A stretch of 49,696 bases of DNA. Origin: an uncultured Lachnospiraceae bacterium (GTDB taxonomy: Bacteria; Bacillota; Clostridia; Lachnospirales; Lachnospiraceae). Positions 1-49,696 of this stretch are shown in pieces. Position 1 is the stretch's first letter. Every line of letters starts with the position of its first letter. Location of the stretch: NCBI GenBank assembly GCA_947625775.1, contig CANQPM010000022.1, positions 1 through 49,696 of the forward strand, read 5' to 3'. Under the pieces are notes generated by a model, which did no database searches, was not told where the DNA came from, and worked only from the letters and a program-made list of their open reading frames with translations. Position numbers and translations under genes: made by a program.

Positions 1-531
1 TTAGGGAAAAATGAGATACGCAATTACGCCTTATTCTGCGTAGGAATAAATACCGCGCTGCGCATAAGCGATATTCTTAATTTAAAATGGGAAGATGTTT
101 ACGATTTTGACAGACGTCGGTTTAAAAAGCACCTTGAGCTTACGGAAAAGAAAACACATAAGAAAAATATGATATTTTTAAATAAAGGCGCACTGTACGC
201 GCTGGAAAAGCTGATGAAACACTACAAGCTTGAAAATGTCAAAATCAGCGCGGAACACTACATTTTTCTGGGAAGAAAGAGTGTAAACAAGCCTCTTAGC
301 CGCTCACAGGCATACAGGATTATAAAAGAAGCCTCCCAAATACTCAAAATAGAGGGAAACATCGGATGTCATTCACTGCGGAAAACCTTTGGATATTTTG
401 CCGCGCTCTGCAAAATTTCCTCGATTTTGATTATGAATATATACAATCATTCATCATTTGCAATCACGAAGCGCTATCTTGGAATAGACCAGGATGAGCG
501 CGACAGGGTATTTATGAAAGTTGCACTCTGA
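1..531 (+). CDS. Tyrosine recombinase/integrase, 5'-truncated by the window edge
   Basis: The reading frame is open from base 1 to the TGA at 529-531 and encodes about 176 residues of the catalytic domain of a tyrosine recombinase. The family residues can be placed: the first Arg in NTALRISDIL (residue 21 of the fragment), the beta-hairpin Lys near residue 51 (TEKKTHKK), the His/Arg of HSLRKT (124/127), His in NHSS (150) and the nucleophilic Tyr in KRYLGI (159). It is therefore catalytically complete as far as visible; only the N-terminal arm/core-binding part lies outside. The ATG at 169 is internal, not a start. No attachment site or phage/transposon genes are visible nearby, so whether it belongs to a mobile element or is a stand-alone recombinase cannot be decided here. 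A hairpin with a T-run at 620-642 probably ends its transcript. Confidence 0.85.
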   Translation, partial: LGKNEIRNYALFCVGINTALRISDILNLKWEDVYDFDRRRFKKHLELTEKKTHKKNMIFLNKGALYALEKLMKHYKLENVKISAEHYIFLGRKSVNKPLSRSQAYRIIKEASQILKIEGNIGCHSLRKTFGYFAALCKISSILIMNIYNHSSFAITKRYLGIDQDERDRVFMKVAL

Positions 532-619
532 CGGTGTAATTTTTTGGATAGCATAGCTTGTGTTATTTTATGTTTTATGCGCGTGAAATGCCCTTTCCTA
601 AAGAAAGGGTTGCTTCATC

Positions 620-642
620 AGGGGGCTGCTATGCCCTTTTTT
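620..642 (+). terminator. Probable intrinsic terminator of the recombinase gene
   Basis: A short G/C stem (GGGC at 623-626 with GCCC at 633-636) is followed directly by six T residues. The stem is short, so termination may be weak. Confidence 0.5.
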
Positions 643-688
643 AAGATGTCTACAGCATTTTAAGGCAATCTCAATCACATCAGGCAAT

Positions 689-724
689 AATTTTTTCAAA
701 TAAAATTAAAATTTTTTCAAATAA
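689..724. repeat. Two AT-rich 15-bp direct repeats, 21-bp period
   Basis: The 15-mer AATTTTTTCAAATAA occurs at 689-703 and again at 710-724. The 21-bp spacing places both on the same face of the helix. It may be a protein-binding site or simply an AT-rich duplication. Confidence 0.6.
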
Positions 725-783
725 GGTGTAAAGTATTTCGATTATGAACCGATATATAGAATGTAAAGATAAATTACCGTTAG

Positions 784-815
784 AAATGCAACATTTTATT
801 TAAAGTGTTGCATTT
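784..815. terminator. Bidirectional-looking hairpin with A/T flanks
   Basis: The arms AAATGCAACA (784-793) and TGTTGCATTT (806-815) are perfect complements, with a T-run on the right. This is a typical intrinsic terminator. It lies between the recombinase and the cytidylate kinase-like operon and could insulate the two. Confidence 0.65.
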
Positions 816-1010
816 TTATTTATGTTTTATTCCATATTATTATATCACATTATAAAATAAAAAAGCCGCAGCAGCAATTTGTCCGCCAGATGTCCGAAAC
901 CCGAATCTGTTTGAACACTTTAAAAATAGAGGATGTCCGAGCATTCGTATTCTAAAAATAGGTTATACAGGCTGCCAAGGCAGGAGAATGTGCGCGGAGT
1001 GAAAAAAATC

Positions 1011-1039
1011 TTGCAATGAATATGGTAATTGAATATAAT
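1011..1039 (+). promoter_or_regulatory. Sigma-A-type promoter of the kinase/MATE operon
   Basis: TTGCAA (1011-1016) and TATAAT (1034-1039) are separated by 17 bp. Transcription would start near 1046. That rules out the in-frame TTG at 1029 as the start codon and supports the ATG at 1113. Confidence 0.75.
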
Positions 1040-1112
1040 AATATTAGACAAAGCAGGGCTTTGTAATTGGGAAATTTTATTGAATATGCACAAATGGAAG
1101 GGAGAGATTAGT

Positions 1113-1712
1113 ATGTATCATATTGTTGCGATTGAACGCTCTTACGCCAGCGGCGGGAATGAGATTGGCGAAAAGCTGGCGAAGGCTCTTGGATATAAGC
1201 TGTTTGACAGGAATATCCTTATTGAGGCGGCGAAAAACCTTAATATTTCCCCGATTTATATTGAAAACCTTGAGGAAACAAGCTCGGGAGGCGTTATTTT
1301 TAATCTCTCCAAGGCATACAAGAGAAATGACACTGACGAGAACTCGCGTCCGCTTGCCGAAAAGCTCTTTGCGGAGGAGAGACACATTATAGAGCAGGCG
1401 GCTGACGAGGGCGGCTGCGTGATAGTGGGGCGTGCGGCAAGCTATATACTTCGGGACAGGGAGGACTGCCTGCGCGTCTTTGTGAATGCGGAGAAGGAGC
1501 ACAGAATACAGCGCGGCATACAGCATGAAAAGCTTGACCGCGCCACGGCTGAAAGCACGATGAAAAAGGTGGATAAGCGAAGGAAGGGTTTCTTTAATTC
1601 AGTCACGAACTGGGAGTGGGGCAGCCCCGATTATTTTGAAATATGCATCGACAGCGGAAAGCTCGGGATTGATTTGTCCGTAAAGCTTTTGGAAGCGGCT
1701 GTCAGGGGTTAG
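1113..1712 (+). CDS. Cytidylate kinase-like family protein
   Basis: The protein has 199 residues and belongs to the short cytidylate kinase-like P-loop family that is common in Clostridia. The N-terminus MYHIVAIERSYASGG carries the Ser-Gly-Gly phosphate-binding loop that these proteins have in place of a classical GKS/T Walker A, followed by the LAKALGYKLFDR segment typical of the family. A lid-like Arg/Lys-rich region follows (around residues 135-165). The ATG at 1113 is preceded by a good ribosome site (GGAAGGGAGAG, 1096-1106) and lies downstream of the predicted transcription start. True cytidylate kinases are somewhat longer (about 220 residues), and members of this subgroup are mostly uncharacterised, so CMP/dCMP phosphorylation is a family guess. 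The gene ends 7 bp before the MATE start, so the two are co-transcribed. Confidence 0.85.
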   Translation: MYHIVAIERSYASGGNEIGEKLAKALGYKLFDRNILIEAAKNLNISPIYIENLEETSSGGVIFNLSKAYKRNDTDENSRPLAEKLFAEERHIIEQAADEGGCVIVGRAASYILRDREDCLRVFVNAEKEHRIQRGIQHEKLDRATAESTMKKVDKRRKGFFNSVTNWEWGSPDYFEICIDSGKLGIDLSVKLLEAAVRG

Positions 1713-1719
1713 GCTGGAA

Positions 1720-3117
1720 ATGGGCTCATTAGTTAAATCTGACGGTAAAAACAATAATATCGAGGTTTTTGAAAGGCTGCCTGTCCCTAAAGCGGTCATG
1801 ACAATGGCTGTGCCTACTATTATAAGCCAGCTTATTGTGCTGATTTACAATATTGCCGATACGTTTTTCATAGGGCGCACGAATAATCCGCATATGGTGG
1901 CGGGCGCATCGCTTATACTGCCGCTGTTTAACATTACGCTTTCGCTGTCGGGGCTTGCGGGCATAGGGGGCGGTGCGCTTATATCGAGGCTGCTTGGTGA
2001 AAAGCGGGCTGACGAGGCAAGGAAGGTTTACAGTTTTTGCGTATATCTGGGAATTTTTTCGGCGGCGCTGTTTGCCGTGCTTGTTTTTGCGTTTATGCGT
2101 CCGCTGATGGGATTTCTCGGCGCGGGGGCTGATACATACGCTTATGCGAGCGGATATGCTTTTATGGTAATTGTCTGCGGCGGCGTGCCTACTGTGCTTT
2201 CAAACATACTTGCCAACCTGATTAGGAGTGTGGGCGAGTCCAAGAAGGCGGGCTTTGGCATTACTATGGGCGGGCTTATCAATATCGCGCTTGATCCGCT
2301 GTTTATGTTTGTCCTGCTGCCTGACGGCATGGAGATTTTCGGGGCGGGAATTGCGACTTGTCTTTCAAACTGTATTGCGTGCGGTTATTTTATTGTGACG
2401 CTGCTTAGAATGAAGGGCAATTCTGTATTAAGGCTTTGCGCTCCGTCAAATCTGCCTATGAAGAAAAATCTTCTTGCCGTGTTTTCCGTGGGCGTGCCTT
2501 CGGCGATTTCGACGCTGCTTTTTGATATGGATTATATCGTGATAGACCGTCTGATGTCGGAGTACAGTGATATTGCGCTTGCGGCTATCGGGATTGTGCT
2601 TAAGGCGGAGAGGCTGCCGCTTAATGTGGGGATTGGCATCTGCCAGGGCATGATGCCGATTATTGCGTATAATTATTCGGCGGGGAATTTTAAGCGTATG
2701 AATGAGACAAGGCTTTACTCGCTGAAGCTGGGGCTTGTCTGCGCGGCTGTGAGCATTGCCTTGTATCAGATTTTTGCGGGGCAGATTATGAATGTGTTTA
2801 TTGATGATGCGCAGACTGTGGCGCTTGGGACTGGTTTTTTGAGGGTAAGGGTGCTTGCCACTCCGCTTATGTTTTTGAGCTTTTTCCATGTGTATTTGTT
2901 TAATGGGTTTGGGAAGGGCGGATATGCGCTGTTTCTTGGCGTTACTAGGTGGCTTGGGTTTAATATTCCGATGTTGTTTCTGCTTAATTGGATTATTGGT
3001 ATGCAGGGGATTGTTTGGGCGCAGGTTTCGGCGGATATTTTGACGGTGGCTTTGTCGTTAGCTGTGTATTGGAATTTTCAGAGAAAGAGGTTTGTGGAGG
3101 GGGCGGAAGATATTTAA
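1720..3117 (+). CDS. MATE family multidrug efflux transporter
   Basis: The protein has 465 residues, which is usual for the family. It is very hydrophobic, with about twelve membrane segments in two similar halves. The family start PxxxMAVPTIISQLIVLIYN (about residues 24-44) and the following NIADTFFIG are hallmarks of the MatE domain, and the second half begins around residue 240 (VGVPSAISTLLFDMDY). MATE proteins export cationic drugs or metabolites in exchange for Na+ or H+; the substrate cannot be read from the sequence. The start at 1720 follows the kinase-like gene by 7 bp, so the two form one operon. No terminator of the usual kind follows; instead the structured repeat at 3156-3338 lies 38 bp downstream. 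Confidence 0.93.
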   Translation: MGSLVKSDGKNNNIEVFERLPVPKAVMTMAVPTIISQLIVLIYNIADTFFIGRTNNPHMVAGASLILPLFNITLSLSGLAGIGGGALISRLLGEKRADEARKVYSFCVYLGIFSAALFAVLVFAFMRPLMGFLGAGADTYAYASGYAFMVIVCGGVPTVLSNILANLIRSVGESKKAGFGITMGGLINIALDPLFMFVLLPDGMEIFGAGIATCLSNCIACGYFIVTLLRMKGNSVLRLCAPSNLPMKKNLLAVFSVGVPSAISTLLFDMDYIVIDRLMSEYSDIALAAIGIVLKAERLPLNVGIGICQGMMPIIAYNYSAGNFKRMNETRLYSLKLGLVCAAVSIALYQIFAGQIMNVFIDDAQTVALGTGFLRVRVLATPLMFLSFFHVYLFNGFGKGGYALFLGVTRWLGFNIPMLFLLNWIIGMQGIVWAQVSADILTVALSLAVYWNFQRKRFVEGAEDI

Positions 3118-3155
3118 AGATAGTGCGATGGGGGGAAGTTTTGCTTTCTCAGTCC

Positions 3156-3338
3156 GCCAGAGCATAAATATACACCCCATTCAGACCCGCTCCCGCTTAG
3201 TGGGAGGCGTAGCGGTACTAAGTTCAGCTACGCTGTAAAAGGAGCTACGCTTTTACGCGTGCTGCGCTCTTTGCAGCATGTTCACTAAGTACCGACGCCT
3301 CCCAAAGGTCTTCATGGGGTGTATATTTATGCTCTGGC
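3156..3338. repeat. Structured palindromic element, copy 1 (183 bp)
   Basis: The outermost 25 bp (3156-3180) are perfectly complementary to 3314-3338. An inner stem pairs TGGGAGGCGT (from about 3200) with ACGCCTCCCA (about 3294-3303), and there is a small hairpin with arms GTAAAAG/CTTTTAC around 3235-3256. A related element is at 17862-18028. The inner core (AGCGGTACTAAG, GGAGCTACGCTTTTA) is nearly identical in both copies, while the arms differ but stay paired. It fills most of the 313-bp gap between the MATE gene and the convergent gene at 3431-3838. No coding potential is evident. Confidence 0.8.
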
Positions 3339-3430
3339 TAGGTTGTTGGTTTTCCTTAGAAATCCTTTTGTTTTGATTTAAAAATGATGGTAATCTTATA
3401 TTGGTAACTGAAAATGCTTTCACATTTATT

Positions 3431-3838
3431 TTATTTTGAATTTGATGATGTTTTATTTATTTGTACATTTTGTTTTGTGTTGATGTATGTGGAATGGTGT
3501 TCTATTGCTTTTTGTGCTGCCTTTAATTTCTTTTCTTCGGCTGCTAATCGTCTTGTTTCAATGTCGTGTATGGTTTTCTCGTAGCGTTTCTTTAGTTCTT
3601 CTTTATGCACAATGTCGCCTTTCTGTTTCCAAGCTTCTACTACTGTTTCTATTTCTGGCTGCAGGCTGTTGTCTTCAACAGTTAGGAAACCGTAAAAGCA
3701 GCTTGGATAGGAGAATTTGCTTATTTTTCCCTTTTCGGTAAAATATATCTCCAGATGTTCTTCGTCTGCGCTGCGGATAATGCCGTTTCCTAAGGTTTTA
3801 TGCATAACTGTCTGATTTACTAACTTCTTTGAATCCAT
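3431..3838 (-). CDS. Hypothetical protein with small beta-barrel-like N-terminus and charged C-terminal helix
   Basis: The protein has 135 residues. The first 55 or so (HKTLGNGIIRSADEE, then FSYPSCFYGFL) follow a pattern seen in small beta-rich modules of the type 'H-x-x-x-G-x-G-x-I ... F-x-Y-P-x-x-F-x-x-F-L' that occur in several uncharacterised Clostridia proteins. Residues about 70-115 are rich in Glu, Lys, Arg and Ala and look like a long helix or coiled coil. The tail is polar. A ribosome site (GGGAGG) is correctly placed before the ATG at 3838. The gene stands alone and faces the MATE operon across the structured repeat. I do not recognise a function. Confidence 0.7.
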   Translation of the reverse strand: MDSKKLVNQTVMHKTLGNGIIRSADEEHLEIYFTEKGKISKFSYPSCFYGFLTVEDNSLQPEIETVVEAWKQKGDIVHKEELKKRYEKTIHDIETRRLAAEEKKLKAAQKAIEHHSTYINTKQNVQINKTSSNSK

Positions 3839-4011
3839 AGCATATTTGCCTCCCTTTTTACGCTAACTGAATACGTTTATATGGAATATTATAACTTAAA
3901 TAATTTGATTTCGTAAGAAAAATTTGGCTGTTTTTGTGCATTTCGTCACTTTGTCTACAATGATGCTATGCTTAGTTTGGTATTTTTGCACATATATTTT
4001 CGTGGCAGATT

Positions 4012-4060
4012 AAATGCCCCATTGCAAGCCCAATATTTCTTAGGCTGCAATGGGGCATTT
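4012..4060 (-). terminator. Terminator of the glycan operon
   Basis: The 15-bp arms AAATGCCCCATTGCA (4012-4026) and TGCAATGGGGCATTT (4046-4060) are perfect complements. The hairpin lies 13 bp past the GH53 stop codon. The A/T flanks would let it work from either side. Confidence 0.8.
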
Positions 4061-4072
4061 GTTGGCTGGATT

Positions 4073-6145
4073 TTAGTCTGAAATTCTGTTTAATGTAAAG
4101 TCGTCTACTGTTCCCCAGCTTTTGGGATTGCTTTTTATGCGCACGCCAATTGTTAGGGTGCCGTCGGTGACTTTTATTTCGGGGATTGTCGGATCTTGCC
4201 AGTTGGCGTAGCCTGACAGTGTAAATGGCGTTGTCTGTTCGTCTTCGCTTGTGATGGCGTAAAGCTCCATTTCCGCGTCTGGGGTGACGTCGCCTCCTTG
4301 GGCGTAGGCTATGAGCTGGTAAGTGCCCGCCTCTAAGCCTGTAAGTTCCTGCTCGATTGAAAATTCCATGGAAGCCTCTGACCAGAAGTGGAAGGCTATG
4401 TCGCCTGAGTGCGCGTCGTCTGTCTTTTTCTGAAAGTCTGTGGGGTTGTCTGCGCCTTCATAGGTTACTTTCCACATTGAGGTGTCTGTTTCCTCAAAGC
4501 TTGGATTTTTTATATGGTTTAGCATTTCCACCTTGACGTGGCAGGTGGTTTTTGTGCCGTCTTCGAGGGTGCCTTCTATCTCGTAGCTGCCGCTTGTGCC
4601 TGTGTCGATTGCGGCAAGCTGCGCTTCGTCCCATTTTACGGCGGCTTGTTCATTTGATGCGCGGTTGTTATATACTACGTCTATTTTTTCGGGTAGGATA
4701 AGCTCGCCGCCTACGTCCGCCGTGATGTAGGTGTCGGGTATATAGTCAATTGCAAGCGGGGCTGTTGAACCGTATTTTAGGTATTTGAATACGTTCAGCG
4801 ACGCGAGCGGGTGTCCTTCAAAATCAAACATTGCCTGATTGTCCCATGAGCTGCCGCCGTAATACAGTCCTGCGTCATTTGGGTCATAATCGGCGGAATA
4901 GCTGCTCGCCCAGCCGCTGCCGTATTTTTCCCATATGGGGGAGTTGTCCGCGTCTGCTTTGCCGACGGGTATCCATGCGCCCTCCCAGTAAAATACGCCC
5001 ATTACGCCTGCCTCATTTGCGGCGGCGCATATATCCCTAATCATTGTCGCCTGACTCTGCACGCTTGCGGCGTAGCCGTCAACCAGATCTCCTTCGCCTG
5101 ATACGCTGTTGCCCGAGCCGTCGCCGTCCTCGGAGGTGTAGCAATATGAGGTTTCCATTATGGCGACTTTTTTGCCGTAGGTGTCTTGTATGTTTTTTGC
5201 TACCTCCTGCATATTTTCCATAGTGCCGTGCCAGAACGGGTAATAGGACATGCCGAAAATATCGTAGTCAACGCCGTAGCTTAGCAGATTCAAGGCGGTT
5301 TTGTTTATATTGTCCGCCTGTTCTATGTTTGTGTAGTGAACGGCAATTTGAATGTCCTTGCCGTATTGCTGCGATACTTCGCGCACCGCCTTACTGCCTG
5401 CGCTTAAAAGTTTCATGACGCTTGGCATAAGCGTTTCGCCTGCCATGCCATTGTTGATTTCGTTGCCAATCTGCACCATTCCCACGTCTACGCCTGCGTC
5501 AAGCAGCTGAGTGAGGCTTTCTTTGGTATAGTCATAGAGCGCGTCGCATTTTTCATCTGCGCTCATTCCTTCCCATGCCTTCGGCGTAAACTGCTTTTTG
5601 GGATCCGCCCAGAAATCTGAATAGTGGAAGTCAATGCATACTTTCATTCCATACTCTGTCGCGCGCTTTCCAAGCTCTATTGCCGTTGACACATCATTGT
5701 TGCCGCCGCCGTAGCCGTTGCCGTCCGCGTCATACGGATCATTCCACACGCGCAGGCGTATGTAGTTTATGCCTGACTGGGCAAGCGTCATAAATATGTC
5801 CTGCTCCTCGCCATTGTAATTGTAATAGGTCACTCCGCTGTGCTCCTCTGCAAGCACGGAGGAAACGTCCATTCCTCTGATAAAATTGTCGGAGAGGCTG
5901 GGAATCGGCTCTACAAAGATGTCTGATTCCTCCGAAGCGTCTGGGAGAGGGAACATTGTGTTTAATTCACTTACTTCTTCTGTCTGTTCAGCCGCCTGTT
6001 GCTGTGTGTCTGATGTCTGTGGCTGCTCCTGTGTCTGTGCGTCTACAGCAGGGCTGCTGTCCGCCGCGCCACAGCCTTGTATTAAAGATACGCAAATAGC
6101 GGATGCGGCAAATAACGCTGTCAGTTTCCTGTGCGATTTTTTCAT
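4073..6145 (-). CDS. Secreted lipoprotein arabinogalactan endo-beta-1,4-galactanase (GH53) with Ig-like and carbohydrate-binding C-terminus
   Basis: The protein has 690 residues. The N-terminal Lys/Arg, hydrophobic segment and LIQGC lipobox (Cys25) predict lipid anchoring to the outer face of the membrane; a low-complexity Gln/Thr/Glu linker follows to about residue 75. The GH53 barrel (about 85-460) shows the family signatures IRGMDVSS, RLRVWNDP and DFHYSDFWADP, the acid/base Glu229 (VQIGNEI) and the nucleophile Glu331 (IMETSY). An Ig-like segment (about 470-540) and a CenC-like binding domain starting NPSFEETDTSMW (about 547-690) complete it. GH53 enzymes cut beta-1,4-galactan of type I arabinogalactan and pectin side chains. 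The ATG at 6145 was chosen over the upstream one because GAGGAGG precedes it. It is the last gene of an operon with the GH1/PMI fusion (76 bp upstream) and the CE2 esterase. Confidence 0.93.
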   Translation of the reverse strand: MKKSHRKLTALFAASAICVSLIQGCGAADSSPAVDAQTQEQPQTSDTQQQAAEQTEEVSELNTMFPLPDASEESDIFVEPIPSLSDNFIRGMDVSSVLAEEHSGVTYYNYNGEEQDIFMTLAQSGINYIRLRVWNDPYDADGNGYGGGNNDVSTAIELGKRATEYGMKVCIDFHYSDFWADPKKQFTPKAWEGMSADEKCDALYDYTKESLTQLLDAGVDVGMVQIGNEINNGMAGETLMPSVMKLLSAGSKAVREVSQQYGKDIQIAVHYTNIEQADNINKTALNLLSYGVDYDIFGMSYYPFWHGTMENMQEVAKNIQDTYGKKVAIMETSYCYTSEDGDGSGNSVSGEGDLVDGYAASVQSQATMIRDICAAANEAGVMGVFYWEGAWIPVGKADADNSPIWEKYGSGWASSYSADYDPNDAGLYYGGSSWDNQAMFDFEGHPLASLNVFKYLKYGSTAPLAIDYIPDTYITADVGGELILPEKIDVVYNNRASNEQAAVKWDEAQLAAIDTGTSGSYEIEGTLEDGTKTTCHVKVEMLNHIKNPSFEETDTSMWKVTYEGADNPTDFQKKTDDAHSGDIAFHFWSEASMEFSIEQELTGLEAGTYQLIAYAQGGDVTPDAEMELYAITSEDEQTTPFTLSGYANWQDPTIPEIKVTDGTLTIGVRIKSNPKSWGTVDDFTLNRISD

Positions 6146-6221
6146 GAAAAACCTCCTCGTTTCTATTATATTCAGCATTTAATTCATGGACTATATTCTG
6201 TGTTCATTATAATATCCGCCG

Positions 6222-8558
6222 TTACACATTCACGCTCGATGCCATTATCTTCAGCCCGCCCGTAAACTCTGCCGTGCCGAATCCATTTGGGAGAATAAAA
6301 TGGTCACCCTTTTTAATATACTGCCCATTTATTAATCCGTCACCTTCTATAACACTCATGATGAGGAATGGGTACTCCTGCTCTATTTTTGCAGAACCGC
6401 TGACCTCAAGCATCCACAGCTTATAATATTCGCAGGTAAACAAAAGACTGAGCTTGTTTTTCTCTATCTTTTTTACAAGCTCACCAGCCTCTATCGTACA
6501 CTCGTCAAGGCTGACGGCAGGTATCTTTACGACATCAAGGCATTTGTCAAGATGGAGCTCCCTCGGCTTTCCGTCTGTCAGGCGGTCGTAGTCATAAAAG
6601 CGGTAGGTTATGTCGGAATTTTGCTGTGTCTCGAGTATCTGTATGCCGCCGTTTATCGTGTGAACAGTGCCTGGTGAAATCTGTATAAAATCGCCCTTTT
6701 TGACGGTTATGCGTCGAAGCAGCCTGTCCCACTGCTTATTCTCAATCATGCTTTCCAGCTCCGCCTTGTCTTTTGCATTATGCCCTACTACTATCTGCGC
6801 GCCTTCCTCCGCGTCAAGTATATACCAGCTCTCTGTTTTTCCAAGCGAGCCGTTTTCATTTTTAAAGGCATATTCATTGTCAGGGTGTACCTGAACGCTC
6901 AAATCGGTTTTCGTGTCCAGTATCTTTACGAGAAGCGGGAAAATGCTGCCTAGTAAATTTCCCGAATTTCCAAAAAGCTCTGGCATTTGTGTCCAAAGCT
7001 CGCTTAAGCTCCTGCCTGCAAAGCGCCCTTCTTTTATGGTACAGTCGCCATGCTGGTGAGCCGCTACAGCCCAGCACTCGCCTGTAGTCTGCGTGGGTAT
7101 GTCATATCCCCATTCCGTGCCGAGCCTGTTCCCGCCCCAGAGCATTGACTTAAATACAGGGTTTGTAAACAATATTTCGCCTTTTGCATTTGTGCTGTTT
7201 ATGCTGAGTGTCCTGCCGTTTGTCTCCATGACCTCTTTATACCAATAAGCGGAATCCTTGGCAATTCTTTTCTGTGTGGCAAAATCAACATACACCATGC
7301 CAAAACGGTCGCTGTAGCCCTTCTCCCACTCGAAGTTGTCGAGAAACGACCAGTGGAAATATCCCCTTATATCAACGCCCTCGTCATTTGCGCGCTGCAG
7401 ACTTGAAATATATTTATCAAGGTAATCAATCCTGTTGTAATCGTGTACGCGCCCGTCCTCTGAAACCCAGTCGTTTGCCGCCATTCCGTTTTCCGTGATG
7501 TAAATAGGCATCTTGTAGCGCTCATAGAGAAACTTCACTCCCCAATACATCGCCTGCGGTTTTACCAGCCAGTTCATTGCTGTCTTTGGAGAGCCTTTGG
7601 GATTTTCAACGTGTTCGGGCTTGCCGTCCTTTCCGCATTTTATGGGGTGTCCATTGTAAAGATTCTGTCCCATAAAATCTATCGGCTGATGGATAAGCTC
7701 CATGTCCTCATCTGTAATCTCGGGGAGGTAATCCTTGAATCTTTCAAGCCCTTCCTCGGGATATCTGCCAAGAAATACAGGATCTGAAAACCAGCTTGTG
7801 TTCCATGTCCAGTTGTCTATCGGCTGACCGCAGCCAAAGTATAAGCTCTTTGCCGCCTCTATATCCTCTTTGCTGTCCGTATAAGGATAAGGCACATCGC
7901 CTGTCGGCGCAAAGCCTATCTTTATCGGGCGCTTAGCGTATTTTCTAAGCTGCTTTACGGCTGTCCCGTGCGCGCGCAGGACATTGTGCGCTACCCTGAA
8001 AACGGCGCTCGGCGCAAGCTTTAGCCCTGGGGCATGTCCTCCCGTGAGATAGCCAAGTCCGATAAAACACTGCGGCTCATTGAAGGTGACAATATACTCA
8101 GACAAATCAGTGAAGTTTTCCGCCACTACCCGCGCGTACTCGCCAAAATAGCCTATCAAATCCTCATTCAGCCAGCCGCCCTTGTCCTGCAGCGCCTGCG
8201 GCAGCTCCCAGTGGTACATTGTTATGTATGGAGTTATGCCGTTTTTTATCATTTCCTGCATCATGTCGCGGTAGAGCGCTATCGCCTTTTCATTTACCCT
8301 GCCCGTGCCCGTCGGCATAATGCGCGCCCAGCTTATCGAAAAACGGTACGCTTTTATGCCAAGCAGACGCATCATCGCAAAGTCTTCCTTATATCTGTGA
8401 ATGTGGTCGCACGCGACGCTCCCGTCATGTCTCTCGTACACTCCGCCGCTTTTTGCAAACTCGTCCCATATGCATGCGCCCGCGCCGTCGTCCGCGTCAT
8501 GCCCTTCTATTTGATAGGCGCTCGTCGCCACGCCCCAGACAAAATTATCCTTAAACAT
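6222..8558 (-). CDS. Fusion of a GH1 beta-glycosidase with a class I mannose-6-phosphate isomerase
   Basis: One uninterrupted 778-residue frame encodes two complete enzymes. Residues 1-450 are a GH1 glycosidase: acid/base Glu161 (TFNEP), nucleophile Glu356 (ITENG), and DNFEW near 407-411, the aglycone/glycone pattern of enzymes acting on non-phosphorylated beta-glucosides, galactosides or mannosides. After a linker of about 12 residues, residues 462-778 match ManA/PMI of the Bacillus type: TNPVFKSMLWGG start, TGECWAVAAH, metal ligands Gln556/His558 (QVHPDNEYAF), Glu576 (KTESWY) and His633 (SPGTVHTING), and the catalytic-region Arg in TYRFYDYDR. There is no signal peptide, so both act in the cytoplasm. 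PMI interconverts mannose-6-phosphate and fructose-6-phosphate. The operon partners, an esterase and a galactanase, suggest use of acetylated plant mannan or galactan; the true GH1 substrate is unknown. Confidence 0.9.
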   Translation of the reverse strand: MFKDNFVWGVATSAYQIEGHDADDGAGACIWDEFAKSGGVYERHDGSVACDHIHRYKEDFAMMRLLGIKAYRFSISWARIMPTGTGRVNEKAIALYRDMMQEMIKNGITPYITMYHWELPQALQDKGGWLNEDLIGYFGEYARVVAENFTDLSEYIVTFNEPQCFIGLGYLTGGHAPGLKLAPSAVFRVAHNVLRAHGTAVKQLRKYAKRPIKIGFAPTGDVPYPYTDSKEDIEAAKSLYFGCGQPIDNWTWNTSWFSDPVFLGRYPEEGLERFKDYLPEITDEDMELIHQPIDFMGQNLYNGHPIKCGKDGKPEHVENPKGSPKTAMNWLVKPQAMYWGVKFLYERYKMPIYITENGMAANDWVSEDGRVHDYNRIDYLDKYISSLQRANDEGVDIRGYFHWSFLDNFEWEKGYSDRFGMVYVDFATQKRIAKDSAYWYKEVMETNGRTLSINSTNAKGEILFTNPVFKSMLWGGNRLGTEWGYDIPTQTTGECWAVAAHQHGDCTIKEGRFAGRSLSELWTQMPELFGNSGNLLGSIFPLLVKILDTKTDLSVQVHPDNEYAFKNENGSLGKTESWYILDAEEGAQIVVGHNAKDKAELESMIENKQWDRLLRRITVKKGDFIQISPGTVHTINGGIQILETQQNSDITYRFYDYDRLTDGKPRELHLDKCLDVVKIPAVSLDECTIEAGELVKKIEKNKLSLLFTCEYYKLWMLEVSGSAKIEQEYPFLIMSVIEGDGLINGQYIKKGDHFILPNGFGTAEFTGGLKIMASSVNV

Positions 8559-8591
8559 ATATTTTTCCTTTCACTGTATGGTTTTTACCTG

Positions 8592-9698
8592 TTACATGAG
8601 GGACTTGATGTATCTGCCAAGAACCTCCGCCGCCTGCTTATGGCATAAATACCCTGGGTGGCTGCGTGAGCCGACATTGCTGTCATCAGTCTCTGGCAGC
8701 TGCAGATATGACACATTCCCGTCGCCTGTTTCAGACGAGTATTCCGATATCGCGCCGCGTATTTCCGCCTGCAGCTTTGTCCCAAGCATTCCGTAGCACC
8801 ATATAATCTTAGCCTTCGGATTGCACTCGCGCAATATATAAAGAAAACTCTTTACGGCGTCCTGTATTGCTTTTACATCCTCCTGACAGTATGAGCCGTC
8901 AGGGTTTTTGCGCATTTTGTATTGCTTCCCTGTGCTTTCGTCTGTCCAAGCGGGCTCGTCAAAGGAGCTCACGTCGTTTGTCCCCAGATTTACGATTATA
9001 AACTGCGGCTGCCAGCTTTTAAAATCATGCGCTCGATTTCCACCAAGCCGCTCATTTTCCGCGCCAGGCATAAGGCTGCATATTTCCCTGTAATACTTTG
9101 GTATCGCCCCGTTTATATTGTTGTCCCACTTGTTATGCACGCCCCAGCCGCTCTGTGAAAAAACTCTGTATTCCGCGTCAAGCTCCTTAGCTGTGAGATA
9201 TGCGTAATCGCGGAGCGCCGAAAAGAACATCGGCACCCAGTCCTCCTCCGTCTTCGCACCGAAAAGTCCCTCGCCTGATGTTATGCTGTCGCCGATAAAT
9301 TCAAGCTTAAGCGCCTTGTCAGCCACAGGGTAAAATTCGCCGTCACTTTTGAGGGCATGAATATGAAGGTAGGAATTGCCGTCGTCGCTCATTGCCTGCA
9401 TATCCTTATAAAAATGCACGTTTTTTATGCTGTCCGCGCTCATACCCCTGAAAAGCGGCACCCAGTACCTGCCCTTTGGAAGCATCTGCCTGCCTATCCA
9501 GTCGCCGTTTATTGTGTAGCTGAACCACGGCTCATATGTGTCGTAGGTCACTTCAACCTCGACCGAAAGCTCCGTGCCTGAAACATTGCACTCAAAACCG
9601 CTCGCTGTCCAGAAAAGCGTGAGCGGAGAACGGCATGGAGTAGTTCTGCCGTGTACCTTTAATTCCGTGAGAGTATTTAATGGAATTTCCCTAAGCAT
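8592..9698 (-). CDS. CE2-type SGNH/GDSL carbohydrate acetyl esterase
   Basis: The protein has 368 residues. The N-terminal third (about 1-120) is a beta-rich domain of the kind that precedes the hydrolase in CE2 esterases. The SGNH domain follows: catalytic Ser in EFIGDSITSGEG, Gly-Asn block in NLGTNDVSSF, and the catalytic His in SHPGYLCH near the C-terminus. CE2 enzymes remove O-acetyl groups from xylan, glucomannan and related sugars. There is no signal peptide, so it would act on imported oligosaccharides. The start at 9698 (MLREIP) has a correctly spaced AGAGGA; an upstream ATG at 9719 lies within a perfect 15-bp tandem duplication of the ribosome-site region and has its own AGAGGA too close to be useful. 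It is the first gene of the operon, 33 bp before the GH1/PMI fusion. Confidence 0.87.
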   Translation of the reverse strand: MLREIPLNTLTELKVHGRTTPCRSPLTLFWTASGFECNVSGTELSVEVEVTYDTYEPWFSYTINGDWIGRQMLPKGRYWVPLFRGMSADSIKNVHFYKDMQAMSDDGNSYLHIHALKSDGEFYPVADKALKLEFIGDSITSGEGLFGAKTEEDWVPMFFSALRDYAYLTAKELDAEYRVFSQSGWGVHNKWDNNINGAIPKYYREICSLMPGAENERLGGNRAHDFKSWQPQFIIVNLGTNDVSSFDEPAWTDESTGKQYKMRKNPDGSYCQEDVKAIQDAVKSFLYILRECNPKAKIIWCYGMLGTKLQAEIRGAISEYSSETGDGNVSYLQLPETDDSNVGSRSHPGYLCHKQAAEVLGRYIKSLM

Positions 9699-9740
9699 AT
9701 GTTTTTCCTCTAAATTCATTTCCTCTAAATTCAGATGACA

Positions 9741-9834
9741 CGCCTGTCTTATTACAGGCGCATTACATTCAAATCCCGCGCGGCATTCACCAAATCGGCA
9801 GTCAAGCCTCAGGTTTGGTTCACTGACGCGCGGG
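9741..9834 (-). promoter_or_regulatory. Structured 5' leader of the glycan operon
   Basis: Between the promoter and the CE2 gene the transcript can fold into a long hairpin: CGCGCGGG (9827-9834) with CCCGCGCG (9775-9782), extended inside by TTTGGT (9814-9819) with ACCAAA (9789-9794). A second hairpin with 7-bp arms (9741-9747, 9754-9760) lies just before the ribosome site. Neither is followed by a T-run on the minus strand, so they are not simple terminators. No known riboswitch class was recognised. Confidence 0.45.
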
Positions 9835-9860
9835 AATAAAATGTGCGCCTAAAGCTCTAT

Positions 9861-9888
9861 ATTATAGCGTTATTTTACTATATGACAA
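9861..9888 (-). promoter_or_regulatory. Promoter of the CE2-GH1/PMI-GH53 operon
   Basis: On the minus strand TTGTCA (9883-9888) and TATAAT (9861-9866) are 16 bp apart. Transcription would start near 9853, giving a leader of about 155 nt. A second TTGACA lies at 9896-9901. Confidence 0.6.
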
Positions 9889-9977
9889 CTCGCTGTGTCA
9901 AGGTTTGTTCATTTCTTCCGCATTTCTTTCCGCAGTATCATTCCTTGCAATGTCCAGCCGCCTCCTCAATGCTTTTG

Positions 9978-11870
9978 TTAATCCGCATTGCTCGCGGCAA
10001 TCTTCACGCGGCTCCACAGGTTGCTGATTGTCTTTCTCGTCTTTTCGTTGTATTCAAATACCTCGTCCATATCGTTGTCTGTCCTCGGAATATAGGCATC
10101 TATTCCTTCAAAATCGCCGCCCTCGCCTGACAGCACCTCCATGACTTCTTCATTTGCCGATGTATAGCCCACATAGCTTGAATTGTCGTATGCCCCCTCA
10201 TAGTCACAGGCGAAATTCATAAATGCGTGGGCAAGAGCAGGATTCTGGGCATTCGCGGGGATTACCATGGCATCAGACCAGATATTTGTGCCCGTCTCTG
10301 GCAGATAAAAGCCCATGTCCTCATTTTCGGACATCACATAGGTCGCATCTCCCGAGTAAATAAGCCCCAGAGCCTTTCTTCCCTGCGCCATATTGTCGAT
10401 GATCTCGTCCGTCACAATCTCAGGCTCCATCGTCTGCACGCACCTCACAAGCCAGTCATAGGCTTCCTCAATCTCGTCCGTATTTTCCGTATTCATGGAA
10501 TACCCCAGAGCCTTCAGCGCCATCATAAAGCTGTCGCGCTCGGAATCATACAGATAAATATCACCGCGGTATTTTTCATCCAAAAAGATATTGAAGCCTT
10601 CACGCTCCAAATCCTCCATGTCAACCTTCGTCTTGTCATACACTATGCCGACAGTGCCCCAGAAATACGGCACGGAATACTCATTTCCAGGATCATATGG
10701 AAGATTTTTTACAGATGCAGTCAGGTTATCCAATCCGTCAAGCTTTGACAAATCCAGCTTCTGCAGATACCCCTCCGAAATAAGCCTCTGTATCATATAA
10801 TCACTCGGGACAAGAATGTCAAAGGATTCACCGTTTGCAACCTTTATGTACATCTGCTCGTTGGAGTCAAAAGTCTCCAAAACCACCTTCGAGCCTGTCA
10901 ACTCCTCAAAGTCATTGATGATATTTTCACCCGTGTACTCGCCCCATGTATATATGTGCAAGGTCTGTCCTTCAAATGGGCGCTCTCCCGAATCGCCGCC
11001 TGCCTTCAAAAATATTACCAGCGCAGCCAATGCCGCTACAGCCGCCGCCGCGGGCATCAAGACCTTCCGCTTTTTTATCTCGTCAGAAGTTTTGCGCTTC
11101 GCCGCTACAGCCGGCACTATATTTACCAGCACCAGCACAATCGTAATAATGACTACCATCAGGGTAGACGCCGCATTGATGCTTGGATTGACGCGCTTGC
11201 TCATGGTGTAGACCACCATGCTTAGGTTTTTCACGCCGCCGCCCGTCGCAAAATATGAGATGATGAAATCGTCAACTGACATAGTAAACGCAATCAGCGC
11301 CCCAGCTACAATTCCAGGCGTAATCTGCGGTATGATAACCTTCGTCATCGCCTGCAGGGGCGTCGCCCCCAAATCCATCGCCGCATCAGCCACGTTTGGA
11401 TCCAATGAGCGGATTTTCGGCATCACCGATAAAATAACATACGGTATGCAAAATGCAATATGCGCAAGCAGCATTGTCATATAGCCTTTGTCTACCCTGA
11501 AAGTGATGAAAAGCAGCATAAAACCGATTGCCGTCACAATCTCGGGATTCATCATGGGAAGATTATCCACCTGCTCCATAATATTGCGAATCACCTTTTT
11601 TGACTTGCTAAGCCCTATCGCTGACACAGTACCGACTACAGTTGACACCAGTGTCGCTATCAAGGCGACCGAAAACGTCGTGTACAATGCCTCCATCATT
11701 GTCCTTGACTCCAGCATGCGCTCATACCACCGCAGCGAAAATCCCGTAAAGCTTGTGAGTGACCTGCCGTCGTTAAAGGAAAATACAATCATATATATAA
11801 TAGGAAGATAAAAGAAGGCAATAATCAGAGCCATCAGTATCTTTCCTGCCGAACGTCTTCCTTTTTTCAT
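9978..11870 (-). CDS. potCD: Polyamine ABC transporter, fused permease (PotC) and substrate-binding protein (PotD)
   Basis: The protein has 630 residues. Residues 1-260 form a PotC-type permease with six membrane segments and the cytoplasmic coupling motif AADAAMDLGATPLQ (about 160-173). A further hydrophobic segment (about 270-288) leads out of the membrane into residues 300-630, a PotD-like periplasmic-type binding protein (LHIYTWGEY start, DILVPSDYMI, VPYFWGTVGI, LIYSGDA). The binding protein is thus tethered outside by the permease itself, a fusion known in Firmicutes. It imports spermidine or putrescine together with PotB and PotA. The start at 11870 has an ideal AGGAGGT; the longer upstream frame has none. 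PotB ends 46 bp upstream. No clear terminator follows. Confidence 0.92.
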   Translation of the reverse strand: MKKGRRSAGKILMALIIAFFYLPIIYMIVFSFNDGRSLTSFTGFSLRWYERMLESRTMMEALYTTFSVALIATLVSTVVGTVSAIGLSKSKKVIRNIMEQVDNLPMMNPEIVTAIGFMLLFITFRVDKGYMTMLLAHIAFCIPYVILSVMPKIRSLDPNVADAAMDLGATPLQAMTKVIIPQITPGIVAGALIAFTMSVDDFIISYFATGGGVKNLSMVVYTMSKRVNPSINAASTLMVVIITIVLVLVNIVPAVAAKRKTSDEIKKRKVLMPAAAAVAALAALVIFLKAGGDSGERPFEGQTLHIYTWGEYTGENIINDFEELTGSKVVLETFDSNEQMYIKVANGESFDILVPSDYMIQRLISEGYLQKLDLSKLDGLDNLTASVKNLPYDPGNEYSVPYFWGTVGIVYDKTKVDMEDLEREGFNIFLDEKYRGDIYLYDSERDSFMMALKALGYSMNTENTDEIEEAYDWLVRCVQTMEPEIVTDEIIDNMAQGRKALGLIYSGDATYVMSENEDMGFYLPETGTNIWSDAMVIPANAQNPALAHAFMNFACDYEGAYDNSSYVGYTSANEEVMEVLSGEGGDFEGIDAYIPRTDNDMDEVFEYNEKTRKTISNLWSRVKIAASNAD

Positions 11871-11916
11871 AAAAACCTCCTTTGCTGTCCCCGCTAAGCC
11901 CGCATAGGCAGAATCA

Positions 11917-12762
11917 TCAGAAATTTCTTTCAGCCTGCCCGCCCTGGTTTTTGTTTTCAAGCCTGCGCACCACTGCCATAAGCAGCATCATGATAAGCGC
12001 CATGACCATCGAAACAGCGCTGCCAAAATTCCACTCGCCCACTGTAATAAACTGATTTTCAATCATATTTCCAATCAGGAAATACTGCCCTCCGCCCAAA
12101 AGCTTTGGGATAAAGAATGAGCTTACCGCCGGCAGAAATACAAGCGTAATGCCGTTTACCACTCCTGGGAGCGACAAAGGCAGCGTAACGCGCGCAAATG
12201 TCTGCACAGGATTTGCGCCCAAGTCCGAACCCGCCTCCAGCAGCGCCCCGTCCATCTTGCAGAGTGACGTATTAATCTGCAGAATCATAAACGGCAGAAA
12301 ATTATATACCATTCCAAGAAGAACTGCGCCCTCAGTATATAGCAGTTCCTTTCCGCCTGGCATAAAGACGGACAGTATTCTCTGGATAAGCCCTCCCTCC
12401 GTGAGAAGCCCAATCCATGCGTATGTCCTCACAAGCATATTAATCCACATGGGAATCGTGATGCAGAGTATAAGTCCGCTCTGCAGCTTTTCCCCGCACC
12501 TTGATATAAAATACGCCGCGGGATACCCTATCAAAAGACAGATAACCGTCGTCTTAGCCGCAATCCACAGCGAACGCCACAGTATCTTCAAAAAATCCTT
12601 GTCGGTAAAAAAAGTGATATAATGCTCCAGTGTGACAGAAAATGAAAAAATACTGTTTCCAGGCTTTGTAATTGAATAAAACGCAATCAGCGCCATCGGA
12701 AGCACAAGCATAATCACTGCCCACACAATATATGGAATTGCAAGCTGCGAAAATTTTTTCAT
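11917..12762 (-). CDS. potB: Polyamine ABC transporter permease PotB
   Basis: The protein has 281 residues with six membrane segments and the binding-protein-dependent permease signature LLEAGSDLGANPVQTFARVTLP (about residues 174-195), the loop that contacts the ATPase. FITVGEWNFGSAVSM near the C-terminus is typical of PotB. It pairs with the PotC half of the downstream fusion to form the membrane channel. GGAGGAT precedes the ATG at 12762. It is the second gene of the potA-potB-potCD operon. Confidence 0.93.
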   Translation of the reverse strand: MKKFSQLAIPYIVWAVIMLVLPMALIAFYSITKPGNSIFSFSVTLEHYITFFTDKDFLKILWRSLWIAAKTTVICLLIGYPAAYFISRCGEKLQSGLILCITIPMWINMLVRTYAWIGLLTEGGLIQRILSVFMPGGKELLYTEGAVLLGMVYNFLPFMILQINTSLCKMDGALLEAGSDLGANPVQTFARVTLPLSLPGVVNGITLVFLPAVSSFFIPKLLGGGQYFLIGNMIENQFITVGEWNFGSAVSMVMALIMMLLMAVVRRLENKNQGGQAERNF

Positions 12763-12788
12763 ATACTAATCCTCCTAATGCTCCTGCG

Positions 12789-12872
12789 AATTTGTGCCCT
12801 AAACACAAATTTGCGTGTGAGATTTAGAAATTCTTCGTGAAACGCGCTTGGGCGTGAGCTTTTGGAATTTCT
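12789..12872 (-). other. Potential hairpins between potA and potB
   Basis: Two inverted repeats lie in the 113-bp spacer: AATTTGTG (12789-12796) with CACAAATT (12804-12811), and AGAAATTC (12826-12833) with GAATTTCT (12865-12872). There is no T-run. They could affect processing or relative expression within the operon. Confidence 0.4.
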
Positions 12873-12875
12873 TAA

Positions 12876-14453
12876 TTATACAAGAAGTCTTGACATTACA
12901 TGAATATCCTCTGGGAAAAATGTCAGCCCGACCTCCTGTCCTTCCTCCGTGTAGTCTGTGGTATGTATCTTAAATTCGCGTCCTGGTGTCCAGAATGTTA
13001 TCGGATAAATTCCCTCTGTGATAGTGTCAGGATCGAAGTCATAATCAACCGTGATGTCCACCAACTCATTCTCATTGCTCAGTTTCCATGCCTGCGCATT
13101 CGCCCATGTCTTGATGTCTACGTCAAGCGCCTGCGACTCCTTGATTTCATCAACTGTTGTCATAAAGTTAAACGCCATCACGCCTTCATTCGCCTTTTCA
13201 TTTCTGACAAACGGCTGGTTTACCACGTGTATGGTGCGCTCTACGCTCAGACCGTTTGACGTCGAAAATTTGACAGGATAGTCCCCTTCCTTTTCCTCCA
13301 GCTCATACTCAATTTTGGCGATTGAAATGTATTCGTCGCTGGCAGGATTCCACGCCTGCGCGTTTGAGCGGGCGATAATCTCCTTATCATCAAGCTTTTT
13401 CACATCTTCGATATCCACATAAAAGTCTGTGGCGCTCATCTTTTCTTTTCCATTGTCGCTGACAGCGTCCCTGTTCTGCGTCACGTGCATGTTTACCGTT
13501 ACCTTCGTACCCGCAACGGTTTCCACCATAATCTCATAATGTACGCCTTTAAACAATACGCTGAGGACTTCGCCCGTCATCTTGCCTTCCGCCGCGCCGA
13601 CGATATCGATATCCTCTGGGCGGATAACCACGTCAACGGGTTCATTCGGCTTAAAGCCGTAGTCCACGCAGTCAAATGTTATGTCGTCAAAGCGCACCTT
13701 GTAATCCTCTATCATCGTGCCCTGAATGATATTGCTCTCGCCGATAAAATTAGCGACGTAGCGGTTGGCGGGCTCATTGTAAATCTCCTGGGGCGTGCCT
13801 ATCTGCTGGATTTCGCCGTTTCGTATCACGACAATCTTGTCGGACATAGTCAGCGCCTCCTCCTGATCGTGCGTGACAAAAATAAAGGTAATGCCTACCT
13901 CCTGCTGAATGCGCTTCAGCTCGTACTGCATTTCCTTGCGGAGCTTTAAGTCAAGCGCTGCGAGCGGCTCGTCTAAAAGCAGCACCTTTGGCTCATTGAC
14001 AAGCGCGCGCGCGATTGCCACCCTCTGCTGCTGCCCTCCTGACAAAAGCGTCGTATTCTTCTTTTCGTATCCTTCAAGCCCGATAAGCTTGAGCATCTTC
14101 ATTACCTTCTGCTCTATGACGTCCTTGCCCATCTTCTTGATTTTGAGCCCGAACGCGATGTTTTCATACACATTCAAGTGCGGAAACAGGGCGTATTTCT
14201 GGAATACGGTGTTGACCTCCCTTTTGTAAGGCGGTATGTCATTTATCTCCTGCCCGTCAAAAATCACCTGCCCCTCGTCGGCATTCAAAAAGCCGCCAAG
14301 AATACGCAGCAGCGTCGTCTTTCCGCAGCCGCTGGGACCTAAAAGAGTCACAAACTCATTTTCATAAATATCAAGGCTCACGCCCTTTAATACCACCTGA
14401 TTATCAAAGCTTTTTACAATGTTACGAAATTCTATCAGTTTTTTCTCCCGCAT
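12876..14453 (-). CDS. potA: Polyamine ABC transporter ATPase PotA with two Ig-like repeats inserted in its TOBE domain
   Basis: The protein has 525 residues; PotA is normally about 350-385. The ATPase is complete: Walker [10 protein letters not shown] (39-47), Q-loop [10 protein letters not shown], signature LSGGQQQR (137-144), Walker B VLLLDEP (157-163), switch His in [14 protein letters not shown] domain begins near 235 ([18 protein letters not shown]), but after about residue 330 it is interrupted by roughly 165 residues, and resumes only at the end ([18 protein letters not shown]). The insertion contains two similar units, about 347-413 and 432-498, each with a SNAQAW or ANAQAW motif and a later GxYPVxF/GxYPITF strand, resembling bacterial Ig-like repeats usually found in surface proteins. 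It energises uptake through PotB and PotCD. It is the first gene of the operon. Confidence 0.9.
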
Positions 14454-14509
14454 CTGATGCCTTCTCCTCTCTGGGTTTTATGTGTTTTTAAATCTGATGA
14501 TGCTTTTTC

Positions 14510-14526
14510 CCTGTCATTTTGACAGG
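14510..14526. promoter_or_regulatory. Palindrome in the potA leader
   Basis: CCTGTCA and TGACAGG flank a 3-bp centre. It may be an operator or a small leader hairpin. It shares TGTCA/TGACA half-sites with the palindrome at 14708-14725. Confidence 0.4.
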
Positions 14527-14634
14527 ATGCCTGCCTTTGAAAATCCCTGTAGTTGTTATACACAATCTAATACAGGAAACTTTTTAATCCTGGGCATAAT
14601 TTTCAGCCAAACCGTTTCCGAATCAGCTTAATAT

Positions 14635-14663
14635 ATTCTAGCAAAAGTCTAGCGAAAATGCAA
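14635..14663 (-). promoter_or_regulatory. Probable potA promoter
   Basis: On the minus strand TTGCAT (14658-14663) and TAGAAT (14635-14640) are spaced by 17 bp, giving a leader of about 175 nt. Confidence 0.5.
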
Positions 14664-14707
14664 TTAATAATCACCGTTAAGCGCTTTTTGTTCCATCTCG
14701 CAGTTAT

Positions 14708-14725
14708 TGACAATTTTTATTGTCA
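14708..14725. promoter_or_regulatory. Palindrome upstream of the potA promoter
   Basis: TGACAAT and ATTGTCA flank a 4-bp centre, a perfect inverted repeat about 45 bp upstream of the predicted -35 box. This suits a dimeric regulator; which one is not known. Confidence 0.4.
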
Positions 14726-14890
14726 TAATGTCAGCGAATATTGTCATTCATCTTTCTCCACATGGGCGCAAAAAGGGCACATGGATTACAGCCAGCGACT
14801 GTTTCATGCGCCCTTATGCGTTTGCCCAATGCTATCATTATATCAATCATTATGTTACATTGCAATGAACAATTTTGCTTTTATAATTTT

Positions 14891-16204
14891 TTATTTCTCT
14901 GATACTGCCTTGAAAGCCTCGTCTAAGTCCTCGATTATGTCGTCAATATGCTCTGTGCCGATTGAAAGCCTTATGGTGTTTGGCTTGATGCCCTGCTGCG
15001 CTTTTTCCTCGTCGCTAAGCTCTGCGTGGGTGGTGGTGTAGGGGTGGATTACAAGCGACTTTACATCGGCTACGTTTGCAAGCAGCGAGAACAGCTCGAG
15101 GTTATCTATGAAATCCTTCGCCTTCTGCTCGCCGCCTTTTATCTCAAAGGTAAAGATTGTGCCGCCGCCGTTGGGGAAGTATTTTTTATAGAGCCTTTGC
15201 TGCTCGGGATCTGTTGTTACGGCGGGGTGGTTTACTTTTTCCACAAGAGGGTGCTTTGAGAGGTAGTCAACTACCTTAAGCGCGTTTTCAACGTGGCGCT
15301 CTACCCTGAGTGATAGTGTTTCCAAGCCCTGCAGGAATATAAACGCATGGAAGGGAGAGAGCGTCGCCCCTGTGTCACGCAGGAGTATTGCGCGTATTCT
15401 AGTGACGAATGCCGCCGCGCCTGCCGCATCGCAGAAGCTTATTCCGTGGTAACTTGGGTTAGGCTCTGTGAGCTGCGGGAATTTGCCGCTTGCTTTCCAG
15501 TCAAATTTGCCGCTGTCCACTATTACGCCGCCGATTGTCGTGCCGTGGCCGCCTATGAATTTTGTTGCTGAGTGCACTACTATGTCTGCGCCGTACTCGA
15601 TTGGCCTTACGAGATAGGGCGTTGCAAAGGTGCTGTCTACGACAAGCGGGATGTTGTGTCTGTGGGCGATTTTGGCGATTTCCTCTATGTCGGACACCTC
15701 TGAGTTGGGATTGCCGAGCGTTTCTATATATAATGCCTTTGTGTTGTCCTGAATCGCGTTTTCAAAATTGCTTACATCCAGCGGATCTACAAATGTCGTG
15801 TTTACGCCATAGTCTACAAGCGTATGGGCGAGGAGGTTGTATGTACCGCCGTAAATGTTTTTTGCGGCTACGATATGTCCGCCGTTCTGCGCGAGGTTTT
15901 GTATGGTGTAGGTGACTGCCGCCGCGCCAGACGCTACCGCAAGCGCCGCTATGCCGCCCTCGAGCGCTGCCATTCTCTGCTCGAATATGTCCTCTGTGGG
16001 ATTTGTGAGTCTGCCGTATATGTTGCCTGCGTCAGAAAGGTTGAAGCGTGCTTCTGCGTGGGCTGAGTTTTTGAATACAAATGACGAGGTCTGGTAAATG
16101 GGCACTGCCCTTGCGTCTGTCACTGGATCGGGGCTTTCCTGTCCTACGTGGAGCTGTAGTGTCTCAAATTTTAGGTTTCTTTCATTATAGGTTTTTTTGC
16201 TCAT
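14891..16204 (-). CDS. metY: O-acetylhomoserine sulfhydrylase (homocysteine synthase)
   Basis: The protein has 437 residues, the usual length for the MetY/Met17 branch of the Cys/Met metabolism PLP enzymes. The start FETLQLHVGQ, the phosphate-binding region ASGAAAV, and the PLP lysine Lys215 in VHSATKFIGGHG are clear, as is the long LTEPNPSYHG insertion that separates MetY from cystathionine gamma-synthase. It makes homocysteine (or cysteine-like products) directly from O-acetylhomoserine and sulfide in the cytoplasm. The ATG at 16204 has GGAG at the right spacing. It is monocistronic and is driven by a promoter at 16333-16361 that is overlapped by a motif shared with the iscR promoter, so regulation by a sulfur/Fe-S-responsive Rrf2 protein is inferred. 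Confidence 0.93.
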   Translation of the reverse strand: MSKKTYNERNLKFETLQLHVGQESPDPVTDARAVPIYQTSSFVFKNSAHAEARFNLSDAGNIYGRLTNPTEDIFEQRMAALEGGIAALAVASGAAAVTYTIQNLAQNGGHIVAAKNIYGGTYNLLAHTLVDYGVNTTFVDPLDVSNFENAIQDNTKALYIETLGNPNSEVSDIEEIAKIAHRHNIPLVVDSTFATPYLVRPIEYGADIVVHSATKFIGGHGTTIGGVIVDSGKFDWKASGKFPQLTEPNPSYHGISFCDAAGAAAFVTRIRAILLRDTGATLSPFHAFIFLQGLETLSLRVERHVENALKVVDYLSKHPLVEKVNHPAVTTDPEQQRLYKKYFPNGGGTIFTFEIKGGEQKAKDFIDNLELFSLLANVADVKSLVIHPYTTTHAELSDEEKAQQGIKPNTIRLSIGTEHIDDIIEDLDEAFKAVSEK

Positions 16205-16256
16205 AATTTTCTCCGTTTCCGTCTGAATAATCAATAATCAGGCTGATATAAAATCT

Positions 16257-16285
16257 GCTTTCACAGCATAAAGCTGTTTGAAAGC
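16257..16285 (-). other. Hairpin in the metY leader
   Basis: GCTTTCACAGC (16257-16267) can pair with GCTGT-TT-GAAAGC (16273-16285), leaving a two-base bulge. It is not followed by a T-run. I see no SAM riboswitch or T-box hallmarks in the leader. Confidence 0.4.
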
Positions 16286-16332
16286 TTTAATAAATTTAAT
16301 GTGTTTTAAATTTCGACGTCTTAATTTGTTAT

Positions 16333-16365
16333 ATCATAACCCTTTATTCCTAGTATGTCAATAGG
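16333..16365 (-). promoter_or_regulatory. metY promoter with overlapping Rrf2-type operator
   Basis: On the minus strand TTGACA (16356-16361) and TATGAT (16333-16338) are 17 bp apart. The plus-strand motif ATTCCTA-G-TATGTCAATAGG at 16346-16365 covers the -35 box. It differs at one base from the motif at 23564-23583 that overlaps the iscR promoter in the same position and orientation. Confidence 0.75.
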
Positions 16366-16376
16366 TTTTGTAAAAA

Positions 16377-17129
16377 TTATTTTCCGCGGATGTCGCTGGT
16401 CTGCTGAGCCTCGGTAATATAGCGATACAAAAGGTATTCGTCGAGGAATATGACGAGCGCCAGCGAGGCGGCGATTGCTATGATAATCAGCGCTTTTATA
16501 TGCATATGTAAGAGCGGTATGCGGGTTATTATTATCAGTGTAAAACATGTAAACGCGAGCGTGACTTTGAAGGCGGCGAGCTGGGCTGTGCGTTGGATTT
16601 CGTAAAAATGGCTGTCCATGATTGCTCCTGATATTTTTGTCTCATAAAAGTAGCCAAAAAAGCCTAAGAGGACAAATGCGATAAAAATATCGCTGCGCCA
16701 GAAGCCGAAGAGTCCTAGGAAGCCCAAGAAGCCGAGATATCCGCGCTTTGGGTTTACTGTACGGACAATATTTTCCTGCCGTATGGCTTTGTTTTCGCCG
16801 ATTATTGCGTCTGCTACTGAGATGAATAAAATCACTAAGTATATGATTGTCAGGGCTGTGGAGAGGAGCATTGGCAGGTCTCTTGGGGTAAATTTGTATT
16901 CGGAGAGTTTCATCGGCTCTAAAAGGCGGGAATCGTTGAATACAGATGCATAGTATGATGAGACTATCAGCATCATGATGCATATCACGCCGAGCAGAAT
17001 CAGCACTTTTTTTCTTGATTTGCAGCTGTCGGGCTCTGTTTGCTGGTTTGTATTGTTAAAGTCCTGCTGATGTGGGGGGTTTTGCGGCTGTGGTGTTGTC
17101 TGGTGAAATTCCTGGTTGTTTTTCTGCAT
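16377..17129 (-). CDS. DUF3796-like membrane protein
   Basis: The protein has 250 residues. A Gln/Pro/Asn-rich cytoplasmic N-terminus (1-40) is followed by membrane segments near 43-63, 88-108, 143-162, 185-205 and 210-230. In the middle, RGYLGFLGFLGLFGFWRSD (about 129-147) is the repeated Leu-Gly-Phe stretch characteristic of DUF3796 proteins. No function is known. A ribosome site GGAGG precedes the ATG at 17129. It lies 24 bp after the zinc-ribbon gene and is co-transcribed with it. Confidence 0.75.
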   Translation of the reverse strand: MQKNNQEFHQTTPQPQNPPHQQDFNNTNQQTEPDSCKSRKKVLILLGVICIMMLIVSSYYASVFNDSRLLEPMKLSEYKFTPRDLPMLLSTALTIIYLVILFISVADAIIGENKAIRQENIVRTVNPKRGYLGFLGFLGLFGFWRSDIFIAFVLLGFFGYFYETKISGAIMDSHFYEIQRTAQLAAFKVTLAFTCFTLIIITRIPLLHMHIKALIIIAIAASLALVIFLDEYLLYRYITEAQQTSDIRGK

Positions 17130-17153
17130 AAGTTTTCCTCCGTTTCTTATCCT

Positions 17154-17693
17154 CTATATCTTTAATAGTTTTCCCTGCAGCATATGCCCGCAGTATTTGC
17201 AGGTTATATTATGAAAAATCGGCGGTTCGTTTTTCCTTACTGAATCGTAGTCTGTTCCTATGAAATATTCGCTTTCTACGTCGATGAGCGGTATGAGTGT
17301 TTCGCCGTTGCCGCCCATGCAGTCGCGGCATATCCAGTTTTGCGTATATTTTACGGGGTAGAAGCTTTCTCCTGTTTTCAAGCACAGCATTGGCATCCAG
17401 GAAAGCTTATTGGACTTTAGGATTCTGTTATGGCTTAGGGCTGGATAGAGTCTGACTGTGGTTATTTTTTGTGATATTTCTGTGCAGGCGCGTAGGAAAT
17501 TATGTTTGTTTGGGGTGAGATTTATGGTGTGCATTAGCGCGCCGTTGCTGTCTAGGGCGTTAAGCAGGGCTTTGCAGCGTTCTGTGGAAATGACATATAT
17601 GTCAGTTTTGCCCATGGTTATCTTTTTTAGGGTGTATTTGTCTATGTTGTCTGTATTATATATATTATCAGTGTGGTATTTGCTGTTTTTCAT
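17154..17693 (-). CDS. Hypothetical protein with two CxxC pairs (zinc-ribbon-like)
   Basis: The protein has 179 residues and no membrane segment. It has a short Asn/Asp/Tyr-rich N-terminus, a middle part without recognisable motifs, and two cysteine pairs, CRDC (about residue 123-126) and CKYC (about 168-171), which could together bind one zinc ion. The start at 17693 has AAGGG upstream; an internal ATG 26 codons later is a weaker alternative. A good promoter lies at 17771-17799. It is first in a two-gene unit with the DUF3796-like protein, so it may act with that membrane protein. Family not recognised. Confidence 0.65.
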   Translation of the reverse strand: MKNSKYHTDNIYNTDNIDKYTLKKITMGKTDIYVISTERCKALLNALDSNGALMHTINLTPNKHNFLRACTEISQKITTVRLYPALSHNRILKSNKLSWMPMLCLKTGESFYPVKYTQNWICRDCMGGNGETLIPLIDVESEYFIGTDYDSVRKNEPPIFHNITCKYCGHMLQGKLLKI

Positions 17694-17770
17694 TTTTAAT
17701 GCCCTTGTGTTGGTGATGGTAGGTTGTTGTTGCTTTTTTGTGGAAGTATGGAAAATGTTATATATTTTTT

Positions 17771-17799
17771 ATTATAATATGGTAATTTGTATAAAACAA
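17771..17799 (-). promoter_or_regulatory. Promoter of the zinc-ribbon/DUF3796 unit
   Basis: On the minus strand TTGTTT (17794-17799) and TATAAT (17771-17776) are 17 bp apart, about 75 bp upstream of the start codon. Confidence 0.6.
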
Positions 17800-17808
17800 G
17801 CGAATATG

Positions 17809-17836
17809 TTGGAATAATTTTTAAATGTGGTATAAT
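17809..17836 (+). promoter_or_regulatory. Promoter-like sequence reading into the structured element
   Basis: TTGGAA (17809-17814) and TATAAT (17831-17836) are 16 bp apart. The predicted start, about 17843, is some 20 bp before the left arm of the element at 17862, so the element could be made as its own RNA. Confidence 0.5.
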
Positions 17837-17861
17837 GTTGAGGGTGAATTGGTGTCAGGTC

Positions 17862-18028
17862 GCCCGAACAGTGATATATATCCCCCTGCGGACATCGCTT
17901 GCGCTCAGTGTGAAGCGTAGCGGTACTAAGCTCAACGGCGCTGTAAAAGGAGCTACGCTTTTACAGCTTGTTTCGCTAAGTGCCGACGCTTCACAAGGTC
18001 CTTTGGGGATATATATCACTGTTCGGGC
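17862..18028. repeat. Structured palindromic element, copy 2 (167 bp)
   Basis: The outer 24 bp (17862-17885) pair perfectly with 18005-18028. An inner stem pairs TGTGAAGCGT (from 17909) with ACGCTTCACA (17984-17993), and a central hairpin has 10-bp arms GCTGTAAAAG/CTTTTACAGC. The core matches copy 1 at 3156-3338, both copies are followed by TAGG, and the arms differ by paired substitutions. Confidence 0.8.
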
Positions 18029-18174
18029 TAGGGTTTTGGCAGTTTCGTAGATATGATGATTGTTTGGATTGGGGTGACGGTTGCTAAACTTTAACCAGTA
18101 ATGTAGAATTTTGGTAGAATGGACATAATAAGCGGCGTATTGCGTCACGGCTTGTTGTGTTGAAGCGTGTCGTG

Positions 18175-18230
18175 TTTTGTATATTTTGCTTAAATTCGTA
18201 CAATCTAAAGCACATTTTGTAATTGCCTAA
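18175..18230. repeat. Short dispersed repeat, copy 1
   Basis: About 56 bp align with 33461-33513 in the same orientation, sharing TTTTGTATATT at the left, AGCACATT in the middle and GCCTA at the right. It lies about 100 bp upstream of the pyridoxal kinase gene. Confidence 0.6.
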
Positions 18231-18328
18231 ACAGTGTATAATGAACAGATATATAATGCAAGTGTGAAAGTATTTGTAGTTATCAAGGTAAGACTACAGC
18301 TATTTTCATATTCAAAGGAGATTGCTTT

Positions 18329-19177
18329 ATGAAAAGAGTTGCGTTGATTAATGATTTGTCGGGGTTGGGGCGGTGTTCGCTTACGGCGGCTATTCCTGTG
18401 ATTTCTGCTATGGGGGTGGAGGCTTGTCCGCTTCCTACGGCTGTTTTGTCGGCTCAGACGGGGTTTGAGAGTTATTTTTTTGATGATTACACTGATAAGA
18501 TGGGGTTGTTTACAGATGAATGGGCGAAAATGGGGGTGTGTTTTGACGGGATACAGTCGGGGTTTCTTGCCAATCCTGCGCAGATAGAGAAGGTGATGAG
18601 TTTTCTTGATGTGTTTCAGAAAAGCGGCACGCTTTATCTGGCTGATCCTGTGCTTGGCGACAGTGGAGTTAAGATGAAAGCTTTCAGCGGCGGGCTGCTT
18701 GACGGTGTGCGCGAGCTTGTGCGGCGTTCAAGCGTCTGTACTCCAAATCTTACGGAGTTGTGTCTGCTTGCGGGAGATAATTATGACACTATTGTCAGTT
18801 TTGCTGATGGCGATGACTATAATAAGCGCATCTGCGAGGTGGCGCGCAGGCTTATAAGCTCTGCTTATGGAAATCAGACTGTGATTGTCACGGGAATTAT
18901 ACATCGGAAGGACAGTGCGGCGTATGTGGGTAATCTTGCAGTGAGTGGGAGCGAGAGTTTCTATTTGGAAACACCTTATACTGGCAAGAGCTTTTCGGGT
19001 ACGGGGGATTTGTTTGCGGCTGTGATTTGCGGGGCGATGGTTAAGGGGCTTTCTGTTGATTGCGCGATGAAAAAGGCGGCTGAATTTCTGCAGCCTGCCA
19101 TTGAGGAGGCATCTGCCGAAAATATTGACCGCAATTATGGTATCTGCTTTGAAAAATATCTGCGCCTGCTTATGTAA
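18329..19177 (+). CDS. pdxY: Pyridoxal/pyridoxamine kinase
   Basis: The protein has 282 residues, the usual length for PdxY-type ribokinase-fold kinases. MKRVALINDLSGLGRCSL at the N-terminus, LADPVLGDSG (about 113-122), TPNLTEL (about 148-154) and the catalytic anion-hole motif FSGTGDLFAA (about 229-238, Asp as base) are all typical. It phosphorylates pyridoxal or pyridoxamine to salvage vitamin B6, the cofactor used by three other enzymes in this window (MetY, IscS, MalY). AAAGGAG precedes the ATG. It is monocistronic, with a clear terminator downstream, and is the only plus-strand gene between 3118 and the right end. Confidence 0.92.
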   Translation: MKRVALINDLSGLGRCSLTAAIPVISAMGVEACPLPTAVLSAQTGFESYFFDDYTDKMGLFTDEWAKMGVCFDGIQSGFLANPAQIEKVMSFLDVFQKSGTLYLADPVLGDSGVKMKAFSGGLLDGVRELVRRSSVCTPNLTELCLLAGDNYDTIVSFADGDDYNKRICEVARRLISSAYGNQTVIVTGIIHRKDSAAYVGNLAVSGSESFYLETPYTGKSFSGTGDLFAAVICGAMVKGLSVDCAMKKAAEFLQPAIEEASAENIDRNYGICFEKYLRLLM

Positions 19178-19188
19178 TGTCGCAGGCG

Positions 19189-19221
19189 CAGGGCAGCTTA
19201 GCTGAGCTGCTGCCCTGTTTT
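19189..19221 (+). terminator. Terminator of the pyridoxal kinase gene
   Basis: CAGGGCAGC (19189-19197) pairs with GCTGCCCTG (19209-19217), followed by TTTT. A perfect 16-bp palindrome (GATAATGC/GCATTATC, 19237-19252) lies just beyond, at the end of the convergent GH53 gene. Confidence 0.8.
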
Positions 19222-19250
19222 AGCGTCGCATATTCAGATAATGCGCATTA

Positions 19251-20990
19251 TCACTGATTGACTGGCATAAGGCTTGGCTGCTTTATCATGCCGTAAATAG
19301 CGGGGGCGTCTATCATTACAGCTACTGTAACCGCGCTGTCATTTTCAAGCGTAAACTCTGCGCTGTACTTTGTCCAGCCGTCTGCTGACGGGAAGATTTC
19401 CTTTGAGCCCAGCGTCTCGCCCTGCTCATTCTTTACATAGATTCCCGCCTTTACATTTGTAGTGTTATCCCCTTGATAATAAACGGAAAAGCTGTATGCG
19501 CCTTTTGAAAGCTTAGCCGTCTTCTGGCTTACCGACAGCTTAAAATTGCTCTCGGCTTTAAAATATATGTAATTTACGGGAATAATGGGCGGTATTTCAC
19601 TTACCTCCTGACGCATTTCAAGGTTCAGGCTGCCACTCTCTGCCTCCTGCTCGATATTCCAATCCTCGGGAAGCCCTTTGAAAATGTTTTCAAGGTCTGC
19701 ATTGGCAAGAAGGTTTCTTTGGCTGTTTTTTTCTACAAAGCTTGCTTTTAATTCTATCATTTCTCCGCTTTCGGACAGCTTTCCATTTATGACACAAGTG
19801 TCACTTTTATTCATCGCAGGCGCTGGCTCCCATATAACCTCCTCGCGTTCAAGCCTTCCGTCATATTTGAGTGTTCTGATTGTTTTTGGCAGATATTCTG
19901 ATATGTCGCTGCCTTTGGGAATTTCAATGTCTGAGGGCGCGTATATTTTAGCCGTCCTGTTTACGTCTATGCCCATAATGTCCGTATTAAACGCCTTTAA
20001 CCCAAGCGTAGGCATGCCTTCGCTGTCCACGACTCCCATACAGTAACCCCAGCCGTCCTCGTTTTCATCACTTGGTCTTATGAACGGCTCCCAGTAAAAA
20101 ACACCCATTCCCATACCGTTACTTACGTGAGCGGCTATGCTCATTATCAGCTCCAAAACCTGTTTTTGCGCCGCGCCGCCTGCGGGGAAGCCTGAAATTC
20201 TTTCCTGCTCCTCGCCAAACATGTTATCCCTGCTCCTGCGGTATGCGTGCGCCATTTCTGCCACTATCAGCGGTCTTTTGTAACGCTCGGCGAGATTTTC
20301 CATTGAGTTTTTCAAGTCGTTGAAGGTGCCGTGCCAGAACGGATAGTATGACAGGCCGATTATGTCAAAGTCCGTCACGCCGTGCGCGAGCGCGTTGTCA
20401 AACCATTCTCTGAAATAATAGAACCTGCCGCCTTGGTCCAGGTGGAGCATTATCTTTGTGTCCCGCCCCTTCTGCGTCTCCCTGACTGCGCGTATTCCCG
20501 CGTTCAAAAGCCCCGCAAGCCCGTCCCAGTTTGAGGTAAGCCCGTCGGGCCAGAGCATGCCGCACCTTATCTCATTGCCAACCTGAACTATATCGGGATA
20601 TGTGCCGTTTTCATCAAGCGCCGTGAGAACTGATTTTGTATAATCATATACCGCGTCCTCCAGCGCCTTTCCCGTAAGGTCTTTCCATGCGAGCGGCTTA
20701 TTCTGCTGCCCTGGATCCGCCCAGTAATCAGAGTAATGAAAATCAAGCAAAAATCCTAAATCACGCGACTTTATCTCTTTCGCCATCTGCTTTGTGTACT
20801 CAAGATTACAATATCCGCCCGACTCCTTTACGTTTTCGGGATTGTTCCATATGCGGAGCCTAGCGTAATTAAAGCCCTGCGCCTTGCCGAAGTCAAGGAT
20901 ATCGACCTCATTGCCGTCAAAATCATAATATTTGTGTCCTCTGTCCATCATCTCCATATGTGATGAGATGTCCATGCCCTTAATAAACAT
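19251..20990 (-). CDS. GH53 endo-beta-1,4-galactanase without signal peptide, with Ig-like and binding-type C-terminal domains
   Basis: The protein has 579 residues. The GH53 barrel spans about 1-340: FIKGMDISS, RLRIWNNP, DFHYSDYWADPGQQ, acid/base Glu140 (VQVGNEI), LSYYPFWHGT, and nucleophile Glu245 (IVAEMAHAY). An Ig-like segment follows (about 350-420) and then a beta-rich module (about 430-579) resembling carbohydrate-binding modules. Unlike its paralogue at 4073-6145 it begins right at the catalytic domain, and a stop codon (TAA) lies one codon upstream of the ATG, so no secretion signal can be hidden by a wrong start. It would therefore be cytoplasmic or exported by an unknown route. The ribosome site is poor. 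It stands alone between the pyridoxal kinase terminator and the isc terminator. Confidence 0.9.
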   Translation of the reverse strand: MFIKGMDISSHMEMMDRGHKYYDFDGNEVDILDFGKAQGFNYARLRIWNNPENVKESGGYCNLEYTKQMAKEIKSRDLGFLLDFHYSDYWADPGQQNKPLAWKDLTGKALEDAVYDYTKSVLTALDENGTYPDIVQVGNEIRCGMLWPDGLTSNWDGLAGLLNAGIRAVRETQKGRDTKIMLHLDQGGRFYYFREWFDNALAHGVTDFDIIGLSYYPFWHGTFNDLKNSMENLAERYKRPLIVAEMAHAYRRSRDNMFGEEQERISGFPAGGAAQKQVLELIMSIAAHVSNGMGMGVFYWEPFIRPSDENEDGWGYCMGVVDSEGMPTLGLKAFNTDIMGIDVNRTAKIYAPSDIEIPKGSDISEYLPKTIRTLKYDGRLEREEVIWEPAPAMNKSDTCVINGKLSESGEMIELKASFVEKNSQRNLLANADLENIFKGLPEDWNIEQEAESGSLNLEMRQEVSEIPPIIPVNYIYFKAESNFKLSVSQKTAKLSKGAYSFSVYYQGDNTTNVKAGIYVKNEQGETLGSKEIFPSADGWTKYSAEFTLENDSAVTVAVMIDAPAIYGMIKQPSLMPVNQ

Positions 20991-21152
20991 TTTTTACCCG
21001 CCTTTCCGATTTCACTGGGATTCTGCTGAAAATCCGTATATACTGCGTAAACAGAATGTCCTGTTAATTTATTATATACCTAAATCACGTTTTCCTCAAT
21101 TTTTTATCCAAAATTTTCTTTTTTGTGCGCAGCTTAAATAAAATCGGAGCCA

Positions 21153-21267
21153 AAAAACATAAGGCTGTCGCACCAGGGAACATAAATACAAGATATAGTA
21201 TTGTTTAATTCAGATACAATGCTATATCTTGTATGCATAATCCTTATTGCGACAGCCTTATGTTTTT
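21153..21267 (-). terminator. Long palindromic terminator of the isc operon; copy A of a 93-bp repeat
   Basis: Outer arms of 20 bp (21153-21172 and 21248-21267) are perfect complements ending in A and T runs. Inside, ACAAGATATAG (21188-21198) pairs with CTATATCTTGT (21222-21232). The block 21164-21256, read on the minus strand, aligns without gaps over 93 bp to 33354-33446. It lies 12 bp past the iscU stop. Confidence 0.75.
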
Positions 21268-21278
21268 ATTTGGGTTTA

Positions 21279-21716
21279 TTATTGTTCTTCCTCCTCAAGC
21301 CTCTCCTCAATATCATTTACAGGCTTTTGCAGGCCCTCTATTTTGATATTATTTTTCTCGGCGTAATCCCATAACGCCGCATGGATTGCCTCCTCCGCAA
21401 GCAGCGAACAGTGTACCTTTACAGGCGGAAGTCCGTCAAGCGCCTCCATTACAGCCTTGTTTGTCACCTGCAGCGCCTCCTGTATAGTCTTGCCCTTTAC
21501 AAGCTCGGTCGCCATGCTGCTTGTGGCGACTGCCGCGCCGCAGCCGAAGGTTTTAAATTTTGCCTCCTGAATAACGCCGTTTTCGTCGATATCGAGGTAC
21601 ATGCGCATTATGTCGCCGCACTTGGCGTTACCTACCGTGCCTACGCCGCTCGGATTTTCTATCTCGCCTACATTGCGCGGATTGTTGAAATGATCCATTA
21701 CCTTTTCACTGTACAT
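21279..21716 (-). CDS. iscU: Fe-S cluster assembly scaffold IscU
   Basis: The protein has 145 residues. The three cluster-binding cysteines are Cys33 (AKCGD), Cys59 (FGCGAAVA) and Cys103 (VHCSLLAEEA), and the N-terminus MYSEKVMDHFNNPRNVG is the family start. An acidic tail extends it beyond the E. coli protein. It receives sulfur from IscS and builds [2Fe-2S]/[4Fe-4S] clusters in the cytoplasm. It is the last gene of iscR-iscS-iscU, 49 bp after iscS. No chaperone (hscA/hscB) or ferredoxin gene follows, as is usual in Clostridia. Confidence 0.95.
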   Translation of the reverse strand: MYSEKVMDHFNNPRNVGEIENPSGVGTVGNAKCGDIMRMYLDIDENGVIQEAKFKTFGCGAAVATSSMATELVKGKTIQEALQVTNKAVMEALDGLPPVKVHCSLLAEEAIHAALWDYAEKNNIKIEGLQKPVNDIEERLEEEEQ

Positions 21717-21765
21717 ATTTTCATTTCCTTTCTAAAAAACATTTAAACAAAGCATCTGCAGGGCT

Positions 21766-22938
21766 CTATGCCTGCTTCTTCATAAAATCCTCATAAAGCG
21801 GTGACATTGAGCGGAGTCTTGCTACTATCTCCTTTAATTTATCGACTGTAAAATCAATCTCCTCTTTCGTGTTTTCCGCTGAGAGCGTGAGCCTCAAAGA
21901 GCCGTGGGCTATCTCATGCGGAAGTCCGATTGCAAGCAGCACATGCGACGGATCGAGGGAGCCTGATGTGCAGGCTGAGCCTGACGACGCGCATATGCCG
22001 TTCTGGTCTAAAAGTATCAGAAGCGATTCACCTTCAATAAACCTAAAGCAGAAGTTTGCGTTATTCGGAAGCCTCTTTACCGTGTCGCCGTTAAGGCGTG
22101 TATAGGGTATCTCGTCCATAACGCGTTTTATCAGGTAATCCCTGAGCTCTGTTTCCTTTTTCGCGTTTTCTTCAAGCTTTTCCTTAGCGATTTTTGCCGC
22201 CGCGCCAAAGCCGACTATGCCCGCCGTGTTGAGCGTGCCTGCGCGCCTTGAGCGCTCCTGTGCGCCGCCATGTATAAATGAACCGATGCGCACGCCTTTT
22301 CTGATGTACATAATGCCTATGCCCTTGGGAGCATTAAGCTTGTGACCGCTCGCGCTCAGCATGTCAATATTCATCTCGTTTACATCAATGGGGATATGCC
22401 CGTATGCCTGAACCGCGTCCGTATGGAAAAGTATGCCGTGCTTTTTTGCAAGCGCGCCTATCTCGGCTGTCGGCTGGATTGTGCCTATCTCGTTGTTCGC
22501 TGTCATGACCGTGATTAAAATTGTGTCGGGGCGTATGGCTTTTTCAAGCTCGTCAAGCCTGATAATGCCGTTTTCATCAACGTTTACGTATGTCACCTCA
22601 TAGCCCTGCTTTTCAAGGTACTGGCAGGTGTGGAGTACGGCATGGTGCTCTATCGTCGAGGTTATGATGTGCCTGCCCTTGTCCTTGTTTAGCTCTGCCG
22701 CCGCCTTTATCGCCCAGTTGTCGGACTCGCTGCCGCCCGCCGTAAAGTAAATTTCATTTGCCGCCGCGCCTATTAAATCCGCCGCGCTCTTTCTCGCCTC
22801 GTCAACCGCGCTCATCGCCCTGCCCGCAAAGCTGTATATTGCGGAAGGGTTTGCGTACTGTTCGCAGAAATACGGCTTTATCTGCTCAAAAACCTCCTCG
22901 GTAACACGCGTTGTCGCCGCGTTATCCAAATAAATCAT
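21766..22938 (-). CDS. iscS: Cysteine desulfurase IscS/NifS
   Basis: The protein has 390 residues. It is a class V aminotransferase-fold enzyme with the PLP lysine at Lys200 (ASGHKLNAPKG) and the persulfide-forming cysteine at Cys323 in the mobile loop SSGSACTSGS, the signature of group I (IscS/NifS) enzymes. The N-terminus MIYLDNAATT is canonical. It converts cysteine to alanine and hands the sulfur to IscU and to tRNA-thiolation partners. A ribosome site AGAGGT precedes the ATG. It lies between iscR (111 bp upstream) and iscU. Confidence 0.96.
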   Translation of the reverse strand: MIYLDNAATTRVTEEVFEQIKPYFCEQYANPSAIYSFAGRAMSAVDEARKSAADLIGAAANEIYFTAGGSESDNWAIKAAAELNKDKGRHIITSTIEHHAVLHTCQYLEKQGYEVTYVNVDENGIIRLDELEKAIRPDTILITVMTANNEIGTIQPTAEIGALAKKHGILFHTDAVQAYGHIPIDVNEMNIDMLSASGHKLNAPKGIGIMYIRKGVRIGSFIHGGAQERSRRAGTLNTAGIVGFGAAAKIAKEKLEENAKKETELRDYLIKRVMDEIPYTRLNGDTVKRLPNNANFCFRFIEGESLLILLDQNGICASSGSACTSGSLDPSHVLLAIGLPHEIAHGSLRLTLSAENTKEEIDFTVDKLKEIVARLRSMSPLYEDFMKKQA

Positions 22939-23049
22939 TGTCTTTTACCTCTTTTCATTTAATATTATTATATATTGCGCCAATTTGTTATCCTTAATTC
23001 ATATATGATTATGGGGTATTTATGCCATAAAAAATGGAAAAACGCCTTG

Positions 23050-23484
23050 CTATATAACATACGAATTAGCCGCTTTTTCCTGCTCTATGTCGAGTAAATC
23101 CTGTATTGTCGTCGTATCTATGACATTGTTCACTGCGTCGTAAATGCGCTTATATATCTCCACTGTGGCGCACCTTCCGTCGCGCTCGCAGGGAAGGGCA
23201 TTTTCGACAAGACAGTCAACTGGGGCAAGCGAACCTTCCGTGAGCCGCAAAATCATTCCCACGGTATAGTCCTTGGGCGGGCGCACAAGCTGATAGCCAC
23301 CCTGAGCCCCGCGCGTGCTGCGCACATAGCCCGCTTTATTTAATACGGCGATAATCTGCTCCATATATTTTTCTGAAATTTCCTGCCTCGCAGCTATGTC
23401 CTTAAGCTTGACTGTCTCACCAATGTGGTTAGCCAAATCCATCATTATCCTTAAAGCATAGCGGCCCTTGGTAGATATGGTCAT
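23050..23484 (-). CDS. iscR: Rrf2-family regulator, IscR-like
   Basis: The protein has 144 residues. The Rrf2 winged-helix start MTISTKGRYALRIMMDLA and recognition region ISEKYMEQIIAVLNKAGYV are clear, followed by the wing RGAQGGYQL. Three cysteines (Cys91, Cys99, Cys105) lie where IscR binds its Fe-S cluster; the related cysteine regulator CymR lacks them. It probably senses Fe-S status and represses its own operon. In support, a 20-bp motif covers the -35 box of its promoter at 23551-23583, and the same motif lies on the metY promoter. The ATG at 23484 has AAGGAGG. Confidence 0.92.
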   Translation of the reverse strand: MTISTKGRYALRIMMDLANHIGETVKLKDIAARQEISEKYMEQIIAVLNKAGYVRSTRGAQGGYQLVRPPKDYTVGMILRLTEGSLAPVDCLVENALPCERDGRCATVEIYKRIYDAVNNVIDTTTIQDLLDIEQEKAANSYVI

Positions 23485-23550
23485 GTGACGCCTCCTTGTT
23501 TTATTGATTGGGAATCTGCGCCCTTTTTACAGAAATATCCTACATATAGA

Positions 23551-23583
23551 TATATAGCACTTAATTCCTATTATGTCAATAGG
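23551..23583 (-). promoter_or_regulatory. iscR promoter with overlapping Rrf2-type operator
   Basis: On the minus strand TTGACA (23574-23579) and TATATA (23551-23556) are 17 bp apart. The plus-strand motif ATTCCTA-T-TATGTCAATAGG (23564-23583) overlaps the -35 box, exactly as at metY (16346-16365). Confidence 0.78.
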
Positions 23584-23636
23584 GTTTCTATATATCTGTG
23601 AAAATAATAATACTGGCTTATTTTGGCAAAAGCCGT

Positions 23637-26219
23637 TTAGGCATCAAGCCCTCTATTCTTGCGCCAGCCTTCGTCTTTGCTCCCGCTTGCGGCGGTGGCG
23701 TTTGTAAGCTGCAATACTATCTCACTGAAATACCTCGGCGGTATGTCCTTTGGCGGAATGCTCATGCCGCCCTTATACGCTTCGCCCGCCCTGTAAAATC
23801 TCACTTCATACAGCGTTACGTCCTCTGTGCCGCCATAGCGACCTGCGAGTATGCTGCTGCCTGACATATAAAGCTCCGCGCCAAATCCGATTTCAGTTTC
23901 CTCGCGGTAATAGGTATAGAAAACTCCGCCGTCCTCCACATCGCCGCGATACCACCCCATGCCAAGCAGCTTGCCGCCAAGATACAATTCATTCATCACA
24001 TACCCGCCGAAACGCTCTAAATATTTCTGATTCCTCTCCTCCTCAGATATCCTGTAAAACGGTCTGCAAAGCTGCTCTATCGGCTGTGCTATCTCATAGT
24101 CCTCCAGCTGCTGTTTCCACTTGGAAAGTGACACGTCTGTCAGTTCTATTGGGTGGACAAGGGATATTGTCTGCGCATTGCTTTGCTGTCCGTTGTCCTG
24201 CATTTTTTTCTCTGGGAGCGTATATTCTTCTTCGTCCTCTGTGTTAAAGCTGCCGTCCTCCATATACCTAAAGCTCTGGATAAGCTTACCCTCCTCATAA
24301 ACGCCCCATATCAAGCCTGTCGCAAACTGATGCATTATCGGATTTTTTACAAAAAGGGATTTCCAGGCCTGCGCTGTCCACTCGCGTTTTGCCATAAGCG
24401 CATATTCAAGCCGTGATTTCTGGTTTCCTGCTATCAGCTTTATCTGCTTTTTCATCTGCTTAAACTCATCAAGCGCCGCCTTGCCTAATGCCTCGTCGTC
24501 CTTTTTATTGACTGCGGGCAGGTTTTTAAGCTTTTTGCCTGTTTCGTCAAATACTTCTATTTCAAGCGCGGGTGTGATTGTCACCTTGAATTTGCGCGCT
24601 CCATAGTCAAAAACTCTTTCCATATTTTCATCAAATCCAAGGTCTGGTATCATCCTGTCCGCAAGCTCCTCGCCTGTAAGTCCAAGGCGTGACGCGGCAT
24701 TTTCAAGGGCTTTTTTGGCAGCCGATTTTACTGCTTTCGACTTGTGCTTTCTTGACATATTGTCAATGAGGAGCAGCGTGTCCTGCGCAGGATTAAGGGC
24801 AAGCGCGTCTACGGCGTCCATTGCTATAGATGTCCGCTCATTTTGCGCCCATTCGTCTATCTGCCGTTTGATTTTTGCGGCAATCGCATTTTTGCCATAG
24901 ATTGACGCGGCATAGAGTACCCAGCGCTTTTTTGCCTCCGCGCCGAGCGCAAGCCATCTGTCGTACAGCTCGTTTACAAACGCCGCAAGCTCATCCTCCT
25001 TCAAGCCGTCCGCAAGAATTGACGCGTCTTTGATTATGCCGTATTCATCTGATGTCGAATAGCAGAGCAGAAATGCCTGCATATAATCATCGCCAGCCAC
25101 TGTGCCATCATTTTTATGCACTGTGGTAAACGGCGTCTGGTATGCCCATTCAAGCATACGCTTTCTGTTGCCTTTGTGCATTTTGGCAATTAAACTTTCT
25201 GCAGTAACTACGCCTGCGGCTGATACATCATCTGCTTTTGACGCGGCGGCGCATTCTCTGTTTGCTGTGCCTGTTTTTGATAAACAGCTGTCTGCTTTTC
25301 CATTTGCAGCGCTTTCTTGGGCTGATGCTTTGTTTTTATCTGCCATCGCAATATTTTCCCTCTCGCTTAGCGTGTCCTGCAAAAGCTTTATAAGCTTAGC
25401 GTTTTTCTCTTTTTCAAGCATTTCAGATAAAATTTCTGTGTAGTCCGCACCGCCTGTCTGCCACTTTACCAGCACGCGCACGGCAAGCTCCCGCTCGCCA
25501 AGCTTTTTTGACAAGGCGAGCTTTTTTATGTCCGCTTCCCACTCCTTTTTGGCATAGAGTATGTCTGCAAGGCGATTGCGCACGGCATTTGTCGAATCTG
25601 GCGCATAGCTCAAAATCTCGGCTTTGTTCTCGTCAAGGTTCTGCTCCAGCACAGTCAGCGCAAACCAGCGTCCAAGCGCGCCCGCTCCGTGGAAAGCCGC
25701 CAGCGTTTCCTCGCGTTTTTGGCTTAGATACCTGCTGAATATTTTCCGTAAAATCCTGCCTCTTTCCAATGCGCTCGGATCGCCTACATAGGAGGCATCG
25801 CATGCCATCTCCGCCAATGCCATCTGATATTTCAGGCTAAGCTTTTCTTTTTCAAGATCCTCAAAAAACGGTTCTATATTGCCAAGGTTATGCTGTCTCA
25901 TTATCGTCCTGCCTATGAAATAGACATCCTGCCTAAAGACATAAAAAACCCCGCATCTTCGCAAGAAATCACGGTCATTGTACTCGTCCATAAATGCATC
26001 AATAAATTTAAACTCGTACTCCCCATTCCCGTTTGGACTGTACTGCAGCTTTATGTGGTCTGCTATTGGGTAGAGCGGTTCAAGCGTTCCTTCGCCCATA
26101 AGGTATGATTTTATGATTGCTATTTCGTCCGCAGGCAGGCTTGTCCTTTTGCCTGGGCGGTACGACTCAAGCAGGTGGTCTACTGTCTGTTCCATTTTAA
26201 TGTAATGGCTGTCTCCCAT
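23637..26219 (-). CDS. DUF4132 domain protein, paralogue 1
   Basis: The protein has 860 residues and no signal peptide or membrane segment. The C-terminal half matches DUF4132: EWTAQAWKSLFVKNPIM, LIWGVYEEGKLIQSFRYMEDG, VHPIELTDVS, then KQQLEDYEIAQPIEQL and a final beta-rich part ending PRYFSEIVLQLTNATAASG. The N-terminal half is helical and repeat-like, with a low-complexity Ala/Asp/Lys/Ser insertion (about 300-345) that the neighbour lacks. Function unknown; E. coli MolR/YehI-type proteins share the domain. The ATG at 26219 has GGAG at 7 bp; the frame extends upstream without a good ribosome site. It lies 68 bp after its paralogue at 26288-28777. Confidence 0.85.
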   Translation of the reverse strand: MGDSHYIKMEQTVDHLLESYRPGKRTSLPADEIAIIKSYLMGEGTLEPLYPIADHIKLQYSPNGNGEYEFKFIDAFMDEYNDRDFLRRCGVFYVFRQDVYFIGRTIMRQHNLGNIEPFFEDLEKEKLSLKYQMALAEMACDASYVGDPSALERGRILRKIFSRYLSQKREETLAAFHGAGALGRWFALTVLEQNLDENKAEILSYAPDSTNAVRNRLADILYAKKEWEADIKKLALSKKLGERELAVRVLVKWQTGGADYTEILSEMLEKEKNAKLIKLLQDTLSERENIAMADKNKASAQESAANGKADSCLSKTGTANRECAAASKADDVSAAGVVTAESLIAKMHKGNRKRMLEWAYQTPFTTVHKNDGTVAGDDYMQAFLLCYSTSDEYGIIKDASILADGLKEDELAAFVNELYDRWLALGAEAKKRWVLYAASIYGKNAIAAKIKRQIDEWAQNERTSIAMDAVDALALNPAQDTLLLIDNMSRKHKSKAVKSAAKKALENAASRLGLTGEELADRMIPDLGFDENMERVFDYGARKFKVTITPALEIEVFDETGKKLKNLPAVNKKDDEALGKAALDEFKQMKKQIKLIAGNQKSRLEYALMAKREWTAQAWKSLFVKNPIMHQFATGLIWGVYEEGKLIQSFRYMEDGSFNTEDEEEYTLPEKKMQDNGQQSNAQTISLVHPIELTDVSLSKWKQQLEDYEIAQPIEQLCRPFYRISEEERNQKYLERFGGYVMNELYLGGKLLGMGWYRGDVEDGGVFYTYYREETEIGFGAELYMSGSSILAGRYGGTEDVTLYEVRFYRAGEAYKGGMSIPPKDIPPRYFSEIVLQLTNATAASGSKDEGWRKNRGLDA

Positions 26220-26287
26220 TGTAATTCTCCTTTTTTCTTGGATAGTTCCAACGCTTTCAAAACTGAAGTTTCTGAGCATTAAGATAC

Positions 26288-28777
26288 TTATAAATGCCTT
26301 TTGTTGTTTTTCCAGTTCTCGTCGTATCCGTTGCTTGACGCTGTGGCATTGGCAAGCTGCAGCGCTATCTCACTGAAATACCTCGGCGGTATGTCCTTCA
26401 GCGGGATTATTTTGTCGCCTTTTGCCTCATCATAGCAGTAACTCCCGCGCTCTATCGTGCCAGCCTTGTAAAATCTCGCGTCATACACAGTTATCTCCTC
26501 GCCGCCTCCGTAGCCTGAGCCTACGAAGCTTCCTGAAAAATGAAGCTCCACACCAAGCCCCGTTTCTATGTCCTCACGGTAAAACGTGTAAAAGCCGCCT
26601 CCGTCCTGTACCGAGCCTCTGTACCAGCCTGCGCCTGTAAGCCTGCTCATCAGCGAAAGGTCATTGATTTTAATTCCGCCAAAGCGCTCTAAGGTCGGCA
26701 TTTCCTTCTCTGCGTCAGTCAGTCTATATACTTGCCTGTACAGCTGTATTATAGGCTGTGCTATCTCATAATCCTCCAGCTGCTGCCGCCATTTAGAAAG
26801 TGACACGTCTGTCAGTTCTATTGGGTGGACAAGTGATATTGTCTGCGCACACGTGGCAGCTGCGCTCTCTGGCAATATGTACTCCTCCTCGTCCTCCGTG
26901 TTAAAGCTGCCGTCCTCCATATACCTAAAGCTTTTGATAAGCTTGCCATCCTCATAAACGCCCCATATCAGCCCTATCGCAAACTGGTGCATTATAGGAT
27001 TTTTCACAAAAAGCGCCCTCCAGGCATCTGCTGTCCATTCGCGTTTTGCCATAAGCGCATATTCCATGCGCGCCTTCTGGCTTGACACTGCCGCTTTCAT
27101 CTGCTTTTTCAGCTGTTTAAAGGCATCAATCGCTGCCCTGGCTTTTTCCTCATCATCCTTTTTGCCGACAGAAGGGAGGTTTTTAAGCTTTTTGCCCGTC
27201 TCGTCAAATACCTCCGCTTCAAGGGCAGGCGTGAGCGTTACCTTGAATTTTCTCTCGCCGTAGTCGAAAATCCGCTCCATATTTTCATCAAACCCAAGAT
27301 CTGGCACGATTTTGTCCGCAAGCTCCTCGCGCGTGATGCCAAGCTGTTCGGCGGCGTACTCCATAGCCTCGCCAGCAGCCGCCTTTACCTGCTTAAACTT
27401 GTACTTTCGCGCCATGCCATCCACTGTCAAAAGCGCGTTGGGGGAAGGATTGAGGGCAAGCGCCTTTACCGCCTCAGCGGCTATCGCTCCCCTTAAATTC
27501 TGCGCCCACTCTCCAATCTGCCGCACAAGCCTGTCCACTATCTCACTGCCGCCGTGGATAGATGCCGTGTAGAGTACCCAGCGTTTCTTCGTGTCCGCGC
27601 CAAGCGAAAGCCATCTGCTGTACAGCTCGTTTACATACGCGGCAAGCTCATCCTCTCTAAGGCTGTCCGCAAGCAGCGCACCGCTTGCGCTTATGCCGTT
27701 TTTGTCCGCTGTTGAATAGCATAGCAGAAACGCCTGCATATACTCCTCGGAAGCGACCGTGCCGTCCTTTTTATGTACCGTGCCAAACGGTGTCTGGTAT
27801 GCCCATTCAAGCGAGCGCTTTCTGCCGCCCTTATGTAACTGCTTCACAATCTCGTCAGGCGTAATTTCATTTTGGCTGCGGACTGTGCTTTTATCCGCAG
27901 ACTCTCCTGTAGCTGTATTTTCTGAGATTGAGTTTCGTATCAGGGCTGCCAGCTTTGCACTTTTTTCCTTTTCAAGCATATCGGACAAAGTTTTTGCACA
28001 GTCTATGCCGTCGCTTTGCCAATTTATCAGCACGCGTGCGGCAAGCTCGCGTTCGACAAGCTTCTTTGATATGGCAAGCTTCTTTATGTCTTCCTCCCAG
28101 TCCTTTCTTTCACACAGCATATCAAACAGGAGATTTCTCACTATACTAGCGCTGTCCTGCGCATATGAGAGGATTTCGCCCTTATTTTCCTCTTGCTTCT
28201 GTGACAACACCGTAAGCGCAAACCAACGCGCCAGTGCGCTTGCGCCCGCAAATGCCTCCAGCGTCTCCTCGCGCCTTTCGTCCAAATATCTGGTAAAAAC
28301 CTTCCTTAATGCATCAGCCAATACTTCCTCATCATTTACCTTGTAGCCTCTTTCCTCCATTATGTCGATTATGTATAACTGGTATTTAAGCATCAGCCCT
28401 TCTTTTTCGTAATCGGCAAACAGTTTTTCGATTTTTTCGGGCGAAAACTGCTGCCAGTTTTCATGCTCAATCAAGCATCTATGCACTTCATTGCCCATTT
28501 GCATAAGAGTATTGACAACCATACATCTGCGGAAAAATTCCTCGTCATTGTATGTCTTATTAAATTCAAAAATCCCCGAATCAATGAAATACCACCACTT
28601 TACAGGCATATTGTCGGCAAAGCTGTAAAGCTCGTCAAGCTTTGCTGAACCCATAATGTACTCTTTGATTGTGTTCTTTTCAGCGTCGGTGAGTAAGCTT
28701 GCATTATTGTTAAGCGAATATCTGCTTATAAGCTTGTCCGCTATTTTTCCCATTTCTTCGGTTTTTTTGTCGCTCAT
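26288..28777 (-). CDS. DUF4132 domain protein, paralogue 2
   Basis: The protein has 829 residues with the same architecture as the downstream gene: helical N-terminal part and DUF4132 at the C-terminus (EWTADAWRALFVKNPIM, LIWGVYEDGK, VHPIELTDVS, DYEIAQPIIQLYRQVYR). The two proteins are alike over nearly their whole length, and stretches of DNA are identical, for example 38 bp at 26796-26833 and 24124-24161, so they arose by tandem duplication. AAGGAG precedes the ATG at 28777. A possible promoter lies within the 150-bp gap upstream. Function unknown. Confidence 0.85.
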   Translation of the reverse strand: MSDKKTEEMGKIADKLISRYSLNNNASLLTDAEKNTIKEYIMGSAKLDELYSFADNMPVKWWYFIDSGIFEFNKTYNDEEFFRRCMVVNTLMQMGNEVHRCLIEHENWQQFSPEKIEKLFADYEKEGLMLKYQLYIIDIMEERGYKVNDEEVLADALRKVFTRYLDERREETLEAFAGASALARWFALTVLSQKQEENKGEILSYAQDSASIVRNLLFDMLCERKDWEEDIKKLAISKKLVERELAARVLINWQSDGIDCAKTLSDMLEKEKSAKLAALIRNSISENTATGESADKSTVRSQNEITPDEIVKQLHKGGRKRSLEWAYQTPFGTVHKKDGTVASEEYMQAFLLCYSTADKNGISASGALLADSLREDELAAYVNELYSRWLSLGADTKKRWVLYTASIHGGSEIVDRLVRQIGEWAQNLRGAIAAEAVKALALNPSPNALLTVDGMARKYKFKQVKAAAGEAMEYAAEQLGITREELADKIVPDLGFDENMERIFDYGERKFKVTLTPALEAEVFDETGKKLKNLPSVGKKDDEEKARAAIDAFKQLKKQMKAAVSSQKARMEYALMAKREWTADAWRALFVKNPIMHQFAIGLIWGVYEDGKLIKSFRYMEDGSFNTEDEEEYILPESAAATCAQTISLVHPIELTDVSLSKWRQQLEDYEIAQPIIQLYRQVYRLTDAEKEMPTLERFGGIKINDLSLMSRLTGAGWYRGSVQDGGGFYTFYREDIETGLGVELHFSGSFVGSGYGGGEEITVYDARFYKAGTIERGSYCYDEAKGDKIIPLKDIPPRYFSEIALQLANATASSNGYDENWKNNKRHL

Positions 28778-28873
28778 TTTAACTCTCCTTCAAACCGTCT
28801 GTCTATGTATTTTTGGATATTGTCTTTGTCGGAAGTGAATACTGCGTTCAGGTATTTAATCCAAAACATTTAC

Positions 28874-28908
28874 CAAAAACACCCACCTGCATAACACAGG
28901 CGGGCGTT
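28874..28908 (-). terminator. Terminator of the MFS gene
   Basis: CACCCACCTG (28880-28889) pairs, with some G-T pairs, with CAGGCGGGCG (28897-28906); on the minus strand it is followed by TTTTTGG. It lies about 20 bp past the stop codon. Confidence 0.7.
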
Positions 28909-28929
28909 AAAATACTCTTATTCATTTAA

Positions 28930-30282
28930 CTATTTCCGCTTTGCCTTTTTAGCCTCCAAAGCCTTATCTGTCGGTCTTACAAGCAAAAGACAGATAATCA
29001 GCGCAATAATGTAAAGCACTATCGTAGCATAAAGCACAGTCTGATAGCCTGTAGGGTTTACGCTGGTGCCGTCATGGTCTATCCACTCGCCGAAATGATT
29101 TACAATCCATGTAGCAAGCTGATTACCCGTAAGCCCCGCAATGCCCCACGCAGAAAGCGTAAGTCCATGGATAGCGCTTATATTGCCCATCCCGTAATGG
29201 TCAGACAAAAGCGTAGGCACATTTGAGAAACCGCCGCCGTAGCCTGCGTTTACAACAAATATCAGGCACAGAACAAGCACCGTAAGCACCATATTGCCCT
29301 CGCCGTTTGCGATGCCGCCCGTCACGATTATGATTGCTGTAAATATAATCGAAAGCGTGAAAATAATCTTATAAATCGTATTCCTGTCCTTCATAGTATC
29401 AGCCCATGCCGAAAAGCCAAGACGCCCGCCCGCATTGAATATAGCCGAAACCGTGGAAATGATTCCTACGACGCTGCCAAGACCGATACACTTTACAATC
29501 ATCTTCTCCTGCGATATAAGGGCAAGTCCGCAGGTGATGTTGATATAGAACATCAGCCAGATGCCTATGTAGTTTGTAATGGGCTTTGACTTGATAACCG
29601 TAAACATATCCTGTCCTTTTTCCTTCTTCTGCGGCTCATGCCAGCCTGCAGGTTTTGCAAGAAGGAGATGCCCCACAAACATCATAATAAAATAAACTAC
29701 CGCCAGAATCCAGAACATCTTATAAATGCCGCCGTCGCCCAAGTTGTCAAGCAGCGCCTGCATGATAGGGCTCGCGATAGCCTTTGCCGCGCCGAAGCCC
29801 GCAACCGCAAGACCTGTAGCAAGGCCTTTCCTGTCCTCGAACCAGAGCATAAGCGTTTTTACGGGTGAAAGATAACCCGTGCCAAGACCGATACCCATGA
29901 TAAAACCGTAGCATACATAAATGCCTATCAACGCGAGCATACTGCCATTGTGAGCGCCGCCATAATAGATAAAGAAACCTGTACCCGCCATACCGCACGC
30001 GAAACATATCGCCGCGATAAGCGAAGACTTATGGATATCCTTCTCAACTACGTTGCCAAGAAACGCCGCCGACATTCCAAGGAAAAAGATTGCGAAGCTG
30101 AATGCCCACTCAGTCGCGCCCTTTGAAAATCCGATGTAATCGGCAATCTCCTGACTGAAAATTGACCAGCAATAAACCGTACCGATACTGCAATGCAGCA
30201 ATAATGCGGGAATGGCTGCCCTGCACCATTTGTTGGCGCGCCATCCGCCCTGTCTGTTTTGAACGTTTTCTTTCATATGCAT
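28930..30282 (-). CDS. OFA-family MFS transporter (oxalate/formate antiporter type)
   Basis: The protein has 450 residues with twelve membrane segments. The start RAAIPALLLHCSIGTVYCWSIF and the GIGLGTGYLSPVKTLMLWFEDRKGLATGLAV stretch (split around residue 150) are characteristic of the oxalate:formate antiporter family, whose members exchange small carboxylates. The true substrate is not evident and no oxalate-degradation gene is nearby. The ATG at 30282 is used here; a second ATG two codons on is equally possible. It has its own promoter (30348-30376) with two palindromes just upstream (30387-30434), so it is likely controlled by a specific regulator. It is monocistronic. Confidence 0.88.
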   Translation of the reverse strand: MHMKENVQNRQGGWRANKWCRAAIPALLLHCSIGTVYCWSIFSQEIADYIGFSKGATEWAFSFAIFFLGMSAAFLGNVVEKDIHKSSLIAAICFACGMAGTGFFIYYGGAHNGSMLALIGIYVCYGFIMGIGLGTGYLSPVKTLMLWFEDRKGLATGLAVAGFGAAKAIASPIMQALLDNLGDGGIYKMFWILAVVYFIMMFVGHLLLAKPAGWHEPQKKEKGQDMFTVIKSKPITNYIGIWLMFYINITCGLALISQEKMIVKCIGLGSVVGIISTVSAIFNAGGRLGFSAWADTMKDRNTIYKIIFTLSIIFTAIIIVTGGIANGEGNMVLTVLVLCLIFVVNAGYGGGFSNVPTLLSDHYGMGNISAIHGLTLSAWGIAGLTGNQLATWIVNHFGEWIDHDGTSVNPTGYQTVLYATIVLYIIALIICLLLVRPTDKALEAKKAKRK

Positions 30283-30347
30283 TACTTCCTTAACCTTTAT
30301 GTAATTTAGCCGCTTTCCAGCTTTTATGTGTGGAAAAGACTGTTTTT

Positions 30348-30376
30348 ATTATACACCTTATTTACGGCTGTTTCAA
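30348..30376 (-). promoter_or_regulatory. Promoter of the OFA transporter gene
   Basis: On the minus strand TTGAAA (30371-30376) and TATAAT (30348-30353) are 17 bp apart. The predicted start is near 30341. Confidence 0.72.
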
Positions 30377-30386
30377 CATAAAATTT

Positions 30387-30434
30387 TAATGAAGTTTTCA
30401 TTAATTCTGGCAATATTTAATGAAGTTTTCATTG
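30387..30434. promoter_or_regulatory. Two tandem palindromic sites upstream of the OFA promoter
   Basis: TAATGAA-GTT-TTCATTA at 30387-30403 is a perfect 7-bp inverted repeat. A second copy, 30418-30434, ends in TTCATTG. The 31-bp spacing is three helical turns. The centres lie about 54 and 85 bp upstream of the predicted transcription start, which suits an activator. Confidence 0.6.
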
Positions 30435-30472
30435 ATCTTGAAAAGCCTTCACTGTTGCAAGAGATTTCGATG

Positions 30473-31330
30473 CTATATTCTTGCCGACACAACAGGCTCA
30501 CATTCTTCCTCTACAGGCTTTCCGTCTCTCATATACATCTTCGGCGTAGGATTTGCCGGTTTTGCAGCATTTGCCGCCATTGCAACTTCGTTGTCCGCGC
30601 TGCTGCCTGCGCCATAAATGTCCTGCGGATTCTGCTTATTCTCTGCTCCCTGAACACCCTCTGATTCCTGAACATTCTCTGTACCCTGAACATTTTTCGT
30701 TTCCTGCGTATTTCCTGACTTCTGCGCATCCGATGATTCCTTTGAATTGTCAACAGCATTGTTATCCCTTACAGCCTCAGCTGCCTTATTCGCCTCGCCT
30801 ATGCTCTGCGCCTGCGTGTTCTTGGCGCTTTGCGCCGTCTGCTCAAGCTCCGCTATTTCCTGCTGCTTTGCGGCAATCACCCTGTCGCCCTTTGCCGTCT
30901 TCAATTCGGCTTTAATTATATTAGCCCTGTTTTCCGCCGCCGTCGCCGCATTGCCCTGTATTTTTGCCTGTTTTAGCGAGCTGTCAGCGGAAAGAATTGC
31001 CTGAGACGCCTGTTTGTCTGCCTCCTCCTCTGTCTGCTTTTCGCCTTGCTTTGCCTTTGCCGCCTCCGCCTTCTCCTGCTGCTTTTCTTTCCTGAGCTCA
31101 ATCTGGTGCTGCCTCAGCTGATTGTTCAAATCCGTAATCTGCTGCTGGAGCTCCTTACGCTTCTCCATTTTCTGCTCCATCGGCATTTCCTTGTCCTGAC
31201 CGAGCTCCTGAAGCTGTTTCTGCACGCGCATTATCTGCTCTTTTAGGCTTTTACTCAGCGCATCATCAGATGAAGCAGGTTTTATCGGGCTCTGCTGCGC
31301 GCCTGCGCTTTTTACCGCATTTACATTCAT
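30473..31330 (-). CDS. FlxA-like coiled-coil protein
   Basis: The protein has 285 residues with no signal peptide. The segment of about 25-85 (LKEQIMRVQKQLQELGQDKEM, KRKELQQQITDLNNQLRQHQIEL) fits FlxA-like proteins, which in E. coli are flagellar-regulon members of unknown role. A long helical Ala/Gln/Glu/Lys-rich part follows (about 85-195), then a degenerate NVQ/ENVQ/GVQ repeat (about 215-240) and an Ala/Pro-rich tail. GGAGGT precedes the ATG at 31330. The promoter (31451-31479) is preceded by direct repeats shared with the upstream region of the LytTR regulator, so it is a predicted target of that system. Confidence 0.75.
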   Translation of the reverse strand: MNVNAVKSAGAQQSPIKPASSDDALSKSLKEQIMRVQKQLQELGQDKEMPMEQKMEKRKELQQQITDLNNQLRQHQIELRKEKQQEKAEAAKAKQGEKQTEEEADKQASQAILSADSSLKQAKIQGNAATAAENRANIIKAELKTAKGDRVIAAKQQEIAELEQTAQSAKNTQAQSIGEANKAAEAVRDNNAVDNSKESSDAQKSGNTQETKNVQGTENVQESEGVQGAENKQNPQDIYGAGSSADNEVAMAANAAKPANPTPKMYMRDGKPVEEECEPVVSARI

Positions 31331-31450
31331 TTTTACCTCCGTTCCGCGCTGTCTTATTTTTACAGGCTACCTGCCAATGTCCAGCTTTTGACCGCGTGAA
31401 GCCGCCGCCATCGGCACCGCCTTAAGCCATTCAAAATAAAAACGCAGCGC

Positions 31451-31479
31451 AATATAAATTTATACAACAAACCTGTCAA
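31451..31479 (-). promoter_or_regulatory. Promoter of the flxA-like gene
   Basis: On the minus strand TTGACA (31474-31479) and TATATT (31451-31456) are 17 bp apart, giving a leader of about 114 nt. Confidence 0.62.
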
Positions 31480-31517
31480 ATTTTATATCGTACTTTTTCC
31501 GCGCCAAATAATCAAAA

Positions 31518-31548
31518 TGTTGTGAAACGCCCATTTTTTGTTGTAAAG
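31518..31548. promoter_or_regulatory. Candidate LytTR-regulator binding site (flxA-like gene)
   Basis: TGTTGTGAAA (31518-31527) and TGTTGTAAAG (31539-31548) are direct repeats 21 bp apart start to start, about 39 bp upstream of the -35 box. Nearly the same 40-bp block lies at 34604-34643. Two direct repeats of about 9-10 bp with a 21-22-bp period are the usual target form of LytTR regulators such as AgrA. Confidence 0.62.
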
Positions 31549-31845
31549 TAAATTCCTGTACCGCCAGCATAACATGCATTATGAAGCAGCAGCTCCGCCA
31601 GCCTGCGCCACATTCCCCATATTTCACAAATAACATAATGCGCAATACAAGACAACAGCTCCGCCAACTACCAAATTAAATCAAAATCGCACTCACAAGA
31701 AAGCTTTTGTAAATTTGTCGGCAGCAAAAAACTACTCTATAAGCGAAGATGTCCGCCAACCGCCAAAAACACGTCGGCACAGCTTTACAAATAACAAAGG
31801 CTAAACTATTACGGCATAGTCCACTTTACTTTTTTAATAAATATA

Positions 31846-33240
31846 TCACTGCGTCATCAGCAACACGCACAGCGTAAATTCACCATCCTCCGCCGAAATA
31901 TCAATATCGCCATAATATTTCTGCGCTGTTTTTCTTATGCTTTCAAGCCCAAAGCCATGATGCCTTTTATCCGCCTTTGTCGTCTGCGGAAGTCCCGTTG
32001 TTTCATTATATGTAATGCTCCCGTTAAAGCTGTTTTTTACCTCAATCATATAAGAATTCCCCCTGCGGTACGACGCTATTTTAACATACGGCTGATTGCA
32101 TTCCGCCGCCGCAGAAAGTGCGTTGTCAAGGGCATTGTTGAGAATTATGCTCAAATCAAAAACATCTATTTCATCTGAATAATGAAAATCACACAAAAAC
32201 TCAGCATTAATCTCCCTCGCGTGCTTCAACCCCTGCGTCAGTATCACGTCAGTGACGGGATTTCCGCTCTTAATCTCCGCTGATGCTCTGTCAAAGCCCT
32301 CCTTCAGCTTCCCCAGATAAAGCTGCGCTTCCTCATAATCCTTTTTATCATACAGACACTCCAATGTCATTATGTGGTTTCCCATGTCATGCTTTAGGCT
32401 GCGTATATCGCCATAAAGCGCCTCCACCTCGCTTATATGGCGTTTTATGCTTTCCAGCTGCCCGGCATAGCGCTCGTTTTCAAGCTCCTTCTCCTGTGCC
32501 TGCTTGATTTTTCGGTACATCATAATAATGGCGGGAATTGCCGCAAACATAAAAGCATAGTAGACAAAAAACTCAAAATTATGCCCTCTATACAGCATGA
32601 ATGTGTCTTTATCCATAGCATCCGCCAGATACCTGCCCTCATAAAATTTTTTGACATTATAATTCAGCGCAAATGATATCATGGGTATTGAAAGCATCAC
32701 AAACTCATCCCTTGTAAGGTCTTCGTCCCCACAGGCGTATGTCTTTCTTATAATCCACACTGCCGAAAATACAAATATAAAATCTAACGGAATATCTATA
32801 AGCGAATTGCAGACAAAAATCGCAAAATCATCATATACTGTCATATTTTTGTCAGCATCAACCAGCTTAATCAAAAGCTCATTTATAAATTCATATGTAG
32901 TCCAGCGCATGGCAAGCGCAAGCCATCGTGTCAGAAAAAATGAGCAGGACAGAAATATTTTCTGGTAAATTTTCAGCCCGCCGCCTTTACGGTCAAGCAG
33001 CGTCATCACGGCAAAGCCCGCCGCCACGCCGATAAAATATGCGCAAAAATTTGGAATATAATACGGCATATATTTAAGCGCATACATTACAGCCGCATAT
33101 GCCGCGCCGACTGTCCATATCCGCCCTTTATTCCTCATGTAAGGCTTTATCAGGTAACAATAACAGTACGCCTCAATCAGTCTCGACAGAAAATTACCCG
33201 CTGCCACGATTATCTCATAATATATGTCAAGCTTTTCCAC
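31846..33240 (-). CDS. AgrC-like GHKL sensor histidine kinase
   Basis: The protein has 464 residues. The N-terminal 245 form a polytopic membrane sensor with about six segments, then a coiled linker (about 243-280), the phosphorylation motif SLKHDMGNH with His284, and a GHKL ATPase domain (NALDNALSAA around 370, HHGFGLESI near the C-terminus). This is the HPK10 type of AgrC/ComD-like kinases, many of which sense peptides. No agrB- or agrD-like gene is seen in the window. The start is GTG at 33240 with GGGAGGT. It lies 343 bp downstream of its response regulator gene on the same strand; the gap carries two degenerate repeats. Confidence 0.88.
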   Translation of the reverse strand: MEKLDIYYEIIVAAGNFLSRLIEAYCYCYLIKPYMRNKGRIWTVGAAYAAVMYALKYMPYYIPNFCAYFIGVAAGFAVMTLLDRKGGGLKIYQKIFLSCSFFLTRWLALAMRWTTYEFINELLIKLVDADKNMTVYDDFAIFVCNSLIDIPLDFIFVFSAVWIIRKTYACGDEDLTRDEFVMLSIPMISFALNYNVKKFYEGRYLADAMDKDTFMLYRGHNFEFFVYYAFMFAAIPAIIMMYRKIKQAQEKELENERYAGQLESIKRHISEVEALYGDIRSLKHDMGNHIMTLECLYDKKDYEEAQLYLGKLKEGFDRASAEIKSGNPVTDVILTQGLKHAREINAEFLCDFHYSDEIDVFDLSIILNNALDNALSAAAECNQPYVKIASYRRGNSYMIEVKNSFNGSITYNETTGLPQTTKADKRHHGFGLESIRKTAQKYYGDIDISAEDGEFTLCVLLMTQ

Positions 33241-33353
33241 AATACACCTCCCTATCGCCTTTTTTTATCCCATGCATTTGCGAAACTCTATTCGGCAACT
33301 ATAATTTAGTCAAAATATACAAAATAAGCGGTGCCTTACGAAGAACTATCGGA

Positions 33354-33446
33354 ACTGTCACAATAAGGATTAGGCATGCAAAATATGGTATTATATATAA
33401 ATTATATTGTACTATATCTTGTGTTTATGTTTCTTTACGTGACAAC
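33354..33446. repeat. 93-bp palindromic repeat, copy B (degenerate)
   Basis: Aligned by hand, about 71 of 93 positions match the minus strand of 21164-21256 with no gap. The ends (CTGTCAC at the left, GTGACAA at the right) keep part of the palindrome, but pairing is weaker than in copy A and the flanking T-run is lost. It lies between the response regulator and kinase genes. Confidence 0.7.
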
Positions 33447-33460
33447 CTAATTAACGCGAT

Positions 33461-33513
33461 TTTTGTATATTAGGCTAAATTCCGACGATTTAGAGCACAT
33501 TCACAATCGCCTA
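33461..33513. repeat. Short dispersed repeat, copy 2
   Basis: It aligns with 18175-18230. It contains a local hairpin CTAAAT-TCCGACG-ATTTAG and TAGGC/GCCTA near its ends. It lies 14 bp right of the 93-bp repeat copy B. Confidence 0.6.
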
Positions 33514-33583
33514 CTTTTTACCTACACACTGTTCCTAACATAATCTAATATCAATTCCGCCTAAAAATCAGTGGATTTCCATT

Positions 33584-34336
33584 TTACCCGCGCTCCGCAT
33601 TGCATCTCTGATTATATTTCAAATACGCCTTTACCAGCTGCGAATAATTCTTTTTGGCAATAAGCGCCGTGCCTTTTTCAAGCCATACCGTAGTGACATT
33701 GTATTTTTTCACGTATTTCAGATTTATCAGATACGCCCTGTGCGTCCTGAAAAAATCGCCATGCGCCGTTTCGGACAGCAGCCCTTCAAGCTCCGACATT
33801 TTCCCATAATACTCTACGTCGCCGTCGGTCTTGTGTATAATGATTTTCCTGTTGAAAATCTCGGCATATATAATGTCATCTGCCTTTATTTTTATATGCG
33901 TGCCGCCTTTCTTTACCAGTATATCTTTAGCATATTGAGGCTGCTGTTCTTCTGCCGTCTCCACATCAGCAGCGCCGCGCTCATAATATTTCTCAACCGC
34001 GCCTTTAAGCACCTTAATAAATCTGCTGTCATCAAAGGGCTTTACAAGATAGTTGAACGCGCCTACGTCAAACGCCTCAAATACATATTCTTCCACAACC
34101 GTCACAAATATTATAATTGTTTCTCTCCCGCGCCTTCTAAGCTCGCACGCCGTTTCCATGCCATTTTTTCCGTTCATTTGTATGTCAAGAAACAATATAT
34201 CCAAAGGCTCGTCAACCGAAAGCAGCTCACTTCCCGACGCATAAACGGCAATTTCCGCCTCAGGATATAAGATGCGTATTTTTTCGGCAAGATGCCGCGT
34301 TATCTCCTTTTCATCATCGCATATCGCTATCTTCAT
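33584..34336 (-). CDS. LytTR-family response regulator (AgrA-like)
   Basis: The protein has 250 residues. Receiver domain about 1-120: acidic pocket CDDE (8-10), phospho-acceptor Asp51 (LFLDIQM), Thr in IFVTVVEEY and Lys in YLVKPFDD. LytTR DNA-binding domain about 145-245: KKGGTHIKIKADDIIYAE, FRTHRAYLINLKYV. The ATG at 34336 starts the receiver domain and has a spaced AGGGG; a 30-bp in-frame duplication upstream (13-mers at 34338-34350 and 34368-34380) creates earlier in-frame starts that repeat the sequence NRGNL. With the downstream GHKL kinase it forms a two-component system. Direct repeats of LytTR type lie about 45-75 bp upstream of a TATAAT at 34572-34577. Confidence 0.9.
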   Translation of the reverse strand: MKIAICDDEKEITRHLAEKIRILYPEAEIAVYASGSELLSVDEPLDILFLDIQMNGKNGMETACELRRRGRETIIIFVTVVEEYVFEAFDVGAFNYLVKPFDDSRFIKVLKGAVEKYYERGAADVETAEEQQPQYAKDILVKKGGTHIKIKADDIIYAEIFNRKIIIHKTDGDVEYYGKMSELEGLLSETAHGDFFRTHRAYLINLKYVKKYNVTTVWLEKGTALIAKKNYSQLVKAYLKYNQRCNAERG

Positions 34337-34337
34337 C

Positions 34338-34380
34338 AAATTACCCCTGTTTTCATTTATTTTCTCTAAATTACCCCTGT
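34338..34380. repeat. Duplicated ribosome-site region of the response regulator gene
   Basis: The 13-mer AAATTACCCCTGT occurs at 34338-34350 and 34368-34380, a 30-bp period. On the minus strand each copy carries AGGGGT, so two candidate ribosome sites precede alternative in-frame starts. Confidence 0.65.
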
Positions 34381-34571
34381 TCCCTTTCATTTTCACACAG
34401 CGCCGCATGTCTGCAAAACATTTATATGCCCAACCGCCCGTTTCGCCCTAACCATTTAACACAATAAATCCCTTCCCATAAAAGCCTTGTATTTGCATAT
34501 GTTTCTATTATTAACTGCGATGTCAAATAGTTATAGTGAGGGCATAAAACATTATATTTGCATATGTCTTT

Positions 34572-34639
34572 ATTATATCGGAATACGCCGCCTTAATCAT
34601 TATCCAAATGTTGTGAAACGACGTTTTTTTGTTGTGAAA
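34572..34639 (-). promoter_or_regulatory. Promoter and LytTR-type direct repeats upstream of the response regulator
   Basis: TGTTGTGAAA occurs at 34609-34618 and 34630-34639, 21 bp apart start to start. A minus-strand TATAAT (34572-34577) has no good -35 box; the repeats occupy about -44 to -75 relative to the predicted start, the position expected for an activator that replaces the -35 box. The block resembles 31514-31550 upstream of the flxA-like gene. The rest of the 34337-34801 gap holds only the leader and a terminator. Confidence 0.62.
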
Positions 34640-34746
34640 TAACTAGTGAAATAGCTGGACGCATATTTTCCGCAGCTTTCTGTCCACATACACCACTCCG
34701 AAAAATCTTCAAACAGCTAAATATCTTTTCCGCCATAATAACACGC

Positions 34747-34785
34747 AAAAAGACGAAGGTTCAGCAATATTCCCTTCGTCTTTTT
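34747..34785 (-). terminator. Terminator of the Rpn-type gene
   Basis: AAAAAGACGAAGG (34747-34759) pairs with CCTTCGTCTTTTT (34773-34785), 17 bp past the stop codon on the minus strand. Confidence 0.8.
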
Positions 34786-34801
34786 CTTATAAAAACATCA
34801 A

Positions 34802-35749
34802 TCATAAAGCTTTATGCTCTTTTTCTAAAGCCTTTTCCTCTGCGGCTATCACTTTCAACTCGTCAATCGGCAGGCTGCAACATTCAGCTATCTCCTCAAG
34901 CGACATTTTTCCTGCCCGTATCAAGTTTCTGGCTGTTTCCTTTCTGCCCTCACGCAAACCTTCACTTTTTATTGTCTTTGCTTCATAATCAAGAATCCGT
35001 CCTCCCATAACAAGACCAACTCCTTCCTTAACATTCTCATATTTATGAGCCAAATGCCTCAAAACCTTATTTGACATATCAACAATAGTGCATTTTGTAT
35101 ATTCATCTATTTCACGGTTAAGTGTCTTTTCTTCCAGACAATTTTTTATGCCCTCATACTCCTGCTTTAATAATTCCAATCTGTCAACATTCTTATCATA
35201 CTCCTCCAACTCTTTTTCATGTGTAAATATATAAAACGGTATAAGAAACAGCAAATTCTTTCCAAAAATCTCATCTATAGAGTACGATTGCAGCTTCATT
35301 ATAGGTATATCATAAGATATGCTGCCCCTCGGTGTTTTTATCTCTATGCACATTTCGTCAGGCGTCATTCTGCTGCTTCTGAGGTAAAGCACTGCTGAAT
35401 GAGGAAATGTCACAATCAGTCGGTTTGCGCTTATCTCTCCCTCGTCCAGTGCTATCTGGGAAGCATATTCAAATATTCTGACTGCCATGCCGCTGTCTTC
35501 AGTGCTCTGGCATTCCCAGTGATAGTTTTTTATTTCCTTTCCTATTATCTTAAATTTTGTGTCTGTAATACATTCGTATTCCTCACCGTCCTGCTGATTT
35601 ATAAAATGCTCATTAGGGGAAAACACTATCTGTTCATTGCCAGTATAGTGTTCCCCGAACACTTCGTTTATAAGCGGTATTATCAGTCTGCTGCAATCAT
35701 TCAGCAGAGTTCGGAACACATCATCATATGGTGTGCTGCTTTCCTTCAT
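34802..35749 (-). CDS. Rpn/PD-(D/E)XK nuclease family protein (transposase-like)
   Basis: The protein has 315 residues. The start STPYDDVFRTLLNDCSRL, followed by the nuclease core Asp in CITDTKFKI and Glu-x-Gln in YHWECQS, matches the Rpn family of PD-(D/E)XK nucleases, known in E. coli to stimulate RecA-independent recombination and annotated elsewhere as transposase-like. The C-terminus (about 255-315) has the GLREGRKETARNLI pattern and a small helix-turn region (LEEIAECCSLPIDELK) that is common in Clostridia members. The ATG at 35749 has GGAGGAG; an upstream in-frame TTG is less likely. It is monocistronic with its own promoter and terminator. No inverted repeats of an insertion sequence flank it. 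Confidence 0.87.
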   Translation of the reverse strand: MKESSTPYDDVFRTLLNDCSRLIIPLINEVFGEHYTGNEQIVFSPNEHFINQQDGEEYECITDTKFKIIGKEIKNYHWECQSTEDSGMAVRIFEYASQIALDEGEISANRLIVTFPHSAVLYLRSSRMTPDEMCIEIKTPRGSISYDIPIMKLQSYSIDEIFGKNLLFLIPFYIFTHEKELEEYDKNVDRLELLKQEYEGIKNCLEEKTLNREIDEYTKCTIVDMSNKVLRHLAHKYENVKEGVGLVMGGRILDYEAKTIKSEGLREGRKETARNLIRAGKMSLEEIAECCSLPIDELKVIAAEEKALEKEHKAL

Positions 35750-35787
35750 TTCTCCTCCATTAGCCAAGCTTTATTTTTGTCACTTAT

Positions 35788-35816
35788 ATAATAACACATA
35801 CCGAAATTACAGTAAA
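35788..35816 (-). promoter_or_regulatory. Promoter of the Rpn-type gene
   Basis: On the minus strand TTTACT (35811-35816) and TATTAT (35788-35793) are 17 bp apart, about 40 bp before the start codon. Confidence 0.55.
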
Positions 35817-35869
35817 CTGTTTCCAATCATTAATTATTTCTCACTTTACTCATATTACAGGCATTTTTG

Positions 35870-37030
35870 TCAGCTCACAACCCTTATCCCTTTCGCAAAC
35901 CTCTCCAGCCCCTCGTTAAGCACCTTCTTTGGACATGCCGTATTGAGCCTTATAAAGCCCTTGCCATTTCCGCCAAACTGTGCGCCCGCCGAAAGATACA
36001 GCCCTGTACTCTGGCGTATCTGCTTTGTGAGCGTGTCCGTGTCGTCTGTCACGTTCTGACAGTCAAACCACATCAAATACGTCGCATCTGAGGGCACCGC
36101 CTTTACCTTCGGCAGATTATTTTCCAAGAAATCAATTACAAGCTGCTTGTTCGTATAAATATATTCCCTAAGCTCGTCAAGCCACTCCTCGCCATATGTA
36201 TATGCTGCAACCGCTACATCTACCGCAAAGCTGTTTGGCTCCGCTATCTCATCAGTGTTGAGCGCGCGGTTCACACGGTTTCTGAGCGCCGCGTTCGGCA
36301 CTACCACGGCTGCCGTCTGCAGACCCGCTATATTAAAAGTCTTTGTCGGCGCTATGCAGGTAACGCTGTTCTCCCTGCAATCATCGGAAACTGACGCAAA
36401 CGGAACATAGTCCTTGCCTGGGCTTGTGATATCGCAATGTATCTCATCGGAAACCACAATCACATTATGCTTTCTGCACAGCTCACCTATCCGCGCAAGC
36501 GTTTCCTTATCCCATATCTTGCCGACAGGATTATGCGGATTACACAGAATCATCATTGTAGTCTGCGGCAGCGCAAGCTTGCTCTCCAAGTCCTCAAAAT
36601 CCACATCATATATATTTCCATCATATCTGAGCGGGCACTGCAGCACGTTCCTTCCGTTGTTCACTATGGAATTAAAAAAAATGTTGTACACAGGCGTCTG
36701 TATAAGAACATTTTCCGCAGGCGTCGTAAGCTTGCGCACAACGCTTGAAATCGCAGGCACAACGCCTGTGCAGAATATCAGCCATTCCTTTTTGAACTCA
36801 AATCCGTGCCTCTTTTTCCACCAGCCAATATACGCCTCGTTCCACGCGTCAGGCACAATGTTATATCCAAAAATCCCATGCCCTGCCCGCTTTAAGATAA
36901 CCTCCTGTATCTCGGGCGCAGTCTTAAAATCCATATCAGCCACCCACATGGGAAGCTCATCCTCAGCAATATCCCATTTTAGTGAATTTGTATTCCGCCT
37001 GTTTATTATAGTGTCAAAATCATATTTCAT
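35870..37030 (-). CDS. MalY/PatB-type aminotransferase (cystathionine beta-lyase)
   Basis: The protein has 386 residues, the usual length for the MalY/PatB subgroup of fold-type I PLP enzymes. Typical are the N-terminus FDTIINRRNTNSLKWD, ELPMWVADMDF, NPHNPVG, the SDEIHCDI aspartate that holds the PLP ring nitrogen, and the PLP lysine in APTKTFNIAG. PatB and MalY cleave cystathionine and related cysteine thioethers to homocysteine or thiols, pyruvate and ammonia, so it could complement MetY in sulfur amino-acid metabolism, although it lacks the Rrf2-type motif found at metY. GGAGG precedes the ATG. The adjacent cardiolipin synthase gene is 158 bp upstream. Confidence 0.9.
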   Translation of the reverse strand: MKYDFDTIINRRNTNSLKWDIAEDELPMWVADMDFKTAPEIQEVILKRAGHGIFGYNIVPDAWNEAYIGWWKKRHGFEFKKEWLIFCTGVVPAISSVVRKLTTPAENVLIQTPVYNIFFNSIVNNGRNVLQCPLRYDGNIYDVDFEDLESKLALPQTTMMILCNPHNPVGKIWDKETLARIGELCRKHNVIVVSDEIHCDITSPGKDYVPFASVSDDCRENSVTCIAPTKTFNIAGLQTAAVVVPNAALRNRVNRALNTDEIAEPNSFAVDVAVAAYTYGEEWLDELREYIYTNKQLVIDFLENNLPKVKAVPSDATYLMWFDCQNVTDDTDTLTKQIRQSTGLYLSAGAQFGGNGKGFIRLNTACPKKVLNEGLERFAKGIRVVS

Positions 37031-37188
37031 AATAATCCTCCCCGCCGCCTACAGCGGCTCAAACCAAGCACGAAAACACCGTACTTGCGTTTTTTCCTTT
37101 TACACAATATTGAAAATATCCTTTCCCTTGGATATTTTACCAACAATTTATTACTCCGTCCCCCCAGAAAAACGCCACCCTTGCGTTT

Positions 37189-38760
37189 TTACATCAACGG
37201 TGCAATCACTCTCGCCGCGCCGCCCATAAGCTTAGTCAGCGCCTTCTCCTTTTTCACAGTTTCAAGCGTCACCACGCGGCATTTCGACAGCGTTTCCTGA
37301 TAATCCCTTTCTATATCACTCACGCAATCCGTCTTATACATAAACGTGGCGCACTCAAAATGATGGTAAAGGCTCCTGTAGTCAAGATTAATCGTACCCA
37401 CCACAGCTTTGCAGTCATCGCTCACAAACACCTTGGCATGCACAAACCCAGGCTCATACTCATAAATCTTAACTCCCGATTTTAACAGCGACGCGTAGTA
37501 CGTCTTTGCAAGCGCATACGCTATCGCCTTGTCAGGTATTCCTGGCATAATTATTCGCACGTCAACGCCTCTCTCCGCTGCGAATTTAAGCGCCGTCTCC
37601 ATCTCGCCGTCAAGTATCAGGTACGGCGTCATGATATGCACATACTTATGCGCACGGTTGAGAATATCCATATACACGCGCTCGCCAACCTTATCACCGT
37701 CAAGCGGACAGTCGCCATACGGCATCACGTATCCGCCCGCGCCTTCAATCTTTGGCAGTTCCACATTAAGGTACTTCCCAAACTCAGGATTCTGCTCGTC
37801 TATATTCCACATCTGCAGAAACATCAGCGTGAAATTCTTCACGGCGCTTCCCTTAATCATCACCGCCGTGTCCTTCCAATGCCCAAATTTCTCCTTTTGA
37901 TTGATATACTCGTCGGCAAGGTTTACTCCGCCGTTAAATGCCGTGTGCCCGTCGATAACGAGTATCTTCCTGTGGTCGCGGTAATTGTAATGCGTTGAAG
38001 CAAACGGCGTGGCGGGTGAAAACATCTTGCATTTTATGCCGAGCTTCTGCAGGCGCTTTGGATAATCATGCGAAAGCAGGACAAACTCGCACATTCCGTC
38101 ATACATCACGCGCACATCAACGCCCTCTGCCGCCTTCTTAGCCAGTATTTCAAGGATTTCGCCCCACATCAGCCCTTCCTCGACTATAAAATACTCCAAA
38201 AATATAAAATGCTCCGCCTTTTCAAGCTGCACAAGCATCTCCTTAAATTTATCCTCCCCCAGCGGAAAATAAGTGACACTCGTGTCATCTGCTATCGGGA
38301 AACAGCCCGTTCTGTTTATATACGCATTAAGCGATTTGACGTCCTCCCCGTCGCGCTCCAGCCGCTCCAGCGTGCCCTTATCCTGCTCAATGCTATCGCG
38401 CGTTTCATCTATAAGCCCTCTTAGGCGCTTTGCCAAGGCGCGGTGTCCAAATTCCGTCTGTGTATAAAGGAAAAACAACGCTCCGAACACAGGTATAACC
38501 GACATAAAAATCAGCCATGTTATTTTCGCGGTCGGATTGATGTCGCTGTTTAGCAGGTAAAGCACCATTATAATCGTAAAAAGCACCGTACCGCCCAAAA
38601 TATGCGGCAGCAACCCCGCAAACCAGCGGAACACGCTGAATATAAACATAAATTGCAGCAGCAGCAGAACTATTATCAGCCCCAGCCTGCTGAATATCGC
38701 CCGCGCAATCCCCCGCTGCCCCTTTTTCAACAAATGCATTCCTAAATTTTCACTTTCCAT
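37189..38760 (-). CDS. cls: Cardiolipin synthase
   Basis: The protein has 523 residues, normal for bacterial Cls. Two N-terminal membrane segments (about 26-48 and 55-75) and a third hydrophobic stretch precede two phospholipase-D domains with HKD motifs, HRKILVIDG (about 263-271) and HAKVFVSDD (about 440-448), each followed by the Gly-Asn region (GGVNLADEY, GTINLDYRS). It condenses two phosphatidylglycerol molecules into cardiolipin at the membrane. AAGG lies close to the ATG at 38760 and a stronger GGGAGG is further upstream; an ATG seven codons later is an alternative. Confidence 0.93.
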   Translation of the reverse strand: MESENLGMHLLKKGQRGIARAIFSRLGLIIVLLLLQFMFIFSVFRWFAGLLPHILGGTVLFTIIMVLYLLNSDINPTAKITWLIFMSVIPVFGALFFLYTQTEFGHRALAKRLRGLIDETRDSIEQDKGTLERLERDGEDVKSLNAYINRTGCFPIADDTSVTYFPLGEDKFKEMLVQLEKAEHFIFLEYFIVEEGLMWGEILEILAKKAAEGVDVRVMYDGMCEFVLLSHDYPKRLQKLGIKCKMFSPATPFASTHYNYRDHRKILVIDGHTAFNGGVNLADEYINQKEKFGHWKDTAVMIKGSAVKNFTLMFLQMWNIDEQNPEFGKYLNVELPKIEGAGGYVMPYGDCPLDGDKVGERVYMDILNRAHKYVHIMTPYLILDGEMETALKFAAERGVDVRIIMPGIPDKAIAYALAKTYYASLLKSGVKIYEYEPGFVHAKVFVSDDCKAVVGTINLDYRSLYHHFECATFMYKTDCVSDIERDYQETLSKCRVVTLETVKKEKALTKLMGGAARVIAPLM

Positions 38761-39144
38761 AGTACCTTAAAACCTACCTCCCGAATATATTTGCGCCTTC
38801 CTTTAATTTGGCAGCCTCATAAGCCTAAAGCCAAGCTTTGGCGCAGTTTCTCCGAAATAACGCTCCATAAATTATTTCGTTTCTCCCCGCCGCATATGCT
38901 TTTAAATTTTAAATAATTAACATCCCATTATTGCAATTATATATCAGTTCCCTCCAAAAAACAAATATACTGTAAAAAAATTTACGTTTGTACTTAAAAA
39001 TGCACAAAAAAAGAGCTCCCGCAATAAGCCCCCTTGCCATAAACACCATAAATTCGATTACATCGCCCGTTTTATAAAAAGCGCCGCCAGCCGCACGACG
39101 GCGCTTTTCAAATAACCCTTCCGCCTTCTTTTCCCAAAATCTTA
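38761..39144. other. Gap between the chemotaxis receptor and cls
   Basis: The 384 bp hold the terminator of the chemotaxis receptor gene (39077-39108). The rest is AT-rich upstream sequence of cls with no gene seen. Confidence 0.5.
39077..39108 (-). terminator. Terminator of the chemotaxis receptor gene
   Basis: AAAAGCGCCG (39077-39086) pairs with CGGCGCTTTT (39099-39108), 37 bp past the stop codon. Confidence 0.8.
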
Positions 39145-39963
39145 CTATTTCTTCAAATCATTCTCCAACTCCTGCGAAAGCACTACCATATCCTTCAATA
39201 CCTCCTGTATGCCGCTTATGCTTCCGCTATGCTGCTTTGCGAAATTGCTCGCTTCCTTTACAGACGAAATTATGGAAACAAGGTGCTCCATTATAGTGTG
39301 CAGGGTATTCTTTATCTCCGTGGCGGAGCTTCCGCTGTCATTTGCAAGCTTGCCCATCTCCGTAGCCACTACGGCAAAGCCCCTTCCGTTCTCGCCGCTG
39401 CGCGCCGCCTCTATTGAAGCATTGAGCGCCAGAATATTTGAGCGTGATGCATTGCTGCTGATTTTGTTTACTACCTCCACCGCATTGTGGACATCAGCGT
39501 CAACGCTGCTCGTCATCGAATCCATCTCCGTAAGCATTTGGAACAGATGCTCCATTCCTTCAACAAGCTCCTGCAGAGACGTGCTGACATTTGCCACCGA
39601 CTTCTGGAATTTATCGGTTATATCCGCCATCTGCTCGCGCACATCCACGGAATATGTACATGTTATGCAGCCCACTACCTCATTGCCGTCCTTAATCGGC
39701 ACAAGCTCGCCCTCAAAAGACTCGCCCATTACCTCCTTCGCCAGACGGTTATGCTGCGCGCGCCCTGTCCTCAGCACCCTGTCAAGCATTCCGCTCGGAT
39801 CATTAAAATGCTGTCCTACGCTCATTATAGGCTTTTCGCCGTCAGGAATGGAATAACCCACAATCACGCCGTCACTGTCAATCACGGTGATATAGACGTC
39901 CTTCTCAAACATCTGCTTTATTGTCGGTAAAGCGTCAACATAATACTCTAACTGCTGATTCAC
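39145..39963 (-). CDS. Small soluble methyl-accepting chemotaxis protein
   Basis: The protein has 272 residues and no membrane segment. The N-terminal part (about 1-115) resembles a single PAS/Cache-like sensory fold ([20 protein letters not shown], then [10 protein letters not shown]). The C-terminal part is a shortened MCP signalling helix pair with the highly conserved tip [20 protein letters not shown] followed by [11 protein letters not shown]. It would signal to CheA/CheW from the cytoplasm. The start is GTG at 39963, preceded by a perfect AGGAGG; the frame continues upstream but without a ribosome site. No che or flagellar operon is in the window. Together with the FlxA-like protein it implies motility. 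Confidence 0.88.
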
Positions 39964-40107
39964 AATACATACCTCCTTATTATCTGCGCATGGCATCAAA
40001 TGCCTGTCAGCGTACAATCAAAATCCTATAATATAATATCACATTTTTTCCCCACACTCAATAATCTTTATTGTCAAATATTATCAAATATTTTAATACT
40101 TCATCTC

Positions 40108-41724
40108 CTATTTCGCATTGGCAGGCTCAATATTAATCGCTTTGCCCTTAATTTTGACATTCTTCATAGCGCGCAGCACCTCCAGCGCATTCTCCTTCGG
40201 CACCTCCACAAACGTGTACTTGTCATACAAATCAATCGCCCCGACAAGCTTTCCAGAAATGTTCGTCTCATTCGCAATCGCGCCCAGAATATCCTTAGGC
40301 TTAACCTTCTGCGCCTTTCCGATATTGATAAACAGACGCGCCATGCCTTCCTCCTCGGCGCCCGTATTGTCAAAATCAAAACCAGCCTCGCCAGTCTCAC
40401 TCTCCTGCCCATTCGCCTCGTTAAGCTGCCCCATATACATCTTCAAAAACGCTGCGGCTATGTCCATAGCCGTATAATCCGACTCGTTCACATACTTCTC
40501 CACAGTATTTATCATTGAAGTCAAGTCCTCGTCTTCAATAATATTCCCAATCCTGTCCATAATCTTCTCAGTCTTAATCTGGTTCACGTCATTGAGCGAC
40601 GGCACAGGCATAGCGTAAATCTTCGTCTTGCAGTAGCGCATAAGCTCCTTAATCTTGTAAACCTCTTTACCCTTCACAAACGTAAATGCGCGCCCTGTCC
40701 TTCCCGCGCGTCCTGTCCTGCCTATACGGTGCACATAATACTCGTCGTCCTGCGGAATATCATAATTGAAGACAGCCTCGACATCATCAACATCAATGCC
40801 TCTCGCCGCCACATCAGTAGCTATCAAAATATCCGTCTTTCCATTCCTGAAGCTTTTCATCACGCGGTCGCGCTGAGCCTGGCTCATATCGCCATGCAGC
40901 CCCTCTGCAAAATAGCCCCTGCCCTTAAGCACCTCCGCCAAGTCATCAACCATCTTCTTTGTATTGCAGAACACAAGAGAAAGCTTCGGCTCATAAAAAT
41001 CAAGCAGGCGCGTCAGCACCTCCACCTTGTCCTTGCGCTTCACATCAAGATAATACTGCTCAATCATAGGCACGGTAAGCTCTTTCTTAACCACCTTGAT
41101 AAACTTGGCGTCTTCCTTCTGATAATTTTTAGTGATGTCAAGAATAGCCTTGGGCATCGTCGCCGAAAAAAGAATAGTCTGCCTGTCCTGATTAGGCACA
41201 TACTCCAGCACAGTCTCTATATCCTCGCGGAAACCCATATTCAGCATCTCGTCAGCCTCATCAAGCACGATAGTGTCCACATAATCGCAGCGAATCGTCT
41301 TGCGGCGCAGGTGATCCATCACGCGCCCTGGCGTGCCTATAATAATCTGCGTGCCCTTCAATGCCCTTATCTGCTTGCTTATGTCCTGCCCGCCATAGAT
41401 AGGCAGCACCTTCACGCCATGCATATATTTTGCAAGCTTTCTGATCTCCTCCGCCGCCTGCACAGCAAGCTCCCTCGTCGGACACAGCACCAGCGTCTGA
41501 GGGTGCTTTACATCTTTATTTTTACTTACCTTTTCAAGTATAGGTATGCCAAACGCAGCCGTCTTGCCCGTGCCAGTCTGAGCCTGCCCGATAATGTCAT
41601 ACCCTTCCATTGCCACAGGTATTGCCTGCGCCTGAATCGCAGACGTCTCCTCAAAGCCCATCTCGCGCACTCCGCGCAAAATCTCACTGCTCAAATTCAA
41701 ATCTTCAAATCTAATCGCTTCCAT
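40108..41724 (-). CDS. DEAD-box RNA helicase with DbpA-type RNA-binding domain
   Basis: The protein has 538 residues. Q-motif region FEDLNLSSEILRGVREMGF, Walker A AQTGTGKT (48-55), DEAD in VLDEADEMLN, SAT in LFSATMP, and HRIGRTGRAGRTG in the second RecA domain are all present. The last 80 residues (MARLFINIGKAQKVKPKD, then FVEVPKENA) form a DbpA-like RRM fold that binds structured RNA. Such proteins (DeaD/CsdA/CshA group) unwind RNA in ribosome assembly, mRNA decay and cold adaptation. The ATG at 41724 (MEAIRFEDL) begins the conserved domain; the longer upstream extension is Cys/Phe-rich and unlikely. It is monocistronic. Confidence 0.93.
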   Translation of the reverse strand: MEAIRFEDLNLSSEILRGVREMGFEETSAIQAQAIPVAMEGYDIIGQAQTGTGKTAAFGIPILEKVSKNKDVKHPQTLVLCPTRELAVQAAEEIRKLAKYMHGVKVLPIYGGQDISKQIRALKGTQIIIGTPGRVMDHLRRKTIRCDYVDTIVLDEADEMLNMGFREDIETVLEYVPNQDRQTILFSATMPKAILDITKNYQKEDAKFIKVVKKELTVPMIEQYYLDVKRKDKVEVLTRLLDFYEPKLSLVFCNTKKMVDDLAEVLKGRGYFAEGLHGDMSQAQRDRVMKSFRNGKTDILIATDVAARGIDVDDVEAVFNYDIPQDDEYYVHRIGRTGRAGRTGRAFTFVKGKEVYKIKELMRYCKTKIYAMPVPSLNDVNQIKTEKIMDRIGNIIEDEDLTSMINTVEKYVNESDYTAMDIAAAFLKMYMGQLNEANGQESETGEAGFDFDNTGAEEEGMARLFINIGKAQKVKPKDILGAIANETNISGKLVGAIDLYDKYTFVEVPKENALEVLRAMKNVKIKGKAINIEPANAK

Positions 41725-41894
41725 AATTGCATTATCCTTCCCATTGTATAAATTTAATAAACTGCCCCACCGCCCGCAGGAACAAAAGCATTTAAAAAAC
41801 TGCATCAATCGCACAGTGATTAATACAGCCCTTTAAATCAACTCATTCAAGTATATTTGCTATTGGCGCAAAAGTCAATACCATAATTAAATAA

Positions 41895-43316
41895 TTAAAA
41901 AACTTTCTCATCCTTCGTAATATCCTCAAGCTTTCTCAGCAACGCGTTAATGTCAATAGGCTTTGAAAGGAAATCATTCATGCCGCTCTCAATAGCCTTG
42001 TCCCTGTCCTCCTTAAAGGTATTCGCCGTGCATGCATAAATCGCCACATCGCCCGCATCGCCTCTGTCAAGCCCCCTAATCGCAGCTGACGCCTCGCACC
42101 CGTCAAGCACAGGCATATGCATATCCATAATTATGGCATCAATTTCGCCCTCCTTGGACTTGCTGAATATCTCCACAGCCTCCCTGCCGTCGCGCGCCCT
42201 CATAGTCCTGTAGCCGATTTCATGCAGAATATCCATAATAATCTCCGCGTTTATGTCATTATCCTCCGCCACAAGAATATTTATGCCGTCTCCGCCGCCC
42301 AACGCCTTAAACCTTGAAATATCGCTGTCTATGCCGAGTATATTCTTTACATAATCAGGATCGACCATCACGGCCTGCTTTCTTATATTGATAATCATAC
42401 GCGCCAAGAAGACCAGAACCAGCGTAATCGCTATAGACATGACGACATTGAGCACAATAAAATGAATACCGTAGCGGGCAAACGTTTCCTTTGGCACCTC
42501 CACAAGAAAATACCAGTTTGTCGAAGGTATCGCATACAGCGCCGACACCTTGGAAACTTTGTCACTGTCCGTATATTTAAAGAAATATTCGCCGTTCTCC
42601 ATAGCCTGCCGCTTTATCTGCTCTACGCTCTCCTTCATATCCGCCGATTCCAGCCGCTGAAAAAAATTGTCGTCATACTGCGCATTAAGGACATTCTCCA
42701 CATATACAATATAATTGCCGTCGCTGTCAAGTATCGCGCTGCTCTCCTCGCGCTCAAAGCTGTCAAGCCTGTATTTTTTCATTATAGAGCTGACATCATT
42801 TGTGCTGACAATCGCAGTACACTCCACCCCGCCAATGCTCACGCCGTCTATATTTATGCCATAAATAAGCGTTCCCTTTTCCAAAAAGCCGTCGTCAAAA
42901 TCATACCTTGCGGCAAATCGCCCCTCATTTCCCTTCTTCTGTATTATATCCTCCAGATTATGCCCTGACGCGCCGACGGCGATCTCGCCTTCTCCGTAAA
43001 GCTTTTTGTCAGCGCCGAGAAAATACAGCTTATCAAAAGAGCTTGTCTTCTCCTCCAGCCCAAGGCGCTTCTGCAGCTCATCTATCGTATCTATATCATA
43101 AATCTCAAGTCTTTCGGCAATATTTTCAAGCTCATTCCAATTCAAATCAAGATAATTCCCTATGCTCTGTATATCGTGCCTTGCAAGCTCCCCGATGCTT
43201 GCATAAATCCTGTCTGAAACCGCATCGCTCATAAGCAGAAAATATATGTAAATCACAACCAGCATGGCGCTTGCGGAAACTATCAAAGCCGGAAATAACG
43301 GCTTGCGCATATTCAT
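41895..43316 (-). CDS. Cache-type membrane sensor fused directly to a receiver domain (no kinase)
   Basis: The protein has 473 residues. A membrane segment (about 7-29), a large extracytoplasmic dCache-like region (about 30-280), a second membrane segment (about 285-307), a linker of only about 35 residues, and a receiver domain (about 344-470) follow in order. The receiver is complete: AEDND acidic pocket, phospho-acceptor Asp398 (IIMDMHMP), Thr430 (ACTANTF) and Lys452 (LSKPID). Hybrid kinases with this layout normally carry HisKA and HATPase domains between membrane and receiver; here they are absent. The ATG directly follows the rsmI stop codon with no gap, so the two genes are translationally coupled. 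It is last in the housekeeping run. Confidence 0.85.
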   Translation of the reverse strand: MNMRKPLFPALIVSASAMLVVIYIYFLLMSDAVSDRIYASIGELARHDIQSIGNYLDLNWNELENIAERLEIYDIDTIDELQKRLGLEEKTSSFDKLYFLGADKKLYGEGEIAVGASGHNLEDIIQKKGNEGRFAARYDFDDGFLEKGTLIYGINIDGVSIGGVECTAIVSTNDVSSIMKKYRLDSFEREESSAILDSDGNYIVYVENVLNAQYDDNFFQRLESADMKESVEQIKRQAMENGEYFFKYTDSDKVSKVSALYAIPSTNWYFLVEVPKETFARYGIHFIVLNVVMSIAITLVLVFLARMIINIRKQAVMVDPDYVKNILGIDSDISRFKALGGGDGINILVAEDNDINAEIIMDILHEIGYRTMRARDGREAVEIFSKSKEGEIDAIIMDMHMPVLDGCEASAAIRGLDRGDAGDVAIYACTANTFKEDRDKAIESGMNDFLSKPIDINALLRKLEDITKDEKVF

Positions 43317-44186
43317 CTATTCTAACCCCTTTCTCACATTTTCCCCCGCGGACATCAGATGCTGATAAACATCGCGCTTGGAAATCCCCCTGTCCTTAGC
43401 CACCAGCTTCATAGCCTCCTTGCGCCCGATGCCCTTCTCCTCATAAATGCCCATATGCTCCTCTATGGAAATGCTCTGCCAGTCCGCCTCCTGCTCCCGC
43501 CTGAACTCATCATGGCTTTTCCCCTCCACCACAAGCACATACTCGCCGCGCGGCTCCTCGCTCTCATACATGGAAAGCGCGCCCTGAAGCGTTGTAGGCA
43601 AGACAGTCTCAAACTTTTTTGTAAGCTCCCTGCAGAGCGTCACCCGCCTGTCGCCAAGCGCCTCCAAAAGCTCACCAAGCGTTCTAATTAAATGATGCGG
43701 AGCCTCATACAAAATAATAGTCCTCGTCTCCCTTTTTAAATCGTCAAGCACGGCATTTTTCTCTTTTTTGTCAGCTGGCAGGAATCCCTCAAAACAAAAT
43801 CTTCTCGTGCTAAGCCCTGAAAGCGTCAGCGCCGTTATGCATGCCGCCGCGCCAGGCAGCGAAGTCACAGTAATGCCCGCCTCATAGCAAAGCTGCACAA
43901 GCGCCTCGCCAGGATCTGATACGGCAGGCGTGCCCGCGTCTGTTATAAGCGCCACATTTTTCCCCTCATTCAGCTGTCCAATCAAATACTTCGCCTTCTC
44001 TACCTTGTTATATTCGTGGTAGCTCGTCATCGGCGTATGTATGTCAAAATGATTCAGCAGCTTAATGCTGTTGCGCGTATCCTCCGCAGCTATCAAATCC
44101 ACCATATTCAGCGTTTCCGCCACACGCGGCGTCATATCCCCCAGATTCCCTATCGGAGTCGCGCACAAATACAATTTCCCAGCCAT
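43317..44186 (-). CDS. rsmI: 16S rRNA 2'-O-ribose C1402 methyltransferase RsmI
   Basis: The protein has 289 residues. The N-terminus GKLYLCATPIGNLGDMTPR, the AAEDTRNS block, and ITDAGTPAVSDPG are the signature of RsmI in the tetrapyrrole-methylase fold superfamily; LPGAAACITALTLSGL completes the SAM pocket. It methylates C1402 in the decoding centre. The start at 44186 (MAGKLYL) has GGGGG at good spacing. It lies 30 bp after trmN6 and is fused by zero spacing to the next gene, the Cache-receiver protein. The order ricT-trmN6-rsmI matches the Bacillus yaaT-yabB-yabC region. Confidence 0.94.
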   Translation of the reverse strand: MAGKLYLCATPIGNLGDMTPRVAETLNMVDLIAAEDTRNSIKLLNHFDIHTPMTSYHEYNKVEKAKYLIGQLNEGKNVALITDAGTPAVSDPGEALVQLCYEAGITVTSLPGAAACITALTLSGLSTRRFCFEGFLPADKKEKNAVLDDLKRETRTIILYEAPHHLIRTLGELLEALGDRRVTLCRELTKKFETVLPTTLQGALSMYESEEPRGEYVLVVEGKSHDEFRREQEADWQSISIEEHMGIYEEKGIGRKEAMKLVAKDRGISKRDVYQHLMSAGENVRKGLE

Positions 44187-44216
44187 CGCATTCCCCCATT
44201 TATCCATAAGCTTTAA

Positions 44217-44978
44217 TCAAAAGCAATATTTCTCGCAAATCTCATCAGTATAGACATTAGGCGCTTTATGCACAATAAGCGGCTTCTCCACCGTCATACG
44301 CGGCTTGCCGCCCCTGCAGCCCTCTATAAGCACCATATTAGGTTCCTTATCAGCATACGGGTACACAAGCCGCATACGCTTAGGCTCAAGCCTATACCCT
44401 GTCATAACATTTATAATCTCCGCCAGCCGAAACGGCCTGTGCACCATAAAAAAGCTCCCGCCTGGCTTCAAAAGCTTTGCCGCGCTTCTCACCACGTCGT
44501 CAAGCGTGCACAAAAGCTCGTGCCGCGCAATCGCCTTTGGCGCGTCAGGATTGGCAATCCCATGCCTGCCTATCATATACGGCGGATTAGACGTCACAAC
44601 ATCAAAGGAAGCAGCCTTAAAAATCAATTCTGCTTCCTTAATATCTCCCGTCACTATATCAATTTTATCCTCCAGATGATTCAAACGCACGCTGCGCCTT
44701 GCCATATCCGCGCTTTCTTCCTGTATCTCAAGCCCTGTCAAATGCGAAGCCTGCGTCTTTGCCTCAAGCAGAATAGGGATTATCCCTGTCCCTGTCCCCA
44801 AATCAAGCACATTTTCTCCACGCTTTACACGCGCAAACCCGCTAAGCAGCACAGCGTCCATTCCAAAACAAAACTTATCAGGATTTTGAATAATCCTGTA
44901 CCCATTCCTTTGCAAATCGTCAAGGCGCTCATTCTCTTTAAGAAAACCATCAGTTGTCGTCAAGCTTTGACTTTCCAT
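44217..44978 (-). CDS. trmN6: tRNA1(Val) adenine-N6 methyltransferase-like protein (TrmN6/YabB)
   Basis: The protein has 253 residues. It is a class I SAM methyltransferase: GYRIIQNPDKFCFGMDAVLL at the start, SAM loop VLDLGTGTGIIPI, acidic LTGLEIQEE, and the N6-adenine catalytic motif NPPY in VTSNPPYMIG. TrmN6/YfiC modifies A37 of tRNA-Val in E. coli; the Gram-positive member is inferred to act on tRNA too. The ATG at 44978 lies inside the end of ricT (29-bp overlap), and GGAG is present. It is part of the holB-ricT-trmN6-rsmI run. Confidence 0.88.
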   Translation of the reverse strand: MESQSLTTTDGFLKENERLDDLQRNGYRIIQNPDKFCFGMDAVLLSGFARVKRGENVLDLGTGTGIIPILLEAKTQASHLTGLEIQEESADMARRSVRLNHLEDKIDIVTGDIKEAELIFKAASFDVVTSNPPYMIGRHGIANPDAPKAIARHELLCTLDDVVRSAAKLLKPGGSFFMVHRPFRLAEIINVMTGYRLEPKRMRLVYPYADKEPNMVLIEGCRGGKPRMTVEKPLIVHKAPNVYTDEICEKYCF

Positions 44979-45879
44979 CCTGCTTCTCCTGTTTTTCAAG
45001 CTTTTCAAGCTCCTTTAACTCCTTGCGCTCCTCATCTGTCATTTCATCATTCTTGTCACGCTTGTGGCGTTTCTTAAAACGGAGCTGCTCTACCTTGTAC
45101 TCGCGGATTTCCTTTTCATCATCAGCCTCCACGACCACCTTCACAAGCTGGCGCAGCACATTCACGCTGTGCACCTCGCCCTTCAAGCCGTCGTCTGTAG
45201 TAACAAAATCGCCCACGTTTGGCAGCTTCCTGTTCAAATATTCGTAAGTATCCTCCTCGTGCTTAAGGCAGCACATAAGCCTCCCACACACGCCCGAAAT
45301 TTTCGTAGGATTGAGCGACAAATTCTGCTCCTTTGCCATCTTAATCGACACAGGCACAAACTCTGAAAGGTGGGAATGGCAGCAAAGCGGCCGCCCGCAG
45401 ATGCCTATTCCCCCAAGTATCTTTGTTTCGTCGCGCACGCCAATCTGCCGCAGCTCAATGCGCGTCTTAAATACAGATGCCAAATCCTTTACAAGCTCCC
45501 TGAAATCAATCCGCCCGTCTGCCGTGAAGTAAAACAGCACCTTGTTGTTGTCAAAAGTATACTCAGCATCAATAAGCTTCATTTCAAGCTTATGCTTCTG
45601 TATCTTCTCAAGGCAGATTTTGAAAGCCTCTTTTTCCTTCTCCTTATTTGCCGCCTCCTGCTCCATATCACGCTTATTAGCCACGCGCAGCACAGGCTTA
45701 AGCGGCTGCACCACCTTGTCGTCGTCTACCTCTTTAGGATTGCCGACCACAGTGCCGTACTCCACGCCCCTTGCAGTTTCCACTATCACATGGTCTCCGC
45801 GCTTTACATCAAAGTCCAGCGGATTAAAAAAGTAAATCTTTCCCGCTGTCCTAAATCTCACACCAATTACCTTTGTCAT
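44950..45879 (-). CDS. ricT: RicT/YaaT (PSP1 domain protein)
   Basis: The protein has 309 residues. The PSP1 domain holds most of residues 50-200, with the two cysteine clusters GICGRPLCCHSHL and GVCGRLMCCLKHE that bind Fe-S in the B. subtilis RicA-RicF-RicT complex, which modulates RNase Y, mRNA maturation and development. The C-terminus is a long Glu/Lys-rich tail. The start at 45879 (MTKVIGVRFR) is the conserved one; upstream codons are unlike the family. It lies 54 bp after holB, overlaps trmN6, and is in the conserved yaaR-holB-yaaT order. Confidence 0.93.
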   Translation of the reverse strand: MTKVIGVRFRTAGKIYFFNPLDFDVKRGDHVIVETARGVEYGTVVGNPKEVDDDKVVQPLKPVLRVANKRDMEQEAANKEKEKEAFKICLEKIQKHKLEMKLIDAEYTFDNNKVLFYFTADGRIDFRELVKDLASVFKTRIELRQIGVRDETKILGGIGICGRPLCCHSHLSEFVPVSIKMAKEQNLSLNPTKISGVCGRLMCCLKHEEDTYEYLNRKLPNVGDFVTTDDGLKGEVHSVNVLRQLVKVVVEADDEKEIREYKVEQLRFKKRHKRDKNDEMTDEERKELKELEKLEKQEKQDGKSKLDDN

Positions 45880-45933
45880 ATCTATAAACCACCTTTCTGG
45901 CAGGAACTCTGCCAAGCCCATACAAACTCCATT

Positions 45934-46956
45934 TCAGCCCGCTTTCATTTCCATAAACATAAGCTCCATAGTCAGGTCAAAATTGACGTTTGCCGCAATT
46001 CTGCTCCGCGCCCTGTCTATCGAACGTATTATGCGCTCAATTCCCTCATAGCTGTATCGCGCCGCCGCCCTGCCTATCTCGCGCAGCTCCTCCTTGAAAA
46101 TAATATGTCCCGTGTCCCTGCACGCTTTATATAATAACACATCTCTGTACCAAGTGAAACATAAATCTAGATAATCGTCTATGTCAAGTTTTTCCTTCTT
46201 TTTTTCCTCCGATATGAGCTTCACTCTCTCCGCAATCTGGTTGATTTCAAGCTCTGAAATTTTTTTCATTATATCCAAAACCTCTGACTTCATGCGGTCA
46301 AAATCCTCATTCGCCGCAAGCTGCACAGCCCTTCCAACATTCCCCCGCGCAAACGAAGCGCAGATGCCAGCCCTGTAGTCAGGCAGCTTTGCCTTATCCA
46401 TCAAATAATTTTTAATCATATCATCTGAAACAGGCTTAATATTAAGCACCACACATCGGCTCAAAATTGTAGGAAGCATCGCCTCCACCCGCGTTGCAAG
46501 CAGCAGAATTACGGCATATTCAGGCGGCTCCTCCAGCGTTTTCAAGAGCGCATTCTGAGCCTGCACATTCATCTTCTCAGCCTCGTCTACAATATAAATC
46601 TTGCGCGCGCTGCTGTAAGGCTTTATAGCAATATCACCGTTTATCTGCTGTCTGATATTATCCACTGAAATAACATTCGGCTTGTCATGCTCAACATAAA
46701 TTATGTCAGGATTATTTCCATTTGCCGTCTGCCTGCATACCCTGCAGCAGTTACAGGGCTTGTCACCCTCCGCCTCACACTGTAAAGCCCGCGCGAAAAC
46801 ATTGGCAATCATTTTTTTCCCCGAAAACTTCTCGCCCTGCAGCAGATAAGCATGCGATATTTTATTGTGCCTTACGGCGTTCCTCAAATTGTCAGTAAGC
46901 CGTGACTGTCCTATAATATCGCCCCAATCGGCAGCCCTAAAATTTTCTTCCCCCAT
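45934..46956 (-). CDS. holB: DNA polymerase III delta' subunit (HolB)
   Basis: The protein has 340 residues. AAA+ clamp-loader domain with DIIGQSRLTDNLRNAV at the start, a degenerate P-loop (QGEKFSGKK), a four-cysteine zinc module (C-x8-C-x2-C-x2-C around residues 60-75), Walker B-like IYIVDEAEKMN, and the SRC motif in TILSRCVVL. It loads the sliding clamp together with DnaX and HolA. AAGAGG precedes the ATG. It sits between yaaR and ricT, as in Bacillus and Clostridia. Confidence 0.93.
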   Translation of the reverse strand: MGEENFRAADWGDIIGQSRLTDNLRNAVRHNKISHAYLLQGEKFSGKKMIANVFARALQCEAEGDKPCNCCRVCRQTANGNNPDIIYVEHDKPNVISVDNIRQQINGDIAIKPYSSARKIYIVDEAEKMNVQAQNALLKTLEEPPEYAVILLLATRVEAMLPTILSRCVVLNIKPVSDDMIKNYLMDKAKLPDYRAGICASFARGNVGRAVQLAANEDFDRMKSEVLDIMKKISELEINQIAERVKLISEEKKKEKLDIDDYLDLCFTWYRDVLLYKACRDTGHIIFKEELREIGRAAARYSYEGIERIIRSIDRARSRIAANVNFDLTMELMFMEMKAG

Positions 46957-46992
46957 ATCAGCCTCTTAATTCACAATATTTTTATATGCGCA

Positions 46993-47433
46993 TCACGTAA
47001 ATATATCCAGTAAAAGCCCTCGTATCTCTCCGACCTTCGCCAAAATCGCTATCGTGTCCTTCTCGTCCTTGACAAGCTCCTGCGCCAGCTCATCAAGCTT
47101 CTCGTCTACAAGCCTGATAATGCCATAAACCCTGTGCCGCCCGCGCCTGTCCAAAAAGTTCTCCCGCGAAAACTTATGCGAACGATTTACAATCTCATTC
47201 ATAAACTCCTTTATCAATGAGCGGTATTTGCGCATATCCCTCACGTCCATACGCTTGACAAGCTTATCCCCCTGCATGACAATTTCTTCCATCATCAGGT
47301 TCAATCTGTTTGCAAGCTCCGCCTCCTCAATATTACTCGCCAGCATAAACTTAAATGAGCCGTCAGACGGCTGCGCCGCCTGCTGCTGCGCCACCTGAGC
47401 TGTCTGCTGTATCTCATTTATTTTTATATCCAT
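46993..47433 (-). CDS. yaaR: YaaR family protein (DUF327)
   Basis: The protein has 146 residues, helical after a Gln/Ala-rich N-terminus. The segment [21 protein letters not shown] followed by [13 protein letters not shown] and [21 protein letters not shown] is typical of YaaR/DUF327. Its biochemical role is unknown; it is always next to holB in Firmicutes. AAGGAGGGG precedes the ATG. It lies 36 bp upstream of holB. Confidence 0.9.
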
Positions 47434-47563
47434 GCCTGACCCCTCCTTCCCACGCCCAAAAGATTACTTCTACTGTATGCCATTAATTATGGAAGCTTAA
47501 TTCAAAAGCCAATCAAATTAGCCTTATTTCATCAGCCTTTTAACCTTCAATTTTTTAGGCAAT

Positions 47564-48157
47564 CTAATCATAGCTTAAGCTCTCTATATATCCCGCTATC
47601 TCGTCAATACATTCATTAAGACTGCTGTTATAAAAAAATCTCTCAATGCCCGCCGCCTTAATATTTTCATCTGAAAAATCCCTGCTGTCCGCCAGAAAAC
47701 GTCTGCACATTTCCTCATACTTTGGCTCTTTTTGACGCTTTTCACGCCTAAGCGCGCGGCTCAACCGCTCACCGTCCTCCAGCTCCACATAAATAGGTAT
47801 CACCCTATCGCTCCCAAAATAATCCCTCGTCATCATAAAAGACTGTAAAGTCCCAATAATCAGATAATTATTTTTTTCAAGGTCAATCTGATTATCCTTT
47901 ACCATAAAATAATACCATACGCCATATACCGTATCATATGAACGGCACTCAATAATTTTATTTTCCGCCTTAAAACGCTCAAGCTCCTCCACCGTCGAAA
48001 ACCTGTACTCTACGCCATCTCTCTCACCCTCCCTTATCGGGCGTGTAGTATATGGCACAAGCCTATGCAGCCGTAATTTATGATTTTTAAGAAGCCTTTT
48101 ATATATCGTATCCTTCCCGCTTGAGCTTTTTCCAATTAAGCAAAAAATCCTTCCCAT
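47564..48157 (-). CDS. Guanylate kinase-like protein
   Basis: The protein has 197 residues, the length of Gmk. It has P-loop GKSSSGKDT (8-16), the nucleotide-monophosphate region LVPYTTRPIREGERDGVEYRF with the TTRP and YRF motifs of guanylate kinases, and an Arg-rich lid (SRALRREKRQ). The binding pocket and lid are less conserved than in canonical Gmk (for example GTLQSFMMTR in place of the usual LDID region), so a divergent paralogue is possible. It occupies the place that thymidylate kinase has upstream of yaaR-holB in Bacillus. The start at 48157 is preceded by GAGGT. One copy of a 35-bp direct repeat ends about 16 bp upstream. Confidence 0.8.
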   Translation of the reverse strand: MGRIFCLIGKSSSGKDTIYKRLLKNHKLRLHRLVPYTTRPIREGERDGVEYRFSTVEELERFKAENKIIECRSYDTVYGVWYYFMVKDNQIDLEKNNYLIIGTLQSFMMTRDYFGSDRVIPIYVELEDGERLSRALRREKRQKEPKYEEMCRRFLADSRDFSDENIKAAGIERFFYNSSLNECIDEIAGYIESLSYD

Positions 48158-48172
48158 ATCTATACAGACCTC

Positions 48173-48279
48173 TGCCGAACTAACCAAAAACCTATTTTTA
48201 CTCCACTAAATTTTGCTGACTCATTCCCATTTGCCACCCTAACCTGCCGAACTAACCAAAAATCTATTTTTACTCCACT
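48173..48279. repeat. Pair of 35-bp direct repeats, 72-bp period
   Basis: The blocks 48173-48207 and 48245-48279 differ at one base. Both begin TGCCGAACTAACC and end TTTTTACTCCACT. They lie just upstream of the guanylate kinase-like gene, in the gap to the HD protein. Confidence 0.75.
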
Positions 48280-48306
48280 CACATTAACATCATGAATCAT
48301 CGTAAT

Positions 48307-48807
48307 TTAATTCCTATTTTTAAAATTTTTCCCGTGTATCTTGCCTGTATGAATAACTCCCTTTTGTATGCGCACAGTCTCCAAAAACGAACAATATTTA
48401 TCCGCCATTGTCACTATCCAAGCCTCTCTGCACATAGGCGGCACTACCGTAAGCGGCCACATATGTTTTATAATTATATCCTCCTGCCTTGAGCTGAGAT
48501 AATATTCTTTTTTAGCATTCCTCAATGCCCTCCCAGGGTGAAAAAATCCGTGAAGTCTATGTGGAGAAAGCTTATCATTCTTGTGCCAGTCATACAGAAA
48601 ATAATCATGAAGAAGCGCGCCTCTAATTAAATCTCGTGTATTACAGTCAATGTTATATTTATCGCGTATTGCCAAACTGGTTTTTGCAACACTTATACAA
48701 TGCTCCTGCACAGACATATTGCCATGCTGTATAAAATCCCTCATGCTTTTAAAATTTTCAGACATCAATATATCATTAGCATATTTTTGCAGCTCGTCTT
48801 CATACAT
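48307..48807 (-). CDS. HD-domain phosphohydrolase-like protein
   Basis: The protein has 166 residues. The HD motif shows as VQEHCISVAKTSLAI (first His) and RGALLHDYFLYDWH (His-Asp), with RLHGFFHPGRA and IIIKHMWPL as further His sites and MADKYCSFLE with the terminal Asp, a complete metal-binding set for small HD hydrolases of the YedJ/uncharacterised type. The substrate is unknown. GGAGA precedes the ATG. It lies between the tRNA cluster terminator and the guanylate kinase-like gene, on the same strand. Confidence 0.85.
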   Translation of the reverse strand: MYEDELQKYANDILMSENFKSMRDFIQHGNMSVQEHCISVAKTSLAIRDKYNIDCNTRDLIRGALLHDYFLYDWHKNDKLSPHRLHGFFHPGRALRNAKKEYYLSSRQEDIIIKHMWPLTVVPPMCREAWIVTMADKYCSFLETVRIQKGVIHTGKIHGKNFKNRN

Positions 48808-48983
48808 AGATTTATCTCCAATTTATATCACAGTTTCATTAAAACAATATGCCAAGCATTTCAACTAAATAATCCATATAACACACTCAACCAATATACA
48901 TTCTACCATATATTTAAACAATAGAAAACCACTCTAAAAATTTTCTTGCAAATTTTCTATGGATTTTCTATTTTCATGAATAA

Positions 48984-49009
48984 AAAAACACGGTAAATGC
49001 CGTGTTTTT
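48984..49009 (-). terminator. Terminator of the rRNA-tRNA operon
   Basis: AAAAACACGG (48984-48993) pairs with CCGTGTTTTT (49000-49009), 18 bp past the last tRNA. Confidence 0.8.
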
Positions 49010-49026
49010 GTTTCTTAAATTTAAAA

Positions 49027-49099
<73 letters not shown>

Positions 49100-49103
49100 A
49101 TAG

Positions 49104-49177
49104 TAGCGGGGACAGGATTTGAACCTATGACCTTCGGGTTATGAGCCCGACGAGCTTCCAGACTGCTCCACCCCGCG
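49104..49177 (-). tRNA. Initiator tRNA-fMet (CAT)
   Basis: Anticodon CAT lies in loop CTCATAA, with three G-C pairs in the anticodon stem (GGG/CCC), the initiator hallmark. The first base pair is unpaired (C1 with U72). T-loop GGTTCAAATCC. It lies 4 bp upstream of tRNA-Phe. Confidence 0.9.
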
Positions 49178-49195
49178 ATAATATATTAAATTGAA

Positions 49196-49277
49196 TGGGT
49201 GGAGGTGGATTCGAACCACCGAAGCATAAAGCAGCAGATTTACAGTCTGTCCCCTTTGGCCCCTCGGGAATCCACCC
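49196..49277 (-). tRNA. tRNA-Tyr (GTA)
   Basis: Acceptor GGGTGGA/TCCACCC with A73, anticodon GTA in loop CTGTAAA, and a long variable arm of class II type. T-loop GGTTCGAATCC. Confidence 0.93.
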
Positions 49278-49281
49278 ATAA

Positions 49282-49354
49282 AGCCGATGATCGGACTCGA
49301 ACCGATAACCTGCTGATTACAAATCAGCTGCTCTGCCAATTGAGCCACATCGGC
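49282..49354 (-). tRNA. tRNA-Thr (TGT)
   Basis: Acceptor GCCGATG/CATCGGC, anticodon TGT in loop TTTGTAA, T-loop GGTTCGAGTCC, U73. Confidence 0.93.
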
Positions 49355-49386
49355 GTATCGTAATTAATACGCACTATTTATTTTAA

Positions 49387-49459
49387 TGGGACCTACAGGG
49401 CTCGAACCTGTGACCCTCTGCTTGTAAGGCAGATGCTCTCCCAGCTGAGCTAAGATCCC
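49387..49459 (-). tRNA. tRNA-Val (TAC)
   Basis: Acceptor GGGATCT/AGGTCCC (one G-U pair), A73, anticodon TAC in loop CTTACAA, T-loop GGTTCGAGCCC. Confidence 0.94.
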
Positions 49460-49488
49460 ATGCTCGAAATGAAATAATCATTTCAAAA

Positions 49489-49562
49489 CGACCCAGAAGG
49501 GACTCGAACCCTCGACCTCCGCCGTGACAGGGCGGCGCTCTAACCAACTGAGCCACTAGGCC
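49489..49562 (-). tRNA. tRNA-Asp (GTC)
   Basis: Acceptor GGCCTAG/CTGGGTC with G73, as expected for tRNA-Asp; anticodon GTC in loop CTGTCAC; T-loop GGTTCGAGTCC. It is the first tRNA after the rRNA tail. Confidence 0.93.
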
Positions 49563-49643
49563 ACTTAACGAGGTATTCCCTCAAAACCGAATACAGTCTA
49601 TTCAATATATTCTTTTTAACCATACTTACTCTTCCTGCCTCCA

Positions 49644-49696
49644 GGATAAGCTTTCGGCCTATCAGCAGCATTTAGCTGAGCACATCTCTATGCTTA
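49644..49696 (-). rRNA. 3' end of a 23S rRNA gene (partial)
   Basis: Read on the minus strand, TAAGCATAGAGATGTGCTCAG followed by GATAGGCCGAAAGCTTATCC resembles the last 55 or so bases of Clostridia 23S rRNA (TAAGCATAG, TCAGCT, ATAGG-CGA, GGCTT landmarks). The gene runs off the right edge and the exact 3' end is approximate. The 81-bp spacer to tRNA-Asp contains no 5S rRNA. Confidence 0.6.

Follow-up and report, generated by a model that had tools for sequence, protein, structure and literature searches.

The window (the whole stretch of 49,696 nucleotides that was analysed) was found to carry six tRNAs, its only Rfam matches, and two copies of a hairpin-forming element, both on the + strand. 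Copy 1 (3156–3338, 183 bp) lay downstream of a MatE gene and was matched by a covariance model at G000:C22:3178-3317 (E 9e-24), G000 being the window's own genome (3.75 Mb, 42 contigs); copy 2 (17862–18028, 167 bp), likewise matched by a covariance model, lay directly past a promoter-like TTGGAA-16-TATAAT. The outer arms of copy 1 (3156–3180 and 3314–3338, 25 bp each) and of copy 2 (17862–17885 and 18005–18028, 24 bp each) were perfect complements within each copy and differed at many positions between the copies, and the inner stem read GGGAGGC/GCCTCCC in copy 1 and GTGAAGC/GCTTCAC in copy 2. The original prediction had described both structured blocks, the perfect yet different arms and the two inner stems, and was accurate on each point. 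Folded as ssDNA, copy 1 gave a z-score of -10.7 and copy 2 of -9.9 against dinucleotide shuffles, and 0 of 200 shuffles folded equally well. Elsewhere in the window, positions 6222–8558 encode a predicted fusion protein with a glycosyl hydrolase family 1 domain and a type I phosphomannose isomerase domain (catalytic and cupin parts).

Copy 1 was preceded by a left flank (3142–3155) that is weak here relative to the consensus from 96 copies, TTTGGCAAGAGGTC, and followed by a conserved right flank (3339–3350, TAGGTTGTTGGT); both flanks of copy 2 were conserved (17849–17861, TTGGTGTCAGGTC, and 18029–18039, TAGGGTTTTGG). Within copy 1, the left internal loop (3188–3200) carried a conserved CGCTYNCGCT mini-hairpin, near-invariant across 27 diverse copies and with a paired change in its 2-bp stem once (1/27 copies per alignment). 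The left side of the inner stem (3201–3210) paired with 3295–3304, and the core stem CGGTACTAAG (3213–3222) paired with 3285–3294 apart from an A-A mismatch at 3220/3287. In its right half copy 1 contained an 18-nt insertion (3257–3274) that was absent from 25 of 27 aligned copies; it was found too in L002 and L236 (the G020 orthologue of L005), the carriers being L001, L002 and L236.

Across the family the order of parts, from the outside inward, was the left flank, outer arms of 23–25 bp, two pyrimidine mismatches, a 4-bp GACC/GGTC stem, the one-sided loop CGCTYNCGCTNAG with its tiny hairpin, the inner stem, an AG bulge and the stem CGGTACTAAG/CTAAGTACCG with the A-A mismatch; the apex was formed by a variable hairpin, and the right flank had the consensus TAGGTTTTTGGT. 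The core was thus marked by the one-sided CGCTYNCGCT loop, the AG bulge and the A-A mismatch in CTAAG/CTAAG, and the bulge and the mismatch were kept across genera. A much longer left-loop hairpin was present in L117–L120; L116 had a remnant of one. For this part, fusion of some copies with a separate mobile hairpin (AACGCCTTAG...) was considered and rejected: the four occurrences of that sequence in G000 (up to 3 mismatches) all lay at element copies, and it was therefore read as an extended loop domain. Most copies of a fourth genome (G052) belonged to a separate subfamily that has a shorter core and flanks peculiar to it. Arms of different copies were seemingly unrelated around a common core in G098, partly alike in G374 and recognisably alike in G317. 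At L335 and L346 (G374 and G098) complementarity extended outward, by eye, as imperfect pairing past the best arms, as though the arms had formerly been longer or derived from the target. The conserved flanks were also considered as a pre-existing joined target, which was rejected, since a left+right matrix found 138 sites in the real sequence as against 140 after shuffling.

BLAST of G000 with copy 1 returned 52 matches, some of which were one palindromic copy counted on both strands. Two covariance models were used as well: R1 was built from 25 cores and the broader R2 from 27 diverse cores. A model search of this genome and its relatives, which the original prediction had proposed, brought up many further copies; G000 has about 41 in all, two of its 43 listed rows not being copies (in L005 a match that fell within a gene, in L115 the second strand of a counted copy). 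Within the genus, R1 matched 6 of 38 genomes (G000 among them), with G002 and G004 matched weakly (one or two matches each). Of 392 genomes sampled across the order, 68 had at least one copy by R2 (32 of 172 genera), all of them in the window's own family, the Lachnospiraceae, and a class-level sample gave 10 positives among 393 genomes, again exclusively in that family; at most nine candidates per genome were scored in these order and class searches, and fuller counts were made for 19 positive genomes. In these, copy number ranged from 1 to 75 and was at least 10 in 18 of the 19; at E 1e-6 (R2) there were about 41 places in G000, 41 and 50 in the sister species G017 and G020, 22 in G052, 75 in G173 and 41 in G374. 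A core 18-mer occurred in 74 stretches, and when 18 of these from other records were searched with the model, 17 matched (29 matches, E up to 1). The two copies noticed in the window thus belong to a large, dispersed hairpin family of gut bacteria. Carriage by phages or plasmids was rejected: one G000 copy had no match among 72,556 plasmid records, one rumen-type copy had none among 50,697 phage records, and the exact 18-mer was absent from viral contigs.

No Rfam match up to E 1 was obtained for five G000 loci, and eight loci from other genomes gave a single chance-level match (E 0.98) that lay outside the element. No Rfam match overlapped any tested copy, in line with the original prediction, which had not recognised the element as a known RNA class. 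No paper whose title or abstract describes the element was found in the open-access literature, and the hairpin family is apparently undescribed so far.

Base pairing was evaluated in an alignment of 27 G000 copies (63 pairs, 1698 pair cells). Standard pairs occupied 98.4% of the cells, and 33–44% when the partner was slid by 1–3 columns. Double-sided changes affected 37 of the 63 pairs (204 cells), compared with shuffled means of 18.7 pairs and 50.4 cells, and 0 of 500 shuffles reached as high, which bears out the description of a dispersed element that is structured and whose base changes come in pairs. Non-covarying arms in additional copies had been named beforehand as evidence to the contrary; most copies did covary, and the exceptions were L005 (left arm unpaired) and L117 (about five mismatches) in G000 and the rumen-type copies. 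An arm finder gave 6 of the 41 G000 copies a low score. By eye, L118, L119 and the first L120 copy had good arms split by the extended loop, L117 and L005 were the exceptions just named, the left arm of L005 having been rewritten, and the second L120 copy was truncated.

Selection on an RNA is expected to leave wobbles on the RNA's own strand. In the outer helix of the 27 aligned copies there were 130 double-change cells, 2 wobbles (G-U) and 9 unpaired cells. In three close genomes, 79 of 102 copies had arms that were perfect over 23 bp (78 distinct left arms), and the 25 mismatches in 2346 pairs comprised 8 G-T, 12 A-C and 5 other. Perfect arms over 23 bp were found in 9 of 19 G052 copies (mismatches 3 G-T, 3 A-C) and in 2 of 23 rumen-type copies (11 G-T, 20 A-C, leaning if anything to the minus strand). 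In the core, G-U pairs were to some extent tolerated on the + strand (10 cells in columns 49/172 and 5 in columns 79/156), which fits a folded + strand, RNA or ssDNA.

Direct signs of arm copying were seen as well. In L159 (G020) the right half of the inner hairpin was the complement of the left half, whereas its orthologue L019 (G000) kept the bulged form and was nearly identical in the remainder; L015 and one L119 copy were likely further cases, and the orthologues L012 and L038 differed by a paired indel of one base pair. The rewritten inner hairpins, seeming template-switch events, lie at L015 1548–1607, L159 2345–2410 and L119 2431–2555. Homogenisation of inverted-repeat arms by template switching is described in PMC8604942, and PMC7202029 also concerns quasipalindrome correction by that route. 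The likeness is that one arm is copied onto the other; the difference is that quasipalindrome correction is a mutational process and not an element, and here it acts on a conserved element. Because G-T was not in excess over A-C, and because a whole inner arm was copied (L159 vs L019), the covariation is partly DNA-level arm copying and not RNA selection. The original prediction had taken covariation to argue for selection on base pairing rather than for simple copying, and on this point it was not supported as worded. Arm copying would erase the bulge and the A-A mismatch; their conservation suggests selection on the core.

Orthologous copies differed at 49 of 1611 core positions (3.0%), 31 of 821 arm-region positions (3.8%) and 554 of 2627 positions of the 100-bp flanks (21%), with 3, 10 and 346 gap columns, respectively. 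The set consisted of 14 comparisons of 16 tried (2 skipped), several of which reuse one G000 locus; the limits between arm and core are approximate, and the set is biased to recognisable copies, since decayed copies would escape recognition. The arms are specific to their locus and remain so, and their low divergence is therefore not accounted for by conversion between paralogues. These values bear on the possibility that the copies are inert relics of an old expansion whose arms are kept perfect by template switching alone. Such homogenisation of inverted-repeat arms is known from PMC8604942, copying was observed here in L159, and no enzyme was found for the element (Y1 transposase was tried). 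The A-A mismatch and AG bulge, which copying could erase, were nevertheless conserved across genera, and the contrast between 3% in the core and 21% in the flanks already disfavours relics, unless the flanks are unusually mutable; we consider this explanation highly improbable.

All 41 G000 copies were intergenic according to a codon-usage gene caller that misses small genes. Their flanking genes were oriented same/same in 18 cases and opposite/opposite in 14 (one of these a duplicate row), and few sites were convergent or divergent. In other genera, where 44 loci were tried and long open frames only were considered, 38 of 39 placed copies were intergenic (same/same 18, opposite/opposite 10). 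The upstream gene lay on the same strand in 24 of these and on the opposite strand in 13. Where it lay on the same strand, 22 of 24 copies began about 5 to 110 bp past the stop codon (distances from the core, approximate). Neighbouring copies less than 1.2 kb apart were convergent in 14 cases, tandem in 6 and divergent in 0, with orthologous pairs possibly double-counted. Convergent pairs about 200–950 bp apart were noted in several genera (L166, L167, L179, L197, L204, L217, L222, L320, L331 and L141).

The position behind stop codons is what might be expected of a folded RNA that serves the cell, either as a 3'-UTR element or as a small RNA, and whose long closing stem would be free to vary, as variable closing stems occur in many RNA families. 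This is the main rival of a mobile hairpin. It would account for an elaborate core with covarying helices, for the G-U pairs on the + strand of the core, for the core and arm regions being 5 to 7 times better conserved than the flanks at orthologous loci, and for the promoter-like sequence before copy 2. The orientation to genes, however, was not fixed, the outer arms in the close genomes were nearly free of wobbles and had no strand preference, and the rumen-type mismatches pointed, if anything, to the other strand. By eye, no common promoter was recognised within 60 bases upstream of 30 copies. No terminator-like site (a G+C-rich hairpin followed by a T run) was found at copy 1, and copy 2 contained a single one, its apical hairpin followed by TTGTTT, compared with 0.5 expected; on the same grounds neither copy was taken for an intrinsic terminator. 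We hold a cellular RNA to be rather unlikely.

With regard to mobility, many element positions were common to three species, so that recent movement is not shown. Presence differed between sister species: no copy was found in G020 at the place orthologous to that of copy 1, nor in G020 or G017 at the place orthologous to that of copy 2. The original prediction had suggested looking for empty sites in close relatives; no clean one was found there, and where a sister species was without the element, the surroundings were altered too. L210 compared with L222 looks like a near-precise loss that left about 13 arm bases; the place is about 2313–2327 in L210 as against 4286–4436 in L222, and roughly ten left-arm and three right-arm bases remain. 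An offset scan over 102 copies revealed no target-site duplication; its best six-base z was about 5, at distant, uninterpretable offsets, and the conserved flanks and the want of a clean empty site weaken this test. Y1 transposase (PF01797) was present in 40 of 68 element-positive genomes, compared with 237 of 392 overall, was not found in G020, and was represented in G000 by fragments only. Mobilisation by Y1/RAYT was therefore rejected, there being no association with the presence of the element. The G000 fragments (IS200-like; C20 9815–10076, L065 and L068) included one with a stop codon, and the model found no intact copy. The element is patchy among species, looks mobile and seems to be kept in place by selection.

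Four known systems were compared, of which quasipalindrome correction was dealt with above and TwoAYGGAY RNA is taken up below. MITEs are short, non-coding and intergenic and have terminal inverted repeats. The element is likewise short, non-coding and intergenic with inverted ends; it differs in that its ends vary between copies, no target duplication was seen and no partner transposase was found. Inverted repeats common to the copies and an autonomous partner, as in a MITE, were thus not seen, one transposase family (Y1) having been tried. REP and REPIN elements, which according to PMC3116915 have RAYT transposases, resemble the element as described there in being short palindromic intergenic repeats in tens of copies that form hairpins, are patchy and are non-autonomous. 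A dispersed intergenic palindrome in many copies was indeed found here, and the element differs by its long copy-specific arms, its elaborate conserved core and the lack of association with a RAYT (Y1) gene in the counts given above. We class it with the dispersed palindromic elements, as a new variant of REP-like type.

In the three close genomes the flanks on both sides were rich in G + T on the element's + strand, and GC skew was +0.55 in the left 60 bp (positive in 97% of 95 copies) and +0.36 on the right (84%), fading outward. For 24 G000 copies in 20-kb stretches, mean GC skew at 110–300 bp was +0.31 on the left and +0.32 on the right, fell to +0.07 at 2–3 kb on the left and was about zero past 3 kb; T-A skew behaved alike. 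In control intergenic DNA, T-A skew had the opposite sign relative to GC skew. Islands of about 1–4 kb with an excess of G and T on one strand, independent of gene direction, were noted in the window at 1400–4200 (surrounding copy 1) and 16000–19600 (surrounding copy 2), both on the + strand, and in L263–L282. Among 32 islands called in about 440 kb of DNA mostly chosen around copies, 13 had the element, each in the matching orientation (13/13), and 19 were without any copy. No islands were present around 18 rumen-type copies or in G374, G317 and G098 (20 copies), and those in G052 were weak (14 copies).

Two simple accounts of the skew were rejected. A pure insertion preference is at odds with 74 control points that were matched for local skew and lacked the T-A plateau. 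A direct effect of present occupancy is at odds with the occupied allele being the more skewed in just 9 of 19 comparisons; these use sister alleles taken as empty, of which L253 actually holds an element cut by the contig end and L251 (the sister of L027) was counted empty although element cores are listed there.

A further possibility is that the element is a chromosomal DNA-processing site, a hairpin that would be cut or would start one-strand synthesis, with arm perfection and G+T skew as by-products. Several observations are consistent with such a site: in the three close genomes GC and T-A skew culminate at the element, with one and the same strand favoured to its left and right; in G000 the skew decays within 3 kb; the matched control points lack the T-A plateau; the 13 islands agree in orientation; and close neighbours are convergent or tandem but never divergent. 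The islands without a copy, the genomes and rumen-type copies without islands, the weak islands of G052 and the even outcome of the occupancy comparisons (one supposedly empty allele, L253, in fact being occupied) speak against it, and we regard a DNA-processing site as improbable. The islands centred on the element suggest a DNA process that is local and strand-specific.

One island without the element was found to hold another long hairpin (L270 16024–16247; G000 C1, about 222.0–222.3 kb), which was the TwoAYGGAY RNA (RF01731) on the opposite strand. TwoAYGGAY was listed in 2010 as a probable RNA with no known role, according to PMC2864571, and a CsrA-binding role has been proposed for this orphan family (PMC4333381). 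Relatives of this hairpin occurred in each of the four genomes (14, 18, 22 and 4 matches over both strands). By pattern match, GAGGAC was present on the left of 8 and TGGnTnTTGG on the right of 9 of the 14 loci fetched, and GC skew near the hairpin was positive on both sides at 10 of 10 loci (four were left out, two from G052 and two without a clear copy). Like the element, TwoAYGGAY thus sits inside long complementary arms, with similar flanks and with G+T islands in the same orientation; unlike it, it has an unrelated core, and the RNA is annotated on the strand opposite to the one that bears these flanks. The tested copies of the element did not match the RF01731 covariance model, which did match the second hairpin family.

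It is conceivable, and in our judgement unlikely but worth stating, that the element and TwoAYGGAY belong together in a single, so far undescribed class of DNA hairpins that share their ends (approximately GGAC ahead of the stem and TRGnTnTTGG behind it). At each copy one strand would time and again be exposed, cut or synthesised anew, which would lead to arm copying and, in one lineage, to a strand-specific mutation bias 1–2 kb on each side. If this is true, TwoAYGGAY would act as DNA instead of, or in addition to, acting as an RNA, and the shared ends would tie an Rfam orphan to a wider class.

The family is multi-copy, intergenic and patchy, includes at least one lineage-specific subfamily and holds a conserved core in varying yet complementary arms. 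For these features we favour, tentatively and at a little under even chances, a REP-like dispersed palindrome, i.e. a short non-autonomous mobile hairpin of Lachnospiraceae whose active form is a folded strand and which selection retains. The single strand, folded as ssDNA or as a transcript, would be recognised and spread by an enzyme supplied in trans, and the core (CGCTYNCGCT loop, AG bulge and A-A mismatch) would be the recognised part; the arms would stay complementary partly because one arm templates the other during DNA synthesis, and the intergenic copies would then be retained. Retention is suggested by the element being far better conserved than its flanks, and this strong conservation could equally reflect a host function; the route of spreading, the enzyme and any host benefit are what we infer.

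For the interpretation of similar repeats, strong covariation, which is normally taken as the mark of a functional RNA, can come partly from arm-to-arm DNA copying, and the wobble count (G-T vs A-C) helps to separate RNA selection from DNA copying. In common gut bacteria, the family can distort analyses of repeats, RNAs and assemblies.
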